Below, piece after piece: positions 1-64,000 of a stretch of 64,000 bases of DNA. Position 1 is the stretch's first letter. Every line of letters begins with the position of its first letter. Origin of the DNA: Winogradskyella alexanderae (GTDB lineage Bacteria; Bacteroidota; Bacteroidia; Flavobacteriales; Flavobacteriaceae); assembly GCF_020166335.1 (NCBI RefSeq), contig NZ_JAIUJR010000010.1:1-64000 (forward strand), read 5' to 3'. The position numbers and the translations under genes were made by a program. The notes beneath the pieces are model-generated. The model searched no databases and was not told the origin of the DNA. It worked only from the letters and a program-made list of their open reading frames with translations.

Positions 1-51
1 GCCCGTTAGCGCCGATGGTACTGCTTTCTGTGGGAGAGTAGGTCGCCGCCT
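1..51 (+). rRNA. rrf: 5S ribosomal RNA, 3' end only
   Basis: The first 51 bases match the conserved 3' part of Bacteroidetes 5S rRNA: the segment GCGCCGATGGTACTGC followed by GTGGGAGAGTAGGTCGCCGCC. The 5' part lies outside the window, so this is the right end of an rRNA operon. A strong terminator follows directly. The exact 3' end is uncertain by a few bases. Confidence 0.9.
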
Positions 52-60
52 TTCTTTTGA

Positions 61-93
61 AAAGCCCCTTGCAAATAGCAAGGGGCTTTTTTT
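61..93 (+). terminator. Rho-independent terminator of the rRNA operon
   Basis: A stem of about 11 pairs (AAAGCCCCTTG with CAAGGGGCTTT, loop CAAATAG region) is followed by a T-run. It sits about ten bases after the 5S rRNA end, where an rRNA operon terminator is expected. Confidence 0.9.
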
Positions 94-268
94 ATGGTGC
101 TAAAACAGCCTTCCGCAACAGGTATTATTTAAACATATTTTTAATAGGTTTTGCTACAGAAATATTATTATACTTAGTATCAATAAGGTCTAGATTTTAC
201 TATCTTCGGCTTAATTTAGAATATAGATAATTCCTTTTATTTTATTTGACAGTATCAATTAAGTTTTA

Positions 269-2359
269 ATGAATAAAGCAATTTACATAACTTCAAATGA
301 TTCTGATAGTGGTAAATCAATTTTGACTATCGGAATAATGAATTCATTATTAAGGAGTAAACCGAGTGTTGGATATTTTAGACCGATTATTGACGATACA
401 ACACATAAGAGAGATAATCATATAAACACAGTACTAACCTACTTTTCAATAGATATTGGCTATGAAGATGCTTATGGTTATCCCATTTCGAAGCTCATTA
501 AGAAGTGGAACAATGACAAGAAAGAAGCTATTTTGAATACAATAATAAAAAAGTATAAAAAACTTGAAGAAAGATTTGATTTTGTTATTGTTGAGGGTAG
601 TGATTTTTCTGATCTTAGTTCGATAATAGAACTTGATTTAAATATACTTATAGCAAAAAACCTCGGAATACCAGTCATAATCATTTCAAGTGCCCTAGAT
701 AAACGACTTGATGATTTTGCTGACAACTTGCATCTCACCTATGATTCATTTATACAAAAAGATGTTAATGTCATTGCTACGGTCGCTAATAAAGTAGAAC
801 AGAATCAAGTTGATACTGTGAAAGAGAAAATGAAAGATCTCTTTCCAAAATCCGTCATTGCCAATGTAATCCCTATTTATCATAAGTTGAAAAATCCAAC
901 TATGAAGGAATTAGTGGATTATATGAATGCTGATATTTTATTTGGATCCGAATTACTGGATAGACCAACTGGTGAAATAGAAATAGGAGCTATGCAATTA
1001 CAGCACTTCTTAGAGTACTTGACAGAAGACGCAGTAATCGTTACACCTGCTGATCGTGAAGATATTCTTATGGGGACACTACAGGCGAATATTTCTACGA
1101 ATTACCCTAGTATAGCAGGAATAATTTTAAGTGGTAAAATGGAATTGTCAGGTTCTATAATTAGGCTTATTGATGGACTGGATAAGATAATTCCAATTGT
1201 CAGAGTAAAAGAACCAACGTTTAACATCGCATCCCAATTGGCTAATGTCAGATCTCATATCTATTCTACAAATACAGATAAAATTAAAATTTCTATTGAT
1301 GTGTTTGAACGTCACATTGACGTGGACAGATTGATGAAGCATTTAGAGTCTTTTGAAGTTAGTAAGATAATGACACCCCGAATGTTTCAGTATTATTTGG
1401 TGAAACGCGCAATGCAAGTCAGAAAACACATTGTGTTACCTGAAGGAAATGACGATAGGATTTTAATAGCGGCTTCTAAACTTCAAGAATTAGATATTAT
1501 TGATTTAACACTCTTAGGAGTTGAAACTAAGATAAAGGCTTCTGTTGAGCGATTGAATATACCTTTTGATTTTGATAAGGCTTCTATCATAAATCCCAAT
1601 GAATCTGAATATTTAGAAGATTTTACTAGTACACTCTATGAGTTAAGAAAACATAAAGGACTTAGTCCTGCTACGGCAGAAGATTTGATAAGGGACGTAT
1701 CTTACTTTGGTACGATGATGGTTTATAAAGGACTAGCCGACGGTATGGTGTCAGGAGCTATTCATACCACCCAGCATACCATTAGACCTGCACTTCAATT
1801 TATTAAAACCAAGCCTGGATTTTCTGTAGTATCATCAATATTTTTTATGTGTTTAGAAGATAGGGTTAGTGTTTTTGGCGATTGTGCAATTAATCCAAAT
1901 CCTACGGCCGAACAGCTAGCAGATATTGCTATAGCTTCTGCAGACTCTAGTATCGCATTTGGAATAGATGCCAAAGTAGCTATGCTATCTTATTCTTCAG
2001 GAGTCTCTGGGCAAGGAGAAGATGTAGATACGGTTAAAAGAGCCACAGCAATTGTGAGAGAAAAACGACCAGACCTGAAAGTGGAAGGTCCGATACAGTA
2101 CGATGCAGCTGTCGATCCTGAAGTAGGCAGAAAAAAATTACCATATTCAGAAGTTGCGGGTCAAGCAAGTGTATTAATTTTCCCTGATTTAAATACGGGT
2201 AATAATACCTATAAAGCAGTTCAAAGAGAGACGGGGGCTCTTGCAATAGGACCAATGTTACAAGGTCTTAACAAGCCAATTAATGATTTGAGCAGAGGCT
2301 GTACTGTAGATGATATATTTAACACAGTAATAATTACTGCAATTCAAGCACAAGATTAA
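269..2359 (+). CDS. pta: Phosphate acetyltransferase (two-domain Pta)
   Basis: Interconverts acetyl-CoA and acetyl phosphate in the cytoplasm; it works with AckA, encoded 10 bases downstream, for acetate overflow or acetate assimilation. At 696 residues it is the long form: an N-terminal BioD-like P-loop domain (DSDSGKS near residue 12), a middle DRTGG-type region, and a C-terminal PTA_PTB catalytic domain from about residue 375 with the motif GDCAINPNPTAEQLAD near 530. The length and domain order match E. coli-type Pta. The ATG at 269 has no competing upstream start. The 175 bases between the rRNA terminator and this gene are AT-rich; I see no convincing promoter match there. Confidence 0.96.
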   Translation: MNKAIYITSNDSDSGKSILTIGIMNSLLRSKPSVGYFRPIIDDTTHKRDNHINTVLTYFSIDIGYEDAYGYPISKLIKKWNNDKKEAILNTIIKKYKKLEERFDFVIVEGSDFSDLSSIIELDLNILIAKNLGIPVIIISSALDKRLDDFADNLHLTYDSFIQKDVNVIATVANKVEQNQVDTVKEKMKDLFPKSVIANVIPIYHKLKNPTMKELVDYMNADILFGSELLDRPTGEIEIGAMQLQHFLEYLTEDAVIVTPADREDILMGTLQANISTNYPSIAGIILSGKMELSGSIIRLIDGLDKIIPIVRVKEPTFNIASQLANVRSHIYSTNTDKIKISIDVFERHIDVDRLMKHLESFEVSKIMTPRMFQYYLVKRAMQVRKHIVLPEGNDDRILIAASKLQELDIIDLTLLGVETKIKASVERLNIPFDFDKASIINPNESEYLEDFTSTLYELRKHKGLSPATAEDLIRDVSYFGTMMVYKGLADGMVSGAIHTTQHTIRPALQFIKTKPGFSVVSSIFFMCLEDRVSVFGDCAINPNPTAEQLADIAIASADSSIAFGIDAKVAMLSYSSGVSGQGEDVDTVKRATAIVREKRPDLKVEGPIQYDAAVDPEVGRKKLPYSEVAGQASVLIFPDLNTGNNTYKAVQRETGALAIGPMLQGLNKPINDLSRGCTVDDIFNTVIITAIQAQD

Positions 2360-2369
2360 AACATTAATA

Positions 2370-3569
2370 ATGAAAATCTTAGTTCTAAATTCAGGGAGTT
2401 CGTCTGTAAAGTATCAATTATTTTTAATGCCTGAGCAAAAGGTTATTTGTTCTGGTGTTATAGATAGAATAGGTCAATTAGATTCTAGCATTAAGTTTAA
2501 TTCTACCGAATTTAAAATTGATGAACAAATTAAAATTGCCAATCATAAAGAAGCCCTAGATTATATTGTTAAATTGTTACTTGACCATAATAATGGTGTT
2601 ATAACTTCTGTCGAAGAAATTGACGCTGTTGGCCATAGAGTTGTTCATGGCGGTAATGATTTTAAAGATACAATAGAAATAAATAAGAACGTTAAGAATA
2701 CTATCGAGGAGTTGTCTGTTTTGGCACCCTTACATAATCCACCAAACTTAAAAGGAATTAGTGTTGCCGAGGCCGCATTTTCTAAGGCAAAACAAGTAGC
2801 AGTTTTTGACACTGCATTTCATCAAACAATACCTGAGGTAGCCCATAAATATGCAATTCCAAATGTATTTTTTGATGACCATAAGATTCGTCTCTATGGA
2901 TTTCATGGAACAAGCCATAAATATGTCTCTGAAAAAGCCGTAAACTTTTTAGGAAAAAAGAACTCGAAAATCATTTCAATTCACCTTGGTAATGGGTGTA
3001 GCATTACAGCTATTAAAAATGGAAGAAGTATAGATCACAGTTTAGGTTTTGCCCCTGTTAACGGTTTAATAATGGGTACGCGATCCGGTGATATAGATCA
3101 CTCATTAATATTTTATTTGGTAAATACTTTAGGTTATAATCTAGACGAAGTAGATAATATTTTACAAAGGGAAAGCGGAATGCTAGGTTTAACAGGTTTT
3201 AGTGATCTGAGAGATATTGAATCTGAAGCTGAAAAAGGAGATAAAGCGTGTAAAGTTGCTTTAGCCATGAATGCTTATAGAATCAAAAAGTATATTGGTG
3301 GCTATATTGCTTCCATGAATGGTTTAGATTGTTTAATATTTACGGCAGGAATTGGAGAAAACTCTGCAATGATACGAGAATTAGTTTGTTCTGATATGGA
3401 AACTTTTGGTATAAAACTAGATATTGAAAAGAACAGAGCAAAGACATCAGGTATTCGGGATATTAGTCACATTGAAGCACAAGTTAGAATATTGGTAATA
3501 CCAACAAACGAAGAGCTCGAAATCGCAATGCAGACCTATAAACTTATAAAGAATAAAAGCCAAGTGTAG
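2370..3569 (+). CDS. ackA: Acetate kinase
   Basis: Transfers phosphate between acetyl phosphate and ADP, making ATP and acetate (or the reverse). The 399-residue length is normal for the family. The ASKHA-fold signatures are visible: LVLNSGSSSVKYQ at the N-terminus, FHGTSHKYVS near residue 175, HLGNGCSITAI near 205 and FTAGIGENS near 328. It follows pta by 10 bases and must be co-transcribed with it. The gene ends 38 bases before a convergent acyl-CoA dehydrogenase gene; no obvious terminator hairpin lies between them. Confidence 0.97.
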   Translation: MKILVLNSGSSSVKYQLFLMPEQKVICSGVIDRIGQLDSSIKFNSTEFKIDEQIKIANHKEALDYIVKLLLDHNNGVITSVEEIDAVGHRVVHGGNDFKDTIEINKNVKNTIEELSVLAPLHNPPNLKGISVAEAAFSKAKQVAVFDTAFHQTIPEVAHKYAIPNVFFDDHKIRLYGFHGTSHKYVSEKAVNFLGKKNSKIISIHLGNGCSITAIKNGRSIDHSLGFAPVNGLIMGTRSGDIDHSLIFYLVNTLGYNLDEVDNILQRESGMLGLTGFSDLRDIESEAEKGDKACKVALAMNAYRIKKYIGGYIASMNGLDCLIFTAGIGENSAMIRELVCSDMETFGIKLDIEKNRAKTSGIRDISHIEAQVRILVIPTNEELEIAMQTYKLIKNKSQV

Positions 3570-3607
3570 GTAGGAACTTGACTTTCTTATTGTTGTGCTA
3601 ATACAAT

Positions 3608-4750
3608 TTATCCTTTAATTACACCCCTAGAGATTACAATTTTTTGTATCTCTGAAGTCCCTTCATAAATCTGTGTAATTTTTGCATCACGCATTAGTCG
3701 TTCTACATGATATTCTTTTACAAAACCATTACCACCGTGTATCTGAACAGCTTCAACAGTTTGCTCCATAGCAACTTTTGATGCATACAATTTTGCCATT
3801 GCACTTGACATATCATGATTTAATCCTTGATCTTTTTCCCAAGCTGCTTTCATTACTAAATGACGTGCAGCTTCAATCTCAGTATACATGTCAGCCAGCT
3901 TAAATGCTACAGCTTGGTGATTGCAAATTTCAGTACCAAATGCCTTCCTTACCTTAGAATATTCTAATGCCAATTCATAAGCTCCAGAAGCAATTCCTAA
4001 AGCTTGGGCCGCGATACCTATACGACCACCAGAAAGTGTTTTCATGGCAAACTTAAATCCAAAACCGTCTTCACCAATCCTATTTTCTTTTGGTACTTTA
4101 ACATCATTAAACTGAAGCGTATGTGTATCACTACCACGTATACCTAATTTATCTTCTTTAGGACCAATATCAAAACCCGGAGTACCTTTCTCTACTATAA
4201 ATGCATTAATACCTCTGTGCCCTTTTTCTCTATCAGTCTGAGCAATTACCAAATAAACATCAGATCTACCACCATTTGTAATCCAGTTTTTAGTGCCGTT
4301 AATTACATAATGATCACCCTTGTCTATTGCAGTTGTTTTTTGAGATGTTGCGTCACTACCTGCTTCTGGTTCACTAAGACAAAACGCACCAACATACTCA
4401 CCAGTCGCCAGCTTAGTCAAATACTTTTGCTTTTGTTCTTCAGTGCCATATTTCTCAATACCATAACAGACCAAAGAATTATTGACCGATACAATAACAG
4501 AAGCAGAAGCATCAATTTTTGAAAGTTCTTCCATAATCAACACGTAGGAAATTGTATCCATACCGCTACCACCATATTTTGGATCTACCATTATTCCCAT
4601 AAATCCAAGTTCTCCCATTTTCTTTACCAACTCATCAGGGAATACTTGGTTTTCATCTCTTTCAATAACTCCTGGTAGTAATTCTGTGCGCGCAAAATCT
4701 CTTGCCGCCTCACGTATCATCAAATGCTCTTCGGTTAAGCTAAAGTCCAT
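3608..4750 (-). CDS. Acyl-CoA dehydrogenase (short-chain/butyryl type)
   Basis: FAD-dependent alpha,beta-dehydrogenation of acyl-CoA in fatty-acid or branched-chain amino-acid breakdown. The 380 residues show the standard acyl-CoA dehydrogenase layout: helical N-terminal domain, middle beta domain with CLSEPEAGSDA near residue 123, and C-terminal helical domain. The probable catalytic glutamate lies in YEGTSEIQ near residue 365, the position used by short-chain enzymes; RKAFG precedes the FAD contacts. Substrate chain length cannot be settled from sequence alone. It is a single leftward gene, divergent from anmK and convergent with ackA. Confidence 0.93.
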   Translation of the reverse strand: MDFSLTEEHLMIREAARDFARTELLPGVIERDENQVFPDELVKKMGELGFMGIMVDPKYGGSGMDTISYVLIMEELSKIDASASVIVSVNNSLVCYGIEKYGTEEQKQKYLTKLATGEYVGAFCLSEPEAGSDATSQKTTAIDKGDHYVINGTKNWITNGGRSDVYLVIAQTDREKGHRGINAFIVEKGTPGFDIGPKEDKLGIRGSDTHTLQFNDVKVPKENRIGEDGFGFKFAMKTLSGGRIGIAAQALGIASGAYELALEYSKVRKAFGTEICNHQAVAFKLADMYTEIEAARHLVMKAAWEKDQGLNHDMSSAMAKLYASKVAMEQTVEAVQIHGGNGFVKEYHVERLMRDAKITQIYEGTSEIQKIVISRGVIKG

Positions 4751-4841
4751 ATGTTTAAATGATTAATAATTTGATAAAAATTTGGTGCAAAGATAATTGA
4801 TATTTGCTGTATTTTCAATAACTAATACTAATTTTACTAAT

Positions 4842-5915
4842 ATGATAAATTCGTCTTATAATGTTATTGGTGTTATGTCGGGAACCTCCTTGGATGGCAT
4901 AGATTTAGCCTATGTGAAATTCGAGTTCTCTAATTCATGGAATTTTGAAATAAAACATTGTGAGACAGTTTCGTATTCAAAACAATGGGTAAACAAACTC
5001 AAATCATTAATTGATTTGTCTGAAGATGAATTAAACAAAATAGATAGTTCGTATACAAAATATTTGGGTTTTACTATTAAAGATTTTATTGCAAGAAATA
5101 ATTTAGTTGGTATCGATTTTGTGTCATCACACGGACATACGGCACTTCATAAGCCAGATCAAGGTCTAACATATCAAATTGGAAACAATCAAGAACTGGC
5201 CGATATAATAGGGAATAAAATAATTTGTGACTTTAGAACTCAAGACGTAACATTGGGAGGTCAAGGTGCACCTTTAGTTCCTATTGGTGACAAGCTGTTG
5301 TTTGGAGTTTTTGATTATTGTTTAAATCTTGGTGGCTTTGCGAATATTTCCTTTCAGCAAAACAATCAAAGAATAGCGTTTGACATTTGTCCGGTAAATA
5401 TTGTCCTTAACCACATAGTTTCAAAAATTGGATTAGACTATGACAAAAACGGAGAGTTGGCTTCTAGTGGAAAGGTCAACAGCCAACTACTGAGCGAGTT
5501 AAATAATTTACCTTTTTATAATCTAACTTTTCCGAAATCCCTAGGTTTAGAGTGGGTAAAACAAGAAGTCTTTCCATTGATCAAAAGTCATATCCTAAGA
5601 ATTGAAGATGTACAGTGTACTCTAGTAGAGCACATTGCAATTCAAATTTCAGACATAATTAATGTTCGTGACAGAAAAGTTTTAGTTACTGGAGGAGGTG
5701 CTTATAATACTTACTTAATCTCAAGAATTAAGCATTATGTTCCTGCTCAGATTATAATACCAGAAAACAATCTTGTTGAGTTTAAGGAAGCATTAATATT
5801 TGCCTTTTTAGGTGTTTTAAAAGCCAGAAATGAAGCCAATTGTCTCGCAAGTGTTACTGGTGCAAAAAGGGATCATTCGTCTGGTAGGATATTGTATCCA
5901 AAACCTCAAATTTAA
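4842..5915 (+). CDS. anmK: Anhydro-N-acetylmuramic acid kinase
   Basis: Phosphorylates 1,6-anhydro-MurNAc with ring opening, giving MurNAc-6-phosphate in peptidoglycan recycling. The N-terminal signature VIGVMSGTSLDGIDLAYV is diagnostic of the AnmK family, and VTGGGAYN near residue 285 is the second ATP-site motif. I start at the ATG at 4842 (357 residues) rather than at 4797, because the extra 15 residues are not AnmK-like and the signature then lies at its usual place near the N-terminus. Together with mpl at 59144, the window shows two separate parts of a cell-wall recycling capacity. Confidence 0.93.
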   Translation: MINSSYNVIGVMSGTSLDGIDLAYVKFEFSNSWNFEIKHCETVSYSKQWVNKLKSLIDLSEDELNKIDSSYTKYLGFTIKDFIARNNLVGIDFVSSHGHTALHKPDQGLTYQIGNNQELADIIGNKIICDFRTQDVTLGGQGAPLVPIGDKLLFGVFDYCLNLGGFANISFQQNNQRIAFDICPVNIVLNHIVSKIGLDYDKNGELASSGKVNSQLLSELNNLPFYNLTFPKSLGLEWVKQEVFPLIKSHILRIEDVQCTLVEHIAIQISDIINVRDRKVLVTGGGAYNTYLISRIKHYVPAQIIIPENNLVEFKEALIFAFLGVLKARNEANCLASVTGAKRDHSSGRILYPKPQI

Positions 5916-5948
5916 TTTTTATTTCACTCGATAGCTTTTATTGTTTTT

Positions 5949-5956
5949 TATATTTG
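5949..5956 (+). promoter_or_regulatory. Promoter -7 element before the amino-acid dehydrogenase gene
   Basis: TATATTTG is a perfect match to the Bacteroidetes -7 consensus TAnnTTTG. A TTG at the -33 position is not clear (TCG at 5928-5930). The element overlaps the TTG at 5954, so that codon cannot be the translation start if this promoter is used. Confidence 0.5.
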
Positions 5957-5980
5957 TTACATCTAAACAAATCAATCAAT

Positions 5981-7210
5981 TTGATAAAGGAATTACTTCA
6001 GAAATACGAAAATAAAGCACCTGAAATCGTATTTCATTGGAATGATCCAGAAACCGATGCAGAAGGTTGGGTCGTAATTAACTCCTTACGAGGAGGAGCT
6101 GCGGGAGGTGGTACACGCATGCGGAAGGGGTTGGATATGAACGAAGTGTTGTCCCTAGCTAAAACCATGGAAGTAAAGTTTACAGTTTCAGGTCCTTCAA
6201 TTGGCGGTGCAAAATCTGGAATTAATTTTGATCCAAAAGATCCTAGAAAAAAGGGGGTTTTAGAACGTTGGTATCAAGCCGTATCACCATTGCTCAAGAG
6301 TTATTATGGAACAGGAGGCGATTTAAATGTTGATGAAATAAACGAAGTAATTCCAATAACTGAAGAAAGCGGTGTTTGGCATCCTCAGGAAGGTGTTTTT
6401 GAGGGCCATTTTAAGCCAACTCAAGCAGATAAAATAAATAGAATTGGACAGTTAAGGTATGGCGTAATTAAGGTTATTGAAAACCCAAATTATTCACCTG
6501 ATGTATCACGAAAGTACACTGTTGCTGACATGATTACTGGTTATGGTGTGGCAATAGCAGCAAAGCATTTCTACGAGTTAAATGAGGAGTCAATAAAAGG
6601 AAAGCGGGTAGTTGTGCAAGGATTTGGAAATGTTGGCGCGGCTGCAGCATTTTATTTTGCTCAGATGGGAGCTAAGATAGTTGGTATTATTGATAGGCCA
6701 GGTGGTTTAATCAAACCTGACGGGTTTACGCTTCAAGAAATAACGCAACTTTTTCTTAATAAAACAGGTAATTTTTTGGTTGCAGAAAATTTAATACCTT
6801 TTAATGAAATTAATAGCTTAATATGGTCGTTAAAGGCAGAAGTTTTTGCTCCATGTGCTGCCTCAAGGTTAATAACCAAAGAGCAGGTTGACCAAATGAT
6901 TAATACAGGACTTGAAGTAATAACATGTGGCGCAAATGTACCTTTTGCTGATAAAGAAATTTTCTTCGGTCCTATTATGGAATATACCGACAAAAGAGTA
7001 AGTTTAATACCAGATTTCATATCTAATTGCGGAATGGCAAGGGTTTTTGCTTATTTTATGGAACGAAGAGTACAAATGACAGACCAAGCAATATTTAAAG
7101 ATACCTCTCGAGTAATAAAAAAGGCCCTCAAAGAGGTAAAAAAGAAAAACTCCGGTAGAGTTGAAATAAGCAAAACAGCCTTCGAAATAGCATTAAGGCA
7201 ATTAATATAA
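5981..7210 (+). CDS. Glu/Leu/Phe/Val (GLFV) family amino-acid dehydrogenase
   Basis: NAD(P)-dependent oxidative deamination of an amino acid. The substrate-domain motif GPSIGGAKSG holds the lysine typical of the family, TGGDLNVDE follows about 45 residues later, and a Rossmann motif VVVQGFGNVGAAAA lies near residue 220. Features such as the GGAKSG loop resemble leucine/phenylalanine dehydrogenases, but substrate cannot be assigned. No ATG occurs near the expected N-terminus. The reading frame is open from TTG 5954, but that codon lies inside a promoter element, so I use TTG 5981, which gives about 410 residues and a family-like start. nhaD follows 12 bases after the stop. Confidence 0.9.
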   Translation: MIKELLQKYENKAPEIVFHWNDPETDAEGWVVINSLRGGAAGGGTRMRKGLDMNEVLSLAKTMEVKFTVSGPSIGGAKSGINFDPKDPRKKGVLERWYQAVSPLLKSYYGTGGDLNVDEINEVIPITEESGVWHPQEGVFEGHFKPTQADKINRIGQLRYGVIKVIENPNYSPDVSRKYTVADMITGYGVAIAAKHFYELNEESIKGKRVVVQGFGNVGAAAAFYFAQMGAKIVGIIDRPGGLIKPDGFTLQEITQLFLNKTGNFLVAENLIPFNEINSLIWSLKAEVFAPCAASRLITKEQVDQMINTGLEVITCGANVPFADKEIFFGPIMEYTDKRVSLIPDFISNCGMARVFAYFMERRVQMTDQAIFKDTSRVIKKALKEVKKKNSGRVEISKTAFEIALRQLI

Positions 7211-7222
7211 ATATCCCTTAGT

Positions 7223-8617
7223 ATGGAAACCGTAATAATTCTTGTTTTTATAGGTGGCTATTTGGCCATAACATTAGAGCATAGCATCAAAATTGATAAG
7301 TTAATTCCTGCATTGGTAATGATGGCTATTAGTTGGGCTTTAATATCATTGGGCATTGATGATTTTTCTCAATGGTTTGATTCTACAAAGCACAACCTAA
7401 TGGAAAATTTTGGAGTATTAGGGCATGAAGAGAAGATGCATCTTATGGAGGAGACATTACTTCATCATTTGGGTAAAACTGCCGAAATTCTGGTATTTCT
7501 TCTTGGCGCGATGACCATTGTAGAAATTATTGATTATTTCGATGGGTTTTCTACGATCAAATCTGCCGTAAATTTCAACAGTCGAAAAAAATTACTTTGG
7601 ATGTTTGCCGTTCTGGCGTTTCTACTCTCTGCCATAATTGATAATTTAACTGCTACTATTGTTCTCATATCTATACTTCAAAAAATTGTCAAAGACCGAA
7701 ACATACGAATTTGGTTTGCTGGTCTTATTATAATTGCTGCAAACGCAGGAGGTGCTTGGTCGCCAATAGGCGATGTAACAACTACGATGCTTTGGATTGG
7801 AGATAAGGTGTCTACAGGTAAGTTATTTATCTACTTATTCATTCCGTCCTTATTGTGTATGGTTGTGCCAACATTTATTGCATCCTTGCTTCCTACTTTT
7901 AAGGGGGAATTAGAACTTCAAGCAGATGATAATAAACCGAAAAATAGATATAGCTCAACCATGCTATTTTTAGGATTAGGGGCAATTGTATTTGTTCCGG
8001 TATTTAAGGTTATTACGCACCTACCACCATACGTTGGCATGATGTTGTCTTTAGGTGTTGTTGCAGTTTTCGCTGAGATTTACAGTAATTCAAAATTTGC
8101 TATGTCAACGGCTCATATTGATGATCATCATCTCGAACATTCAAGTCATAGTCCTGTTCATTATTCCTTGTCAAAAATAGAATTACCTAGTATTCTATTT
8201 TTCTTAGGTATTTTAATGGCCGTTGCTGCATTAGAATCTTTAGGCATTTTATTTGGATTTGCCGATGGACTTAAAGAAAATATAGGCTTAATCGGAACTG
8301 AGCCAACAGGTACTGTGGTATCGGATTTAGTTGTTCTTTTGCTTGGGGTAGGTTCTGCGGTAATAGATAATGTTCCGCTAGTCGCCGCAAGTTTGGGCAT
8401 GTTTTCAGAACCATTGGATAATCAATTATGGCATTTTATTGCATATTCTGCTGGTACTGGCGGAAGTATGTTAATAATTGGCTCAGCTGCAGGTGTTGTG
8501 GCCATGGGAATGGAGAAAATAGACTTCTTCTGGTACCTTAAGAAAATATCATGGCTCGCTTTGGTTGGATTTATTGCCGGAGCAATTGCCTTTATGGCTA
8601 CAAGAGCAATTTTCTAA
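7223..8617 (+). CDS. nhaD: NhaD-type sodium/proton antiporter
   Basis: Inner-membrane Na+/H+ antiporter of the ion transporter superfamily, probably important for salt tolerance and pH homeostasis. The 464 residues form about a dozen hydrophobic segments. Family hallmarks include the paired segments AIIDNLTATIVLISIL near residue 132 and SAVIDNVPLVAA near 380, whose Asn-Asp polar breaks recur in the two halves, and NAGGAWSPIGDVTTTMLW near 175. A His-rich loop (HIDDHHLEHSSH) near residue 300 faces one side of the membrane and might sense pH or bind metal; that is inference. It is the second gene in a run from the GLFV dehydrogenase to folC. Confidence 0.92.
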   Translation: METVIILVFIGGYLAITLEHSIKIDKLIPALVMMAISWALISLGIDDFSQWFDSTKHNLMENFGVLGHEEKMHLMEETLLHHLGKTAEILVFLLGAMTIVEIIDYFDGFSTIKSAVNFNSRKKLLWMFAVLAFLLSAIIDNLTATIVLISILQKIVKDRNIRIWFAGLIIIAANAGGAWSPIGDVTTTMLWIGDKVSTGKLFIYLFIPSLLCMVVPTFIASLLPTFKGELELQADDNKPKNRYSSTMLFLGLGAIVFVPVFKVITHLPPYVGMMLSLGVVAVFAEIYSNSKFAMSTAHIDDHHLEHSSHSPVHYSLSKIELPSILFFLGILMAVAALESLGILFGFADGLKENIGLIGTEPTGTVVSDLVVLLLGVGSAVIDNVPLVAASLGMFSEPLDNQLWHFIAYSAGTGGSMLIIGSAAGVVAMGMEKIDFFWYLKKISWLALVGFIAGAIAFMATRAIF

Positions 8618-8670
8618 TATACTTAAGTATAAAACTTAACGTTATTACTTACAAGAACTTTAAAACTTAA
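8618..8670 (+). repeat. Palindrome and direct repeats between nhaD and exbB
   Basis: A perfect 14-base palindrome TATACTTAAGTATA (8618-8631) follows the nhaD stop codon directly. TAAAACTTAA occurs twice in the same orientation (8630-8639 and 8661-8670). There is no T-run after the palindrome, so it is not a normal terminator. A protein-binding site or partial transcript-end hairpin is possible. Confidence 0.5.
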
Positions 8671-8680
8671 ATTTTATCAT

Positions 8681-9376
8681 ATGATATTACTGAGTAATAT
8701 TCAAGATAACACTGAACCGTTAGTTGACGGCGAATCAGTGGAAAAAACCCTTTCAATCATAGAACTTATTACTAGTGGAGGTACCTCTGGAATGGTGATA
8801 ATTCTCATATTATTCCTATTGCTAATTGTCGCGACATACATTTATTTTGAACGCATTTTTGCAATTAAAGCCGCTTCAAAAGTAGATTCAAATTTCATGA
8901 ATCAAATTAAAGATCATGTTAGTAATGGAAAAATTGATTCGGCACAGCTACTTTGTGCTCAAGTTAACTCGCCTGTATCCCGCCTTATTTCAAAAGGTAT
9001 AACTAGAATTGGAAAGCCGTTGGAAGACATCAATACTGCTATTGAAAATGCAGGAAGACTTGAGATATATAGTTTGGAGCGAAACGTAAGTGTGCTAGCA
9101 ACAATATCTGGTGTAGCACCAATGATTGGGTTTTTAGGTACTGTAATAGGTATGATTTTATCAATTTTTGAACTTGCCAATGCTGGAGGAACCATTCAAA
9201 TGGATGTTTTAGCAAGCGGTTTGTATACTGCGATGACAACGACAGTTGGCGGACTTATAGTGGGTATAATTGCATATGTAGCATATAATCATATCGTTGT
9301 AAAAACGAACAAGGTAGTTTACCAAATGGAAGCAAACTCTGTTGAATTTTTAGACCACTTAAACGAACCAATCTAA
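8681..9376 (+). CDS. exbB: MotA/TolQ/ExbB proton channel protein
   Basis: Inner-membrane proton channel that energises TonB. The 231-residue protein has a first membrane segment near residues 33-55 and two more in the conserved C-terminal half, where SVLATISGVAPMIGFLGTVIGM (residues about 136-157) and the AMTTTVGGLIVGIIAYVAYN segment give the ExbB/TolQ signature. exbD begins two bases after its stop and a TonB gene follows, so the complex is ExbB-ExbD-TonB rather than a Tol or flagellar motor system. It powers outer-membrane SusC/FecA-type receptors, which are not in this window. Confidence 0.94.
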   Translation: MILLSNIQDNTEPLVDGESVEKTLSIIELITSGGTSGMVIILILFLLLIVATYIYFERIFAIKAASKVDSNFMNQIKDHVSNGKIDSAQLLCAQVNSPVSRLISKGITRIGKPLEDINTAIENAGRLEIYSLERNVSVLATISGVAPMIGFLGTVIGMILSIFELANAGGTIQMDVLASGLYTAMTTTVGGLIVGIIAYVAYNHIVVKTNKVVYQMEANSVEFLDHLNEPI

Positions 9377-9377
9377 T

Positions 9378-9773
9378 ATGAATATTAGAGGAAGAAGAAA
9401 TAAGGTTACTCCAGAATTCAATATGGCCTCCATGACGGATATTGTATTTCTCTTACTCATCTTTTTTATGATTGCTTCCACACTTGTAACAACTAGTGCA
9501 ATTGATATTATTTTACCAAAGGCTAGCGGGAAAACTGAAAACAAAAAGTCTGTTGCAGTCAGTATCAAAAAAGATCTTACCTATTATATAGACCAAAAAA
9601 GAGTTGGAGAAAGTATTTTAGAAAACGAGCTTGTGGCTGCCTTATCGGATTTAGAAAAGCCTACTATAGTTTTAAGGGCAGAAAAATCTGTACCTGTCGA
9701 AAATGTCGTCAAAGTAATGGATATTGCCAACCGTAATAAGTTTAAGGTTATTTTGGCAGTCAAACCCAATTAA
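9378..9773 (+). CDS. exbD: ExbD/TolR family biopolymer transport protein
   Basis: Single-pass partner of ExbB in the proton-driven TonB motor. The 131 residues contain the family pattern FNMASMTDIVFLLLIFFMI near residues 14-32; the aspartate in MTDIVF is the conserved proton-carrying residue in the membrane helix. The rest is a periplasmic domain. The gene starts one base after the exbB stop codon, which implies coupled expression. Confidence 0.95.
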   Translation: MNIRGRRNKVTPEFNMASMTDIVFLLLIFFMIASTLVTTSAIDIILPKASGKTENKKSVAVSIKKDLTYYIDQKRVGESILENELVAALSDLEKPTIVLRAEKSVPVENVVKVMDIANRNKFKVILAVKPN

Positions 9774-9813
9774 ACGGTACCATTTTTGAATAGAATGCAT
9801 TAAATAATTAAAG

Positions 9814-10659
9814 GTGAAATACTTAGAAACTAAACACGAACGTAATGCAGCACGAATTACAACGTTAATATCTATTATTTTGTTGTTGTTGCTTTTTGTG
9901 GTTGGTCCTCAGTATTTAGATCCACCAGAAGAATATGGTGTGGCGGTTAATTTTGGTACTACGGATGTTGGAAGTGGTAACCAACCATTGAGCCAACCAA
10001 GAAAAGCAATTAAAGAGCAAGTTCAAGAAGCTCAGCCCACACCATCAAAAGTAGAACCTTCAAAGTCTGAAGCTAAAACAGAAGAAGTTATTACAGAAGA
10101 TAATGCCGAGGAAATAGCACTAAGAAAACAAAAAGAAGCAGAGGCAAGAGCACAAGCTGAGGCTGAGCGTATAGAGCGTCAAAAGCACGAGGAAGAAGAA
10201 CGTAGACGCAAGGAGGAGGCGGAGAAGCGGAAAAAATTAGATAACTTAATAGGAGGGGTAAAGAACTCAGAAGGTCCTAATAATGCTGGTGAAGGTAATG
10301 ACGACAGACCTGGTAACAAGGGCCAGTTAGATGGCAATCCTTATGCGCCTAGTTATTTTGGTGGTTCAGGACCAGGTAAAGGAGGGGTTGGTTATGGCTT
10401 AGGTGGCAGAGGTAAACCTTCACGAAAAATATATAAACAGGATTGTAATGAGTACGGTTTAGTGGTCGTTAGAATTGAAGTTAATAGACAAGGAAGTGTT
10501 ATTAAGGCAGAACCTGGTATAAAGGGAACTACAAATACACATCCGTGTTTATTAGAGCCTGCGAAAAAAATTGCTGAATCGCATAAATGGCCACCAGACC
10601 CAAATGCTCCGACAAGACAAATAGGCTTTGTTAGTATTAACTTCGATTTGGGACAATAA
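9814..10659 (+). CDS. tonB: TonB family energy transducer
   Basis: Passes the force from ExbB/ExbD to outer-membrane receptors. The protein (281 residues) has a short cytoplasmic tail, one membrane helix at about residues 17-33, a long Lys/Glu/Arg-rich region (residues about 85-145) that should form a charged coiled coil, a Gly/Asn-rich linker, and a C-terminal TonB-like domain from about 205 with two cysteines. The start is GTG 9814; the nearest ATG upstream (9795) is followed by a stop two codons on. It lies 40 bases after exbD and 3 bases before folC. Confidence 0.85.
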   Translation: MKYLETKHERNAARITTLISIILLLLLFVVGPQYLDPPEEYGVAVNFGTTDVGSGNQPLSQPRKAIKEQVQEAQPTPSKVEPSKSEAKTEEVITEDNAEEIALRKQKEAEARAQAEAERIERQKHEEEERRRKEEAEKRKKLDNLIGGVKNSEGPNNAGEGNDDRPGNKGQLDGNPYAPSYFGGSGPGKGGVGYGLGGRGKPSRKIYKQDCNEYGLVVVRIEVNRQGSVIKAEPGIKGTTNTHPCLLEPAKKIAESHKWPPDPNAPTRQIGFVSINFDLGQ

Positions 10660-10662
10660 ACA

Positions 10663-11880
10663 ATGAACTATCTAGAAACTGTTCAATGGATGTTTAAGCA
10701 GTTACCTATGTATCAAAATCAAGGTAAATCTGCCTACAAAAAAGACTTAAGCAATACCATAAAACTAGCCAAGCATCTAAATAATCCCGAAAATAAATTT
10801 AAATCTATACATGTTGCAGGTACAAATGGAAAGGGTTCCACAAGCCACATGTTGGCCTCAGTTTTGCATGTGGCAGGCTATAAAGTTGGTCTTTATACCT
10901 CACCACATTTAAAGGATTTTCGCGAACGCATAAGAATTAATGGTAAGACCGTTAGTAAACAATTTGTTATAGGCTTTGTTAGAAGAAACCAGGAGTTTTT
11001 TGAGAAGAATCAACTCTCTTTTTTTGAGATGACCGTTGGTATGGCATTTGATTATTTTGCAAAAGAGAATGTTGATATAGCTGTTGTAGAAGTTGGGATG
11101 GGAGGTCGACTGGACTCTACAAATATTATTACTCCAGTAATATCTGTTATAACAAATATAGGATTTGATCATATGCAGTTTTTAGGCAACACACTTAAAG
11201 CCATTGCAGGAGAAAAAGCAGGTATTATAAAGCGAAATATTCCTGTTGTAATAGGAGAAACCCAATCTGAAACAAAACCAGTTTTTATTGATAAAGCAAC
11301 GATTAATAATTCCCCAATTTACTTTGCAGACCAAGATATTGTAGAGGTCTACGATAGCGATATGACGGGCTCTTATCAAAAAAAGAATATAAAAACAGTT
11401 CTTCAAGTTGTTGAAATTTTAAATACTAAAAAATATCATATTTCGCCAACCCAAACTAAAGAAGGCCTTTTAAATGTTGCTAAAAACACCGGATTAAAAG
11501 GGCGTTGGCAAATTCTTGGTACTGATCCCAAAATTATCTGTGATACAGCTCACAACAAGGAAGGCCTAGAATACGTTGTGGAACAATTGTTAAAAGAAGA
11601 TTTTGAAAAATTACATATTGTATTTGGCACTGTAAACGATAAGGACTTATCTACGATAATGCCTTTATTGCCAAAAGAGGCAGTTTATTATTTATGTAAG
11701 CCCAATGTAATTAGAGGGAGGTCAGTAAATAAACTAAAGGATTATTTTGATAGGTTTGGACTGGATTCAAAGCCGTTTAATTCTGTAAGTCATGCATTGG
11801 ATGGAGCAAAACTAAACGCCAATAAAAATGACCTTATTTTTGTTGGTGGGAGTACATTTGTAGTCGCTGAAATAATTTAA
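10663..11880 (+). CDS. folC: Folylpolyglutamate synthase/dihydrofolate synthase
   Basis: Adds glutamate to dihydropteroate and to folates in the cytoplasm. It is a Mur ligase-fold enzyme of 405 residues with the P-loop HVAGTNGKGSTSHML near residue 47, VVEVGMGGRLDSTN near residue 141 and the C-terminal Mur-ligase domain containing ICDTAHNKEGL near 290. The start ATG lies 3 bases after tonB, so it is the last gene of the rightward run that begins at 5981. It ends about 60 bases before the first tRNA gene, which has its own promoter. Confidence 0.94.
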   Translation: MNYLETVQWMFKQLPMYQNQGKSAYKKDLSNTIKLAKHLNNPENKFKSIHVAGTNGKGSTSHMLASVLHVAGYKVGLYTSPHLKDFRERIRINGKTVSKQFVIGFVRRNQEFFEKNQLSFFEMTVGMAFDYFAKENVDIAVVEVGMGGRLDSTNIITPVISVITNIGFDHMQFLGNTLKAIAGEKAGIIKRNIPVVIGETQSETKPVFIDKATINNSPIYFADQDIVEVYDSDMTGSYQKKNIKTVLQVVEILNTKKYHISPTQTKEGLLNVAKNTGLKGRWQILGTDPKIICDTAHNKEGLEYVVEQLLKEDFEKLHIVFGTVNDKDLSTIMPLLPKEAVYYLCKPNVIRGRSVNKLKDYFDRFGLDSKPFNSVSHALDGAKLNANKNDLIFVGGSTFVVAEII

Positions 11881-11897
11881 TTTTTTTAAGTAAATCC

Positions 11898-11928
11898 TTT
11901 TGAGATTTTAAAAACTAATCTATATTTG
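11898..11928 (+). promoter_or_regulatory. Promoter of the first tRNA-Val gene
   Basis: TTTTG (11898-11902), an 18-base spacer and TATATTTG (11921-11928) match the Bacteroidetes -33/-7 promoter consensus closely. The element ends 13 bases before the mature tRNA 5' end, which fits a short tRNA leader. Confidence 0.75.
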
Positions 11929-11941
11929 CAGTCCAATTATC

Positions 11942-12016
11942 GGGCGCGTAGCTCAGTTGGTTCAGAGCACTTGGTTTACACCCAAGGGGTCAGGGGTTCG
12001 AATCCCTTCGCGCCCA
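11942..12016 (+). tRNA. tRNA-Val (anticodon TAC)
   Basis: A complete 75-base cloverleaf: acceptor stem GGGCGCG/CGCGCCC with discriminator A, D-arm GCTCAGTTGGTTCAGAGC, anticodon stem CTTGG/CCAAG with loop TTTACAC (anticodon TAC), and T-arm AGGGGTTCGAATCCCTT. CCA is not encoded as CCA-3' after the discriminator. It reads GUA and other GUN valine codons. Confidence 0.97.
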
Positions 12017-12019
12017 CTT

Positions 12020-12146
12020 CAAATACAATTCCGATTTGATTTTTCAAATCGGTTTTTTTGTTTTTGAATTAGATTGAGTTTGGCTCAAAATCTAAGTTGA
12101 AAACAAAAACCAAAGTAAATGCTTAGGCATTTAACAATTGTATTTG
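12020..12146 (+). other. Cloverleaf-like structured spacer between two tRNA genes
   Basis: A perfect 11-base inverted repeat, CAAATACAATT (12020-12030) and AATTGTATTTG (12136-12146), encloses three further hairpins: the terminator stem at 12031-12052, an imperfect long hairpin at about 12053-12109 whose top is TTAGATT-GAG/CTC-AA-AATCTAA (12069-12095), and a 7-pair hairpin TAAATGC-TTAG-GCATTTA (12116-12133). Almost every base can pair. I see no open reading frame and no clear target-site duplication. It may be a structured RNA, a remnant of a palindromic repeat element, or chance pairing in AT-rich DNA. Confidence 0.5.
12031..12060 (+). terminator. Terminator after the first tRNA-Val
   Basis: Nine-pair stem CCGATTTGA/TCAAATCGG (12031-12039 and 12044-12052) with a TTTT loop, then seven T residues. 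It lies 14 bases after the tRNA end and separates the two tRNA genes into different transcripts. Confidence 0.85.
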
Positions 12147-12187
12147 CAAAGGCGGTTTCGCAATAGGTAAATGTAATCCCGTTTTTA

Positions 12188-12195
12188 TATTTTTG
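12188..12195 (+). promoter_or_regulatory. Promoter -7 element of the second tRNA-Val gene
   Basis: TATTTTTG matches TAnnTTTG and ends nine bases before the tRNA 5' end. I do not find a good TTG at the -33 distance. Because a terminator precedes this gene, it needs its own promoter. Confidence 0.5.
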
Positions 12196-12204
12196 AAAAT
12201 AATA

Positions 12205-12279
12205 GGGTCATTAACTCAGTTGGTTCAGAGTGTTACCTTGACAGGGTAGAAGTCACTGGTTCGAATCCAGTATGACCCA
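12205..12279 (+). tRNA. tRNA-Val (anticodon GAC)
   Basis: A 75-base cloverleaf: acceptor GGGTCAT/ATGACCC with discriminator A, D-arm ACTCAGTTGGTTCAGAGT, anticodon stem TTACC/GGTAG with loop TTGACAG (anticodon GAC), and T-arm ACTGGTTCGAATCCAGT. It reads GUC and GUU valine codons and complements the TAC isoacceptor about 190 bases upstream. The D-arm sequence is almost shared with that gene, but the remaining arms differ. Confidence 0.95.
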
Positions 12280-12284
12280 CATGC

Positions 12285-12318
12285 AAAAAAAATCCAAACA
12301 TTAGTTTGGATTTTTTTG
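12285..12318 (+). terminator. Terminator after the second tRNA-Val
   Basis: Stem AAATCCAAAC/GTTTGGATTT with an ATTA loop, A-run before and T-run after, 10 bases beyond the tRNA. The flanking A- and T-runs could let it work in both directions, so it might also stop leftward transcripts from murF. Confidence 0.85.
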
Positions 12319-12392
12319 TATTTCACTACAATTAGAACGAAGTTCGTATTACAATTTAAATACTATTCCCAAGTATTTTTATAATCCTAGAA

Positions 12393-13673
12393 TTAAATGT
12401 GTTCTAAAATGCGTTCTAATGCCATGCCACGAGAGCCTTTTATTAATATTGTTGAATTATCAAGCATTATAGAGCCTAAGATGGATTTGATATCATCAAA
12501 AGTTTTAAATTTTTTAGTAGAGGATTTAGTGCCACAATTATAAAAGTTTTCACCAATCAAATAGACGTTCTTTTCAAAATTAGTTTCTGCAAAATCTACG
12601 ATACTTTGATGTTCGGCATGGGCCTCTTCACCCAATTCGAACATATCTCCTAAGAATAACATCTTATTCTTTGCGCTAAGTTGTTTTAAATTTTTTAAAG
12701 CGCCAAGCATGCTAGAAGGATTAGCATTATAAGCATCTAAAATGATCTTAGTTGAATTCTTTTCGATTATTTCAGAACGATTGTTCTTGGGTTGATAGTC
12801 TTCTATCCCTTTTTTTATTGCCTCTTTAGGAACATTAAAATGATTTCCAATTGCAATTGCAACGGCAATATTGCCAAAATTATACGCACCTATCAATTGA
12901 CTTTGAATTTTTAAAGTATTAAACATAACGGTTACAAAAGGATCGGCATTCAAAAATTCAATCTGGCAATTATTGTCATTTTTTGAGCCAAAGGTTATGA
13001 TATTTTTATAGTTTCCAATTTGATTAATTTGCTTTTCATCATCTGTATTAATAATTGCAGTTTTTTGATTGGCTCTTATGTAATCATATAATTCTGATTT
13101 CCCTTTTATTACACCTTCTACGCCACCAAATCCTTCTAAATGTGCCTTACCAAAATTCGTAATTAGACCGTAGTCAGGTTGGGAAATACTGCTTAAAAAT
13201 TCTATTTCTTTTTGATGGTTAGCACCCATTTCTACAATTCCAAAATCTAAATCATCTTGAAACTCTAAGAGGGTAAGAGGAACACCAATATGATTATTGA
13301 GATTTCCACTTGTTGCCTTTACCTTAAATGATGCTGATAGTACAGAATAAATTAGTTCTTTGGTTGTGGTCTTACCATTACTGCCGGTAAGTCCAATGAT
13401 TGGATATTTTATTTTGGCCCTGTGGAATTTAGCCAATTCTTGAAGCGTTTTTAAGGCATCATTAACCAAGATGCAATTTTTATTTACTACCGCAGAAGGT
13501 TCATCAACAACACAATATTTTGCGCCTTTGTTAAAAGCATCTTCAACAAAGTTGTTTCCATTAAAGTTGTCTCCCTTAAGTGCAAAATACATTGAGCCAT
13601 TTTTAAGTTTTCTCGTATCCGTTGATACATTGATGCAGCCCTTAAATTTGTTGTATAGTTCTACCATTTCCAT
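12393..13673 (-). CDS. murF: UDP-N-acetylmuramoyl-tripeptide--D-alanyl-D-alanine ligase
   Basis: Adds D-Ala-D-Ala to the UDP-MurNAc tripeptide, the last cytoplasmic step of peptidoglycan precursor synthesis. Mur-ligase domains are in order: N-terminal substrate domain with STDTRKLKNGSMYFALKG, central ATPase domain with GLTGSNGKTTTKEL, VEMGANH, and C-terminal domain with ILDAYNANPSSM. I start at ATG 13673 (426 residues). The frame is open 36 bases further upstream, but those codons lie close to or within the gldJ terminator hairpin and would add a hydrophobic tail not seen in MurF. The murF-gldJ order is common in Flavobacteria. Confidence 0.95.
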   Translation of the reverse strand: MEMVELYNKFKGCINVSTDTRKLKNGSMYFALKGDNFNGNNFVEDAFNKGAKYCVVDEPSAVVNKNCILVNDALKTLQELAKFHRAKIKYPIIGLTGSNGKTTTKELIYSVLSASFKVKATSGNLNNHIGVPLTLLEFQDDLDFGIVEMGANHQKEIEFLSSISQPDYGLITNFGKAHLEGFGGVEGVIKGKSELYDYIRANQKTAIINTDDEKQINQIGNYKNIITFGSKNDNNCQIEFLNADPFVTVMFNTLKIQSQLIGAYNFGNIAVAIAIGNHFNVPKEAIKKGIEDYQPKNNRSEIIEKNSTKIILDAYNANPSSMLGALKNLKQLSAKNKMLFLGDMFELGEEAHAEHQSIVDFAETNFEKNVYLIGENFYNCGTKSSTKKFKTFDDIKSILGSIMLDNSTILIKGSRGMALERILEHI

Positions 13674-13680
13674 GAGGCTA

Positions 13681-13717
13681 AAAATAAAAAAAGTCCTGAT
13701 GAATTTCATCAGGACTT
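13681..13717 (-). terminator. Terminator of gldJ
   Basis: On the minus strand a 12-pair stem AAGTCCTGATGA/TCATCAGGACTT with a tiny loop is followed by a T-rich tract. It lies 22 bases beyond the gldJ stop codon and just before murF, so most gldJ transcripts should end here; murF may depend on read-through or on an unseen promoter. Confidence 0.85.
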
Positions 13718-13738
13718 TTACTTAAATATTTCTTAAGA

Positions 13739-15415
13739 TTAGTTTCTTTTCTTACTACTCTTTACTGATTTAGATCCAACTCTAGAAACTGCACATCTAA
13801 AACCAATGTAGTCGGTAGCCATGTCTTGAGGGAAGTACCTACGCTGAGCAGGGTCTATCCAATAAGCTCTATCTCTCCAGGAACCTCCTTTATAAACTCT
13901 TACTTCATCATTAATTAAGGATGTTCTGCTACTAGATTTATCATACTCTCTTAACAATCTACCTTCTGCAGAGTCGATTTCTACTTTGTGCTTAGGAGAG
14001 TTATACATTTTTCTTGTAAGATCTGCATTCTCATCTCTTTCTTCTTCAAAATTCTCTCTGTAATAACGCGAAGAACGTCTGTCCCCATCTCTAAAGTTTC
14101 TATTGTCACTTTTATCAAACTGAGTTCTTAAATACGTTTCTTCATCATCAACAGGAATCTTAGCAATTTCACCTGGTAAATTTCTGGCAATAATTTTACC
14201 ATTGCTTAACGTATCGTATACAATCTCTTCAACCGTTACAATTTTAACAGTTCCGTCTTCGTTAAGCGCATTTTTAGTATAAACATTACCTCTATAATAG
14301 TTAAAGTCATTAAACTCATCATCTACTATAGGTCTATATACGTCAGCAACCCATTCAGCAACATTTCCAGCCATGTCATAAAGGCCGTAATCATTTGGTT
14401 CGTATGATTTTACTTCAGCAGTAATATCAGCGCCATCGTCAGACCAACCTGCTATTCCACCGTAATCTCCTTTCCCTTGCTTAAAGTTTGCTAGCTGATC
14501 ACCACGATTAACGCGTCTACCTGAGCGGGTATATTGTCCGTCCCAAGGATATTTTTTACGTCCTCGATAAACATTGTAACTTCTTAACTCACTCATACCA
14601 AGAGCAGCATATTCCCATTCTGCCTCAGTTGGGAGTCTATATTTAACTGGAATTAAACCAGTTTCTCTATTTGCAAATACATTTATTTCATTACCATCTG
14701 CATCAGTTTGCGGCTTACGTCTTCCTCCCTTAATAACGTCTTCGTTACCGCCATAAGTCTGTGATGGAGCATTAATATAGGTATCTACATCAAATGTGCT
14801 TTCTGCACTTAAGTCTGTATACTGAGCGTCTCTTTTTAAATAACCTGCTTCTTGTAATGCAAGTTCTGCTACTCTATTAGATCTCCAATTTGCATATTCT
14901 ACTGCTTGTATCCAGCTAACACCAACTACAGGATAATTTGCATAACCCGGGTGGCGTAAATAGTTTTCTGTCATCATCTCATTATAACCCAAACGATTTC
15001 TCCAAACAAGAGTATCTGGTAAAGCACCCTTATAAATTAATGCGTAATTTGGATCGTCTGGTGGATAAACCCCTTTCAAGTAATCTAAATAGAATAAATA
15101 GTTAAGGTTTGTTACCTCAGTTTCATCCATGTAAAAGGATTGAACATGTTGCTGATTTGGAGAGTTGTTCCAATCATGCAAAGGATCATCTTGTACTTTA
15201 CCCATGGTAAAAGTACCACCTTCTATGAATGCTGTCCCTGGAGGTGTTTCTTGTTCTTTGTAACTTGTGTTGTACTGAAAACCACCTTGCTTGGCATTAA
15301 TTTTCCAACCTGTAGCGGTGTCTACATTGCCAGAACCAGATGATCTTTTACAACCAACGATTGAGGCAAAAAGCATCAAAGCAATGATAAATTTGAGGTT
15401 TAAGACATTTTTCAT
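13739..15415 (-). CDS. gldJ: Gliding motility lipoprotein GldJ (SUMF1/FGE-like)
   Basis: An outer-membrane-associated lipoprotein needed for gliding and for stable type IX secretion components in Flavobacteria. The N-terminus is a lipoprotein signal with cysteine at residue 22 (FASIVGC). Most of the chain is a formylglycine-generating-enzyme-like (FGE/SUMF1) domain: GGTFTMGKVQDD, YDMAGNVAEWVADVY, a final VYKGGSWRDRAYWIDPAQRR and GFRCAVS. GldJ homologues lack enzyme activity as far as is known. The family length is about 560 residues, as here. ATG 15415 gives the best signal peptide; ATG 15421, two codons earlier, is also possible. The divergent porU and downstream murF match the Flavobacterium gene order. 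Confidence 0.94.
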   Translation of the reverse strand: MKNVLNLKFIIALMLFASIVGCKRSSGSGNVDTATGWKINAKQGGFQYNTSYKEQETPPGTAFIEGGTFTMGKVQDDPLHDWNNSPNQQHVQSFYMDETEVTNLNYLFYLDYLKGVYPPDDPNYALIYKGALPDTLVWRNRLGYNEMMTENYLRHPGYANYPVVGVSWIQAVEYANWRSNRVAELALQEAGYLKRDAQYTDLSAESTFDVDTYINAPSQTYGGNEDVIKGGRRKPQTDADGNEINVFANRETGLIPVKYRLPTEAEWEYAALGMSELRSYNVYRGRKKYPWDGQYTRSGRRVNRGDQLANFKQGKGDYGGIAGWSDDGADITAEVKSYEPNDYGLYDMAGNVAEWVADVYRPIVDDEFNDFNYYRGNVYTKNALNEDGTVKIVTVEEIVYDTLSNGKIIARNLPGEIAKIPVDDEETYLRTQFDKSDNRNFRDGDRRSSRYYRENFEEERDENADLTRKMYNSPKHKVEIDSAEGRLLREYDKSSSRTSLINDEVRVYKGGSWRDRAYWIDPAQRRYFPQDMATDYIGFRCAVSRVGSKSVKSSKKRN

Positions 15416-15723
15416 ATCCATATATTTAAGTAAGCTCGTTTTAATTTAGATTCGCAATATAACAATTAAAGGTAAACTGACAACTTTTTTTTCAGACAAA
15501 ATGCTAAAAAATGTGCATTTCATCCCTTTTTTTTAACAATATAACGGATTTTTGGCCGTTTTTCGAGTGTTTATTGCTCTCTAATAACGAGCCTAAAAAT
15601 AAAATATTGTTGTATTTTTGAAATAAAAATTTGCACATCATAATAAGTCAAAAATCAAGGCGTTATTTTACTAAAATTGCTACAAAAGACTGGGTTTGGT
15701 CTGGACTTAAAAGAAACAGATTA
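15416..15723. promoter_or_regulatory. Divergent gldJ/porU intergenic region
   Basis: About 300 bases without a supported gene. For gldJ, the minus strand shows TTG (15481-15483), 19 bases, then TATATTGC (15454-15461), a one-mismatch promoter. For porU, the plus strand shows TATTTTTG at 15613-15620 without a clear -33 partner. A weak hairpin AACGG/CCGTT (15543-15560) with following T residues lies between them. The frame in front of porU is open from TTG 15631 but the extra 31 residues are not signal-peptide-like. Confidence 0.4.
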
Positions 15724-18700
15724 ATGAAATATATCTTTACGCTTCTAATTTTTAACCTTTTTGTTTTTGCATTCGGACAACAAAAGGACTTCCAAATCCT
15801 TTGGGAAAATTCTAAATTTTTAGAGAATGACTTTGGAAAAATTAAAGTGCCTGGATTTGACGAAAAGCATTTTAGTTACACAACAGAAAAGGGATTGGTA
15901 TTTTTTGCACAATGGAATAATAATGCAGGGCGTATTAACGAAAAGTCTGTTGTGTTGTCCAATGTAAATTACAGCAGCATAACACCAAGTGAGCTTTTTG
16001 ATCTAAACAAAAATCTAATTCCAAAAGAACCAATATTAAAGATATATAACACAAGTGCTAGAGGTAAAAGAGGGGCCTATATTGAAATATCTCCTATAGT
16101 AAATCAAAATGGGGTTTATAAAAAAATTACTTCTTTTTCTATTAGTTATTCATCAAATACGGGATCGACTAGTTTTAGAGGAAAAAGGTTAAGTGAAATT
16201 ACTAGCTCCGTTTTGAGCAGTGGAGAATGGTATCGTTTTTATATAGATAAATCCGGAATATTTCAGCTTACAAAAAGCTTTTTAAGCAGTTTGGGTATCA
16301 ATACTAATGCAGTAGATCCACGCACCATAAAAATTTATGGTAACGGTGGTAGGATGTTACCACTTTCCAATGCAGAAAACTATCCATTTGATGTTGTAGA
16401 GAATACTATAAAATTTGTCGGCGAGGAGGATGGAAGCTTTGACAATGGGGACTTTATACTTTTTTATGGCGAAGGTCCTACAACCTATAGTGAGGAAAGC
16501 AATACCAATTTAAACCTATATGTGGACAAGACTTATTATTATGTCAATATAAGTTCTGGTAACGGCAAACGTATACAATCAATGCCAGTAATAAATCAGC
16601 CTGCTGATGTTGAAGTTACTACATTTCAGGATTATCAGTTCTATGAAATTGACGAATATAATCTGGCTAAGCTTGGGAGAAGATGGTTTGGAGATCGGTT
16701 TGATATAGAAAACCAGAAAACCTACAATTTTAATTTTCCAAATCATGTTGCAAGTGAACCTGCAAGATTCAATGTGGCAGTAGGTGCTGTGTCTGAAACA
16801 GAAACCTCAATGATTGTAACTGTAAATGGTAATCAAGTATCAACCTTAAACTTAAATGCCATAACAGAGGGGTCTATACTTGGGTCATCTGCTAGTTTTG
16901 TAGACGATATAAACATCTCTTCAGATAATGTTACTGTAGTTCTTGACTATATAAATAACGGAAATCCTTCCGCTAATGGTTATCTTGATTATATTAATAT
17001 AGAGGCAACAAGACAGTTGTCTTATGTAGGCGATCAACTCAGGTTTATGAATCGAAATGTTGCAAATTCGCCAGGTATAGCACAATATAACATTTCGAAC
17101 ACAGCTTCGATTCGTGAGGTTTGGGATATTACAGACCGATTTAATGTTCAAAATTTAATTAATACTGAAGCTTCAAGCACCATTAGTTTTAAAGCGCCAG
17201 CTGGAGAATTAAGAAATTACATTGCTTTTGCATACTCAGACGTACATCAACCAAAAAAGGACGCAATTTCTACTGTTGCTAATCAAGATTTAAAAGGAAC
17301 TATTTTTAATGGTGCTTCACAGGGTATAGATTACATAATTTTGGCACCTACACAATTTGTTTCCCAAGCAGAACGTCTTGCTCAAATTAATAGAGATCAA
17401 AATGGACTGGTTGTAAAGGTAGTTGATCTACAGGCTATATATAATGAATTTAGCACTGGAAGTCAGGATATTGCAGCGCTGAGAAATTTTGTAAAATACG
17501 TTTATGATGTTTCCCTAAATCCTAATAACGGTTATGAAAGGCAGTTAAAGTACTTGTGTCTATTCGGGGATGGATCTTATGATTACAAAGACAGATTAAA
17601 TAACAATACCAATCTCGTACCTTCATGGTATACCAATAGTAGTTTTAGCCTAACAAGTTCTTTCGTTTCAGATGATTTTTATTGTATGATGGATGACAAC
17701 GAAGGTACAATGGGTGGTGGTGACAGAATGGATATTGCAGTAGGTAGAATTTTGGCAGAAGACGTGCAACGTGCCAAGGAAATGGTAGATAAAATTGAAT
17801 CATACTATCAGCCTGATGCCTTCGGTAGTTGGAGGAATAATCTATTGTTAATAAGTGACGACGTTGATATTGCTTGGGAGAAGATTCTTCAAGAAACAAC
17901 AGATGGCATTGGTACGACAGTTGAAGCAGAAAAACCATTTATGAATGTTGTGAAAATTCACACTGATGCATTTCAGCAAGAGGCATCGTCTGCAGGGAAT
18001 AGATATCCACAAGTAAATGAAGCGATTAAAGATGCTATTGAAGTCGGAGCCTTGGTTGTAAATTATTTTGGACATGGCGGTGAAGATGGTTTGGCCAAGG
18101 AGCGAATATTTGATAAGAATGACGCACAAGAGATAAATAACATTTGTAAGTTTAACCTATTTGTAACGGTTACTTGTGAATACACAAAATTTGATGATCC
18201 AGGTAGGCCTACCGCTGGGGAATACACCTTTTGGAATAAGAATGGTGGTGCTACAGCACTGATTACAACAACAAGACAAATATTTGTGACAGTTGGTGTT
18301 TCATACAATGAGGTATTAGATGATTACCTTTTTGCTTTTGGATCTAATGACTACCCAAGTATTGGAGAAGCCTTGAGATTAACAAAAACAGATGATAATA
18401 TATCTGGAATTAGCCAGAAACGTCTTGTTTTTCTTATCGGTGACCCTGCTATGAAACTTGCCTTTCCAAAACCCGACATAAGGTTAACACAAGTTAATGA
18501 TGTGCCTATTTCACAACCAATCGATACCTTAAAAGCACTGAGCTATGCTAAGTTAGCTGGAGAAGTCGTAGATACTAATGGCAATGTGGTGACCAATTTC
18601 AATGGCACATTAACAGCTACGGTTTTTGACAAGCCAATTGAAAGACAAACATTAGCTAACGACGGTATAACTGAGAACGGACAACAGATAAAACTAGACT

Positions 18701-19581
18701 TTACGACACTAGGAGAAGTCTTATTCAAAGGTCAGGCAAGTATAGAAAATGGCCAGTTTGAATTTGATTTTATTGTTCCAAGAGATATCGGAATCCCAGT
18801 TGGAAACGGAAAAGTTAGCTTCTATGCTCAAAATACCAATTCCACGACAGATAAGGCAGGCTCTAATTTTGATATCAGTATAGGAGGTATCAACGAAAAT
18901 GCACCAGAGGATAATGTTGGCCCAGTTATAAATCTATTCATGAATGACGAAAATTTTGTTTCAGGAGGTATCACCAACGAATCTCCCACGTTACTAGTTA
19001 AGCTACAGGACGAAAATGGGATTAATACTGCCAGTGGAATAGGTCATGACATAACGGCGATCCTAGATGGTGATGAAACCAATCCGTTTGTTTTAAATGA
19101 TTATTACCAAGCAAATGTAGATGACTACACTAATGGTGTTGTATCCTACGCCTTTCGCGATTTAGAACCTGGAATTCATACTTTAACCTTAAAAGCTTGG
19201 GATGTCTATAACAATTCATCAACTGCAGAAATTCTTTTTAATGTATTTGATAAAGATGAAGAGCTTGTAATTGATAATGTACTCAATTATCCAAATCCGT
19301 TCGTGAACTACACGGAATTTTGGTTTAATCATAACAGTGCGGAACCACTGGATATTTCTGTTCAGATTTTTACTGTATCAGGAAAATTAGTTAGAACATT
19401 AAACGGACAAACCTCCAGCGGCAACAAAGGCGTAAGCTCACTATCAAAGGATATTGTGTGGGATGGAAGAGACGATTTTGGCGATAAAATTGGAAAAGGT
19501 GTATACGTTTATAAACTAAAAGTGAAATCTAACCGTTTAAATAAGCAAGTTGAAAAAATTCAAAAACTTGTTATACTCTAA
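15724..19581 (+). CDS. porU: Type IX secretion system sortase PorU
   Basis: Cell-surface cysteine peptidase (family C25, gingipain-like) that removes C-terminal sorting domains from type IX cargo and attaches the cargo to the surface. Starting at ATG 15724 gives 1285 residues with a clear signal peptide (MKYIFTLLIFNLFVFAFGQQ). The C25 domain occupies about residues 530-920; the catalytic pair appears as His784 in YFGHGGEDG and Cys818 in VTVTCEYTKF. The C-terminus holds a FlgD-like/Por-type beta domain with NYPNPF and GVYVYKLKVK. porV begins 62 bases downstream; the two proteins act together at the outer membrane. Confidence 0.95.
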   Translation: MKYIFTLLIFNLFVFAFGQQKDFQILWENSKFLENDFGKIKVPGFDEKHFSYTTEKGLVFFAQWNNNAGRINEKSVVLSNVNYSSITPSELFDLNKNLIPKEPILKIYNTSARGKRGAYIEISPIVNQNGVYKKITSFSISYSSNTGSTSFRGKRLSEITSSVLSSGEWYRFYIDKSGIFQLTKSFLSSLGINTNAVDPRTIKIYGNGGRMLPLSNAENYPFDVVENTIKFVGEEDGSFDNGDFILFYGEGPTTYSEESNTNLNLYVDKTYYYVNISSGNGKRIQSMPVINQPADVEVTTFQDYQFYEIDEYNLAKLGRRWFGDRFDIENQKTYNFNFPNHVASEPARFNVAVGAVSETETSMIVTVNGNQVSTLNLNAITEGSILGSSASFVDDINISSDNVTVVLDYINNGNPSANGYLDYINIEATRQLSYVGDQLRFMNRNVANSPGIAQYNISNTASIREVWDITDRFNVQNLINTEASSTISFKAPAGELRNYIAFAYSDVHQPKKDAISTVANQDLKGTIFNGASQGIDYIILAPTQFVSQAERLAQINRDQNGLVVKVVDLQAIYNEFSTGSQDIAALRNFVKYVYDVSLNPNNGYERQLKYLCLFGDGSYDYKDRLNNNTNLVPSWYTNSSFSLTSSFVSDDFYCMMDDNEGTMGGGDRMDIAVGRILAEDVQRAKEMVDKIESYYQPDAFGSWRNNLLLISDDVDIAWEKILQETTDGIGTTVEAEKPFMNVVKIHTDAFQQEASSAGNRYPQVNEAIKDAIEVGALVVNYFGHGGEDGLAKERIFDKNDAQEINNICKFNLFVTVTCEYTKFDDPGRPTAGEYTFWNKNGGATALITTTRQIFVTVGVSYNEVLDDYLFAFGSNDYPSIGEALRLTKTDDNISGISQKRLVFLIGDPAMKLAFPKPDIRLTQVNDVPISQPIDTLKALSYAKLAGEVVDTNGNVVTNFNGTLTATVFDKPIERQTLANDGITENGQQIKLDFTTLGEVLFKGQASIENGQFEFDFIVPRDIGIPVGNGKVSFYAQNTNSTTDKAGSNFDISIGGINENAPEDNVGPVINLFMNDENFVSGGITNESPTLLVKLQDENGINTASGIGHDITAILDGDETNPFVLNDYYQANVDDYTNGVVSYAFRDLEPGIHTLTLKAWDVYNNSSTAEILFNVFDKDEELVIDNVLNYPNPFVNYTEFWFNHNSAEPLDISVQIFTVSGKLVRTLNGQTSSGNKGVSSLSKDIVWDGRDDFGDKIGKGVYVYKLKVKSNRLNKQVEKIQKLVIL

Positions 19582-19597
19582 TAAAAAATTATATTTG
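19568..19597 (+). promoter_or_regulatory. Promoter for porV at the end of porU
   Basis: TTG (19568-19570), a 19-base spacer and TATATTTG (19590-19597) fit the Bacteroidetes consensus. The -33 part lies inside the last codons of porU. It would give porV a leader of about 40 bases and expression independent of porU. Confidence 0.6.
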
Positions 19598-19643
19598 TTA
19601 ACGATTTAGTCCCTGTTTATCAGTACTAATAACCAAAACGACC

Positions 19644-20873
19644 ATGAAGAATTACGTACTAACCCTAATTGCTTTTGCAACACTTAACCTAACATTTGGT
19701 CAAGAAACAATAACGTTTCCAGATCAATCTTCTGTAATAACAACCGGTCTTCCTTTTATGCTTGTAGCTCCAGACGCGAGATCGGCATCCATGGGAGATA
19801 TGGGAGTAGCTACTTCGGTAGATGGCTTCTCACAACAATACAATCCTGCCAAATATGCCTTTTCAGAGGCAAAATCTGGTTTAAGTGTTAGTTTTACACC
19901 ATATTTAACACGATTAGTTAATGATATATCGTTAAGTTATGCTACCTACTTTAATAGAATCAACGAGTACAGTGCAGTTTCTGCAAGTGTTAAGTATTTT
20001 TCCTTAGGAGAGATTGTCCTAACGCAAGATGCCAACGATCCAGGCGTTGCTGTTAAACCAAACGAATATGCAATTGATGTTGCCTATGCATTAAGACTTG
20101 GGGAGCAGTTTTCAATGGCAGTCGCTCTTAGATATTTACGATCTGCCTTGCGAATAGATACTGTAGATCCAAATGCCAATCCAGGAAGTACATTTGGTGC
20201 AGACATCACAGGCTATTACCAAAGTGAGGAAGAAGCATACAATGATTTTAATGGAAGATGGAGAATGGGCTTTGCCATTCAAAATTTAGGTCCAAAGTTT
20301 AGGTATGATGATGGTGGAGAAGAAGTGTTTCAGCCAACAAATTTGAGGTTGGGTGCAGGATTCGATTTTATATTTGATGAATACAATAAACTTGGTTTAA
20401 CAGCTGAAGTTTCCAAATATTTAGTGCCAACTCCACCAAAATTCGGATTTGTGGATACAAACGGAGATGGTGAACAAACTGTGGACGACCCAAGTACTCC
20501 AGATATTGATGAAGGTGAACCAACAATTATTACCGAAGGGCAAGATAATAACGTAAGTTTTATAAATGGTATTTTTCAATCCTTCGGAGACGCACCAGGA
20601 GGTTTTAGCGAAGAGCTAAGAGAGTTTGTTTGGTCTCTTGGCGCAGAATATACATATCAGGATAGTTTTGCATTTAGAGCAGGTTACTTTAATGAGGCCG
20701 ATGACAAAGGCGCACGTAAGTTTTTTGCTCTTGGAGCTGGCTTTAAGTATACAACTATCAATATAGATCTTTCATATTTGTTCTCCGCTTCGCGTGTGCA
20801 GAGCCCTCTTGAAAACACTTTGAGATTCTCACTAACATTTAATTTTGGAGATGGTGAGTATAACGAATATTAG
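19644..20873 (+). CDS. porV: Type IX secretion outer membrane protein PorV (LptO)
   Basis: An outer-membrane beta-barrel of the FadL-like family that shuttles type IX cargo from the translocon to the PorU attachment complex. The 409 residues start with a signal peptide ending at TFGQ and continue with the family N-terminus (TGLPFMLVAPDARSASMGD, GVATSVDGFSQQYNPAKYAF), many alternating beta strands and a final strand NTLRFSLTFNF. An Asp/Glu-rich insert (about residues 270-300: DTNGDGEQTVDD) looks like a calcium-binding loop. It has its own predicted promoter and is followed by a terminator. Confidence 0.95.
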   Translation: MKNYVLTLIAFATLNLTFGQETITFPDQSSVITTGLPFMLVAPDARSASMGDMGVATSVDGFSQQYNPAKYAFSEAKSGLSVSFTPYLTRLVNDISLSYATYFNRINEYSAVSASVKYFSLGEIVLTQDANDPGVAVKPNEYAIDVAYALRLGEQFSMAVALRYLRSALRIDTVDPNANPGSTFGADITGYYQSEEEAYNDFNGRWRMGFAIQNLGPKFRYDDGGEEVFQPTNLRLGAGFDFIFDEYNKLGLTAEVSKYLVPTPPKFGFVDTNGDGEQTVDDPSTPDIDEGEPTIITEGQDNNVSFINGIFQSFGDAPGGFSEELREFVWSLGAEYTYQDSFAFRAGYFNEADDKGARKFFALGAGFKYTTINIDLSYLFSASRVQSPLENTLRFSLTFNFGDGEYNEY

Positions 20874-20895
20874 AAGTTTGTAAATTTTTAAATTG

Positions 20896-20930
20896 AAACT
20901 ATTGTCTTGTAAAAGTCAATAGTTTTTTTA
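20896..20930 (+). terminator. Terminator of porV
   Basis: Stem AAACTATTG/CAATAGTTT extended by CTT/AAG after one mismatch, then a T-run. It lies 23 bases after the porV stop. Confidence 0.8.
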
Positions 20931-20948
20931 TCTAATAGAACTAGTAAA

Positions 20949-21431
20949 ATGAAGGAAGTAAAAATTGAATCCATATTACAGGTATTTGACAGTTATAATG
21001 CGCTTCCTAAGGATGTTCAATCTCTGATGTCACATGCTGTTAAGGTCAGGGAAAAAGCATATGCACCCTATTCGAAATTTAAAGTTGGTGCGGCAATTTT
21101 ATTGGATAATGATGAGGTTATAACCGGCAGTAATCAGGAAAACGCCTCCTATCCTTCAGGTTTATGTGCCGAGCGTACAGCAATTTATTATGCTGGTGCA
21201 AATTTTCCAGATGCCAAAATATTAAAGATAGCCTTAACTGCATCTTCTGAAAATAAAGTTACAGACAAGCCAATACCACCATGCGGTGCATGCCGGCAAG
21301 CTATTGCGGAGTATGAGATTAAACAAGACCACCATATTGAAATCTATTTCATGGGTGCTACGGGAAAAGTTGCCAAATCCAATTCACTCGTAAATTTATT
21401 ACCTTTTCTTTTCGACAGCTCTGTACTATAA
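20949..21431 (+). CDS. cdd: Cytidine deaminase
   Basis: Hydrolytic deamination of cytidine and deoxycytidine to uridine forms in pyrimidine salvage. The 160-residue protein has the zinc site Cys73-Ala-Glu75 (CAERTAIYYA), with Glu75 as proton shuttle, and Cys112/Cys115 in PPCGACRQ. Typical small tetrameric cytidine deaminases are 130-160 residues. It lies between the porV terminator and pdhA, the usual Flavobacterium order. Confidence 0.96.
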   Translation: MKEVKIESILQVFDSYNALPKDVQSLMSHAVKVREKAYAPYSKFKVGAAILLDNDEVITGSNQENASYPSGLCAERTAIYYAGANFPDAKILKIALTASSENKVTDKPIPPCGACRQAIAEYEIKQDHHIEIYFMGATGKVAKSNSLVNLLPFLFDSSVL

Positions 21432-21507
21432 CCTTTTCGTTAGTAATTTTCTGTTTTTATCAACTATTTTTTAAGGATTACTTTTTCTCAATTCTTATCT
21501 AAAGTGT

Positions 21508-21515
21508 TATTTTTG
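21508..21515 (+). promoter_or_regulatory. Promoter -7 element of the pdhA-pdhC operon
   Basis: TATTTTTG matches TAnnTTTG and ends 28 bases before the pdhA ATG. No strong TTG is present at the -33 distance. Confidence 0.45.
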
Positions 21516-21543
21516 TTTTTCGTTTAAAAGAATTCATCATATA

Positions 21544-22542
21544 ATGCGTAAAATAACTAAGGAGGTTTATCTAAAATGGTATGAGGACATGCTGTTTTGG
21601 AGAAAGTTTGAAGACAAGTTAGCAGCAGTTTATATTCAACAAAAAGTTAGAGGATTTTTACATCTCTATAATGGGCAAGAAGCTATATTAGCAGGTGCCT
21701 TACATGCTATGGACTTAACAAAGGATAAAATGATTACGGCTTATCGTAATCACGTCCAGCCTATTGGTATGGGTGAAGATCCAAAACGTGTAATGGCTGA
21801 GCTTTTTGGCAAGGCAACAGGCACGTCTCAAGGCCTTGGAGGTTCAATGCATATTTTTTCTAAAGAACATCGCTTTTATGGAGGTCATGGTATTGTAGGT
21901 GGCCAAATACCCTTAGGGGCAGGTATTGCGTTTGGGGATAAGTATCATGGGAGTGATGCTGTTACGATCTGTTGTTTTGGAGATGGAGCTGCAAGACAAG
22001 GTTCACTTCACGAAACGTTTAATCTTGCTATGCTTTGGAATTTGCCGGTAGTTTTTGTTTGCGAAAATAACGGTTATGCCATGGGTACTTCTGTATCACG
22101 TACCGCCAATCATCCTGATATTTGGAAACTTGGACTTGGTTATGAGATGCCTTCTGGCCCAGTTGACGGAATGAATCCGGTAAAAGTTGCTGAAGCATTT
22201 GATGAAGCTATACAACGCGCAAGAAAAGGTGGCGGACCGTCTTTCTTGGAGGTTAAAACCTACAGATACAGAGGTCACTCTATGTCTGACGCACAGCATT
22301 ACAGAACAAAGGAGGAGGTAGAAGAATACAAAAAGATTGATCCAATAACTCAAGTTAAGGATATAATTCTGGAAAAGAAATATGCCTCAGAAGCGGAAAT
22401 AAAAGAAATTGATAAACGGGTCAAAGCAAGAGTTTCTGAATGTGAAAAATTCGCTGAAGAATCACCATATCCGGAGGTAAATGTAATGTATGATGCTGTA
22501 TACGAGCAAGAAGAATATCCATTTATACCACATAAATTATAG
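21544..22542 (+). CDS. pdhA: Pyruvate dehydrogenase E1 component, alpha subunit
   Basis: The thiamine-diphosphate-binding half of the E1 heterotetramer that decarboxylates pyruvate. The 332 residues contain the ThDP motif CCFGDGAARQGSLHETFNLA near residues 143-160 with CENNGYAMGTS after it, and the phosphorylation-loop equivalent YRYRGHSMSD near 241. The E2 gene follows after 3 bases, so pyruvate rather than a branched-chain 2-oxoacid is the likely substrate, helped by the GQEA and GSMHIF segments. The E1 beta subunit is not next to it and must lie elsewhere. Confidence 0.95.
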   Translation: MRKITKEVYLKWYEDMLFWRKFEDKLAAVYIQQKVRGFLHLYNGQEAILAGALHAMDLTKDKMITAYRNHVQPIGMGEDPKRVMAELFGKATGTSQGLGGSMHIFSKEHRFYGGHGIVGGQIPLGAGIAFGDKYHGSDAVTICCFGDGAARQGSLHETFNLAMLWNLPVVFVCENNGYAMGTSVSRTANHPDIWKLGLGYEMPSGPVDGMNPVKVAEAFDEAIQRARKGGGPSFLEVKTYRYRGHSMSDAQHYRTKEEVEEYKKIDPITQVKDIILEKKYASEAEIKEIDKRVKARVSECEKFAEESPYPEVNVMYDAVYEQEEYPFIPHKL

Positions 22543-22545
22543 GTC

Positions 22546-24174
22546 ATGGCAGAAGTTATAAATATGCCGCGTTTAAGCGATACAATGGAAGAAGGAACTG
22601 TTGCTGCTTGGTTGAAAAAAGTTGGTGACAAAGTTGAAGAAGGTGATATACTAGCTGAAATAGAAACTGACAAGGCCACAATGGAGTTTGAGTCTTTTCA
22701 TGAAGGTACATTACTCCATATTGGAGTTCAAGAGGGTCAGACTACAAAAGTTGATGAACTATTGGCCATTATTGGTGAAGAGGGTGAAGATATTTCTGGA
22801 TTGTTAAACGGAAAAGAGGATAAAAAGGAAGAATCAACTGAATCGAGCACTGAAGTTGTAGAAGAGGAAAGTAATGACACTCCAGATTCTGGTAGCACTG
22901 AAATTCCTGAAGGTGTCACAGTGGTTACTATGCCTAGATTAAGTGACACAATGGAAGAAGGTACAGTTGCAGCGTGGTTAAAGAAAATTGGCGACGAGGT
23001 AGAAGAAGGCGATATTTTGGCAGAGATAGAAACTGACAAAGCAACAATGGAGTTTGAGTCGTTTCAATCTGGAACGTTGCTTCATGTTGGTTTAGAAGAA
23101 GGTCAGTCAGCGAAGGTAGATGCACTTTTGGCTATAATTGGACCTGCAGGTACTGACGTTTCGAACATTGCTAAAAATTTTAAAGTAAGTGGTTCCGAAA
23201 CAAAAGAGGAATCAAAACAAGAAGAAGCTAAAAAGGAGGAATCAAAATCGGCAAAACCAACTGAAACTAAAAAAGAAGAAGTAAAAGCAGTTCAAACTGC
23301 GCAGTCTTCAGTATCGGCTGGTGGTAGAGTCTTTGCTTCACCTCTTGCAAAGAAAATGGCTGAAGAGAAAGGAATTGACCTATCTCAAGTGGCCGGGACT
23401 GGAGAAAGCGGAAGAATTATTAAACGTGATATTGAGAATTTCAAACCGGTCACCCAAGGGGCATCAGTTGGTAAATTTGTACCAATGGGGCAAGAAGATT
23501 TTGATGAAGTGCCAAATTCAAATATGCGCAAAGCAATTGCCAAAAACTTAGCCAAATCTAAGTTTACGGCGCCGCACTATTATTTGAATGTAGAGTTTGA
23601 TATGGATAACGCTATCGCTTTTAGAGAGCAATATAACTCAATTCCAGACACAAAAATATCATTTAATGATATGTTAGTTAAGGCATGTGCTTTGGCATTG
23701 AAGCAGCATCCTCAAGTTAATTCGCAATGGTTTGATGACAAAATGGTGTTGAACAACCACGTTCATATTGGCGTTGCAGTTGCTGTGCCAGATGGCTTAG
23801 TAGTTCCCGTTGTAAAGTTTGCAAATGAACAGAATCTAACACAGATTGGAGCGGCCGTTAAAGAATACGCAGGCAAGGCAAGAAACAAGAAACTATCCTT
23901 AGATGAAATGGAGGGTAGTACATTTACAATTTCAAACCTAGGTATGTTTGGTATTGAAAGTTTCACGTCTATCATTAATCAACCAAACTCTGCAATTTTA
24001 TCAGTGGGTGCAATTGTATCCAAGCCTGTTGTGAAAAACGGACAAGTAGTTCCTGGCAATACCATGAAATTAACAATGGCTTGCGATCACAGAACTGTAG
24101 ATGGTGCTACTGGTGCTCAATTCCTGCAAACTTTAAAAGGTTATATTGAGAATCCAGTGACTATGCTGGTCTAA
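22546..24174 (+). CDS. pdhC: Pyruvate dehydrogenase E2, dihydrolipoamide acetyltransferase
   Basis: Core of the pyruvate dehydrogenase complex, passing the acetyl group from lipoamide to CoA. Two tandem lipoyl domains (residues about 4-80 and 126-202) carry lipoylation sites at Lys43 and Lys165, both in ETDKATMEFES. An acidic/Lys-rich linker separates them from the peripheral-subunit-binding domain (about 263-300, FASPLAKKMAEEKG) and the catalytic domain (about 318-542), with the active-site motif DHRTVDGA (His515). The two lipoyl domains are nearly identical, a possible site of recombination. A terminator follows. Confidence 0.96.
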   Translation: MAEVINMPRLSDTMEEGTVAAWLKKVGDKVEEGDILAEIETDKATMEFESFHEGTLLHIGVQEGQTTKVDELLAIIGEEGEDISGLLNGKEDKKEESTESSTEVVEEESNDTPDSGSTEIPEGVTVVTMPRLSDTMEEGTVAAWLKKIGDEVEEGDILAEIETDKATMEFESFQSGTLLHVGLEEGQSAKVDALLAIIGPAGTDVSNIAKNFKVSGSETKEESKQEEAKKEESKSAKPTETKKEEVKAVQTAQSSVSAGGRVFASPLAKKMAEEKGIDLSQVAGTGESGRIIKRDIENFKPVTQGASVGKFVPMGQEDFDEVPNSNMRKAIAKNLAKSKFTAPHYYLNVEFDMDNAIAFREQYNSIPDTKISFNDMLVKACALALKQHPQVNSQWFDDKMVLNNHVHIGVAVAVPDGLVVPVVKFANEQNLTQIGAAVKEYAGKARNKKLSLDEMEGSTFTISNLGMFGIESFTSIINQPNSAILSVGAIVSKPVVKNGQVVPGNTMKLTMACDHRTVDGATGAQFLQTLKGYIENPVTMLV

Positions 24175-24204
24175 TAAAGAAGAAACAAAGATTATAGAAT
24201 CAAT

Positions 24205-24245
24205 AAATCCTGTTTCCTGATTTTGAAGCAGGATTTATTTTTTTA
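24205..24245 (+). terminator. Terminator of the pdhA-pdhC operon
   Basis: A 12-pair stem AAATCCTGTTTC/GAAGCAGGATTT (one G-T pair) with an eight-base loop, then TTTATTTTTTT. It lies about 30 bases after the pdhC stop. Confidence 0.85.
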
Positions 24246-24257
24246 AATATAGTGAGA

Positions 24258-25280
24258 ATGAAAAGATTGCTGTTACTACTGAATCTGTTACTATTACTTT
24301 TTTTTGTGTCTTGTTCTGTAAAACAGAAAGGGGCAGACGTTAAAGCTGGCAAGGATTCAGCACTTACTGAAGTAAAAATTACCCCTGAAACGATAAAAAA
24401 CAGCATGGAGTATTTATCCTCGGATGAATTAGAAGGAAGAGGAACTGGGACTGTTGGCATCGAAAAAGCAGCAATTTTTATAGAAAAGTATTTAAAAGAC
24501 AACGGAATCAAACCCTTTTTTGAGACGTATCGCGATAGTTTTGAAATTGAAAATAAAAGCGGTAAAAAAGTAAATAATCAATTCCCAAAAATTCAAGGCT
24601 ATAATATTGTAGGAATAGTTGAAGGTAATGATCCAGCTCTTAAAAATGAATATGTTATTTTAGGCGGTCATTATGATCATATAGGTTTTGGGCGATTAAT
24701 CAATAATGATAGTATCGCAAACGGAGCTAATGATGATGCTTCTGGTACGGTTGCTGCTATGGAAATTGGCAGATATTTTGCAGGTACAAAAACCAACAAA
24801 AGAAGTCTTTTAATTACCTTGTATGATGCGGAAGAATTGGGGCTTAGAGGGTCAAGCCATCTGGCATTTCGGTTAAAAAACCAAGGATTGGATTTGTACA
24901 CAATGGTAAACTTTGAAATGGTTGGTGTACCTAGAGCAGAAGGAAAATCAATGTCTTATATGAGTGGTTATAACAAATCTAATTTAGCATCTAAATTAAA
25001 CGATTATGTGGGTGAAGAAGTAGTCGGATTTTTCCCCAAAGCAAAGGAGTTTCAGTTGTTTTTTAGATCTGATAATTATCCTTTCTTTAAAGAATTCACC
25101 AAACCTGCCCATGCCATATCGACCTTTGATTTTTCAAACTATGAGTACTATCACCATGTTGATGATGAAGCGGAAAAAATGAACTACGAGCACATGGCAG
25201 ACTTTACTAACAAAATGATAAAAGCTTTTGAGGGCATACTAAATGCTCCTACCAAAGAATTATATTTGAATGATGAATAA
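24258..25280 (+). CDS. M28 family zinc metallopeptidase, lipoprotein
   Basis: A probable aminopeptidase on the periplasmic or outer-membrane face. The N-terminus (from ATG 24258) is a lipoprotein signal with LLFFVSC. M28 zinc ligands and catalytic residues are visible in order: GGHYDHIG (His, about residue 137), GANDDASG (Asp), YDAEELGLRGS (two Glu) and a C-terminal YHHVDDEAEKM (His). The reading frame is also open from GTG 24252, two codons upstream; I prefer ATG. It overlaps the start of the following SDR gene by a few bases, so the two are co-translated or at least co-transcribed. Confidence 0.9.
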   Translation: MKRLLLLLNLLLLLFFVSCSVKQKGADVKAGKDSALTEVKITPETIKNSMEYLSSDELEGRGTGTVGIEKAAIFIEKYLKDNGIKPFFETYRDSFEIENKSGKKVNNQFPKIQGYNIVGIVEGNDPALKNEYVILGGHYDHIGFGRLINNDSIANGANDDASGTVAAMEIGRYFAGTKTNKRSLLITLYDAEELGLRGSSHLAFRLKNQGLDLYTMVNFEMVGVPRAEGKSMSYMSGYNKSNLASKLNDYVGEEVVGFFPKAKEFQLFFRSDNYPFFKEFTKPAHAISTFDFSNYEYYHHVDDEAEKMNYEHMADFTNKMIKAFEGILNAPTKELYLNDE

Positions 25281-25956
25281 AAATATTATTATTACAGGTA
25301 CAAGTCGAGGTATTGGGTATGAATTGGCAAAACTTTTTGCAGATGCAGGCCACAACGTATTGGCTTTGTCAAGAAATGCTAAACCAATTGAAGATTTAAA
25401 ACATAAAAATATCAATGCATTCCCTTGTGATTTATGTAATCTCGATGACTATAAAAATGTCGAAAATTTCATTTCAACTAAATGGAATCATGTAGATATT
25501 CTAATAAACAACGCTGGGTTGTTACTGAACAAACCATTCTCTGAAACGACCTTTAGTGACTTCACTAAAGTTTATGAAACAAATGTATTTGGCGTTTCAG
25601 AATTAACAAGGATTGTTTTGCCTTTTATGCCAAGAGATGGTCATGTTATAACTATAAGCTCAATGGGTGGTATTCAAGGAAGTATGAAATTTCCTGGTCT
25701 AGCCGCTTATAGTTCCAGTAAAGGGGCAGTTATTACTCTGAGTGAATTGTTAGCAGAGGAGTATAAAGAGACAGGCCCACAATTCAATGTTTTAGCGTTA
25801 GGTGCTGTGCAAACAGAAATGCTTAAGGAAGCATTTCCAGATTACACAGCCCCAACAACAGCTTTAGAAATGGCAAATTATATCAAGGATTTTGCTCTAT
25901 CTGGGAATAAATATTACAATGGCAAGGTGTTACAAGTATCTAACTCCACACCGTAA
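25273..25956 (+). CDS. Short-chain dehydrogenase/reductase (SDR)
   Basis: NAD(P)-dependent oxidoreductase of unknown substrate. The 228 residues show the classical SDR features: TGTSRGIGYELA cofactor loop at the N-terminus, NNAGLL near residue 81, catalytic Ser in ITISSMGG and YSSSKGA (Tyr-x3-Lys) near 151. The gene overlaps the M28 peptidase stop (ATG codons at 25270 and 25273 are both possible) and is followed after one base by a HAD phosphatase gene. The classical proteins of this size act on sugars, lipids or ketones; no specific role can be given. Confidence 0.92.
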   Translation: MNKNIIITGTSRGIGYELAKLFADAGHNVLALSRNAKPIEDLKHKNINAFPCDLCNLDDYKNVENFISTKWNHVDILINNAGLLLNKPFSETTFSDFTKVYETNVFGVSELTRIVLPFMPRDGHVITISSMGGIQGSMKFPGLAAYSSSKGAVITLSELLAEEYKETGPQFNVLALGAVQTEMLKEAFPDYTAPTTALEMANYIKDFALSGNKYYNGKVLQVSNSTP

Positions 25957-25957
25957 A

Positions 25958-26593
25958 ATGAATAAATACAAGTGTATAATTTTTGATTGCGATGGCGTAC
26001 TTGTAGATAGTGAGCCAATAGGTAATCAGGTATTGGTTGATCTTGCAAACGAGTTAGGAGCAAATATTAACCTTGAGTATGCTTTTGAGAATTTTAAGGG
26101 TAACTCTTTTCGTAATTGTGTAAATCACATCGCTAAACTTATTGGGAAAGATGTGCCTAACGATTTTGAAACAATATATCGTCAACGCTCCTACACAAAA
26201 TTTAAGGAAGAAATTCAGCCTATAAGCGGTGTTAAGGAGGTTCTAGAGGTTTTAAGAATACCATTTTGTGTTGCATCAAGTGGTCCTGAAACTAAAATAA
26301 AACTTAATCTAGAGGCAACAGGTCTAATTAAATATTTTACAGATAATATTTTTAGTTGTTATAAGATAGGAAAATGGAAGCCTGATCCTTCTGTCTTTAT
26401 TTGGGCAGCCAACACTATGGGTTTTGAACCAAAAGAATGCCTTGTCATTGAAGACAGCATAATTGGTGTAGAGGCCGCAATACGAGGAGGTTTTGATGTC
26501 TTTGGTTATACAGCTCACGATTACCTAGACCAACTGCCTAAAAAAGCGACAAAAACATTCTCAGAAATGTTAATTCTTCCGGAGCTACTCTAG
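25958..26593 (+). CDS. HAD family hydrolase, beta-phosphoglucomutase-like
   Basis: Phosphatase or phosphosugar mutase of the haloacid dehalogenase superfamily, subfamily IA. Motif I is FDCDGVLVDSEP with both aspartates, motif II is the serine in CVASSGPETK, and the C-terminal motif IV is ECLVIEDSIIGVEAA. The start is ATG 25958; a longer frame from 25892 would overlap the SDR gene and add a non-HAD tail. Similar proteins include 2-deoxyglucose-6-phosphatase and beta-phosphoglucomutase, so the substrate is open. Confidence 0.9.
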   Translation: MNKYKCIIFDCDGVLVDSEPIGNQVLVDLANELGANINLEYAFENFKGNSFRNCVNHIAKLIGKDVPNDFETIYRQRSYTKFKEEIQPISGVKEVLEVLRIPFCVASSGPETKIKLNLEATGLIKYFTDNIFSCYKIGKWKPDPSVFIWAANTMGFEPKECLVIEDSIIGVEAAIRGGFDVFGYTAHDYLDQLPKKATKTFSEMLILPELL

Positions 26594-26632
26594 TTTTAAA
26601 CCTAATTTTTATATTTATATAAAATTCAAATT

Positions 26633-29600
26633 ATGGGAAGAATTTTACCCCTAAAAATATCTTCTTTCATTTTCACTATAGTGTGCTTCTCAACCGGTAT
26701 TATATGTGGGCAGACTTTTGACAGAGTTGAGAATACAGTAGGTTTGGGTATCCTTAGAGAAAATAATGGAGTTGCCGTGGCTGACTATGACGGAGACAAT
26801 GATCTCGATATTTTTGTTGTTGCAAATGCGGTTGAAAACCAAGATGATCTGTCCACTTTTAGTCGCTTGTTTAGAAATAATAATGATGGTTCATTTACCG
26901 ATGTTACAGAATTTGCTGGTTTGACCGATTTATTGACTTCAGAAGATGAAATACAAGAAACGTTTGCTCAACGAGGTTATAGGTTTGGCGCATCTTGGGG
27001 TGATTATAACAATGACGGTTTTCCGGATCTATTTTTAACCTATTCACTTAAAGTAGAACTTTGGAGGAATTTAGGGAATGGAACTTTTGCAAATGTTACT
27101 GGAATATCTGGTTTTCAAACGTCAAATGATTGTATTAATACTGGTGCAACATGGTTAGATTATAACAATGACGGGTTCCTAGATATTTATTTTACTGACT
27201 GGAATGAGTGTAATTCTAATTCGTTTTATAGAAATAATGGCAATGGTACATTTACTAATACCACGGCAGAACTTGGTCTTACTGAAGTTGATTCTAACTA
27301 TAGTTATACTACACTACCATTTGATGTTAATAATGATGGGTGGATTGATTTGATTGTTACCAATGATTTTGAAGATGCTAACTACCTTTATATTAATCAA
27401 TCCGGCACTGGTTTTGTTGAAGATGCAGCCACGTACGGTCTTAATAATATGATTGATGATATGGCTGTGGCAATAAGTGATTTTGATTTAGATCAGGATT
27501 TCGATTTTTTTGTAACGGGAATTGATGAAAATTCTTTGTTAGAAAACAACGGATCAAATAGCTTTACCGATACAGCTACCAACTATGGAATAGAACAAAC
27601 TGGTTGGGCCTGGGGAGCTCGATTTGCTGATTTTGATTTGGACGGTGATGAGGATTTGTTTGTGGCCAATGGTTATGAATTTGAGACTAGAGGAGCTGAG
27701 GCAAATAAGTATTTCAGGAATTTGCACAGTCAAGGACAAACTGTCTTTGAAGATGCATCAGTAATTTCTGGATTAAACGATCAAACTGAAAGTGTTGAAG
27801 CATTAGATTTTGATTATGACAATGATGGTGATTTAGACTTAATAGTTACCAATGGTGATGGCTCAGTTTTATTCTATGAAAACAAAATCCTTAATTTTGA
27901 TGATGTTTCTCCAGCTTCAAACTGGTTTAAAATTCAGCTTGAGGGTACGGTTTCCAATCGTGATGCAATTGGTACCACAATTACATTAACAACTTCAACG
28001 GGCACATTAAAGCGCTATTACTCCGGTGTCGGTTTTATGAGTCAAAGTCTACAAGGTGTTCACTTTGGTCTAGGCGATGCAACTAATATTACCGAATTAG
28101 AAATTAAATGGCCTTCTGGGCTTATCGAAACCTTTAATTCTATTTCAACCAATATTACAATTAAAGTAACTGAAGGCCAAGGTTATGAGATTCTAGATGT
28201 AGAACCAAGTCAAAAGGTCTATGGGTGTACAGATCCTGTTTCTTGCAACTACAATCCGGATGCAACTTTAGATGATGGTTCATGCACCTATTTAGAGGCT
28301 CAAAGTATTGTTGGGCCAACAGTATCTTCGTTTTTAAAAACTGAGACTTATAGCTATGCTATAGCCAATGAATCAACAGCGCAATGGCAAGTGGTTGGTG
28401 GTGAAATTCTTAATGGTCAAGGCACAAGCACTATAACTGTAAGCTGGGGAATAGAAGAGGCAGGTTTCGTTTCTGTTATTGAATCCGATAGCCAGTGTTC
28501 AAGTTTACAAGCTTCGATAAATGTGGAATTGAATACAGATGAATTACCAGAGAATATATCTATTGCAAGATTATGGAATGAAGTTTTGTTAGATGCTATA
28601 AGAGGGGATTTTGCAAGGCCAACTGTTCATGCAAGAAACCTATTTCATACAAGTGTTGCCATGTACGATATCTGGGCTATTTATGATGAGGTTGCAGAAC
28701 CTTATTTAATTGGTAACACTGTTAATGATTTTAACAGTGAACTCGAAGATTTTATTTTAATTGACAGTAAAGAGGAATCTTTAAAACAAGCCATAAGCTA
28801 TGCAATGTATCGCATATTAACGCACCGATTCCAAAATTCTCCAAGTGCAGAAACAACTCAAGCACGTTTTGATTTATTAATGAACAAATTAGGCTATGAT
28901 ACAAGTTATACATCATTGCTTTATGAATTTGGTAATGCTGCAGCATTGGGTAACTATGTTGCCCAGACTATAATAGATTATGGTTTACAAGATGGTTCAA
29001 GAGAGGCAACAGGTTATGATAATGCATATTATGAACCAGTAAATGCACCTTATGCATTAGATTCTAATGATAACCCACCAATTAATGACCCTAATAGATG
29101 GCAACCTCTTGGATTAGATACTTTTATTGACCAAGGTGGTAATCTAGTAGATGGCAATGTACCTCCTTTTTTAAGTCCAGAATGGGGAAATGTCTTTTCA
29201 TTTGCTTTAAAAGAAGAGGACAAGGTTACATACGAAAGAGATGGCAACCAATATCATGTGTTCCATGATCCCTCGGATCCACCATATATAAGTTTAACGG
29301 AAAATAACGTAATGAGCGATGCTTACAAATGGGGCTTTACAATGGTATCTGTATGGCAAGCACATTTAGATCCGAGTGATGGCGTAATGTGGGATATATC
29401 TCCAAATTCAATTGGAAATGTTGATATTAGTACATTTCCAACTGAGTATACAGATTATCCGGATTTTTATGATTTCTTTGAAGGAGGAAGTGTCAGTGCA
29501 GGCCACACTGTAAATCCGTTTACAGGAAATCCATACGAAATCAACATGGTGCCACGGGGTGATTATGGAAGAGTGCTTGCAGAGTTCTGGGCAGACGGTC

Positions 29601-30670
29601 CTGATTCGGAAACACCACCTGGTCATTGGTTTACCATTTTGAATTATGTAAATGATCATCCTAATTTTGAAAAACGTTTTCAAGGGGAAGGAGAAGTGTT
29701 AGATGCGCTCGAATGGGACGTCAAAGCATACTTTATTCTGGGAGGTGGTATGCATGATGCTGCAATCTCCGCATGGAGTGTTAAAGGATGGTATGATTAC
29801 ATACGCCCAATATCTGCAATTCGATCCATGGCAGAACGTGGTCAGAGTACTGATCCTACATTAGACAATTACGATGTTTCAGGGATCCCATTAATAGATG
29901 GTTATATTGAAGTTATTGAGGAAGGTGATCCTTTGGCTGGCTTCGTAAATCAATACGTTGGGCAAATTAAACTCTACACTTGGAAAGGTCACGATTTCAT
30001 CGAAGATACAGAGATAGACCAAGCGGGAGTTGGTTGGATAAGGGCTTCAGATTGGTATCCATACCAAAGGCCAACTTTTGTTACACCACCATTTGCTGGT
30101 TATGTTTCAGGACATTCAACTTATTCTCGTGCGGCGGCAGAACTGTTAACAATGATGACAGGTAGCGAATATTTTCCAGGAGGACTCGGTGAGTTTGTCG
30201 CCAAGGCCAATGAGTTCTTGGTATTTGAAGAAGGTCCTTCAGTAGATGTTGTATTACAATGGGCAACATACAGAGATGCTTCTGATCAAACTAGTTTAAG
30301 TAGGATTTGGGGTGGTATTCATCCTCCGGCAGACGATATACCTGGAAGATTTATTGGCCAAGAAGTTGCTGAGGATGCTTTTACATTTGCAGTACCTTAT
30401 TTCCAAGGTTCTCTGGATATAGAGCAAGTAGAATCTATCGATTATTCAATTTATCCAAATCCTACTACCAATAAAGAGATTAATATTACAAACACAAATA
30501 GCACTGAAACCATTGAATTATTTGATATTAGAGGTCGTAAAATAAGTATTGACAATACGAGTTATGATGCAATAAACAATATTACTTCTATCCGAGTAAA
30601 TTCGGCAACACCAGGTCTTTATATGCTTAGTATAAACAATAATTCAAAGATGATAGTGGTAAAGAACTAG
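26633..30670 (+). CDS. Mosaic type IX cargo: FG-GAP/ASPIC repeats, vanadium haloperoxidase-like domain and sorting signal
   Basis: A 1345-residue secreted protein. After a signal peptide come FG-GAP/VCBS repeats (about 35-420) with Asp-rich loops such as DYDGDNDLDIF and DYNNDGFPDLF that should bind calcium. An ASPIC/UnbV-like segment (about 430-510) precedes a short Cys motif YGCTDPVSCNYNPDA. The C-terminal half is a PAP2/vanadium haloperoxidase-like domain: Lys1051 and Arg1058 in KGWYDYIRP, Ser1159-Gly1160-His1161 in GYVSGHSTYS, and Arg1224/His1230 in RIWGGIHPP, which are the expected vanadate/phosphate contacts. The last 80 residues (SIYPNPTTN ... GLYMLSINN) are a type A type IX sorting domain. 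Haloperoxidase versus phosphatase activity cannot be decided by reading. Confidence 0.88.
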   Translation: MGRILPLKISSFIFTIVCFSTGIICGQTFDRVENTVGLGILRENNGVAVADYDGDNDLDIFVVANAVENQDDLSTFSRLFRNNNDGSFTDVTEFAGLTDLLTSEDEIQETFAQRGYRFGASWGDYNNDGFPDLFLTYSLKVELWRNLGNGTFANVTGISGFQTSNDCINTGATWLDYNNDGFLDIYFTDWNECNSNSFYRNNGNGTFTNTTAELGLTEVDSNYSYTTLPFDVNNDGWIDLIVTNDFEDANYLYINQSGTGFVEDAATYGLNNMIDDMAVAISDFDLDQDFDFFVTGIDENSLLENNGSNSFTDTATNYGIEQTGWAWGARFADFDLDGDEDLFVANGYEFETRGAEANKYFRNLHSQGQTVFEDASVISGLNDQTESVEALDFDYDNDGDLDLIVTNGDGSVLFYENKILNFDDVSPASNWFKIQLEGTVSNRDAIGTTITLTTSTGTLKRYYSGVGFMSQSLQGVHFGLGDATNITELEIKWPSGLIETFNSISTNITIKVTEGQGYEILDVEPSQKVYGCTDPVSCNYNPDATLDDGSCTYLEAQSIVGPTVSSFLKTETYSYAIANESTAQWQVVGGEILNGQGTSTITVSWGIEEAGFVSVIESDSQCSSLQASINVELNTDELPENISIARLWNEVLLDAIRGDFARPTVHARNLFHTSVAMYDIWAIYDEVAEPYLIGNTVNDFNSELEDFILIDSKEESLKQAISYAMYRILTHRFQNSPSAETTQARFDLLMNKLGYDTSYTSLLYEFGNAAALGNYVAQTIIDYGLQDGSREATGYDNAYYEPVNAPYALDSNDNPPINDPNRWQPLGLDTFIDQGGNLVDGNVPPFLSPEWGNVFSFALKEEDKVTYERDGNQYHVFHDPSDPPYISLTENNVMSDAYKWGFTMVSVWQAHLDPSDGVMWDISPNSIGNVDISTFPTEYTDYPDFYDFFEGGSVSAGHTVNPFTGNPYEINMVPRGDYGRVLAEFWADGPDSETPPGHWFTILNYVNDHPNFEKRFQGEGEVLDALEWDVKAYFILGGGMHDAAISAWSVKGWYDYIRPISAIRSMAERGQSTDPTLDNYDVSGIPLIDGYIEVIEEGDPLAGFVNQYVGQIKLYTWKGHDFIEDTEIDQAGVGWIRASDWYPYQRPTFVTPPFAGYVSGHSTYSRAAAELLTMMTGSEYFPGGLGEFVAKANEFLVFEEGPSVDVVLQWATYRDASDQTSLSRIWGGIHPPADDIPGRFIGQEVAEDAFTFAVPYFQGSLDIEQVESIDYSIYPNPTTNKEINITNTNSTETIELFDIRGRKISIDNTSYDAINNITSIRVNSATPGLYMLSINNNSKMIVVKN

Positions 30671-30699
30671 TTGAAGGATATCACGTCTACTATTAAATT

Positions 30700-31299
30700 A
30701 TGCAAAAAACCTTGTCTGATTTCTTACCAAACGAAGCAATTTCTTTGGTTGATACTATTCTCTCAAATGATAAATTATTTGTAAAAATTAAAAATGAAAG
30801 AAAGACAAAGCATGGGGATTACCGAGAATTGCCAAATGGGAAACATCAAATAACCATTAATTCTAATCTCAATCCGTATCGATTTCTCATAACCTTAATT
30901 CATGAAATTGCCCATTTTGAAGCTTATGAGAATTATGGAAGAACTATAAAACCACATGGTAAAGAATGGAAAAAGACGTTTCAGTATTTAATGTTACCAT
31001 TTTTAAGGCCATCGATATTTCCAAATGAGCTATTACCCTTATTGGCCAAACACTTTAAGAATCCAAAAGCATCCAGCGACACAGATACGCAACTCGCCTT
31101 AGCCTTAAAGCTGTTCGACGAAGGCAAACCAAAAACCTATGTATTTGAAGTACCTTTGGGGTATAATTTTAAGCTCTACAATGGAAGGGTTTTTAAAAAA
31201 GGACAATTAAGACGAAAACGTATTGAATGTGTTGAGGTTAAAACAGGCAAACTGTACCTTTTTAATCCCAATGCTGAAGTAGAAATTATTGATGCATGA
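30700..31299 (+). CDS. SprT-like zinc metalloprotein
   Basis: Predicted zinc-dependent protein of the SprT family, 199 residues. The zinc/catalytic motif HEIAHFEAY is at about residue 67, with the third ligand candidate in KPHGKEWKK about 20 residues later. The C-terminal part (KTYVFEVPLGYNFKLYNGRVFKKGQLRRKRIECVEV) is the usual zinc-ribbon-less beta region in Bacteroidetes members. Relatives include eukaryotic SPRTN, which degrades DNA-protein crosslinks; the bacterial role is not settled. The manC stop-start junction overlaps its end by 4 bases. Confidence 0.85.
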   Translation: MQKTLSDFLPNEAISLVDTILSNDKLFVKIKNERKTKHGDYRELPNGKHQITINSNLNPYRFLITLIHEIAHFEAYENYGRTIKPHGKEWKKTFQYLMLPFLRPSIFPNELLPLLAKHFKNPKASSDTDTQLALALKLFDEGKPKTYVFEVPLGYNFKLYNGRVFKKGQLRRKRIECVEVKTGKLYLFNPNAEVEIIDA

Positions 31300-32378
31300 A
31301 AAATAAAAATTATTACGCCATATTAATGGCTGGCGGAGTTGGATCTAGATTTTGGCCAGTGAGCACACAGAATTTCCCTAAGCAATTTCATGATATGCTA
31401 GGAACGGGAGAGACCTTGATTCAAAAAACATTTAAAAGACTGGCCAAACTTATACCAGAAGAAAATATTTTCATATTAACTAATGAACGTTATAATGATT
31501 TAGTTTATGAACAATTACCAGGTATTACTAAGAGACAAGTGGTCTTAGAACCTGCAATGCGTAACACAGCGCCATGTATATTGTACGCATCATTAAAAAT
31601 CCAAAAAGAAAACGAAAACGCAGTAATGATTGTTGCTCCGAGTGATCATTGGATAGAAGATGAAGGTGCTTTTTCAAAAAACGTAAAAACGGCATTTGAT
31701 TTCTGCCAATCAAATAACGCTTTGATGACATTGGGAATAACACCAACATTTCCAAACACTGGTTATGGTTATATAGAATACAATAAATCAACAAATGATG
31801 AAATAAAGTCTGTTGATCAATTTAGAGAAAAGCCAGATTATGAGACGGCCAAGTCTTTTCTAGAGCAAGGAAATTTCCTTTGGAATGCAGGGATTTTTAT
31901 GTGGAGAGTAAAAACGGTAGTGAATGCTTTTAAATCGAATCAACCCGTGTTATTTGAGCTATTTAACAATGGCTATAGCGTTTACAATACAGAGTTTGAA
32001 GATGACTTTATTAAAGAAAATTATGCCAAGGCAGAAAATATTTCTGTTGATTATGCTATAATGGAGAAGAGCAAAAATGTATATGTAATACCCGCAACTT
32101 TTGATTGGAATGACCTCGGAACTTGGGGAAGTTTATACGATAAATTAAAGAAGGATGATAACGACAATGCCGTGGTTAATTCCAAAGTTCTCTTGGAGCA
32201 ATCAAGCGGAAATATGATTCGTACAAAAAAGGATAAAGTAGTGGTGGTAGACGGATTAAATGATTATATAATTGTTGATAAAGACGAAGTTTTACTTATC
32301 TTTCCTAAGGCTAAAGAACAAGACATTAAAAAAGTTCTTCAAAATGTGAAAGCCAATTTTGGAGAAAACTATGGTTAA
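31296..32378 (+). CDS. manC: Mannose-1-phosphate guanylyltransferase
   Basis: Makes GDP-mannose from mannose-1-phosphate and GTP for surface glycans. The 360 residues contain the nucleotidyltransferase signature YAILMAGGVGSRFWPVSTQNFPKQF at the N-terminus, with NTAPCILYA, APSDHWIED near residue 110 and FREKPD near 178; WNAGIFMWR is also characteristic. It lacks the C-terminal isomerase domain of the bifunctional AlgA/ManC type, so it is the short single-function form. Its start overlaps the SprT-like gene by 4 bases. Confidence 0.93.
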   Translation: MKNKNYYAILMAGGVGSRFWPVSTQNFPKQFHDMLGTGETLIQKTFKRLAKLIPEENIFILTNERYNDLVYEQLPGITKRQVVLEPAMRNTAPCILYASLKIQKENENAVMIVAPSDHWIEDEGAFSKNVKTAFDFCQSNNALMTLGITPTFPNTGYGYIEYNKSTNDEIKSVDQFREKPDYETAKSFLEQGNFLWNAGIFMWRVKTVVNAFKSNQPVLFELFNNGYSVYNTEFEDDFIKENYAKAENISVDYAIMEKSKNVYVIPATFDWNDLGTWGSLYDKLKKDDNDNAVVNSKVLLEQSSGNMIRTKKDKVVVVDGLNDYIIVDKDEVLLIFPKAKEQDIKKVLQNVKANFGENYG

Positions 32379-32384
32379 AATTTC

Positions 32385-33860
32385 ATGGAGGAGAATAAAT
32401 TTAATTTTTCCGACGAGGAAGAAAGAAAACAAATAGACAAAGACAAAGCTGTTGAAGAGCAAAAAGAAGCCATTAAAAAGGATGCCAAAGGGCTATTTGC
32501 GAGTATAAAATCTTTCCTGAGTGAACTTCTTGATTTTCGTGAAGACACAGATAGAGATGCCACAATCGATGCTATTAAAGGTGATATCTCTTTTAAAGGA
32601 GCAACTGCCTGGATATTAATATGTTCTATTATGGTGGCCTCTGTCGGGCTAAATGCAAATAGTACAGCGGTTGTAATTGGTGCCATGCTTATTTCTCCAT
32701 TAATGGGTCCTATCCTTGGAGTTGGTATGTCTATTGCCATAAATGATATTGATACGCTTAGAAAGTCATTAATAAACCTAGTAACAATGATAGTACTGAG
32801 TTTATTAACTGCTTTTTTATTTTTTAAGTTTTTTCCAACCGCAGATGTAGGTAACAGTGAAATTTTTGGTAGAACAAAACCAGACTTTAGAGATGTTCTC
32901 ATAGCATTTTTTGGTGGCTTAGCGTTAATCATTGCTCGTACCAAAAAAGGAACAATTGCTTCAGTAATATTTGGCGTAGCAATTGCAACAGCTTTAATGC
33001 CTCCTTTGTGTGTTGCTGGTTATGGATTAGCTAACGACTGGTCTGCATTTATTGGCGCCATGTACCTCTTTACTATTAACAGTATTTTTATTGCTTTAGC
33101 TACATTTATTGTTTTAAAGCTATTGCGCTTCCCAATGCTAAAATATGCCAACTCGGCCAAGAGAAAAAGGATTGCCAGATTAGCAACCTTGGTAGCAATA
33201 ATAGTAATGATACCTGCTGGTATTACTTTTTGGGATGTTTATAAAGAAAGTAATTTTAATATGGAGGCAGAATCATTCCGTGATTCAGAATTAAGTGGTT
33301 TACCACATGCAGATTATATTAAAAGAAACTTTGTGTTTAGGTATAATAGTGATCGTGGCTCATTTTTAGAATTAAATTCATTTGGGTTAGACGAAATACC
33401 TGAGTCTACTATTGCATTGTTAAGAAGTCGTATTAATGATTACCCAGCACTAGTAAGAAATGAAACGCAACTTTTTTATGATCCCATAAAGAACTCTGAT
33501 GTGGAGGGATTTAAATATATGAAGGAATTGCGTTTGCGCGATTCTCTCGATCTTTTATCGAAAGATGAAAGAATAAATTATTTACAAAGTAGAGTCAAAG
33601 CGCTGGAAATTTTTGAAAAAAACCAGATACCATTTGCGAGTATTTCTGAGGAAGTGAAGCTAAACTATGAGAACATAGAGAGGCTTGCGCTTGCCAATGT
33701 AGTTTCTTCAGACTTTAAAAAACTTGACACCACGCTTATGTTTCGGGTTAAGTGGAAAGATTCACTTAGTTCAGATGTTATCATTAAAGAGGAAAGAAGA
33801 TTAGAGAAATGGCTAAGATTTAAATTAGACGTTGATACTGTCTTAATCGCAAGGGATTAG
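32385..33860 (+). CDS. DUF389 membrane protein (TIGR00341 family)
   Basis: A 491-residue membrane protein of unknown function. A charged cytoplasmic N-terminus precedes the DUF389 core of about six membrane segments (residues 65-300), with the family motifs NSTAVVIGAMLISPLMGPILGVG and IIARTKKGTIASVIFGVAIATALMPPLCVAGYG (given here as short motif labels: AMLISPLMGPI and ATALMPPLCV). The C-terminal 190 residues are hydrophilic and not recognised. It starts 6 bases after manC and ends four bases before a convergent ABC transporter gene. Confidence 0.85.
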   Translation: MEENKFNFSDEEERKQIDKDKAVEEQKEAIKKDAKGLFASIKSFLSELLDFREDTDRDATIDAIKGDISFKGATAWILICSIMVASVGLNANSTAVVIGAMLISPLMGPILGVGMSIAINDIDTLRKSLINLVTMIVLSLLTAFLFFKFFPTADVGNSEIFGRTKPDFRDVLIAFFGGLALIIARTKKGTIASVIFGVAIATALMPPLCVAGYGLANDWSAFIGAMYLFTINSIFIALATFIVLKLLRFPMLKYANSAKRKRIARLATLVAIIVMIPAGITFWDVYKESNFNMEAESFRDSELSGLPHADYIKRNFVFRYNSDRGSFLELNSFGLDEIPESTIALLRSRINDYPALVRNETQLFYDPIKNSDVEGFKYMKELRLRDSLDLLSKDERINYLQSRVKALEIFEKNQIPFASISEEVKLNYENIERLALANVVSSDFKKLDTTLMFRVKWKDSLSSDVIIKEERRLEKWLRFKLDVDTVLIARD

Positions 33861-33864
33861 TAAG

Positions 33865-34632
33865 TTACTCATTTTCCTCAATATACATTCTCCTTACTTT
33901 TTTGAATAGTTCAGAGGAATATACAAAATCGGTAACAGCCTTATTATCTGTTTTAAATATGGTTTCTTTAGAACCTTCCCATTCCTTATAACCATCTTTT
34001 AGAAAGACTATTTTTTCTCCAATTTCCATTACGGAGTTCATATCATGAGAATTTATTACTGTGATGATTTGATATTCATCTGTGATTTCCTGTATAAGAT
34101 TGTCAATTACGATGGCTGTTTTAGGATCAAGGCCCGAATTTGGCTCGTCACAAAAAAGATATTTAGGATTGTTTACAATAGCCCTTGCAATGGCAACTCG
34201 TTTTTGCATACCACCAGAAGCTTCGCTGGGCATTTTATTATGTGCATTGGGCAGGTTAACGCGCTGTAAAACTTCATTTACCCTATCTTCCATTTCCCCT
34301 TTGCTTTGTTTTGTAAACATACGTAATGGAAACATGACATTCTCAGCGATAGTCATAGAATCAAAAAGTGCACTTCCTTGAAACACCATACCCATTTTAG
34401 ATCGCAGATCGCGTCGCTCGTCGTGGCTTAATTCGCTAAGAATTTTACCGTCGTAGGAAATGAAACCCTGTTCAAACGTAAATAGACCTAAAAGGCATTT
34501 TAAGAAAACTGTTTTTCCAGAGCCACTTTGCCCAATAATGAGATTGGTTTTACCCTTTTCAAAGGAGGTTGTAATACCCTTTAAAATGTGAGCATCCCCA
34601 AACGATTTATGTAAATCTTTTACCTCTATCAT
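33865..34632 (-). CDS. MlaF-type ABC transporter ATP-binding protein
   Basis: Cytoplasmic ATPase of an MCE/Mla-type phospholipid transporter. All ABC motifs are present: Walker A GQSGSGKT near residue 34, the signature PSEASGGMQKRVAIARA near 138 and Walker B YLFCDEPNSGLDPKT near 160, with the H-loop histidine in VINSHDMN. At 255 residues it matches MlaF/Ttg2A. Its start abuts the permease gene at 34632, so the pair form one unit. No MlaD-like substrate-binding (MCE) gene is adjacent; in Bacteroidetes it is often elsewhere. Confidence 0.9.
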   Translation of the reverse strand: MIEVKDLHKSFGDAHILKGITTSFEKGKTNLIIGQSGSGKTVFLKCLLGLFTFEQGFISYDGKILSELSHDERRDLRSKMGMVFQGSALFDSMTIAENVMFPLRMFTKQSKGEMEDRVNEVLQRVNLPNAHNKMPSEASGGMQKRVAIARAIVNNPKYLFCDEPNSGLDPKTAIVIDNLIQEITDEYQIITVINSHDMNSVMEIGEKIVFLKDGYKEWEGSKETIFKTDNKAVTDFVYSSELFKKVRRMYIEENE

Positions 34633-35369
34633 TAGCCAAGGAGTAAACTGGTTATTAAATAATTTACAAGAATAATCACAACACTAGTCCAGACAAATGA
34701 GGTTGTACTGGCCTTGCCTACCTCTAGTGCGCCCCCTTTCATGAAATAACCATAAAAGGAAGGAATGGTCGCTAGTATAAAAGCAAATAACATTGTTTTT
34801 ATAAAGGCATAGGCCATATGAAATGGGATAAAATCATTCTGAACCCCTTCGATATAATCCTCTAGAGTACCATATCCTCCGTAAACACAAGCGGCCAATC
34901 CACCAAGTATGCCTAAAAACATCGCAATCGATATAATAAAAGGATATAATGTAAGGGCTATGAATTTTGGAAATACTAAATAGTTTATTGCATTTATACC
35001 CATCACTTCTAAGGCATCTATCTGTTCGGTAACACGCATGGTTCCAATACTCGAGGTAATAAATGATCCAACTTTACCAGCCATAATTATGGATATAAAG
35101 GTTGGTGCAAACTCAAGAATAATAGATTGTCGGGTGGCAAATCCAACGAGATACTTAGGAATTAATGGATTGCTGATATTTAATGAGGTCTGAATCGCGA
35201 CAACGCCACCAACAAAAAACGAAATAAATGCTACAATACCGAGACTACTAATGATAAGATCGTCAATATCTTTTAATATTAGCGTTTTCATAACAGACCA
35301 CTTCGTTGGTTTGCGAAACATGTCTTTAATCATTATAAAGTAAGTGCCAATATTATGAAGGTACTTCAT
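34632..35369 (-). CDS. MlaE-type ABC transporter permease
   Basis: Inner-membrane permease of the MlaE/YrbE (DUF140) family, 245 residues, with about five membrane segments. The conserved features are VVAIQTSLNISNPLIP, an APTFISIIMAGKVGSFITSSIGTMRVTEQIDAL segment (coupling region with the usual EQIDALEVMG) and PRFIAL-like FPKFIALTLYPF. Together with the ATPase that overlaps its end by one base, it probably moves phospholipids to or from the outer membrane. Confidence 0.9.
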   Translation of the reverse strand: MKYLHNIGTYFIMIKDMFRKPTKWSVMKTLILKDIDDLIISSLGIVAFISFFVGGVVAIQTSLNISNPLIPKYLVGFATRQSIILEFAPTFISIIMAGKVGSFITSSIGTMRVTEQIDALEVMGINAINYLVFPKFIALTLYPFIISIAMFLGILGGLAACVYGGYGTLEDYIEGVQNDFIPFHMAYAFIKTMLFAFILATIPSFYGYFMKGGALEVGKASTTSFVWTSVVIILVNYLITSLLLG

Positions 35370-35482
35370 GTAAGAAATTCTTAACGCTAAAGTATAAAAA
35401 ATGATTAGTTTATTAATGTTAATTTAATCGAAGATGACTTAAAAACTGTATTTTTGAAAAGGTTTTAATGACATAAATTATC

Positions 35483-37132
35483 ATGAAGAGAATCTTACCA
35501 TTACTCATTTGTTTTCTAATTTTGGCTTCATGTTTAGCTCAAAGTAAATCGGTAATTACAACACCAGAAAATTCAAGGCCAAAGTTAATTGTTGGTATTG
35601 TTGTAGACCAAATGCGCTATGATTATTTAACGCGATTTGAATCGAAATTTGGTGAGGGTGGATTTAAACGAATGATAAATGAAGGATTCAACTGTAAGAA
35701 TAATCATTTTAATTATGTGCCAACCTATACAGGGCCTGGTCATGCGTCGGTATATACGGGTACGACGCCAAAATATCATGGTATAATTAGTAATAATTGG
35801 TATGACAAAGAGATTAAAAGCGTAGTGTATTGTGCTGGCGATGAATCCGTAAATTCTATTGGGACTGAAAGCAACTCAGGTAAAATGTCACCACATAGAA
35901 TGCTTACCACTACTTTTGGAGATGAAAACAAATTGTTTACACAACATAGAGGTAAAACTATTGGTATCGCAATAAAAGACCGTGGCGCAATTTTGCCTGC
36001 AGGTCATACAGCAGATGCAGCATACTGGTTTCATGGAAAAGAAGAGGGTGTTTGGATTTCGAGCTCGTTTTACATGGAAGACTTACCAAATTGGGTGAAA
36101 AAGTTTAATTCATCTAAACAAGCCGAATCTTACTTTAAGGTTTGGGACACTTTTTATGACATTAATATTTATACTGAAAGTGGGCCAGACCAAAACACTT
36201 TTGAAGGCGGTTTTGAGGGTAAGGAGATGGCTACATTTCCATATGACTTGGATAGCTTAAAGGACAAAAACGGAGGCTTTGATATCTTAAAGCCAACTCC
36301 TTTTGGCAATAGTTTAACCACGGATTTTGCTTTAGCAGCGATTGAGGGGGAAGATTTAGGCGAAGACAATATAACCGATGTACTTACTGTGAGTTATTCA
36401 AGCACTGATTATGTAGGTCACAACTTCGGTGTAAACTCAAAAGAGGTACAAGATACTTATGTACGATTGGATAAGGATTTAGAGCGACTCTTTATCTTTT
36501 TGGATTTAAAAGTTGGTAAAGGTGAGTATACTGTATTTCTGACCTCAGACCATGGGGCGGTTGAGGTGCCTGCATATTTACAATCGGTAAATATTCCTGC
36601 GGGATATTTGAATTATAATGATAGGAAGCAACGATTTCAAAAGTTCTTGAATGACACATATGGTACAACTGAAATTGTGGAAAATGTAAGTAACAACCAG
36701 ATATTTTTCAACAAAGCAAAACTGAACGAGTTGGGCTTGAATATTCATGATGTTGAACAAGCCTTGGTAGACGAGCAAATTAGTTATCCGAATATTGCTA
36801 AAGTCTACACGGCTACTACTATGAATAGTACAAATTTCACTACTGGAATAGAGTCCTTATTACAAAACGGATTCAATCAAAAGCGCTCAGGTGATGTTAT
36901 TGTGGTAGACGATATTGCCCATATTGCCTATGGCCGTACTGGCTCTACACACGGAAGTGGATTAAATTATGACACCCATGTACCATTATTATTTATGGGA
37001 AAGGGTATACGGCACGGAGAAACATTAGAAAAGACGGTAATACCTGATATTGCGCCTACTATTTCGGCATTACTGGGTATAAGTTTTCCAAATGGTGCAA
37101 CAGGACAGCCCTTAGGTTTTCTTTTGGATTAG
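35483..37132 (+). CDS. PafA-like alkaline phosphatase family lipoprotein
   Basis: A phosphohydrolase of the alkaline phosphatase/nucleotide pyrophosphatase superfamily (type I phosphodiesterase fold). The N-terminal signal has a lipobox LASC with Cys17, so it is probably anchored in a membrane facing the periplasm or surface. The metal and nucleophile motifs are GIVVDQMRYDYL near residue 38, YTGPGHASVYTGTTP (nucleophile threonine) near 80, STDYVGHNFG near 310, LTSDHGAV near 355 and GSTHGSGLNYD near 485. Length (549) and motifs match the calcium- or zinc-dependent PafA group. It ends overlapping the convergent glycosyltransferase by 4 bases. Confidence 0.9.
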   Translation: MKRILPLLICFLILASCLAQSKSVITTPENSRPKLIVGIVVDQMRYDYLTRFESKFGEGGFKRMINEGFNCKNNHFNYVPTYTGPGHASVYTGTTPKYHGIISNNWYDKEIKSVVYCAGDESVNSIGTESNSGKMSPHRMLTTTFGDENKLFTQHRGKTIGIAIKDRGAILPAGHTADAAYWFHGKEEGVWISSSFYMEDLPNWVKKFNSSKQAESYFKVWDTFYDINIYTESGPDQNTFEGGFEGKEMATFPYDLDSLKDKNGGFDILKPTPFGNSLTTDFALAAIEGEDLGEDNITDVLTVSYSSTDYVGHNFGVNSKEVQDTYVRLDKDLERLFIFLDLKVGKGEYTVFLTSDHGAVEVPAYLQSVNIPAGYLNYNDRKQRFQKFLNDTYGTTEIVENVSNNQIFFNKAKLNELGLNIHDVEQALVDEQISYPNIAKVYTATTMNSTNFTTGIESLLQNGFNQKRSGDVIVVDDIAHIAYGRTGSTHGSGLNYDTHVPLLFMGKGIRHGETLEKTVIPDIAPTISALLGISFPNGATGQPLGFLLD

Positions 37133-37977
37133 GAGATTTTTTTTAAAATACCCTCCCACCTTATCCGTCTTATGAACTTGCCTTCATCTTCTGAAACTAG
37201 GTAATCAGATTTATTTGATTTTGCTCTAAAATAACCATTCATATAATCGTTAAACAGACTAAAACCACCTTTTTTAAAGGCTAGTTTAATAGCTGATATT
37301 AATGTTATCAAAAAACCATAACGCATTTTATACATGGCTTCACCTTGCAAGTATTTTGCGGCTTTATCGTAGGATTGACCTGTTGGTTTGAGATGTTTTA
37401 CATGAAGCGATTCATCAGTAATGACGTTCCAACCATGATACTTGGCTAAGAGTTCATCTACAGTGTCCCATCCCATTGAAGGCTTTAATCTCCCAATTTG
37501 TTCGAAGCATTCTTTTCTATAAGCTTTTAATGCACCTCGTATATGGTCTTTACGGGTTAGATTTTCTAAAATCCACTTGCCATTTTCTTCAATATAGCAA
37601 AAGCCGGAAACCATTCCTGTTTTAGGTCTTGTACCAAAGTGATAAGCTAGTTTTTCGAGATAGTTTTCTGGAAATATGAGGTCCGCATCAAACTTGCAAA
37701 TTATGTCGTATTTGTCATCTAACTGATTTAATCCTTTGTAGAATGCCTTGATAATTTTTGAACCGGGTAAATGGGCTTCGCTCGACAGGTTATTGATGAA
37801 ATTTATAAATGAAAAATTTTCTGAGTATGATTTCAAAAGGTTTTCTGTGCCATCAGTAGAATTGTCATTTACAACAATGACCTGCTTGGGTAATAACGTT
37901 TGGTTAATTAATGAATCTAGTGTCTTTACTAGAAACGCTTCTTCGTTATGAGCAGGTATGACAATGTAAAAGTTCAA
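37129..37977 (-). CDS. Family 2 glycosyltransferase
   Basis: Inverting GT-A glycosyltransferase, 282 residues. It has the N-terminal nucleotide-sugar fold IVIPAHNEEAFLVKTLDSL, NDNSTDGT near residue 38, and a DxD-type motif CKFDADLIFP near 95; MGWDTVDELLAKYHGW is the likely acceptor-side motif. No membrane segments are evident, so it is cytoplasmic or peripheral. It is the last gene of a leftward group of four (KASIII, proC, methyltransferase, glycosyltransferase). The sugar cannot be predicted. Confidence 0.88.
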   Translation of the reverse strand: MNFYIVIPAHNEEAFLVKTLDSLINQTLLPKQVIVVNDNSTDGTENLLKSYSENFSFINFINNLSSEAHLPGSKIIKAFYKGLNQLDDKYDIICKFDADLIFPENYLEKLAYHFGTRPKTGMVSGFCYIEENGKWILENLTRKDHIRGALKAYRKECFEQIGRLKPSMGWDTVDELLAKYHGWNVITDESLHVKHLKPTGQSYDKAAKYLQGEAMYKMRYGFLITLISAIKLAFKKGGFSLFNDYMNGYFRAKSNKSDYLVSEDEGKFIRRIRWEGILKKIS

Positions 37978-38001
37978 TTAATCGAATAATAAAATTCAAA
38001 G

Positions 38002-38523
38002 TTAAACTCTTTCGGCATAAACAATATAATACCTGTTTATAAATCTTCTTAGGAATGGTCTTAGTCCTATTTTATTTACAGGGTTGGTCCATTTTGCTGT
38101 ATCTTTAATTTTCCAGCCAGTCTTTTCTAACAGCCAGTCTAATTGCCAATCTTCAAACTCATGGTAGTGCCTATCTCTCTCATCTGTTTCACTCTTATAG
38201 GCAGACGCAAACCAAAGTCTTAAAGGGACACTAACGATAATTTTATTAGCCTTTATTGATTTTAAAACTTCGTAAGGTGAAAGAAGATGTTCAAAAATTT
38301 CAAAGGCCGTTATGACATCAGCATTAGAATTTTCAATGGCACTTCTGTCCTCATCAAGATCTTCGCCGTTTGTATTTGAAACCTCATAGCCATTGGCTAT
38401 CATAATTTCAGACATAGGATTTTTTACACCTAGATCTAGGATAGATTCAGAAGTTTTAATATGTTTTTTTAAAAATAGAAGGGTAAGCTTAAAACGTTTG
38501 TTGGGAAAAGTTTTTTCGTACAT
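38002..38523 (-). CDS. Class I SAM-dependent methyltransferase-like protein
   Basis: A 173-residue protein with a shortened class I methyltransferase fold: ESILDLGVKNPMSEIM contains a weak motif I (usually GxGxG; the second glycine is replaced), DVITAFEIFEHLLSPYEVLKSI is motif II-III, and KIIVSVPLRLW follows. The FEIFEHLLSP segment is typical of the family. It sits 3 bases from proC and 24 from a glycosyltransferase gene, so glycan or lipid modification is plausible. The altered motif I makes activity uncertain. Confidence 0.78.
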   Translation of the reverse strand: MYEKTFPNKRFKLTLLFLKKHIKTSESILDLGVKNPMSEIMIANGYEVSNTNGEDLDEDRSAIENSNADVITAFEIFEHLLSPYEVLKSIKANKIIVSVPLRLWFASAYKSETDERDRHYHEFEDWQLDWLLEKTGWKIKDTAKWTNPVNKIGLRPFLRRFINRYYIVYAERV

Positions 38524-38526
38524 GTC

Positions 38527-39312
38527 TTATGAAATTTTATCCAAAGACGTCTTGATTCCTTTTATCAATGCCGAGCTAAAACCATTATGTTCCATTTCAT
38601 TCAGTCCAGTAATGGTGCAACCTTTTGGTGTAGTGACTTTATCGATTTCAGCTTCAGGATGGTTGCCTCCTTTTAGCAACAGCTCGCTTGCGCCTTTTAC
38701 AGTTTGTGTAGCAATTTTGTTTGCAGTTTTGGCATCAAAACCTATTTCAATACCACCTTGTATCATTGCTCTGATAAAACGCAAAACATATGCAATACCA
38801 CAAGCACCCAAAACAGTTGCGGCATCCATTAGTTGTTCATCAATAAGGATGGTTTCACCTAATGCATTGAAAATAGAAGTGACTTCTTCCATATCACTTT
38901 GAGAAGCATTTTTTGATGCCATACAAGTCATGGATGCATTAACCGAAGCAGCAGTATTAGGCATAGCCCTTACTATGGAGGGTTGCACGCTAAGGCAATT
39001 TGAAATCTGTTCTATTGTGAAATCGCTCACTACAGAAACTAAAATTTTATCAGTTGTTATTTCATCTGAAATCTCCTCAAGGACTGCTTCAATTTTATAG
39101 GGTTTTACGGCAATAATGATGATATCCGAATTAATTACCGCTTCCTTGTTGTTTTTAGTAACGGCAACACCTTGGTCTTTGTATGCATTAAGAAAATCAA
39201 TTCGATTTCGGGTAATGGTCAGTTTTGAAGCCTCAAAATCATTGGATAATAAACCATCGGCAATTGATTTTCCCAGATTTCCTCCACCAATTATTGCTAT
39301 GGTTTTTGCCAT
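38527..39312 (-). CDS. proC: Pyrroline-5-carboxylate reductase
   Basis: Last step of proline synthesis, NAD(P)H-dependent reduction of pyrroline-5-carboxylate. The 261-residue chain (from ATG 39312) has the N-terminal Rossmann motif IAIIGGGNLGKSIADGL, VRAMPNTAASVNASMT near residue 120, and the C-terminal dimerisation domain with GGNHPEAEIDKVTTPKGCTI near 215. The frame is open 42 bases further upstream but this would overlap the KASIII gene and add a non-family tail. Its upstream neighbour ends one base before the start. Confidence 0.94.
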   Translation of the reverse strand: MAKTIAIIGGGNLGKSIADGLLSNDFEASKLTITRNRIDFLNAYKDQGVAVTKNNKEAVINSDIIIIAVKPYKIEAVLEEISDEITTDKILVSVVSDFTIEQISNCLSVQPSIVRAMPNTAASVNASMTCMASKNASQSDMEEVTSIFNALGETILIDEQLMDAATVLGACGIAYVLRFIRAMIQGGIEIGFDAKTANKIATQTVKGASELLLKGGNHPEAEIDKVTTPKGCTITGLNEMEHNGFSSALIKGIKTSLDKIS

Positions 39313-39313
39313 A

Positions 39314-40372
39314 CTAGTACTTGTAAACAACCGCATTAATATGCATACCAGCACCTACACTTGCGAAAATAATTACATCGCCTTTATTAATTTGATGCTC
39401 TTCAAGTTTGTTGTTTCGGATTAAATCAAAAAGTGTTGGTACAGTAGCAACAGAACTATTTCCAAGCTTATGGATGCTCATAGGCATAATGCCCTCAGGT
39501 GCTTTTGCTTTGTAAAGTCTATAGAAACGTTTAATGATGGCTTCATCCATTTTTTCATTTGCTTGATGAATCAATACCTTTTTTACGTCAGCTATATCCA
39601 CACCGCTTTTATCCAGGCAGTATTTCATGGCTTGTGCAACATTGGTAAGTGCAAATTCATAAATTTTTCGACCGTGCATTTTTATATAACGTGTATCCTT
39701 GCACAGGTCTTTATTGTTAGAGTTGCCAAAATATAGGTAATAGGCTTCATCATAAGTAAATGACGCCGACTCGTGTGCTAATATGCCACCTTCTTCATCT
39801 GTTGCCTCTACAATACCAGCACCTGCACCGTCTGAGTATATCATTGAATCTCTGTCATGTTTATCAACAACTCTTGAGAGGGTTTCAGTACCTATAACAA
39901 GACATTTTTTAGCCATTCCGGCTTTTATAAATGCATGGGCTTGGATAACACCTTCAATCCATCCAGGACAACCAAATAAGATATCATATGCAACGCATTT
40001 TGGATTTTTTATCTTTAATCTATGTTTAATTCTTGAAGCTAGACAAGGTAAAATATCACTTTGTATGGCATTTGCCTTTACATCGCCAAAATTATGAGCA
40101 CAAATTATATAGTCTATTTCTTCTTGGTCAATATTCGCGTCATCTATCGCTTTTTGAGCCGCTAAAAATCCTAGGTCAGAAGCGGTTAGATTATCATCTG
40201 CATATCTACGTTCAACAATACCAGTAATTGCTTTAAATTTTTCTACAATCACTTCATTTGGATGGTTGATGGAACTTCCATCTGCGTTTAGAAATTTATG
40301 TTGATGAAAATCTTCGTTTTTCTCAATATTTTTTGGGATATAACTACCTGTTCCTGTTATTCTAATTGCCAT
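39314..40372 (-). CDS. 3-oxoacyl-ACP synthase III (KASIII/FabH-like)
   Basis: A condensing enzyme of the thiolase superfamily, 352 residues. The catalytic triad can be placed by motif: Cys135 in DILFGCPGWIEG, His269 in VLIHQANEKMD and Asn305 in KLGNSSVATV. The length and the extended N-terminus are slightly longer than those of housekeeping FabH (about 320 residues), so it may belong to the wider KASIII group that primes specialised fatty or polyketide chains. It begins the operon with proC, a methyltransferase and a glycosyltransferase. Confidence 0.88.
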   Translation of the reverse strand: MAIRITGTGSYIPKNIEKNEDFHQHKFLNADGSSINHPNEVIVEKFKAITGIVERRYADDNLTASDLGFLAAQKAIDDANIDQEEIDYIICAHNFGDVKANAIQSDILPCLASRIKHRLKIKNPKCVAYDILFGCPGWIEGVIQAHAFIKAGMAKKCLVIGTETLSRVVDKHDRDSMIYSDGAGAGIVEATDEEGGILAHESASFTYDEAYYLYFGNSNNKDLCKDTRYIKMHGRKIYEFALTNVAQAMKYCLDKSGVDIADVKKVLIHQANEKMDEAIIKRFYRLYKAKAPEGIMPMSIHKLGNSSVATVPTLFDLIRNNKLEEHQINKGDVIIFASVGAGMHINAVVYKY

Positions 40373-40493
40373 AAGTATTCATTTTCACATTTACGAAACT
40401 AACCAATATTAAAGAGTAATTTTTGGTTTTGGTATTGATTACATAAATTTTTAGGGATTTCTTAAAAAAAATTAGAATTACTATATAAAATGC

Positions 40494-40521
40494 AAAAAAG
40501 CACTTAATTAAGTGCTTTTTT
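40494..40521 (-). terminator. Terminator between gcvP and the KASIII operon
   Basis: A perfect palindrome AAAAAAGCACTTAATTAAGTGCTTTTTT acts as a symmetric hairpin with T-runs on both strands. It lies 24 bases after the gcvP stop codon (leftward gene) and so most likely ends that transcript. Confidence 0.8.
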
Positions 40522-40544
40522 GATTATTTAAAAATTTTAAAATA

Positions 40545-43394
40545 TTAAGCTTCGACGTATTCTTCAATAGGAGCACAGCTGCATACCAAATTACGATCGC
40601 CATAAGCTTCATCCACACGTCTTACAGTTGGCCAGAACTTATTGTCTCTAACAAAGTCTAATGGAAATGCCGCTTTTTCTCGAGAATAAGGCAGTAGCCA
40701 TTCATTTGCTGTTAACATTTCAAGTGTGTGTGGTGCGTTTTTTAAAATATTATTTGGTTCTTCAATACTTGTTTCATCAATTTCTTTTCGAATTGAAATC
40801 ATAGCGTCGCAAAAACGATCCATTTCAGCTTTACTTTCACTTTCAGTTGGTTCAATCATCATTGTACCTGCAACTGGGAAAGACACTGTCGGTGCGTGGA
40901 ATCCATAATCCATAAGGCGTTTTGCAATATCAACAACTTCAATTCCTCTAGATTTAAAATCGCGACAGTCAATAATCATTTCGTGTGCTGCTCTACCATG
41001 TTCACCTGTGTACAAGGTATCGAAATAACCTTCTAATCGCTCTTTAATGTAATTTGCATTTAAGATTGCTACCTCAGTAGACTCTTTTAATCCTTGTGCA
41101 CCAAGCATTTTTATATATCCATATGAAATGATGCACGCTAAAGACGAACCAAAAGGTGCAGCGGAAATGGCTGAGATAGCTTGATGGCCTCCAGTTTTGA
41201 TGATAGGATTTCCAGGCAAAAACGGTACCAACTGCTTTGCAACACAAATTGGTCCAACTCCAGGTCCACCACCACCATGAGGTATAGCAAATGTTTTGTG
41301 CAAATTCAAATGACAAACATCTGCCCCAATATTTCCTGGATTTGTTAAACCTACCTGAGCATTCATATTGGCGCCATCCATATAAACCTGCCCACCGTTA
41401 TCGTGAATGATCTGAGTTATTTCTTTAATAGCAGATTCGTATACACCATGAGTTGATGGATAAGTGACCATTAATGCGGACAAATTATCTTTGTGCATCT
41501 CTGCTTTTTGTCTCAAGTCATCAACATCAATATTCCCATCTTCAGATGCCTTAGTAACCACAACTTTCATTCCAGCCATGACTGCACTTGCCGGATTTGT
41601 TCCGTGAGCAGACGATGGAATTAAACAGATATTTCTGTGGTGGTCGCCACGAGACTCGTGATAGGCTTTAATAACCATTAAACCAGCAAATTCTCCTTGA
41701 GCACCAGAATTTGGTTGCAAGGAAGTTGCGGCAAATCCTGTTATTTCAGTTAGTTGATTTTCCAAGGTATTGAGCATAAGATTGTAGCCTGCAGCCTGTT
41801 CTTTTGGAACAAACGGATGCATATTGCCCCAACTACCCCAACTAAGCGGTAGCATTTCTGAAGCTGCGTTTAGCTTCATGGTGCACGAACCTAAAGAAAT
41901 CATAGAATGGTTTAAAGCCAAATCTTTACGCTCTAGCCTTTTGATATAGCGCATTAATTCTGTTTCAGAATGGTAGGAATTAAACACGTCATAGGTTAAG
42001 AATTCCGAACGACGCTTTAACTGATCTTGTATTGTATTTTCTTCTGAAATAACAGTAATCTTATCTGTTGTTTTTCCTGTTACTTTTTCAAATATTGAAA
42101 CTATTTCGTTTAAATCTTCAATAGTTGTTGTTTCATTAATTGATATGGTTACAGTATTGTTATCTGGGTAATAGAAATTAACTTGTTTCTTTTCTGCTTC
42201 ATATTTAACCTTAACGGGATCGGCTTTTATTTGAAGCGTATCAAAATAGTGTGTATTAATTTGTTCCAATCCCAAATTTTTGAGGGAATTTGAAAGTGTA
42301 GAAGTTGAGTTCTTTACTTTGGCCGCAATAAATTTTAAGCCTTCAGGACCATGATAAACAGCATACATACCTGCCATTACTGCTAATAAAACCTGTGCCG
42401 TACATATGTTCGATGTTGCTTTATCGCGCTTGATATGTTGCTCACGTGTTTGAAGTGCCATACGTAGTGCACGATTACCGTTGGTGTCTTTAGTTACGCC
42501 AATAATTCTTCCTGGAACATCGCGTTTATAGGCTTCTTTGGTTGCAAAAAATGCAGCATGAGGACCACCATAACCCATCGGAATACCAAAACGTTGCGTG
42601 GAACCCACTACGACATCTGCTCCGAAATTTCCTGGAGCTTCAAGCGTAACAAGACTTAAAATATCGGCAGCGACAGCGACTTTAATATTTGAAGCATTTG
42701 CCTTTTCAATAAATGATTTGATATCTGTTATCTGGCCATTTTTGCCAGGATACTGTAAAAGCGCTCCAAAGAACTCATTACTTAGATTGAAATCAGCTTC
42801 ATTACCAATTACCAGTTCGATTCCAATTGGCGTAGCTCTAGTTTCAAGCAATGCTATGGTTTGTGGCAATACTAAATCTGAAACAAAAAATTTAGACACA
42901 CCTGCTTTTTTCTGAGCCCTATCTCTCACAGCAAATAACAATCCCATTGCTTCCGCAGCTGCAGTACTTTCATCTAGTAGTGATGCGTTGGCAATTTCCA
43001 TTCCAGTCAAATCGATAACCATTGTCTGGAAATTTAAAAGCGCCTCTAAGCGGCCTTGAGCAATTTCTGCCTGATATGGTGTGTAAGCTGTATACCAGCC
43101 AGGATTTTCCAATATATTACGCTGTATTACCGCAGGTAAATTTGCTGGGTGATATCCTAAGCCTATATAAGATTTAAAAACTTTGTTGAGTTGTGAAAGT
43201 TTATAAATGTGATTCAGGTATTCTTGCTCGCTCATCGCAGGCTCTAATTCTAAATCCTTTTTTAACCTAATTCCAGCAGGAATTGTCTCTGAAACTAGTT
43301 GCTCTATGCTTGTCACACCAATGGTGTTTAACATGGCTTTCTGATCTTTAGAACTCGGGCCTATGTGTCTAAGTGCGAAAGAGGTCGTATCCAT
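40545..43394 (-). CDS. gcvP: Glycine dehydrogenase (decarboxylating), P protein
   Basis: PLP-dependent component of the glycine cleavage system, releasing CO2 and loading aminomethyl onto the H protein. The 949-residue single chain fuses both halves (residues about 1-440 and 460-949). The PLP lysine lies in [18 protein letters not shown] near residue 700, and [15 protein letters not shown] near 505 is characteristic. The length is normal for the fused type. GcvT, GcvH and lipoamide dehydrogenase are not in this window. It has a predicted -7 element 26 bases upstream and a terminator downstream. Confidence 0.96.
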
Positions 43395-43419
43395 TCTTTT
43401 TAATGCTTTTTTTGATATG

Positions 43420-43427
43420 CAAAAATA
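43420..43427 (-). promoter_or_regulatory. Promoter -7 element of gcvP
   Basis: On the minus strand TATTTTTG (complement CAAAAATA) matches TAnnTTTG and lies about 26 bases before the gcvP ATG. No clear TTG was found at -33. Confidence 0.45.
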
Positions 43428-43480
43428 CGGAAATACACTCTTTTAAAAGTTAACGAAAACTAAAGTTTTTAACGGATTAA

Positions 43481-43509
43481 TTGGTTTATTAACACAATGG
43501 CTATTTTTG
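43481..43509 (+). promoter_or_regulatory. Promoter very close to the UbiA-like start codon
   Basis: TTG (43481-43483), an 18-base spacer and TATTTTTG (43502-43509) match the Bacteroidetes consensus. The last base of the -7 element is five bases before the GTG at 43514, so the transcript would start at or near that codon. Confidence 0.6.
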
Positions 43510-43513
43510 TAAG

Positions 43514-44347
43514 GTGAGTTGGTATAAGCAAATTTTTCATTTTTATATTAATAGCAGCATACATGTGGCCTTAGCAACATATTCGCTGACCTGGATTACA
43601 TTATTGCAATTTGATTTAGACTACGACCAAATCAGTCTTTACTTTGTGTTTTTTGCTACCATTACTGGGTATAATTTTGTAAAGTATTTCGGCATAGCAA
43701 AATTTCATCATCGTAGACTGGCTAATTGGTTAAAAGCAATACAAGTTTTTTCACTTTTCTCTTTTTTTGGATTAGCATATTATGCTTACTACCTTATTCT
43801 AAATACCAAGTTTTTAATTGCAATACTTGGAATAATCACCTTCTTATACGCCATACCCCTTTTACCCAGAACCTATTTTGTTGATGACAATAGTAATCTT
43901 AGGCAGATTAGTGGTTTGAAGGTATATGTTATTGCACTGGTATGGTCGCTTGCCACTGTATTATTACCAACCCTTCAAAATGAAATAATAGTTAATAACG
44001 ATGTACTAATTACTGTTATTCAGAGGTTTTTATATGTATTTGTTTTAATGATGCCCTTTGAGATTAGAGATTTGAATTATGATAGTATAAAATTGGGTAC
44101 AATTCCACAACGAATAGGTATAAAGAAGACTAAAATTATAGGTATTTTAATGTTAATCCCTTTCTTTTTTCTGGAGTATTTTAAGGATGAATTAAAGGCT
44201 AATCAAATAATCATCAATTTAATAATCACTTTTATTACTGCTCTGTTTTTAGTTTTTTCAAATAAGGAGCAGTCAAAATATTATAGTGCATTTTGGGTAG
44301 AGGCTTTACCTTTATTTTGGCTTGTTTTAGTTTTGGTGTTTCGCTAA
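43514..44347 (+). CDS. UbiA-like membrane protein
   Basis: A 277-residue integral membrane protein with about eight hydrophobic segments. The segment order and the motif MPFEIRDLNYDSIKLGTIPQRIGIKKT resemble UbiA-type prenyltransferases, whose second Asp motif precedes a similar loop; the first motif (ITGYNFVKYFGIAKF) is much less like the usual NxxxDxxxD, so enzymatic activity is in doubt. The start is GTG 43514. The gene is followed by a convergent ORF that overlaps its last 21 bases. I name it by fold only. Confidence 0.65.
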   Translation: MSWYKQIFHFYINSSIHVALATYSLTWITLLQFDLDYDQISLYFVFFATITGYNFVKYFGIAKFHHRRLANWLKAIQVFSLFSFFGLAYYAYYLILNTKFLIAILGIITFLYAIPLLPRTYFVDDNSNLRQISGLKVYVIALVWSLATVLLPTLQNEIIVNNDVLITVIQRFLYVFVLMMPFEIRDLNYDSIKLGTIPQRIGIKKTKIIGILMLIPFFFLEYFKDELKANQIIINLIITFITALFLVFSNKEQSKYYSAFWVEALPLFWLVLVLVFR

Positions 44348-44587
44348 TTGTTTTTTGAATTTCTTTTGAATGTTGGCACGTTCATCATTTTTTAAACAAT
44401 TAACCTCTGCTTTTTGCATGACATCGGTAAGTTTTGTGTTCTTTTTGGTATAGGATTTTGTAATGTGACACCAAGAGATTCTTAATTTTAATTTTAAGCG
44501 TTCCCAAGATGAAGCTTCACCATATTGAGCTTTGTCACAAATATGTTTTGCCTCATCACAACTAATAAATAAAAAACTTTTTTTCAT
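44327..44587 (-). CDS. Small Cys/His protein next to an ECF sigma gene
   Basis: An 86-residue, mostly basic protein without a membrane segment. It holds Cys10, His15 and Cys17 (SCDEAKHICD) and Cys40-His41 (SWCHIT). The spacing reminds me of short zinc-binding anti-sigma proteins, and it begins 4 bases after the ECF sigma gene. The second zinc pair is incomplete compared with the usual CxxC, so zinc binding is doubtful. Automatic annotation may call such proteins glycine dehydrogenase because gcvP lies nearby; that would be wrong. Its end overlaps the UbiA-like gene by 21 bases. Confidence 0.6.
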   Translation of the reverse strand: MKKSFLFISCDEAKHICDKAQYGEASSWERLKLKLRISWCHITKSYTKKNTKLTDVMQKAEVNCLKNDERANIQKKFKKQLAKHQN

Positions 44588-44591
44588 TTAA

Positions 44592-45146
44592 TTAAAACCA
44601 GTTTTTTTCTAAGCAATCAGTTAAAGCTGCACGAGCTCTATGGATGATTACCCAAAGATTAGACGCAGTTATATCCAATTCTTTACAAATAGTTTCTGTG
44701 TCATAACCAAGAATTGTTTTCATTTTAAATACTTCTGCCTGTTTCTGTGGCAGTTGATCCAAACAACTTAATATAGCCTCACCCAGTTCAGTGTTTTCCA
44801 TCTTGTCTTCAGCTGTTTTATCAAAGGGGTCAGCTATGCGCTCTTCTAACCAATCACCCTCAGCTTCGGAACTAGTGCCATAATTCATTCTCACCTCTGC
44901 TTTTCCTTTGTTCGAATTTATTCTTCGGTAATAATCGATTATTTTACGTTTTAAAATCGAAACTAACCACGTTCGTTCACTGGCATCACCCTTAAAATTT
45001 GCCATTGATTTTAAGCCTGCTAGAAATGTCTCCGAAACTAAATCTTGTGCAATTGCCCTATCACTCACACGACTTATTGTATAGTTAAAAAGGTAATCTG
45101 AATATTTGGAAACCCATTTATTTGGATCTAACTGCTGCTTCGGCAT
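44592..45146 (-). CDS. RNA polymerase sigma factor, ECF (sigma-70 family)
   Basis: A 184-residue extracytoplasmic-function sigma factor. Region 2 lies at about 10-80 (NYTISRVSDRAIAQDLVSETFLAGLKSM, WLVSILKRKIIDYYRR) and region 4 at about 125-180 (CLDQLPQKQAEVFKMKTILGYDTETICKELDITASNLWVIIHRARAAL). A short acidic linker joins them. It is followed at once by a small Cys/His protein that could be its anti-sigma factor. Target promoters cannot be predicted. Confidence 0.92.
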   Translation of the reverse strand: MPKQQLDPNKWVSKYSDYLFNYTISRVSDRAIAQDLVSETFLAGLKSMANFKGDASERTWLVSILKRKIIDYYRRINSNKGKAEVRMNYGTSSEAEGDWLEERIADPFDKTAEDKMENTELGEAILSCLDQLPQKQAEVFKMKTILGYDTETICKELDITASNLWVIIHRARAALTDCLEKNWF

Positions 45147-45209
45147 TCTCGTTTTTCATTGCTTTTTTCATTACTAATTTAAAAAATTAAATCCATAATG
45201 AATAGTATT

Positions 45210-47240
45210 TTATTTTATCAACCCTGCACGCTTCAACAAGGCCTCAGGCTTTGGTTCTTGCCCTCTAAACTTTATATATAAGGTCATTGGGTTTTCAGTA
45301 CCACCTTGCGATAATACATAAGTTTTAAACTTATTGGCAACCGTTTTGTTAAAAATACCTTCTTCTTTAAAGTATTCAAACGCATCTGCATCTAGGACTT
45401 CCGCCCATTTATAGCTGTAATAACCTGATGAATATCCACCTTGGAAAATATGAGCAAAAGCTGTGCTCATGCAATTTTCTTTAACTTCCGGATAAAGTTG
45501 CGTATCGCCAAAAGCTTCTTTTTCATAAGATTTGACATCATTGATATTTGATGGATCAACACCATGCCAAGCCATATCCAACAGTCCGAAGCTTAATTGT
45601 CTTAAGGTTTGCATCCCTTCATTAAATGTCGCTGAAGCCTTTATTTTTTCAATTAGCTCCATTGGAATAATCTCACCAGTTTCATAATGCGTGGCAAATA
45701 ATTTTAAGGTTTCCTCTTCATAACACCAGTTTTCTAAAATCTGACTTGGTAATTCAACAAAATCCCAAAAGACACTAGTGCCAGAGAGACTTGGATAAGT
45801 TGTATTGGCAAGCATACCATGTAAGGCATGTCCAAACTCATGAAACAAGGTGGTAACTTCATTAAAAGTCAGTAAAGAGGGTTTGCTCTTTGTAGGTTTA
45901 GTAAAGTTACAAACGATAGATATGTGTGGTCTTTCATTTAAGCCATTCTTAATCATTTGAGGTTTAAAGGAGGTCATCCATGCACCATTTCGTTTACCAG
46001 CTCTTGGGAAAAAGTCGGCGTAGAATATTGAAACCAATTCACCTTCGGCATCAACCACTTCATAGGTCATGACATCGTCGTGATACGTATCTATAGTGTC
46101 AATTTTATTGAAATTAAGGCCAAAGAGTTTATTAGCGACAGTGAATGCCCCATTGATTACGTTCTCTAGTTTGAAATAAGGTTTTAATTGCTCATCGTCC
46201 AGATCGAACAACTTTTGTTTTAGCTTTTCTGAATAAAAAGCACCATCCCATTTTTGAATTTTCTCGAGGCCATCAAGATCATGTGCAAATTTTTGGAGCC
46301 TTTCAAATTCTGCTTTTGCTGCTGGTTTGGCTTTTTCTAACAGTTCGTTTAAAAAATTAGTTACCTTTTCTGGCGTCTCGGCCATGCGCTCCTCCAAAAC
46401 GAAATGCGCATGAGTTTTATATCCTAAAAGTTGGGCACGTTCGTATCTTAGATTGGCAATCTTTAGTACAATATTTTTATTATCAAGTTCATTGTTGTTG
46501 AAACCTTTGCTACCAAACGCAATAGATAGTTGTTTTCTTAGCTCTCTATTTTTCGCATAGGTCATAAATGGGATATAACTCGGGTAGTCTAATGTTATTA
46601 ACCAGCCTTCAAGTCCTTTGCTTTCCGCTAACTGTTTAGCCGCTTCTTTGGCGCCTTCGGGTAGTCCTTCCGTGTCCTTTTCGTCTGTAATTAGCATCTC
46701 AAACTTGTTGGTTTCTGCTAAAATGTGTTCGCCAAACTTAAGTTTTAGCTGGCTGAGCTCCTTATCAATTGCTCTTAGTTTGACTTTTTGATCTTCAGAA
46801 AGGTTTGCTCCATTGCGTGCAAAACTTTTATATTTTTTATCAAGAAGTGTTGTTTGTTCAGTATTAAGATCAAGTTTAGATTTTGAATCGTAAACACTTT
46901 TAACACGCTTAAATAAATCCTGATTTAAAGTAATATCATTACTAAATTCAGAAAGTAATGGTGAAACTTCTTGAGCAATTTTCTGAATTTCATCATTGGT
47001 TTCAGCAGAATTAAGATTAAAAAAGATACTTGAAATTCTATCCAATTCTTCTCCAGAATAATCCAATGCCACAATAGTATTTTCAAATGTTGGTGATTCA
47101 GTGTTTTTTACTATTGCAGCTATTTCTGATTTCGCTTTTCCAATCGCAAATTTAAAAGCAGGTAAAAAATCTTCATTTCTTATTTTTGAAAATGGTGCTG
47201 TATTATGTTGGGTATCAAAGGGTTTATTTAGGATTGTCAT
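45210..47240 (-). CDS. M3 family metallopeptidase (dipeptidyl carboxypeptidase/oligopeptidase A-like)
   Basis: A cytoplasmic zinc peptidase, 676 residues, that degrades oligopeptides. The zinc motif is HEFGH at residues 467-471 (LFHEFGHALHGML), and the third ligand glutamate is expected about 25 residues later in the SGTSVFWDFVELPSQ segment. The long N-terminal helical domain is typical for M3. No signal peptide is seen, so a cytoplasmic place is likely. It is a single leftward gene flanked by an ECF sigma gene and by purE. Confidence 0.94.
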   Translation of the reverse strand: MTILNKPFDTQHNTAPFSKIRNEDFLPAFKFAIGKAKSEIAAIVKNTESPTFENTIVALDYSGEELDRISSIFFNLNSAETNDEIQKIAQEVSPLLSEFSNDITLNQDLFKRVKSVYDSKSKLDLNTEQTTLLDKKYKSFARNGANLSEDQKVKLRAIDKELSQLKLKFGEHILAETNKFEMLITDEKDTEGLPEGAKEAAKQLAESKGLEGWLITLDYPSYIPFMTYAKNRELRKQLSIAFGSKGFNNNELDNKNIVLKIANLRYERAQLLGYKTHAHFVLEERMAETPEKVTNFLNELLEKAKPAAKAEFERLQKFAHDLDGLEKIQKWDGAFYSEKLKQKLFDLDDEQLKPYFKLENVINGAFTVANKLFGLNFNKIDTIDTYHDDVMTYEVVDAEGELVSIFYADFFPRAGKRNGAWMTSFKPQMIKNGLNERPHISIVCNFTKPTKSKPSLLTFNEVTTLFHEFGHALHGMLANTTYPSLSGTSVFWDFVELPSQILENWCYEEETLKLFATHYETGEIIPMELIEKIKASATFNEGMQTLRQLSFGLLDMAWHGVDPSNINDVKSYEKEAFGDTQLYPEVKENCMSTAFAHIFQGGYSSGYYSYKWAEVLDADAFEYFKEEGIFNKTVANKFKTYVLSQGGTENPMTLYIKFRGQEPKPEALLKRAGLIK

Positions 47241-47335
47241 GTGTTACGTCTTAATTTTCTTACTATATTGTTGATAATCTGAACTTTAACGGTTTTTTAA
47301 TACCGTTTAATTCTTTTTAGTATTTATCTTTTGTT

Positions 47336-47425
47336 TATTTTTGTAACTCTTTTAGAGCAAAGACTTTTGTTCAAAAAGGATTGGTTAATAGCGAGAAGCC
47401 TTGACAGTTGTCGAGGCTTTTTTTA
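47336..47425 (+). ncRNA. Candidate small RNA in the M3 peptidase-purE intergenic region
   Basis: On the plus strand TATTTTTG (47336-47343) matches a -7 element and an intrinsic terminator follows (stem AAGCCTTGAC/GTCGAGGCTT at 47396-47419, then a T-run). Between them short stems CTC-TTTTA-GAG and CTTTT-GTTC-AAAAG are possible. There is no plus-strand gene here: both neighbours are on the minus strand. A transcript of about 75 bases is therefore possible. The -33 part is weak, and the terminator could instead be an unrelated hairpin, so this is a low-confidence call. Confidence 0.35.
47396..47425 (+). terminator. Rightward hairpin with T-run beside purE
   Basis: An 11-pair stem (one G-T pair) followed on the plus strand by seven T residues that reach the purE stop codon. 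On the minus strand no T-run follows the hairpin, so it does not look like a purE terminator. Confidence 0.6.
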
Positions 47426-47902
47426 TAGGTCCTTTGCTGAGTCTAACACCTTAGCCTTTAAACCTTCCTTGTAACCTAAAATTTTATCTAGAATACTTTG
47501 GTCTGCACTACCAAGAATTTGTGCAGCCAAAATACCAGCGTTTTTAGCACCATTAAGAGCTACAGTTGCCACAGGGACACCGCCTGGCATTTGTAATATT
47601 GACAAGACCGAATCCCATCCATCAATTGAATTACTACTTTTTACTGGTACTCCAATCACAGGAAGTGGAGAAAGCGAAGCAACCATTCCAGGTAAATGGG
47701 CGGCGCCACCTGCACCAGCGATTATTACTTTTATTCCTCGCGTGTGCGCATTTGTACCATAATTAAATAATTTGTCTGGCGTTCTATGTGCGGAAACAAT
47801 ATCTACTTCCACTTCAATATCGAATTCCTTTAAAATATCAATTGCATCTTGCATTACTGGTAGATCACTTTTACTACCCATTATTACACCAACTTTACTC
47901 AT
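47423..47902 (-). CDS. purE: N5-carboxyaminoimidazole ribonucleotide mutase
   Basis: Converts N5-CAIR to CAIR in purine synthesis. The 159-residue chain has the class I PurE signature VGVIMGSKSDLPVMQDA, SAHRTPDKL near residue 45 and the substrate loop AGAGGAAHLPGMVASLSPLPVIGVPV. Its stop lies at 47423-47425. A second ATG at 47905 is one codon earlier. It is directly downstream of purK (junction of 3 bases), the normal pair for bacteria that use N5-CAIR. Confidence 0.97.
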   Translation of the reverse strand: MSKVGVIMGSKSDLPVMQDAIDILKEFDIEVEVDIVSAHRTPDKLFNYGTNAHTRGIKVIIAGAGGAAHLPGMVASLSPLPVIGVPVKSSNSIDGWDSVLSILQMPGGVPVATVALNGAKNAGILAAQILGSADQSILDKILGYKEGLKAKVLDSAKDL

Positions 47903-47905
47903 CAT

Positions 47906-49060
47906 TTATTCGCTTATTACTTGTATTGTTCGTTTAACTTTTTCTGCAATTTCCCGCGCCTTTTCAATGTTCTTATCTACAATGGTTACATGTCCCATTT
48001 TTCTGAACGGGCGTGTTTGTTTTTTGCCATAAATATGTGGTGTCACACCATCCATCGCCATTATTTTTTCGATATGTTTATAGACAACATTACCGGTATG
48101 TTCTTCGGCACCGACAAGATTAACCATTACACCAGCGACCTTGCTGTCTGTTCTTCCTAGAGGTAATCCTAATATGGCTCTAAGGTGCTGTTCAAATTGA
48201 CATGTATAGCTTGCCTCGATGCTGTAATGGCCCGAGTTATGTGGTCTAGGAGCTACTTCGTTGACCAATATTTCGTCGTCCTCTGTTTGAAACATTTCAA
48301 CGGCCAATAAGCCAACATGTTCAAAGGCAGCTGCGGTTTTCAAAGCAACCAACTCTGCCTTTTTTGCAATTTCATCAGGGATTCTGGCAGGACAAATTAC
48401 ATATTCTACCTGGTTGGCTTCGGGATGAAATTCCATCTCAACTACAGGATATGTTTTTAGATCACCACAGGTATTTCTAGCAACAATTACTGCCAGTTCA
48501 TTTTTAAAAGGTATCATTTTTTCGGCAATACATTCTACATTAGGTAGGTCCAAAAGATCAGTGTAGCGTTTAACAATTTTTACACCCTGTCCGTCATACC
48601 CAAATCGTGTACTTTTCCAAACAAAAGGATAACTCAGGCCTCCGTTTTCTACTGCTTCATCAATTTCTGAGGTATATGCAAAACGTGAAAAATCTGCCGT
48701 TGGAATGTTATGATCGACATAGAATAATTTTTGATGCGCCTTGTTTTGTATGGTTTTAAGTGTTTTTGAAGATGGATATACTTTTATGCCTTCATTTTCT
48801 AGAGCTTCAAGGGCATCTACATTAACATTTTCAATTTCAATAGTGAGAACATCAACCTTTTTGCCAAACGCAACAACCGTTTCAAAATCCATTAAGTCAC
48901 CAACCATAAATTCATCGCATGCTAATCTTGCCGGAGCATCTTTATTTGGGTCTATAACGCAGGTATAAACATCAAATTTACGAGTAGTGTACAACACCAT
49001 TTTGCCTAATTGGCCACCGCCTAAAATCCCAAGTTTAAATTTTGAAGAAAAGTAGTTCAT
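47906..49060 (-). CDS. purK: N5-carboxyaminoimidazole ribonucleotide synthetase
   Basis: ATP-grasp enzyme that carboxylates AIR with bicarbonate to give N5-CAIR, the substrate of PurE. The 384 residues begin with the family signature KLGILGGGQLGKMVLYTTRKF; the ATP-grasp core has RFGYDGQGVKIVK near residue 152 and the C-terminal EVAPRPHNSGHYSIEAS near 265 is the PurK hallmark. The gene reads directly into purE. A minus-strand -7 element lies about 50 bases upstream. Confidence 0.97.
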   Translation of the reverse strand: MNYFSSKFKLGILGGGQLGKMVLYTTRKFDVYTCVIDPNKDAPARLACDEFMVGDLMDFETVVAFGKKVDVLTIEIENVNVDALEALENEGIKVYPSSKTLKTIQNKAHQKLFYVDHNIPTADFSRFAYTSEIDEAVENGGLSYPFVWKSTRFGYDGQGVKIVKRYTDLLDLPNVECIAEKMIPFKNELAVIVARNTCGDLKTYPVVEMEFHPEANQVEYVICPARIPDEIAKKAELVALKTAAAFEHVGLLAVEMFQTEDDEILVNEVAPRPHNSGHYSIEASYTCQFEQHLRAILGLPLGRTDSKVAGVMVNLVGAEEHTGNVVYKHIEKIMAMDGVTPHIYGKKQTRPFRKMGHVTIVDKNIEKAREIAEKVKRTIQVISE

Positions 49061-49111
49061 CTGCTAATTCTACTTTGATGGAGTTCTATAATTAAATTAT
49101 CAAGTTTGTGG

Positions 49112-49191
49112 CAAAAATACACTAATTATGCTACATTTTTTTAAAATCACAATTCAAAAATAGTCTAACGTTAATCAAATGATTATCTTTG
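49112..49191. promoter_or_regulatory. Divergent promoter region of purK and hpt-adk
   Basis: On the minus strand TATTTTTG (complement at 49112-49119) serves purK; on the plus strand TATCTTTG (49184-49191) lies 22 bases before the hpt-adk start. Neither has an obvious TTG at the -33 distance. The two purine-related transcripts therefore diverge from a region of about 150 bases and may be regulated together. Confidence 0.45.
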
Positions 49192-49213
49192 TTTTTCTAA
49201 AATTTAATACAAC

Positions 49214-50323
49214 TTGATTAAGCTTCACGATTTATATTTCAAGCCTTTTATTTCTGAAGAGGAAATTCAAGAGGCCATACAAAAAATGGTGGATGAAATT
49301 GTTGATGATCTGGGAGATGAAATGCCGGTTTTTGTTGGGATACTCAATGGATCATTTATGTTGGTTAGTGACTTTGTGAAGTTGTACCCCAAACCTTGTG
49401 AAGTTACTTTTATTAAACTCGCCTCTTACGAAGGGGTTAAATCAACAGAAGACATTCAACGTTTAATAGGTTTAACACAAGATCTTACAGGCAGGACAGT
49501 AGTGATTTTGGAAGATATTATTGATTCTGGAAATACGTTAGAAGAGGTTCATAGAATATTTAGAAATGAAAACGTAAAACAGCTTTTAATAGCAACGCTT
49601 TTCTATAAACCAGAAGCTTACGATAAAGACTACAAACTCCATTATATTGGAATGGAAATACCGAATAAATTTATAGTAGGCTATGGTTTGGATTACAAAG
49701 GATTAGGGAGAGACATGCCAGCTGTATATCAATTAAAAACAACGCAATATATGACTAATCTTGTTTTATTTGGCCCTCCAGGCGCAGGCAAAGGAACACA
49801 AGCTAATTTTTTAAAGGAAAAATATGATTTAGTACACATTTCTACAGGAGATGTCTTTAGGTACAACATTAAAAACGAAACAGCCTTAGGTATGTTAGCT
49901 AAATCCTATATGGACAAAGGAGAATTAGTCCCTGATCAGGTCACTATTGATATGTTGAATAAAGAAGTTGAGAAAAATTCTGATGCAAAAGGATTTATTT
50001 TCGATGGTTTTCCCAGAACAAATGCGCAAGCTAAAGCCTTAGATCAATTAATGGAGTCAAAAGATTCGCAGATTAATGCAATGGTAGCCTTAGAGGTGGA
50101 TGATGAGGTTTTAGTACAACGCTTGTTAGAGCGTGGTAAAACAAGTGGTAGGGCAGACGACGCAGATGAGAGCATCATTCGAAATAGAATTAAGGAATAC
50201 TACGATAAAACCGCCATCCTTAAAGACTACTACTCAAATCAGGATAAATATTATGGTGTTGATGGTGTTGGTAGCATTGAGGAAATCACGGTACGCTTGA
50301 GTGGGGTTATAGATAAATTATAA
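49214..50323 (+). CDS. Fused hypoxanthine phosphoribosyltransferase-adenylate kinase
   Basis: One reading frame of 369 residues encodes two complete enzymes. Residues 1 to about 178 are a type I purine phosphoribosyltransferase with the PRPP loop VVILEDIIDSGNTLEE near 106 and VGYGLDYKGLGRDMPAVYQL at its end. From Met180 (ATG 49751) an adenylate kinase of 190 residues follows, with P-loop LFGPPGAGKGTQAN, HISTGDVFR and FDGFPRTNAQA. Both lengths equal those of the free enzymes, so the join has no extra linker. The start is TTG 49214 in a family-like N-terminus (LHDLYFKPF). Purine salvage and AMP/ADP balance would be linked in one polypeptide. Confidence 0.9.
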   Translation: MIKLHDLYFKPFISEEEIQEAIQKMVDEIVDDLGDEMPVFVGILNGSFMLVSDFVKLYPKPCEVTFIKLASYEGVKSTEDIQRLIGLTQDLTGRTVVILEDIIDSGNTLEEVHRIFRNENVKQLLIATLFYKPEAYDKDYKLHYIGMEIPNKFIVGYGLDYKGLGRDMPAVYQLKTTQYMTNLVLFGPPGAGKGTQANFLKEKYDLVHISTGDVFRYNIKNETALGMLAKSYMDKGELVPDQVTIDMLNKEVEKNSDAKGFIFDGFPRTNAQAKALDQLMESKDSQINAMVALEVDDEVLVQRLLERGKTSGRADDADESIIRNRIKEYYDKTAILKDYYSNQDKYYGVDGVGSIEEITVRLSGVIDKL

Positions 50324-50333
50324 ATAACAACGC

Positions 50334-50540
50334 ATGTTTTTTATTAATCCTTTAGGAGCCTTAATCATAATAGTGTTGTCTGTTTTATTTTTTCTCTTGC
50401 CAATTTTGGCTCTCATTAGCATTTTAAGAAATAAATTTGAAGACAATGACAAGTTAATTTGGGTAATAGTGGTCTTATTACTTCCTTATTTTGGATCTAT
50501 CATATATTTCATCATAGGTCGGAAGAAAAGACTCTCGTGA
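50334..50540 (+). CDS. PLDc_N-domain small membrane protein
   Basis: A 68-residue protein with two hydrophobic segments (residues about 8-30 and 42-62) separated by LRNKFEDNDKLIW, the form of the PLDc_N (phospholipase D nuclease N-terminal) membrane domain. The final FIIGRKKRLS is typical. No catalytic part is present. It lies between hpt-adk and obgE, with 10 and 50 bases of spacing, so it may be in their transcript. Function unknown. Confidence 0.75.
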   Translation: MFFINPLGALIIIVLSVLFFLLPILALISILRNKFEDNDKLIWVIVVLLLPYFGSIIYFIIGRKKRLS

Positions 50541-50590
50541 AAATTAACACCAAAAATTGATTAAAATTTCCACTTTCGTGGGATACTGAC

Positions 50591-51589
50591 ATGACAGAAG
50601 GAAATTTTGTAGATTACGTAAAGATGCATGTGGCTTCAGGTAATGGAGGAAAGGGATCTGCGCATTTACACCGCGAAAAATATATCCAAAAAGGTGGTCC
50701 AGACGGTGGCGACGGTGGCCGTGGAGGCCATGTTATTCTGAGAGGAAATTCTAATCTTTGGACACTAATTCATCTAAAGTTTAAGCGTCATATAAAAGCG
50801 GGTCACGGTGAGCACGGCAGTTCAGGCAGAAGTACAGGTGCTGATGGGCAAGATGCCATTATTGAGGTTCCGTTAGGAACTGTTGTTAGGGATACTGATA
50901 CAAATAAGATACTATTTGAAATTACCGAAGATGGAGAGGAAAAAATAGTAGCAGAAGGAGGTAAAGGTGGCCGAGGTAATTGGCATTTCAAAAGTGCCAC
51001 CAACCAAACACCTCGTTATGCCCAACCAGGTATTCCACTTGAAGAAAAAAATATTACACTAGAGTTAAAAGTCCTTGCAGATGTTGGTCTTGTTGGTTTT
51101 CCTAATGCAGGAAAATCTACATTGCTATCTGTATTAACTTCAGCAAAACCCAAAATAGCAGACTACGAATTTACAACCTTAAAACCTAATTTGGGAATTG
51201 TGAAATATCGGGATTATCAGTCGTTTGTAATGGCAGATATACCAGGTATTATTGAAGGTGCAGCAGAAGGAAAGGGTCTTGGCCACTATTTTTTAAGGCA
51301 TATAGAACGAAATTCAATATTACTATTTCTTATTCCGGCTGATTCAAAAGATATTGTTGAGCAATATGAAATCCTAATTGACGAATTGAGACGCTATAAT
51401 CCCGAAATGCTAGACAAAGAGAGATTCGTAGTAATTTCAAAATCGGATATGTTAGATGAAGAATTAAAGTCTGAAATATCAACTATTTTAGATAGAGATC
51501 TTGAAGCTGATTATATGTTTATTTCCTCAGTAGCACAGGAGGGTTTAACTGAATTAAAAGATAAACTTTGGGCAATGTTAAACCAATAG
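50591..51589 (+). CDS. obgE: GTPase Obg
   Basis: Essential ribosome-associated GTPase involved in 50S assembly and growth control. The Gly-rich Obg domain occupies residues about 3-158 ([29 protein letters not shown]). The GTPase domain follows with G1 [12 protein letters not shown] near residue 168, G3 [23 protein letters not shown] near 213 and G4-like SKSDML near 283. The 332-residue length is the short form without the C-terminal OCT domain, normal for Bacteroidetes. Confidence 0.97.
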
Positions 51590-51597
51590 TGTAAGCT

Positions 51598-52311
51598 ATG
51601 AAGGCATACTTAAAGAGTATTGTAGAATACAACGATAACAGACTTAGTAGGGGCTTTGCTTTTTTTATTCAGTTTTTAATTGTCCTATCTGTTATAACAT
51701 TTTCTTTAGAAACATTACCAAGTTTAGAACCACGAACGAAAGTTGTTTTGCAATCTATTGAAATCTTTTGTGTAGTGGTATTTACCTTAGAATATTTGGC
51801 AAGAATTTATGTGGCAGACCAAAAATTGAGATTCATTTTTAGCTTTTTTGGAATAATTGACCTATTGGCAATCCTGCCATTCTATTTGTCTTTTGGCGTA
51901 GACCTCAGATCGTTGAGGGTTTTAAGAATGTTTAGGTTATTTAGACTTTTAAAATTAGTACGCTATAACAGAGCCATGCGTCATTTTAGTAAAGCCATGC
52001 TTTTGGCCAAGGAGCAGATAATATTGTTTATGGCCATTACACTTGTCCTTATATATTTTGCTGCTGTTGGCATTTATTATTTCGAAAATGAAGCACAACC
52101 AGAACACTTTTCATCAATTTTTGATAGTTTGTGGTGGTCTATTGTAACCTTAACTACGGTTGGTTATGGAGATGTGTATCCTATAACAGTAGGTGGAAGA
52201 ATCTTTACTTTTTTTATACTCTTAATTGGTCTTGGTATTGTAGCTATACCAACAGGAATAATTTCATCCTCTTTGACTAAAGTCGTAGAATCCAAGGGTG
52301 AACTGGAATAG
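51598..52311 (+). CDS. Voltage-gated ion (potassium) channel
   Basis: A 237-residue six-segment channel subunit. S1-S3 lie in residues about 20-100, S4 is LRSLRVLRMFRLFRLLKLVRY with regularly spaced Arg/Lys that can act as voltage sensor, and the pore holds the K+ selectivity filter TTVGYGD in TLTTVGYGDVYP. It begins 8 bases after obgE, but this is not an informative partner. No cytoplasmic RCK or cyclic-nucleotide domain is present. Confidence 0.9.
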   Translation: MKAYLKSIVEYNDNRLSRGFAFFIQFLIVLSVITFSLETLPSLEPRTKVVLQSIEIFCVVVFTLEYLARIYVADQKLRFIFSFFGIIDLLAILPFYLSFGVDLRSLRVLRMFRLFRLLKLVRYNRAMRHFSKAMLLAKEQIILFMAITLVLIYFAAVGIYYFENEAQPEHFSSIFDSLWWSIVTLTTVGYGDVYPITVGGRIFTFFILLIGLGIVAIPTGIISSSLTKVVESKGELE

Positions 52312-52359
52312 TTAAAATTGAGCTGAAAACCTTCTTTTTTTAATATCTTTAAATTAAAA

Positions 52360-52881
52360 ATGAAAGCGTTAAAATACATCTTACTTTTTGCATTTATGAG
52401 TTCCTGTGGTCCTTTAATTTATTATGACTACGAGGAAACCACAGATTTTACTCAATACAAATCTTATAGTTATTTTGATGATATGGAGACTGGACTTAGT
52501 GTGTTAGACCAAAAGCGCATTATGCGAGCTATAGATGCTGAATTACAGAAAGTTGGTATAGAACGTAAAACCAATGCTGATTTTTATATTGACATCAGTA
52601 GCAGAGATATACAGCCAACAACCAATTCTAGTTTCGGAATTGGAATGGGAGGCACTGGTGGAAATGTAGGAGGTGCAATATCTGTTGGTGTGCCTGTTGG
52701 TGGCAATTTACTGTCTAGAGAGATAACAATAGATTTTGTAGATTTGAGTGAAGGCGAAAAACTCGTTTGGCAAGCCGTCTGCGAGTCACTTTACAAACCA
52801 AATGATACACCTGAAAAGCGAGACGAACATTTTAATAAATTAATAGGAAGAATATTTAGTAAGTATCCACCCAAGGGTTAA
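52360..52881 (+). CDS. DUF4136 lipoprotein
   Basis: A secreted lipoprotein of 173 residues. The signal has FMSSC with Cys16. The mature part fits DUF4136: DYEETTDFTQYKSYSYFDD near the N-terminus, then RIMRAIDAELQKVGIERKTNADFYIDIS and a Gly-rich GIGMGGTGGNVGGAISVGVPVGG strand region, ending with LVWQAVCESLY. Function is unknown. It precedes a TPR-protein gene by 19 bases, so they may be co-transcribed. Confidence 0.83.
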   Translation: MKALKYILLFAFMSSCGPLIYYDYEETTDFTQYKSYSYFDDMETGLSVLDQKRIMRAIDAELQKVGIERKTNADFYIDISSRDIQPTTNSSFGIGMGGTGGNVGGAISVGVPVGGNLLSREITIDFVDLSEGEKLVWQAVCESLYKPNDTPEKRDEHFNKLIGRIFSKYPPKG

Positions 52882-52899
52882 TATTAATTCCTAATTGTT

Positions 52900-53853
52900 A
52901 TGTACAAGTTAATATGCTTTGTTTTCTTCTCACATATAGGCTTTGGTCAAAGTGCTATTGAAAAGACTCAAAGTTTTATGGAGGCCAAAAAATATGTTAT
53001 GGCCCAACAAGAAATACAAAACTATCTTGAACTAAATCCAAAAAGTATTAGAGCTATAGAGTTGTTAGGAGATTCTTACGCCTACCAACGCAAATGGGAT
53101 AGAGCGATTGAGCAGTATAAAAAGCTTAAAGAAAATTATCCTAATAATGCAAACTACCACTACAAATATGGAGGTGCTTTAGGCATGAAAGCAAGAAGTA
53201 TTAGCAAATTTAAAGCACTAGGAATTATAGGAGACATAAAGCAATCCTTTTTAACTGCGTCCTCATTAGACAAATCGCATATAGACACACGTTGGGCCTT
53301 GGTAGATTTGTATGTCTCTTTGCCAGGAATTGTTGGAGGAAGCTACGCTAAAGCTTTAAAGTACGCTGAAGAACTTGAAAAATTATCAAAGGTGGACGGT
53401 TATCTTGCGAAAGGATACGTTTATGAATATGATAATGAACCAGAGTTAGCAGAGAAGTATTATAAATTGGCCATTAAAGTTGGTGGATCAGTTACCTGTT
53501 ATGAGAAACTTTCTAATTTTTATGATAAACAAAAACGACCAGATAAAGCATTAGGTACTCTAGAAATATCTAAAGAGAAACATCAGCGCAATGCCATACA
53601 TTACCAAATCGGAAAGGTGTGTGCAGAATACAATATTCAATTGGACAAAGGCGAAAAATCTCTAGCGGTATATCTGGCGAATTATTCGGCAAAAGACGGT
53701 GTGCCTAAGGAATGGGCCTATTATCGCTTGGCGCAAATAAATCGACATAAAAATGACAAATCCAACGCGCTTTTTTGGATTGAAAAGGCAATTACAGGCT
53801 TGCCAAATATAGATGTCTTTCATTCTGAACAAGAGGCTATTTTAAAACTCTAA
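52900..53853 (+). CDS. Tetratricopeptide repeat protein
   Basis: A 317-residue helical repeat protein with a signal-like N-terminus (MYKLICFVFFSHIGFG). TPR-like units include YVMAQQEIQNYLELNPKSIRAIELLGDSYAYQ, WDRAIEQYKKLKENYPNNANYHYKYGGAL and LAEKYYKLAIKV. About seven repeats may be present. Periplasmic place is likely. No specific partner can be assigned. Confidence 0.8.
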   Translation: MYKLICFVFFSHIGFGQSAIEKTQSFMEAKKYVMAQQEIQNYLELNPKSIRAIELLGDSYAYQRKWDRAIEQYKKLKENYPNNANYHYKYGGALGMKARSISKFKALGIIGDIKQSFLTASSLDKSHIDTRWALVDLYVSLPGIVGGSYAKALKYAEELEKLSKVDGYLAKGYVYEYDNEPELAEKYYKLAIKVGGSVTCYEKLSNFYDKQKRPDKALGTLEISKEKHQRNAIHYQIGKVCAEYNIQLDKGEKSLAVYLANYSAKDGVPKEWAYYRLAQINRHKNDKSNALFWIEKAITGLPNIDVFHSEQEAILKL

Positions 53854-53926
53854 AAGATTTTTATCAATTCATACCTCACTATTTAGGTGTTTTTATTTTG
53901 CTAATTATTTGTTAAAAACGAATTTA

Positions 53927-53949
53927 TGATAGTAATACTATTATATTTG
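53927..53949 (+). promoter_or_regulatory. TetR promoter with inverted repeat
   Basis: TATATTTG (53942-53949) is a perfect -7 element 18 bases before the ATG at 53968. Just upstream lies ATAGT-aat-ACTAT (53927-53939), a short inverted repeat in the promoter spacer. A TetR dimer could bind it for autoregulation, but the arms are only five bases. Confidence 0.35.
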
Positions 53950-53967
53950 CAGACAAATATTTTAAGT

Positions 53968-54642
53968 ATGATAAATTTACTATCAAATTTAAAGATATCA
54001 GTTCCAGATAAAATCTTCATCAAAGATCCAGAGTCTTCTGATTTAGGCAAGCGTATTATTGAGCACAGTATCTTATTGATTGAAGAAATTGGATTTGACA
54101 ATTTCACTTTTAAAAAGTTAGGAGCCAAAATAGGTTCTAACGAAAGTTCTATTTATCGTTATTTTGAAAGCAAACATAAACTATTACTTTATCTCACATC
54201 TTGGTATTGGGCATGGATTGAATATCAATTGGTATTTGCAACGCATAATATCCCAAATAAAAAGGAACAATTATTTAAGGCAATTGAAGTTGTAACTAAA
54301 TCAATAAAAGAAGATGTAGCTTTTTCCCATATAAACGAGGTTGTATTAAATAGAATTATTGTAAATGAATATTCTAAAAGCTACCTGACTAAAGAGGTAG
54401 ATAATGAGAACGAAGAGGGATATTTTGCAATTTATAAGCGACTAATAACACGACTAAGCGGTATTATCTCAAATGTAGATAACTCTTATGAATACCCTTT
54501 GAGTTTAGCCAGTACAATTGTTGAGGGTGCATTACATCAGCATTTTTTAAAATCGCATTTTAGGACAATTACAGATTGCGACCAAGATATTACACCAACT
54601 GATTTCTTTACGAACCTAACCATAAAAGTTTTAAATATTTAA
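53968..54642 (+). CDS. TetR/AcrR family transcriptional regulator
   Basis: A 224-residue repressor-type protein that probably controls the exporter operon beginning 3 bases after it. The N-terminal helix-turn-helix domain is LGKRIIEHSILLIEEIGFDNFTFKKLGAKIGSNESSIYRYFESKHKLLLYLTSWYW (residues about 26-80; given here by its halves IGFDNFTFKKLGAKIG and NESSIYRYFESKHKLL). The ligand domain is not recognised. I start at ATG 53968 because the earlier frame start at 53926 lies inside the promoter. Confidence 0.88.
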   Translation: MINLLSNLKISVPDKIFIKDPESSDLGKRIIEHSILLIEEIGFDNFTFKKLGAKIGSNESSIYRYFESKHKLLLYLTSWYWAWIEYQLVFATHNIPNKKEQLFKAIEVVTKSIKEDVAFSHINEVVLNRIIVNEYSKSYLTKEVDNENEEGYFAIYKRLITRLSGIISNVDNSYEYPLSLASTIVEGALHQHFLKSHFRTITDCDQDITPTDFFTNLTIKVLNI

Positions 54643-54645
54643 CAG

Positions 54646-56307
54646 ATGAACACAAAAAAAACGATCTTAACACCTTGGCAGAGATTCATTGGGATTTTGA
54701 GATTAGAAAAGAAGGATTTACTCCAGGTTATTTATTATGCTGTTTTTTCTGGTCTTATTAGCCTAACATTGCCACTTGGAATACAGGCAATTATAAACTT
54801 AATTCAAGGTGCTCAGGTAAGCACATCTTGGATTGTATTGGTTGTATTGGTAACACTTGGTGTAGCTTTTGTTGGTGTTTTACAAGTTATGCAAATGCGT
54901 ATCATAGAAACTGTACAACAGCGCATATTTATGCGTGCATCGTTTGAGTTTACATACCGCTTTCCTAAAATAAGAATGGATGAGTTGCGTAACTACTATC
55001 CACCAGAGTTAGCCAACCGATTTTTTGATGTCTTAACAGTACAAAAAGGTTTGGCAAAACTACTTATTGATGTACCAACTGCGGTACTTCAAATTGTGTT
55101 TGCATTAATTTTATTATCATTTTACCATCCATTTTTCATTGCTTTTGGTATTCTGCTAATAATTCTCATTTACATTGTTTTTAAGTTTACCATCCAAAAG
55201 GGTATGCAGACAAGTCTACAAGAATCCAAGAAAAAATATATGGTGGCACATTGGATTCAAGAAGTTGCGCGTGCAATAACGAGTTTTAAAGTATCTGGCA
55301 AAACATCATTAGCCCTAGATAAAAACGACAAATTAGTAGACGGGTATCTCGTAGCAAGAGAAAGTCACTTCAAGATTTTGATCTTACAATTTATCCAGAT
55401 GGTTGGTTTTAAGGTAATTGTTACTGCAGGCCTTTTATTAATAGGTGGGTTACTAGTTTTAAGCCAAGAAATGAATATTGGTCAATTTGTTGCAGCAGAA
55501 TTAATCATACTATTGGTAATTGGATCGGTGGAGAAGCTCATTCTTGGTTTAGAGCCATTCTATGATGTATTAACGTCTTTAGAAAAAATGGGTCAGGTCG
55601 TAGATAAAAAAATAGAGGGTCTTGAAGGTATTAAAATTGATGAATCACAAGACCTTAAAATAGAACTCGAAAAGGTTAGTTATCATGTTCCTAATAGATC
55701 TATCCATATATTAAAGGATATTTCGTTGACGATTACACCAGCTAGTAGAGTTTTAATTCAAGGTCCAAGTGGTTCAGGAAAATCAAGTTTATTAAGAATT
55801 ATTTCTGGTATTATAGAACCTACATCAGGACGAATATTTGTTAACGACGAAGCATTGCAGAATATACAGTTAAATAGTTACCGTTCACTATTAGGTCTTA
55901 CCTTATCTGAAGAAACACCATTTGAAGGAAGTATACGAGACAATTTAACCTTAGCTGATGCCAATATTTCAGACCATGAAATACAAGATGTGATTGAAAA
56001 AGTAGGTTTGAGGGATTATTTAAAAGAAACAGAAAGAGGCCTAGAAACCATAATTTATCCAGAAGGTAGGCAAATGTCCTTTACGACGGCTAAGAAAATG
56101 ATTTTGGCGCGTGCTATTCTTAAAAAACCAAAGGTCTTAATTTTAGAGGAACCTTTAGAGCACTTTGAGCAGAAAGAAGCACAACGATTAATAACCTTAT
56201 TAACTGATGCTAACAATCCATGGGCTTTAATTGTAGTAAGTTTTAATCCAGATTGGGCTAGTCAATGTACAGATGTGATTACACTTGAGAAAGGTGAAAT
56301 AATTTAA
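54646..56307 (+). CDS. ABC exporter protein with degenerate nucleotide-binding domain
   Basis: Fused transmembrane and nucleotide-binding half-transporter of 553 residues. About six membrane helices fill residues 20-320. The nucleotide-binding domain has an intact Walker A GPSGSGKSS (373-381), but other motifs are altered: the LSGGQ signature is replaced by QMSFT, the Walker B is LILEEP with Glu501 in place of the usual Asp before catalytic Glu502, the D-loop is EHFE, and the H-loop histidine is Phe533 (VVSFNP). It precedes genes for an adaptor and a TolC-like pore. Whether it hydrolyses ATP is open. Confidence 0.88.
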   Translation: MNTKKTILTPWQRFIGILRLEKKDLLQVIYYAVFSGLISLTLPLGIQAIINLIQGAQVSTSWIVLVVLVTLGVAFVGVLQVMQMRIIETVQQRIFMRASFEFTYRFPKIRMDELRNYYPPELANRFFDVLTVQKGLAKLLIDVPTAVLQIVFALILLSFYHPFFIAFGILLIILIYIVFKFTIQKGMQTSLQESKKKYMVAHWIQEVARAITSFKVSGKTSLALDKNDKLVDGYLVARESHFKILILQFIQMVGFKVIVTAGLLLIGGLLVLSQEMNIGQFVAAELIILLVIGSVEKLILGLEPFYDVLTSLEKMGQVVDKKIEGLEGIKIDESQDLKIELEKVSYHVPNRSIHILKDISLTITPASRVLIQGPSGSGKSSLLRIISGIIEPTSGRIFVNDEALQNIQLNSYRSLLGLTLSEETPFEGSIRDNLTLADANISDHEIQDVIEKVGLRDYLKETERGLETIIYPEGRQMSFTTAKKMILARAILKKPKVLILEEPLEHFEQKEAQRLITLLTDANNPWALIVVSFNPDWASQCTDVITLEKGEII

Positions 56308-56319
56308 AGAGGAAAGATT

Positions 56320-57669
56320 ATGCTAAATATATCCAGAAATCCATTAAACAAGTCAGTAGATTTAGGCAAGTATAAGTCTAGTGTTCATGTATTTAATAAA
56401 ACATACTATAAATACTTCAGAAGGTTTTTGTCAGCATTTGCGATAGTTGGTATAATAATTTTGTTTCTGCCGTGGACACAAAATATCTCTGGTAGAGGAC
56501 AAGTAACGTCACTTACACCAGGACAGCGACCACAAACCATACAGTCACCAATTCCTGGTAGTATACAGAAATGGTATGTGAGAGAAGGGCAAACAGTGAA
56601 GAAAGGTGATACCATAATGCAAATTTCCGAGATAAAAAGTGAGTATTTTGATCCTAATCTTGTTGAACGTACTCAACAACAACGTAATTCAAAGGAATTT
56701 TCAGCGAGATCTTATCAAGAAAAAGTAAAAGCACAAGAGATAAGAATAAAGGCGCTTCAATCTGAACGTGTTTTAAAATTGGAGCAGGCACAAAACAAGT
56801 TGGCGCAGGCGAAGCAGAAAGTAAAGGCAGATAGTATAGATTTGGTTGCTGCACGTACCAATTTGAAAATAGCACAAATTAAATATAACCGAGCAGACAG
56901 TCTTTTTCAAGATGGCTTCACAGCAAGAAAAAATGTAGAAGATGCGGCGATTAAGCTACAGGAGACTCAAGCAAAAGAAACGTCTCAAGAAGCTAAATTA
57001 CTGGTGAGTAAAACCGAAGTTACAAATGCCAAGCTAGAAATAAACAGGGTAGAGCAAGAATTTGCAGATAAGATTTCTAAAGCGCGTAGTGAAAAGTTTT
57101 CAGCCCAATCCAGCCAATTTAGTACTGAAGCTGATGTTCAAAAATTAGAAAACATGGTTTCTAATTATTCTCTCAGAAGAGACATGCTGTTTATTACAGC
57201 ACCATATGATGGTTTTATAAATACGGCTTTTCGCGGTGGCGTTGGCCAAACGTTCAAGGAAGGAGAGAAATTGGTGGGAATTATCCCAGAAAATATAGAA
57301 TTGGCTGTAGAAACCTTTGTCCGCCCGATAGACTTACCACTAATTCATAAGGGAGAGAAAGTACGGGTTCAGTTTGATGGTTGGCCTGCAATTATCTTCA
57401 GTGGATGGCCAAATGTATCCTATGGTACCTATGGCGCTGAGGTCGTTGCGGTGGAGCGCTTTATTAGTCCAAATGGAAGATTTAGGGTCTTGTTAAAGCC
57501 AGATCCAGAGGATCACCCTTGGCCAAAGGAAATTAGAGCTGGCTCAGGGGCTTTTACCATGGCTTTACTGGAGGATGTACCAATTTGGTTCGAGCTATGG
57601 CGACAACTAAATGGTTTCCCTCCAAACTATTATCAGCCTGTTGAGGATACAAAATCTAAAATGAAATAA
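56320..57669 (+). CDS. HlyD family membrane fusion protein
   Basis: Periplasmic adaptor joining the inner-membrane ABC exporter to the TolC-like channel. One membrane helix at about residues 38-57 is followed by a biotinyl-lipoyl-like half (IPGSIQKWYVREGQTVKKGDTIMQIS), a long alpha-hairpin coiled coil (about 105-285, rich in Lys, Glu, Gln and Ala) and the second lipoyl half (MLFITAPYDGFINTAFRGGVGQTFKEGEKLVGI). A beta-barrel region follows. At 449 residues it is normal for the type I secretion/efflux adaptor. It begins 12 bases after the ABC gene. Confidence 0.92.
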   Translation: MLNISRNPLNKSVDLGKYKSSVHVFNKTYYKYFRRFLSAFAIVGIIILFLPWTQNISGRGQVTSLTPGQRPQTIQSPIPGSIQKWYVREGQTVKKGDTIMQISEIKSEYFDPNLVERTQQQRNSKEFSARSYQEKVKAQEIRIKALQSERVLKLEQAQNKLAQAKQKVKADSIDLVAARTNLKIAQIKYNRADSLFQDGFTARKNVEDAAIKLQETQAKETSQEAKLLVSKTEVTNAKLEINRVEQEFADKISKARSEKFSAQSSQFSTEADVQKLENMVSNYSLRRDMLFITAPYDGFINTAFRGGVGQTFKEGEKLVGIIPENIELAVETFVRPIDLPLIHKGEKVRVQFDGWPAIIFSGWPNVSYGTYGAEVVAVERFISPNGRFRVLLKPDPEDHPWPKEIRAGSGAFTMALLEDVPIWFELWRQLNGFPPNYYQPVEDTKSKMK

Positions 57670-57672
57670 AAC

Positions 57673-59076
57673 ATGCGTTTTAAACTATTTGTAATACTTG
57701 TTTGTTTTGGGTTTTTAAGCGGTGCGCAAACGGAAGAACTGGCTAATGTTCTCAGATTTGATGAGTTCCTCGGGTATGTTAAAAAATTTCATCCAATTGT
57801 TAAGCAAGCAGAGCTTGTAATAGATGAAAGCCAAGCAAAGCTTATGAAATCAAGAGGTGCTTTTGATCCTAAATTGGAAGTAGATTACGATCGGAAAAAA
57901 TTTAAGGGTACGGAATATTTTGATAGACTCAATGGTACCTTTAAAATACCTACATGGTTTGGAGTAGAGCTTAAGGCAGCATTTGAGGAAAACACAGGAG
58001 ATTTTTTAAATCCAGAAGCTTTCGTCCCGGATGAAGGATTGTACAGTGCAGGTATTGCAGTACCATTGGCTAGAGGTCTATTAATCAATGATAGGATGGC
58101 ATCACTTAAGCAAGCGCGCTTGTTTAGGGAGCAAGCCAAGGCAGATAGAGATATATTTGTAAACAACATTTTGTTTGAGGCGTCTTTAGTCTATTTTAAG
58201 TGGTTACAGGCCTATAATGAGTTGAGACTTTTTGAAGACTTTTTAATCAACGCAGAGTTGCGCTATCGTGGGATTTTACGCGGCGTTGAGGTTGGTGAAA
58301 ATGCTCAGATTGATGCTACAGAGGCCCGAATTGCATTAAATAGCAGAAAGCTGAGTTTAGAGCAGTCTAGAGTAAAATTAATTAAAGCCTCTTTAGAACT
58401 TTCTACATTTTTATGGTTAGAGAATAACACACCCGTGGAATTGCAACCTAATGTAATTCCAGATGTAAATACCGAGCCAATAGTCGATTCAACTTTCAAT
58501 ATTAATCAATTGAGAGAAGAAGAGGCCATAATCGATACACATCCAAAAATGATATCATTAGATTATAAAATCCAGGGCCTTGAAGTCGATACCAGATTAA
58601 AAGCTAACAGACTTTTACCTAGAGTTGATGTGGAATATAACTTTTTAACTGAAGTGCCAGAGGTTGCCAGAAGTCTAAATACAGCGGAGTACAAAGGTGG
58701 TCTAAACATAAGTTTTCCTTTGTTTTTGCGAAAGGAGCGTGGCGATTTAAAATTGGCCAGGATTAAATTATCAGATACGGAGTTTGAGCGAGATGCAACG
58801 CGGGTGAATCTTCAAAATAAGATAGATGCTTTAAAGCAAGAGTTAGATTCTTACGTAATCCAAAATGATATTACACTTCAAATGGTAAACGATTCTGAGC
58901 AAATGCTTATTGCTGAAGAACGAAAATTTCAACTGGGAGAAAGTTCTTTGTTTCTGGTGAATTCGCGTGAGTCTAAACTCATCGAAAATCAACTTAAGGC
59001 AATTGCAATTCAGAATAAATTTTTTAGTACCAAGGCCAAGTTGTTTAATAGTCTAGCAATTAATCCCGACCTATAA
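57673..59076 (+). CDS. TolC family outer membrane efflux protein
   Basis: Outer-membrane channel of the tripartite exporter, 467 residues with a signal peptide ending near residue 18 (FLSGAQ). The two-fold repeat of long alpha-helices with intervening beta strands is visible (VLRFDEFLGYVKKFHPIVKQAELVIDES near the start and its repeat around IIDTHPKMISLDYKIQGLEVDTRLKAN). It starts 3 bases after the HlyD gene, completing the three-gene exporter. Confidence 0.92.
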   Translation: MRFKLFVILVCFGFLSGAQTEELANVLRFDEFLGYVKKFHPIVKQAELVIDESQAKLMKSRGAFDPKLEVDYDRKKFKGTEYFDRLNGTFKIPTWFGVELKAAFEENTGDFLNPEAFVPDEGLYSAGIAVPLARGLLINDRMASLKQARLFREQAKADRDIFVNNILFEASLVYFKWLQAYNELRLFEDFLINAELRYRGILRGVEVGENAQIDATEARIALNSRKLSLEQSRVKLIKASLELSTFLWLENNTPVELQPNVIPDVNTEPIVDSTFNINQLREEEAIIDTHPKMISLDYKIQGLEVDTRLKANRLLPRVDVEYNFLTEVPEVARSLNTAEYKGGLNISFPLFLRKERGDLKLARIKLSDTEFERDATRVNLQNKIDALKQELDSYVIQNDITLQMVNDSEQMLIAEERKFQLGESSLFLVNSRESKLIENQLKAIAIQNKFFSTKAKLFNSLAINPDL

Positions 59077-59107
59077 TGAGTTGATCGCATAATAATTCGT
59101 GACCTTA

Positions 59108-59139
59108 TTTGGAATTTGGTTTTTGTAGTTTGATATTTG
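59108..59139 (+). promoter_or_regulatory. Promoter immediately before mpl
   Basis: TTTG (59108-59111), a 20-base spacer and GATATTTG (59132-59139, one mismatch to TAnnTTTG). The element ends five bases before the ATG at 59144, which suggests a leaderless transcript. Confidence 0.5.
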
Positions 59140-59143
59140 TCTC

Positions 59144-60496
59144 ATGAATGTACATTTTATTGCTATTGGTGGTGCCGCAATGCACAATTTAGCATTGGCT
59201 TTACAGAACAAAGGTTATAACGTTACGGGTAGCGATGACACCATTTTTGATCCTTCAAAATCTAGGTTAGAAGCCAAAGGCCTATTGCCAAAAGAGTTTG
59301 GTTGGTTTCCTGAAAAAATCACAGGAGATTTAGATGCTATAGTTCTTGGTATGCATGCAAAGGCAGACAATCCTGAATTACTCAAAGCACAAGAATTAGG
59401 ATTAAAAATATACAGTTATCCAGAGTTCTTATTCGAACAATCAAAGCATAAAACACGTGTTGTTATTGGAGGTAGCCATGGTAAAACTACTATTACCTCT
59501 ATGATTCTACATGTAATGCATTACCACGACAAAGATGTTGACTTTATGGTTGGAGCACAACTCGAAGGTTTTGATGTTATGGTAAAACTTACCGAATACA
59601 ACGACTTCATCGTATTAGAGGGAGATGAATACTTAAGTTCTCCAATAGATAGACGACCAAAGTTTCATTTATACAAACCAAATATTGCGCTACTTAGCGG
59701 TATTGCCTGGGATCATATTAATGTGTTTCCGACATACGAAAATTATGTTGAGCAATTCAAAATCTTTGTTGATTCTATAGTACGTGGTGGTAGTATTAAC
59801 TACAATGAAGAGGATGAAGAGGTAAAGCGGATTGTCCTTGAATCTGAAAATCAAATACGCAAACTACCATACCAAACACCAGAATATTCAGTTGAAGAAG
59901 GTACCACAATGTTGGAAACACCTGACGGCCCAATGCCTATAGAAATCTTTGGTGCACATAACCTCAATAATCTAGCAGGTGCAAAATGGATTTGTCAGCA
60001 TATGGGAGTTGATGAAGATGATTTCTATGAGGCCATTTCAACTTTCACAGGGGCGAGCAAACGATTGGAAAAAATTGCAGAAACTAATAATAGCGTTGCT
60101 TATAAGGATTTTGCGCACTCGCCAAGTAAAGTAGAAGCCACAACAAAAGCGGTAAAAAACCAATATAGCGATAGAACTTTAGTGGCTTGTCTAGAATTAC
60201 ATACGTATAGCAGCCTTAATTCTGAATTTTTGAAAGAATATAAGGGCGCATTGGATCAAGCGGACGTTGCAGTAGTATTTTATTCACCACATGCGGTTGA
60301 AATTAAAAAGTTGGAGGAAGTAACGCATAACCAAATCGCTAGTGCATTTCAGCGTGACGATTTGATTATTTATACCAACCCAGAAGATTTTAAAAACTTC
60401 TTGTTTTCACAAAACTTTGAAAACAAATCATTACTATTAATGAGCTCAGGAAACTACGGTGGTTTAAACTTCAATGAACTTAAAGATTTGTTTTAA
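59144..60496 (+). CDS. mpl: UDP-N-acetylmuramate:L-alanyl-gamma-D-glutamyl-meso-diaminopimelate ligase (murein peptide ligase)
   Basis: Re-attaches recycled cell-wall tripeptide to UDP-MurNAc. The 450-residue Mur-ligase-family protein starts with HFIAIGGAAMHNLALALQNKGYNVTGSD, has the P-loop VVIGGSHGKTTITSMI near residue 107 and the C-terminal KDFAHSPSKVEATTKAVK near 322. The absence of the MurC HxGxxxSG start (here GGAAMHNLA) marks the Mpl branch. AnmK at 4842 serves the sugar side of the same recycling route. The gene is single, with its own predicted promoter. Confidence 0.93.
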   Translation: MNVHFIAIGGAAMHNLALALQNKGYNVTGSDDTIFDPSKSRLEAKGLLPKEFGWFPEKITGDLDAIVLGMHAKADNPELLKAQELGLKIYSYPEFLFEQSKHKTRVVIGGSHGKTTITSMILHVMHYHDKDVDFMVGAQLEGFDVMVKLTEYNDFIVLEGDEYLSSPIDRRPKFHLYKPNIALLSGIAWDHINVFPTYENYVEQFKIFVDSIVRGGSINYNEEDEEVKRIVLESENQIRKLPYQTPEYSVEEGTTMLETPDGPMPIEIFGAHNLNNLAGAKWICQHMGVDEDDFYEAISTFTGASKRLEKIAETNNSVAYKDFAHSPSKVEATTKAVKNQYSDRTLVACLELHTYSSLNSEFLKEYKGALDQADVAVVFYSPHAVEIKKLEEVTHNQIASAFQRDDLIIYTNPEDFKNFLFSQNFENKSLLLMSSGNYGGLNFNELKDLF

Positions 60497-60499
60497 GCT

Positions 60500-61387
60500 T
60501 TAAGTCAAATGCTTTTTGAAGAAAGCAATTGTCCTTTCCCAAGATAAATTAGCTGCTTCTTTGTCAAATCGCGGGGTTGTATTGTTATGGAAACCATGAT
60601 TAACATCAGGATAAATGTAAGCTTCATGCTCAATATTGTTTTCTTTTAATACGGCTTCGAAATTAGGCCACCCCGCATTTACCCGTTTATCCAATTCAGC
60701 ATATTGCAACAATAAAGGTGCTTTAATTTTTTTGGCATCTTCATCTTCTGGTTGTCTACCGTAATATGGAACAGCAGCGCCTAATTCTGGTAATCTTACA
60801 GCCATCATATTTGAAATCCAACCACCAAAACAAAACCCAACAACACCAACTTTGCCATTACAGTCCTTATGGTTCTTTAAATATTCATAGGCAGCAATAA
60901 AATCTTCTAACATTTCATTTCTGTCGCGCTGTCTTTGCATTGCCCTGCCGTCATCGTCATTTCCTGGATAACCACCAAGTGGAGTCAGTGCATCTGGCGC
61001 AAGAGAGATAAATCCTGCTTTGGCAACTCTTCGTCCTACATCTTCAATGTAAGGATTAAGACCTCTATTTTCATGTACTACAACAACACCTGATATTTTA
61101 TTATCTAGATTTTTGGGCTTTGAAAGTAAGCCTTTTATGATACCACCACCATTAGGAGATTCGTAGTTTACATAGTTGGAATCTAAAGTTGGATCATCTG
61201 GCTTTACCAATAAGGTATCTACATAATTAGGAGACATAAAACTTAATAGTGAAGAAACCGTTAATCCACCAACAGCATAGAGTGAAAGCTTTTCAACAAA
61301 TTGTCTTCTATTTAATTTATTATGCGCATAGTCATCGTATAGATCAAATACCTCTTGTTTTATATCTTCTTTTTTAATGTTTTTCAT
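60500..61387 (-). CDS. YghX-like dienelactone hydrolase family protein
   Basis: An alpha/beta hydrolase of 295 residues. Catalytic motifs: nucleophile Cys186 in GVVGFCFGGWIS, an Asp near residue 231 and His264 in DVNHGFHNN. The N-terminal 65 residues carry a twin-arginine-type signal: Asn-Arg27-Arg28-Gln-Phe, then a hydrophobic stretch YAVGGLTVSSLLSF. Together with PNYVDT after it, this layout matches E. coli YghX. It should be exported by the Tat pathway or act at the membrane. It is the first gene of a three-gene leftward group. Substrate unknown. Confidence 0.85.
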   Translation of the reverse strand: MKNIKKEDIKQEVFDLYDDYAHNKLNRRQFVEKLSLYAVGGLTVSSLLSFMSPNYVDTLLVKPDDPTLDSNYVNYESPNGGGIIKGLLSKPKNLDNKISGVVVVHENRGLNPYIEDVGRRVAKAGFISLAPDALTPLGGYPGNDDDGRAMQRQRDRNEMLEDFIAAYEYLKNHKDCNGKVGVVGFCFGGWISNMMAVRLPELGAAVPYYGRQPEDEDAKKIKAPLLLQYAELDKRVNAGWPNFEAVLKENNIEHEAYIYPDVNHGFHNNTTPRFDKEAANLSWERTIAFFKKHLT

Positions 61388-61394
61388 ATCCTTG

Positions 61395-62003
61395 TTATTT
61401 GTTGTTAGTTATGGTGAACACCTTGTCTAAAAATTGACTTATACTTTCTTGATTGGCCCTAATTAATTCTTTTCTTGCAAAATTTCTATCACTTGGTTTT
61501 TTGTCTTGCGAGAGTTTAAACTTGCCCTCCCAATCTGTAATAGTAATCTCGAACATTTCTATATAATTCAGGTTTCTATTTAGTCTAGGGTTATTAGGCT
61601 CTAAAACATACTTGTGATCTGGTGCTTCTAAAAATTCGGTCATGGTAATTAAAGACTGCTTTAAAGATTCTTTGCTTTCAATTGCCTGCACCTTGCCTTT
61701 TAGGTGTACTTTAATATAATTCCAAGTTGGTAGTTGAGTAGTACCGTAAATACTAGGTGATATATAGCATTGCGGTCCAGTAAATAAAATGGTCACATCA
61801 TTGTTATCTTTTAAGAGTTTGGCTTGGGGATTATAGATATCTATATGACCAATAAGTTTGCCATTTTCATAGATTAAAGGTAAATGCGTGATTAAGGGAG
61901 TTTTGTTATCTACAGAGATAACAGTAGCCAAAGGATAGGTTTTAATAACCTCAATCATGTGATCTCTATCATTATCCTGGTGATGTTTTGGTGGATAATT
62001 CAT
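61395..62003 (-). CDS. PaiB-like FMN-binding protein
   Basis: A 202-residue protein of the FMN-binding/PaiB family (negative regulator in Bacillus by name only). The flavin split-barrel is suggested by YPPKHHQDNDRDHMIEVIKTYPLATVIS at the N-terminus, ILFTGPQCYISPSIYG near residue 72 and QLPTWNYIKVHLKGKVQ near 90. No DNA-binding domain is visible, so an oxidoreductase or flavin-binding role is just as likely. It ends 8 bases before the YghX-like gene start and overlaps the DUF1569 gene end by one base. Confidence 0.88.
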   Translation of the reverse strand: MNYPPKHHQDNDRDHMIEVIKTYPLATVISVDNKTPLITHLPLIYENGKLIGHIDIYNPQAKLLKDNNDVTILFTGPQCYISPSIYGTTQLPTWNYIKVHLKGKVQAIESKESLKQSLITMTEFLEAPDHKYVLEPNNPRLNRNLNYIEMFEITITDWEGKFKLSQDKKPSDRNFARKELIRANQESISQFLDKVFTITNNK

Positions 62004-62446
62004 TACACTCCAAATTGTCTAAGATGATGATCAAGATGTTTGTATTGCATTTTGCCCCATTGGTCTTTTGTTAGTTTACCAAAAGCGGGATGCGGTTGCC
62101 AATCTTGCCGATCTTTCTGGTTATTAAGTTCGTTTATCAGATTAACAATTTCGCACTTTTCTTGCTCAAAATCTTTTTCTTCTGTAATCTTAAAACCAGG
62201 TGCCGTTGGCAAGTTTTTACGCCACAACTTATCACTGTACATAGCCTTTTTGAATAATAAATTTACGAGCCAATTGGGTTTTACACCGTAATCCTTTTTT
62301 TCTAAGATGATGTTTAATGGCATTTGGCAATGGTGTAGCATTTGGCTAACATTCATTCTACCCCATTTTGGCTGTGTGGATTTGTCAAGTTTATTGATTC
62401 TAGAGGTTATTTCCTCGTATACACCATCTTCAAAAAACGATTTCAT
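62003..62446 (-). CDS. DUF1569 (DinB-like fold) protein
   Basis: A 147-residue protein of the DUF1569 family. The three-His metal site of DinB-like four-helix bundles is suggested by MNVSQMLHHCQMPL near residue 36 and YKHLDHHLRQFGV at the C-terminus. I start at ATG 62446, which matches family N-termini; 62458 is also open. The chemistry is not known; relatives include thiol-dependent and DNA-damage-induced proteins. It is divergent from radC. Confidence 0.8.
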   Translation of the reverse strand: MKSFFEDGVYEEITSRINKLDKSTQPKWGRMNVSQMLHHCQMPLNIILEKKDYGVKPNWLVNLLFKKAMYSDKLWRKNLPTAPGFKITEEKDFEQEKCEIVNLINELNNQKDRQDWQPHPAFGKLTKDQWGKMQYKHLDHHLRQFGV

Positions 62447-62498
62447 AATTATTGGCATTTAATTGATTCTGAAAATTACAATTTTTTATCTTTAGTGC

Positions 62499-63197
62499 AT
62501 GTCAGAAAAACCAAGTTCGTTTTCAATAAAAAATTGGTCTCAAGATGATCAACCGCGCGAAAAATTAAGAGATAAAGGGAAAAAGGTTTTAAGTGATGCA
62601 GAATTACTAGCCATTTTAATTGGTTCAGGTAGTAGAGAAGAAAGTGCTGTAGATTTATGTAAGCGAATACTCGCCAGTGTTGACAATAACTTAAATGCAC
62701 TAGGTAAACTCTCAATAAAACAATTAATGGAATTTAAGGGTATTGGTGAGGCTAAAGCCATTACCATTGTTGGAGCTTTAGAACTTGGAAGAAGAAGACG
62801 CATGGAAGATGCTGTGATATTAAATAAAATCACTTCGAGTAAATCTGTTTTTGAGGTCATGCAGCCCATTTTGGGCGAACTACCTCATGAAGAATTTTGG
62901 ATTTTGTATTTAAATAACTCCAACAAAATCATTAATAAAAACCAGCTAAGTAAAGGTGGTATTACAGGAACATTAGTGGATATAAGATTAGTATTAAAAA
63001 CTGCTTTGGAAAACGGGTCAACTGCATTGATTTTATGCCACAATCATCCATCCGGAACCTTAAAGCCCAGTCAGGCAGACAAAGACATAACCGTAAAATT
63101 GAAGAAGGCATCAGAAAGTTTGGATATTAAGGTGTTAGACCATCTTATTATTACAGAGCAGGCCTACTTCAGTTTTGCAGATGAAGGATTGATTTAA
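62499..63197 (+). CDS. radC: DNA repair protein RadC-like, JAMM domain
   Basis: A 232-residue RadC family protein. The N-terminal helix-hairpin-helix region (LGKLSIKQLMEFKGIGEAKAITIVGALELGRRR) precedes the JAB/MPN domain with the metal motif HNHPSGTLKPSQAD near residue 178 and an upstream Glu in LPHEEFWILYLN. Despite the name, a DNA repair role for RadC is not established. A TATCTTTA box ends five bases before the ATG. The next gene overlaps the stop codon by one base. Confidence 0.93.
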   Translation: MSEKPSSFSIKNWSQDDQPREKLRDKGKKVLSDAELLAILIGSGSREESAVDLCKRILASVDNNLNALGKLSIKQLMEFKGIGEAKAITIVGALELGRRRRMEDAVILNKITSSKSVFEVMQPILGELPHEEFWILYLNNSNKIINKNQLSKGGITGTLVDIRLVLKTALENGSTALILCHNHPSGTLKPSQADKDITVKLKKASESLDIKVLDHLIITEQAYFSFADEGLI

Positions 63198-64000
63198 TGC
63201 TTTTAGTTTACACACATAAAATAACGCCACGACTTAAATACACCTTCAATCACATTTGTAAGAGGATTTTGGATGTAGATGTAAAGTATACTTCTAAAGT
63301 AGAAGATTTTATTGCTCACGAAAGCATAAAAATGTCTTACACTAAACAAGCACTGAGTAGTGAATTATTCGTTAGAAGCCATTCTCTTCTTTTTGAACAG
63401 GGACTTTCTGACATTGATATTAATGTTCAATCTTGGGAAGATACTAAAGGTTTTTTTCCCACAGGTGAAGGCAGTGATTTGCCTTATGATATTTTTGCAG
63501 CCTCTTTTTACCTATTAAGTAGATACGAAGAGTATTTACCACACGTTAGGGACGAATTTGGCAGATTTATGGCAAAAGAAAGTCTAGCGTACACGCATAG
63601 GTTCTTAAACCAACCTATTGTAGATATTTGGGCTTATAGGCTTAGAGATCTGCTAGTTAAAAAATTTCCAAAATTCAAGTTTAAAGAAAGAAGGTATAAT
63701 GTTAGACCAGTTATTGACGTACCTATGGCATATTTTTTTAAGAAAAAAGGTTTGTTGAGAACTATAGGAGGTACCTTAGCGGATATTGGGCGATTACGAT
63801 TTAGACAATTATACCAGCGCTATTCGGTTTTAATGGGTTTTAAGCGTGATCCTTATGATACGTTTAAATGGATTACTACAAAGCAAAAACAATCCAAAAG
63901 TAAATTTGTAGTGTTGTTTTTGCTGGGAGACTATTCTACTTATGATAAAAACATAAGTCCAAATAAAAAGGAATTTGTATCCTTAATTAAGTCCGTTGCG
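63197..64000 (+). CDS. Polysaccharide deacetylase-related protein, 5' part
   Basis: A reading frame from ATG 63197, overlapping the radC stop by one base, runs for 268 codons to the end of the window without a stop, so the C-terminus is missing. It begins LLVYTHKITPRLKYTFNHIC and contains GSDLPYDIFAASFYLLSRYEEYLPHVRD and IDVPMAYFFKKK. These fit the N-terminal extension found in flavobacterial polysaccharide deacetylase (DUF7033-like) proteins. The catalytic deacetylase motifs would lie beyond the window. I cannot assign a substrate. Confidence 0.6.
   Translation, partial: MLLVYTHKITPRLKYTFNHICKRILDVDVKYTSKVEDFIAHESIKMSYTKQALSSELFVRSHSLLFEQGLSDIDINVQSWEDTKGFFPTGEGSDLPYDIFAASFYLLSRYEEYLPHVRDEFGRFMAKESLAYTHRFLNQPIVDIWAYRLRDLLVKKFPKFKFKERRYNVRPVIDVPMAYFFKKKGLLRTIGGTLADIGRLRFRQLYQRYSVLMGFKRDPYDTFKWITTKQKQSKSKFVVLFLLGDYSTYDKNISPNKKEFVSLIKSVA

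Follow-up and report, generated by a model that had tools for sequence, protein, structure and literature searches.

A putative exported vanadium haloperoxidase of Winogradskyella alexanderae with its own CRTAC1-type propeller, and the recurrent pairing of these two modules

Results

Architecture of the open reading frame

The window, that is, the whole stretch of DNA analysed here, comprises 64,000 nucleotides of a Winogradskyella alexanderae contig (NZ_JAIUJR010000010.1). The open reading frame under study, its domains and two genes relevant to its export are as follows.

26633..30670, + strand: open reading frame with an ATG start, 1345 aa, comprising propeller, ASPIC domain, Cys motif, PKD-like domain, haloperoxidase-type domain and T9SS tail
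26633..26710, + strand: Sec-type signal peptide MGRILPLKISSFIFTIVCFSTGIICG, aa 1-26, read by eye, with an estimated cleavage point
26711..27886, + strand: FG-GAP beta-propeller with D-x-D-x-D-G calcium-type loops, aa 27-418 (Pfam FG-GAP_3, AlphaFold2)
27965..28159, + strand: ASPIC/UnbV domain, aa 445-509 (Pfam UnbV_ASPIC, 2e-17)
28220..28285, + strand: Cys motif YGCTDPVSCNYNPDATLDDGSC, aa 530-551, found in most long forms checked
28337..28516, + strand: PKD-like linker domain, aa 569-628 (Pfam PKD_6, E 0.0004, below its cut-off)
28553..30406, + strand: vanadium haloperoxidase-type domain made of two helical bundles, aa 641-1258, about 615 aa (AlphaFold2, VIA-align, phmmer/hmmsearch)
29372..29560, + strand: family insert 1, aa 914-976, missing from flavobacterial VHPO paralogues of about 500 aa
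29783..29809, + strand: putative vanadate motif 1, K1051-G-W-Y-D-Y-I-R1058-P; K and R invariant in 133/133; aligns with KX6RP of 4cit
29831..29956, + strand: family insert 2, aa 1067-1108, from the alignment of relatives
30092..30115, + strand: putative vanadate motif 2, F1154-A-G-Y-V-S1159-G1160-H1161; F, S, G and H invariant
30299..30322, + strand: putative vanadate motif 3, S-R1224-I-W-G-G-I-H1230; R and H invariant; aligns with 4cit and 9l8x
30449..30658, + strand: type A T9SS sorting domain, aa 1273-1342 (Pfam Por_Secre_tail, 1.6e-10)
15631..19581, + strand: PorU, sortase of T9SS with the tail as its predicted substrate (NF033707, 1400 bits)
19644..20873, + strand: PorV, outer-membrane shuttle/channel component of T9SS (NF033710, 518 bits)

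Coordinates and length of the frame agree exactly with those of an earlier note made from the DNA alone. The frame is genuine and not an assembly artefact, because full-length orthologues of 1340-1370 aa exist in dozens of independently sequenced genomes of Winogradskyella, Psychroserpens, Bizionia, Xanthomarina and others; this ruled out a chance frame or an assembly join. Most of these orthologues occupy one common chromosomal site, and dozens of Flavobacteriaceae keep the same architecture. In one long form (L147), the PKD_6 match rises just above the Pfam cut-off. The earlier note had called the protein a mosaic. The mix of domains stood up, and the label proved too weak, since the architecture is conserved and the pairing of propeller and haloperoxidase recurs widely.

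A CRTAC1-type propeller and a type IX sorting tail

Both the FG-GAP repeats and the ASPIC-like segment that had been read from the sequence were found by Pfam, FG-GAP_3 matching in seven stretches (1e-35). The AlphaFold2 model of the propeller had a pLDDT of 91.6, and propeller plus ASPIC domain superposed on CRTAC1 (cartilage acidic protein 1, 9etn) with a Z of 40.8 and an rmsd of 2.4 over 452 residues; phmmer also matched the window protein to CRTAC1 (1.6e-17). With an FG-GAP propeller followed by an ASPIC domain, the N-terminal half is thus, as modelled, a CRTAC1-type propeller. DxDxDG loops are visible in the propeller alignment, and Ca2+ binding is predicted.

The sorting domain claimed for the C-terminus was matched by Pfam as well as by NCBIfam, the latter placing it in type A (TIGR04183, 3e-9). 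The protein thus combines a type A tail with a signal peptide recognised by eye, in a genome that encodes SprA in addition to PorU and PorV.

The C-terminal domain has the two-bundle haloperoxidase fold

The earlier note had proposed a haloperoxidase-like domain, to be checked by structure prediction, with an ordinary PAP2 phosphatase as the competing outcome. The AlphaFold2 model of this domain (pLDDT 91.7) adopts the two-bundle vanadium haloperoxidase fold. VIA-align gave Z scores of 30.8 over 434 residues for NapH1, 28.4 over 393 residues for the Zobellia iodoperoxidase (VIPO) and 22.2 for the Curvularia inaequalis chloroperoxidase (Ci VCPO). VHPO alignments spanned model residues 1-621, and all whole-domain matches were VHPOs. 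The best acid phosphatase reached a Z of 12.6 over 201 of the 622 model residues, far below the 28-31 obtained with bacterial VHPOs, and no single-bundle phosphatase fold covers the whole protein; an ordinary PAP2 phosphatase was thus ruled out. Foldseek also matched the model to the VHPO fold (E 4.8e-20), and phmmer/hmmsearch likewise gave matches to VHPOs. Among Pfam families, DUF6851 was found at aa 674-825 (7e-9) and VCPO_2nd at 5e-5, below its cut-off, while PAP2 gave no match to the domain at E 0.1.

The putative vanadate site is invariant and does not reveal the halide

The residue numbers listed in the earlier note (K1051, R1058, S1159-G1160-H1161, R1224, H1230) are correct. KX6RP, SGH and SRX5H are all present and align with 4cit, and the seven contacts are invariant in 133/133 ingroup homologues and 8/8 outgroup sequences. 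Judged from fold and motif alignment, and not from distances, they would cluster in one pocket. Equally invariant (133/133 and 8/8) are a Trp and a Phe of the window family, matched to positions that we take to be W350 and F397 of Ci VCPO.

The residue following SGH had been proposed as a check on halide specificity. With Ser at this position in all 141 aligned relatives, it does not settle the specificity. Reading the halide from residues was abandoned altogether, because the supposed chloroperoxidase Trp and Phe are shared by every relative and by 4cit, an iodoperoxidase, and because determinants of halide specificity in VHPOs have been called largely unknown (PMC13198595). Production of reactive halogen species by the window domain, and its halide, are accordingly given here as presumed.

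Distribution and neighbourhood

The exported family of the window protein is present, by our own count, in 84 of 299 sampled Flavobacteriaceae genomes; the iodoperoxidase type is present in 129 of the 299. The family of the window enzyme occurs mainly in marine taxa. Conserved neighbours of the locus (SprT-like and ManC) are housekeeping genes and give no functional hint. A haloacid dehalogenase role for the upstream HAD protein was dropped, its best NCBIfam matches being of the sugar-phosphatase type and below their cut-offs. The gene lies 5 kb from one for a PafA alkaline phosphatase, and its neighbourhood contains no biosynthetic cluster. One clade of short forms lies in a kynurenine-operon neighbourhood; we keep this as a side note, because all nine loci come from that clade.

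The second haloperoxidase of this genome is orthologous to the Zobellia iodoperoxidase of known structure, 4cit (E 9e-210), and is encoded directly after an FG-GAP/ASPIC gene. VIPO-type enzymes form a second VHPO subfamily, distant from the window family, and in 25 of 30 genomes checked the VIPO-type paralogue likewise stands directly after FG-GAP/ASPIC genes.

Propeller and enzyme are repeatedly fused or adjacent

Propeller and enzyme trees, together with Pfam, indicated at least three separate fusions of an FG-GAP propeller to the enzyme. Where the enzyme is unfused, a propeller gene adjoins it in 5 of 13 other lineages versus 0.23 expected by chance, about 20-fold above expectation (P approximately 1e-6). 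In the loci examined from the main short clades of Flavobacteriaceae, no propeller was found near the short forms; therefore, the propeller is not essential everywhere. That the parts are recurrently side by side or fused in relatives suggests that propeller and enzyme work as a pair.

Discussion

The main new result is this recurrent pairing of propeller and haloperoxidase. In our reading, a recurrent two-part system at the cell surface, with a propeller that would bind or dock and a haloperoxidase that would make oxidant, is present in the window protein as a single fused chain. This protein is probably a vanadium haloperoxidase exported by T9SS, at the surface or released, that carries its own CRTAC1-type FG-GAP/ASPIC propeller. 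K1051, R1058, S1159, G1160 and R1224 would surround the vanadate, H1230 would be its axial ligand, and acid-base catalysis would fall to H1161. H2O2 would convert the vanadate to peroxovanadate; a halide oxidised by the latter may yield, close to the surface, a hypohalous species able to diffuse. We propose that the propeller docks the enzyme, either to a partner or to a glycan or glycoprotein as its macromolecular target; oxidant would then arise at the places where this target encounters H2O2, algal surfaces being one example. Other Bacteroidota encode such a pair as adjacent genes. Whether CRTAC1-type propellers are dedicated target-binding adaptors of Bacteroidota VHPOs in general, in operons (including SusC/D-linked iodoperoxidase loci) and fused several times, we regard as close to an even question, and propose it tentatively.

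The propeller could instead be a generic surface or secretion module, its fusions and adjacencies merely reflecting abundance in Bacteroidota. FG-GAP/ASPIC is a promiscuous surface module and a frequent one, a single genome having as many as 25 ASPIC matches, and most short-form loci of Flavobacteriaceae have none nearby. We nevertheless consider this unlikely: adjacency exceeds expectation, the sole ASPIC gene of one genome (G388) and both of another (G480) adjoin the enzyme gene, and the distant VIPO-type subfamily has the same neighbour in 25 of 30 genomes.

The chemistry may also differ, since proteins of VHPO fold can act without halogenating, NapH3 with its rearrangement (entry 8cxl) being an example, and since dephosphorylation is within reach of apo-VCPO (entry 3bb0). 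A surface phosphatase with a VHPO fold, hydrolysing phosphate esters for phosphorus scavenging instead of oxidising halide, would fit the site common to acid phosphatases, the alignment of the second bundle with them, the solved phosphate intermediate of apo-VCPO and the nearby PafA gene. The two-bundle fold of the whole domain, the invariant Trp and Phe and the mainly marine distribution make it distinctly unlikely. Chemistry of the NapH type, whether substrate-specific halogenation or a reaction without halogenation, on one organic substrate in a pocket formed partly by the family-specific inserts, seems to us very unlikely. The nearest solved folds are indeed NapH1, XhnO11 and NapH3, and the two conserved inserts could shape a pocket; however, the motif-2 His missing from these three and from 9ptr is kept in 133/133, as in VIPO, the gene stands outside any biosynthetic cluster, and a secreted enzyme is improbable for an intracellular pathway.

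Marine Flavobacteriaceae are major colonisers of algae, and sea-air halogen flux and algal-surface chemistry are usually credited to algal haloperoxidases. If the window protein is the exported haloperoxidase that we favour, its recurring partnership with a CRTAC1-type propeller offers a testable handle on the targets of the enzyme, namely what the propeller binds, and a possible function for bacterial FG-GAP/ASPIC proteins. A search of an open-access library returned no paper combining haloperoxidase with FG-GAP or ASPIC; haloperoxidase and VCBS came together in one paper, on a Rhizobium genome.

Comparison with known systems

Class A acid phosphatases share the second bundle and the oxyanion motifs with the window domain, but are single-bundle proteins of about 220 aa that cover a third of it. 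CRTAC1 has the same FG-GAP propeller and ASPIC domain, and is an animal protein without enzyme domain, unlike the window protein. Ci VCPO (1idq/1vnc family) has the fold and the site of the window domain, at 18% identity over aligned residues, and no accessory domains. The closest folds (Z 30-31) are NapH1 (3w35/3w36), XhnO11 (9l8x) and NapH3 (8cxl), the last two being also the best phmmer sequence matches of the window protein. At the position of its motif-2 His these three have Ser or Phe, and NapH1 and NapH3 serve biosynthetic pathways, whereas the window protein is predicted to be exported and has the full site. The vanadium iodoperoxidase of Zobellia galactanivorans (4cit/4usz), likewise flavobacterial, shares with the window domain the two-bundle fold, the full set of seven contacts, the His of SGH among them, and T-P-P-F before SGH. 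Its type is only about 25% identical to the window domain, as measured on the orthologue from the W. alexanderae genome. It is 410-450 aa long and lacks a propeller in its chain, a T9SS tail and the inserts at 914-976 and 1067-1108, all of which the window protein has.

Domain content and export

The open reading frame at 26633-30670 (+) encodes 1345 residues, as the earlier note had claimed, and the FG-GAP repeats, ASPIC segment and type IX sorting domain that it described were all recovered by Pfam and NCBIfam, the last as type A. The same searches gave a DUF6851 match, a PKD-like domain below the cut-off, and a sub-threshold match to the VCPO second bundle. Over the enzyme domain, the closest loci are those of Winogradskyella sp. 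KYW1333 and W. vincentii (90-91%). The signal peptide was read by eye, and the type A tail was a profile match. The source genome encodes SprA, and core components of T9SS sorting are found 6-11 kb upstream of the haloperoxidase gene:

Window 15631-20873: PorU (sortase) and PorV

A PafA-type alkaline phosphatase is encoded at window positions 35483-37132 (NF042991, 839 bits).

Predicted structure of the two halves

By sequence alone, the enzyme domain matched solved vanadium haloperoxidases (VHPOs) weakly (XhnO11, PDB 9l8x, E 9.5e-8; NapH3, 6e-5; Zobellia iodoperoxidase, VIPO, 4e-4). A profile of the family and its relatives reached VIPO, NapH1, Curvularia VCPO and the algal VBPOs. The AlphaFold2 model (57 homologues) had a pLDDT of 91.7 and a pTM of 0.93, and its top 17 Foldseek matches were VHPOs, with no exception. 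On structural re-alignment, NapH1 gave Z 30.8 (434 residues, rmsd 2.5), XhnO11 30.4, NapH3 29.9, VIPO 28.4 (393 residues) and Curvularia VCPO 22.2 (425 residues), and Z fell to 12.6 (201 residues) for acid phosphatases. Because VHPOs scored 22.2-30.8 versus 12.6 for acid phosphatases, the modelled domain is a two-bundle VHPO fold, and the ordinary PAP2 phosphatase that the earlier note named as the alternative is ruled out by structural alignment.

The first 614 mature residues were predicted with a pLDDT of 91.6. CRTAC1, an animal FG-GAP/ASPIC protein, was the top fold for the N-terminal half (Z 40.8 over 452 residues, the next fold being ten Z units lower) and its sole match in a PDB sequence search (1.6e-17). 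DxDxDG loops are present in this propeller and would bind calcium.

Distribution and fusion history

A strong match to the enzyme family (E below 1e-100) was found in 84 of 299 sampled Flavobacteriaceae genomes. Three architectures occur: the long form, to which the window protein belongs, with propeller and enzyme in one chain; a form of about 730 residues, with signal peptide, enzyme and T9SS tail; and forms extended by further C-terminal domains, in some cases with copper-binding MopE motifs. Such MopE-type metal motifs lie C-terminal to the haloperoxidase domain at L058 and L136, from Saprospiraceae and a related family.

Long-form sequences cluster strongly in the enzyme tree, yet fall into more than one group (6 changes versus 24 in shuffles). 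In the propeller tree, long-form propellers make a single clade (96/85), the L151 propeller, from a second fusion, joins a free-standing ASPIC protein (99/98), and the L144 propeller, from a third, is remote, so that, judging from the trees, FG-GAP propeller and enzyme were joined at least three separate times. In genome G017 (L146, L155), a propeller-less enzyme sits within the long forms in the enzyme tree, and a free 618-aa propeller is the nearest free relative of the fused ones; this arrangement may reflect gene fission.

At L118 (genome G150), the haloperoxidase frame is broken into two overlapping frames, by frameshift or as a pseudogene. Two MAGs named 'Algicola' (L033, L037) show both the flavobacterial long form and flavobacterial synteny, and L037 is placed as Pseudoalteromonadaceae by tree taxonomy; the conflict is probably a genus-name homonym.

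Propeller genes beside unfused enzymes

We surveyed the surroundings of unfused enzyme copies outside Flavobacteriaceae. An FG-GAP/ASPIC gene shares a 4-base overlap with the enzyme gene at L200, is 5 bases away at L203, lies immediately upstream at L191 and L196 (two copies) and 0.7 kb upstream at L190, and is divergent at L194. On contigs from the first scan, it lies 37 bases (L062) and 1.2 kb (L063) downstream. An ASPIC gene was 3 kb or less from an unfused enzyme in 5 of 13 lineages versus 0.23 expected from per-genome ASPIC gene counts, assuming uniform gene placement (P about 1e-6; 1e-5 without the ASPIC-rich genome G541). The sole ASPIC gene of genome G388, and both of those of G480, adjoin the enzyme. 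No FG-GAP/ASPIC gene was found nearby in the fetched surroundings of enzyme genes of the flavobacterial short clades.

In one short-form clade (nine genomes, L173-L181), the haloperoxidase gene is head-to-head with a kynureninase gene; tryptophan/kynurenine catabolism genes are also present at these loci, and an MsrA (methionine sulfoxide reductase) gene lies a few kb away at eight of the nine.

A second haloperoxidase, of the iodoperoxidase type

The genome that holds the window also encodes a 446-aa VHPO orthologous to the Zobellia iodoperoxidase of known structure (E 9e-210):

L209:7390-8727 (also L241), minus strand, own genome, contig C44: iodoperoxidase-type VHPO locus

The gene starts 9 bases past that of a 1087-aa FG-GAP/ASPIC protein, part of a run of three such proteins, all lipoprotein-like. 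SusD and SusC genes lie upstream, with trehalase, GH32 and sugar transporters close by; in other genomes, GH13 and GH97 genes come after the run. A haloperoxidase within a polysaccharide-utilisation-type locus was unexpected. This type is present in 129 of the 299 Flavobacteriaceae. Among 30 flavobacterial genomes checked, its gene directly follows a same-strand FG-GAP/ASPIC gene in 25, which represents one operon spread vertically or laterally and not 25 independent events. Eight FG-GAP/ASPIC-type proteins were found in the W. alexanderae genome, and four of them either share a chain with a VHPO or are encoded in a run with one.

The simplest reading is that the window protein joins in one chain the members of a recurring surface pair, of which the propeller would be the docking or binding part and the VHPO the oxidant-making part. 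We infer, with strength falling in that order, halide oxidation, the halide used, the propeller ligand and the biological role, for which algal H2O2 handling, attack on competitors or signals, and glycan modification are candidates.

Comparison with known haloperoxidases

The predicted vanadate-site residues K1051, R1058, S1159, G1160, H1161, R1224 and H1230, correctly numbered in the earlier note, show no variation in 133/133 ingroup and 8/8 outgroup sequences. W1048 and F1154, which we take to be the counterparts of W350 and F397 in the Curvularia enzyme, are invariant in the same sets. Conserved inserts (aa 914-976 and 1067-1108) distinguish the family from flavobacterial VHPO paralogues of about 500 residues. 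The motif-2 histidine is kept in the family, whereas in the alignment it is substituted in NapH1, NapH3, XhnO11 and 9ptr; its replacement in NapH1 is also found in PMC13198595.
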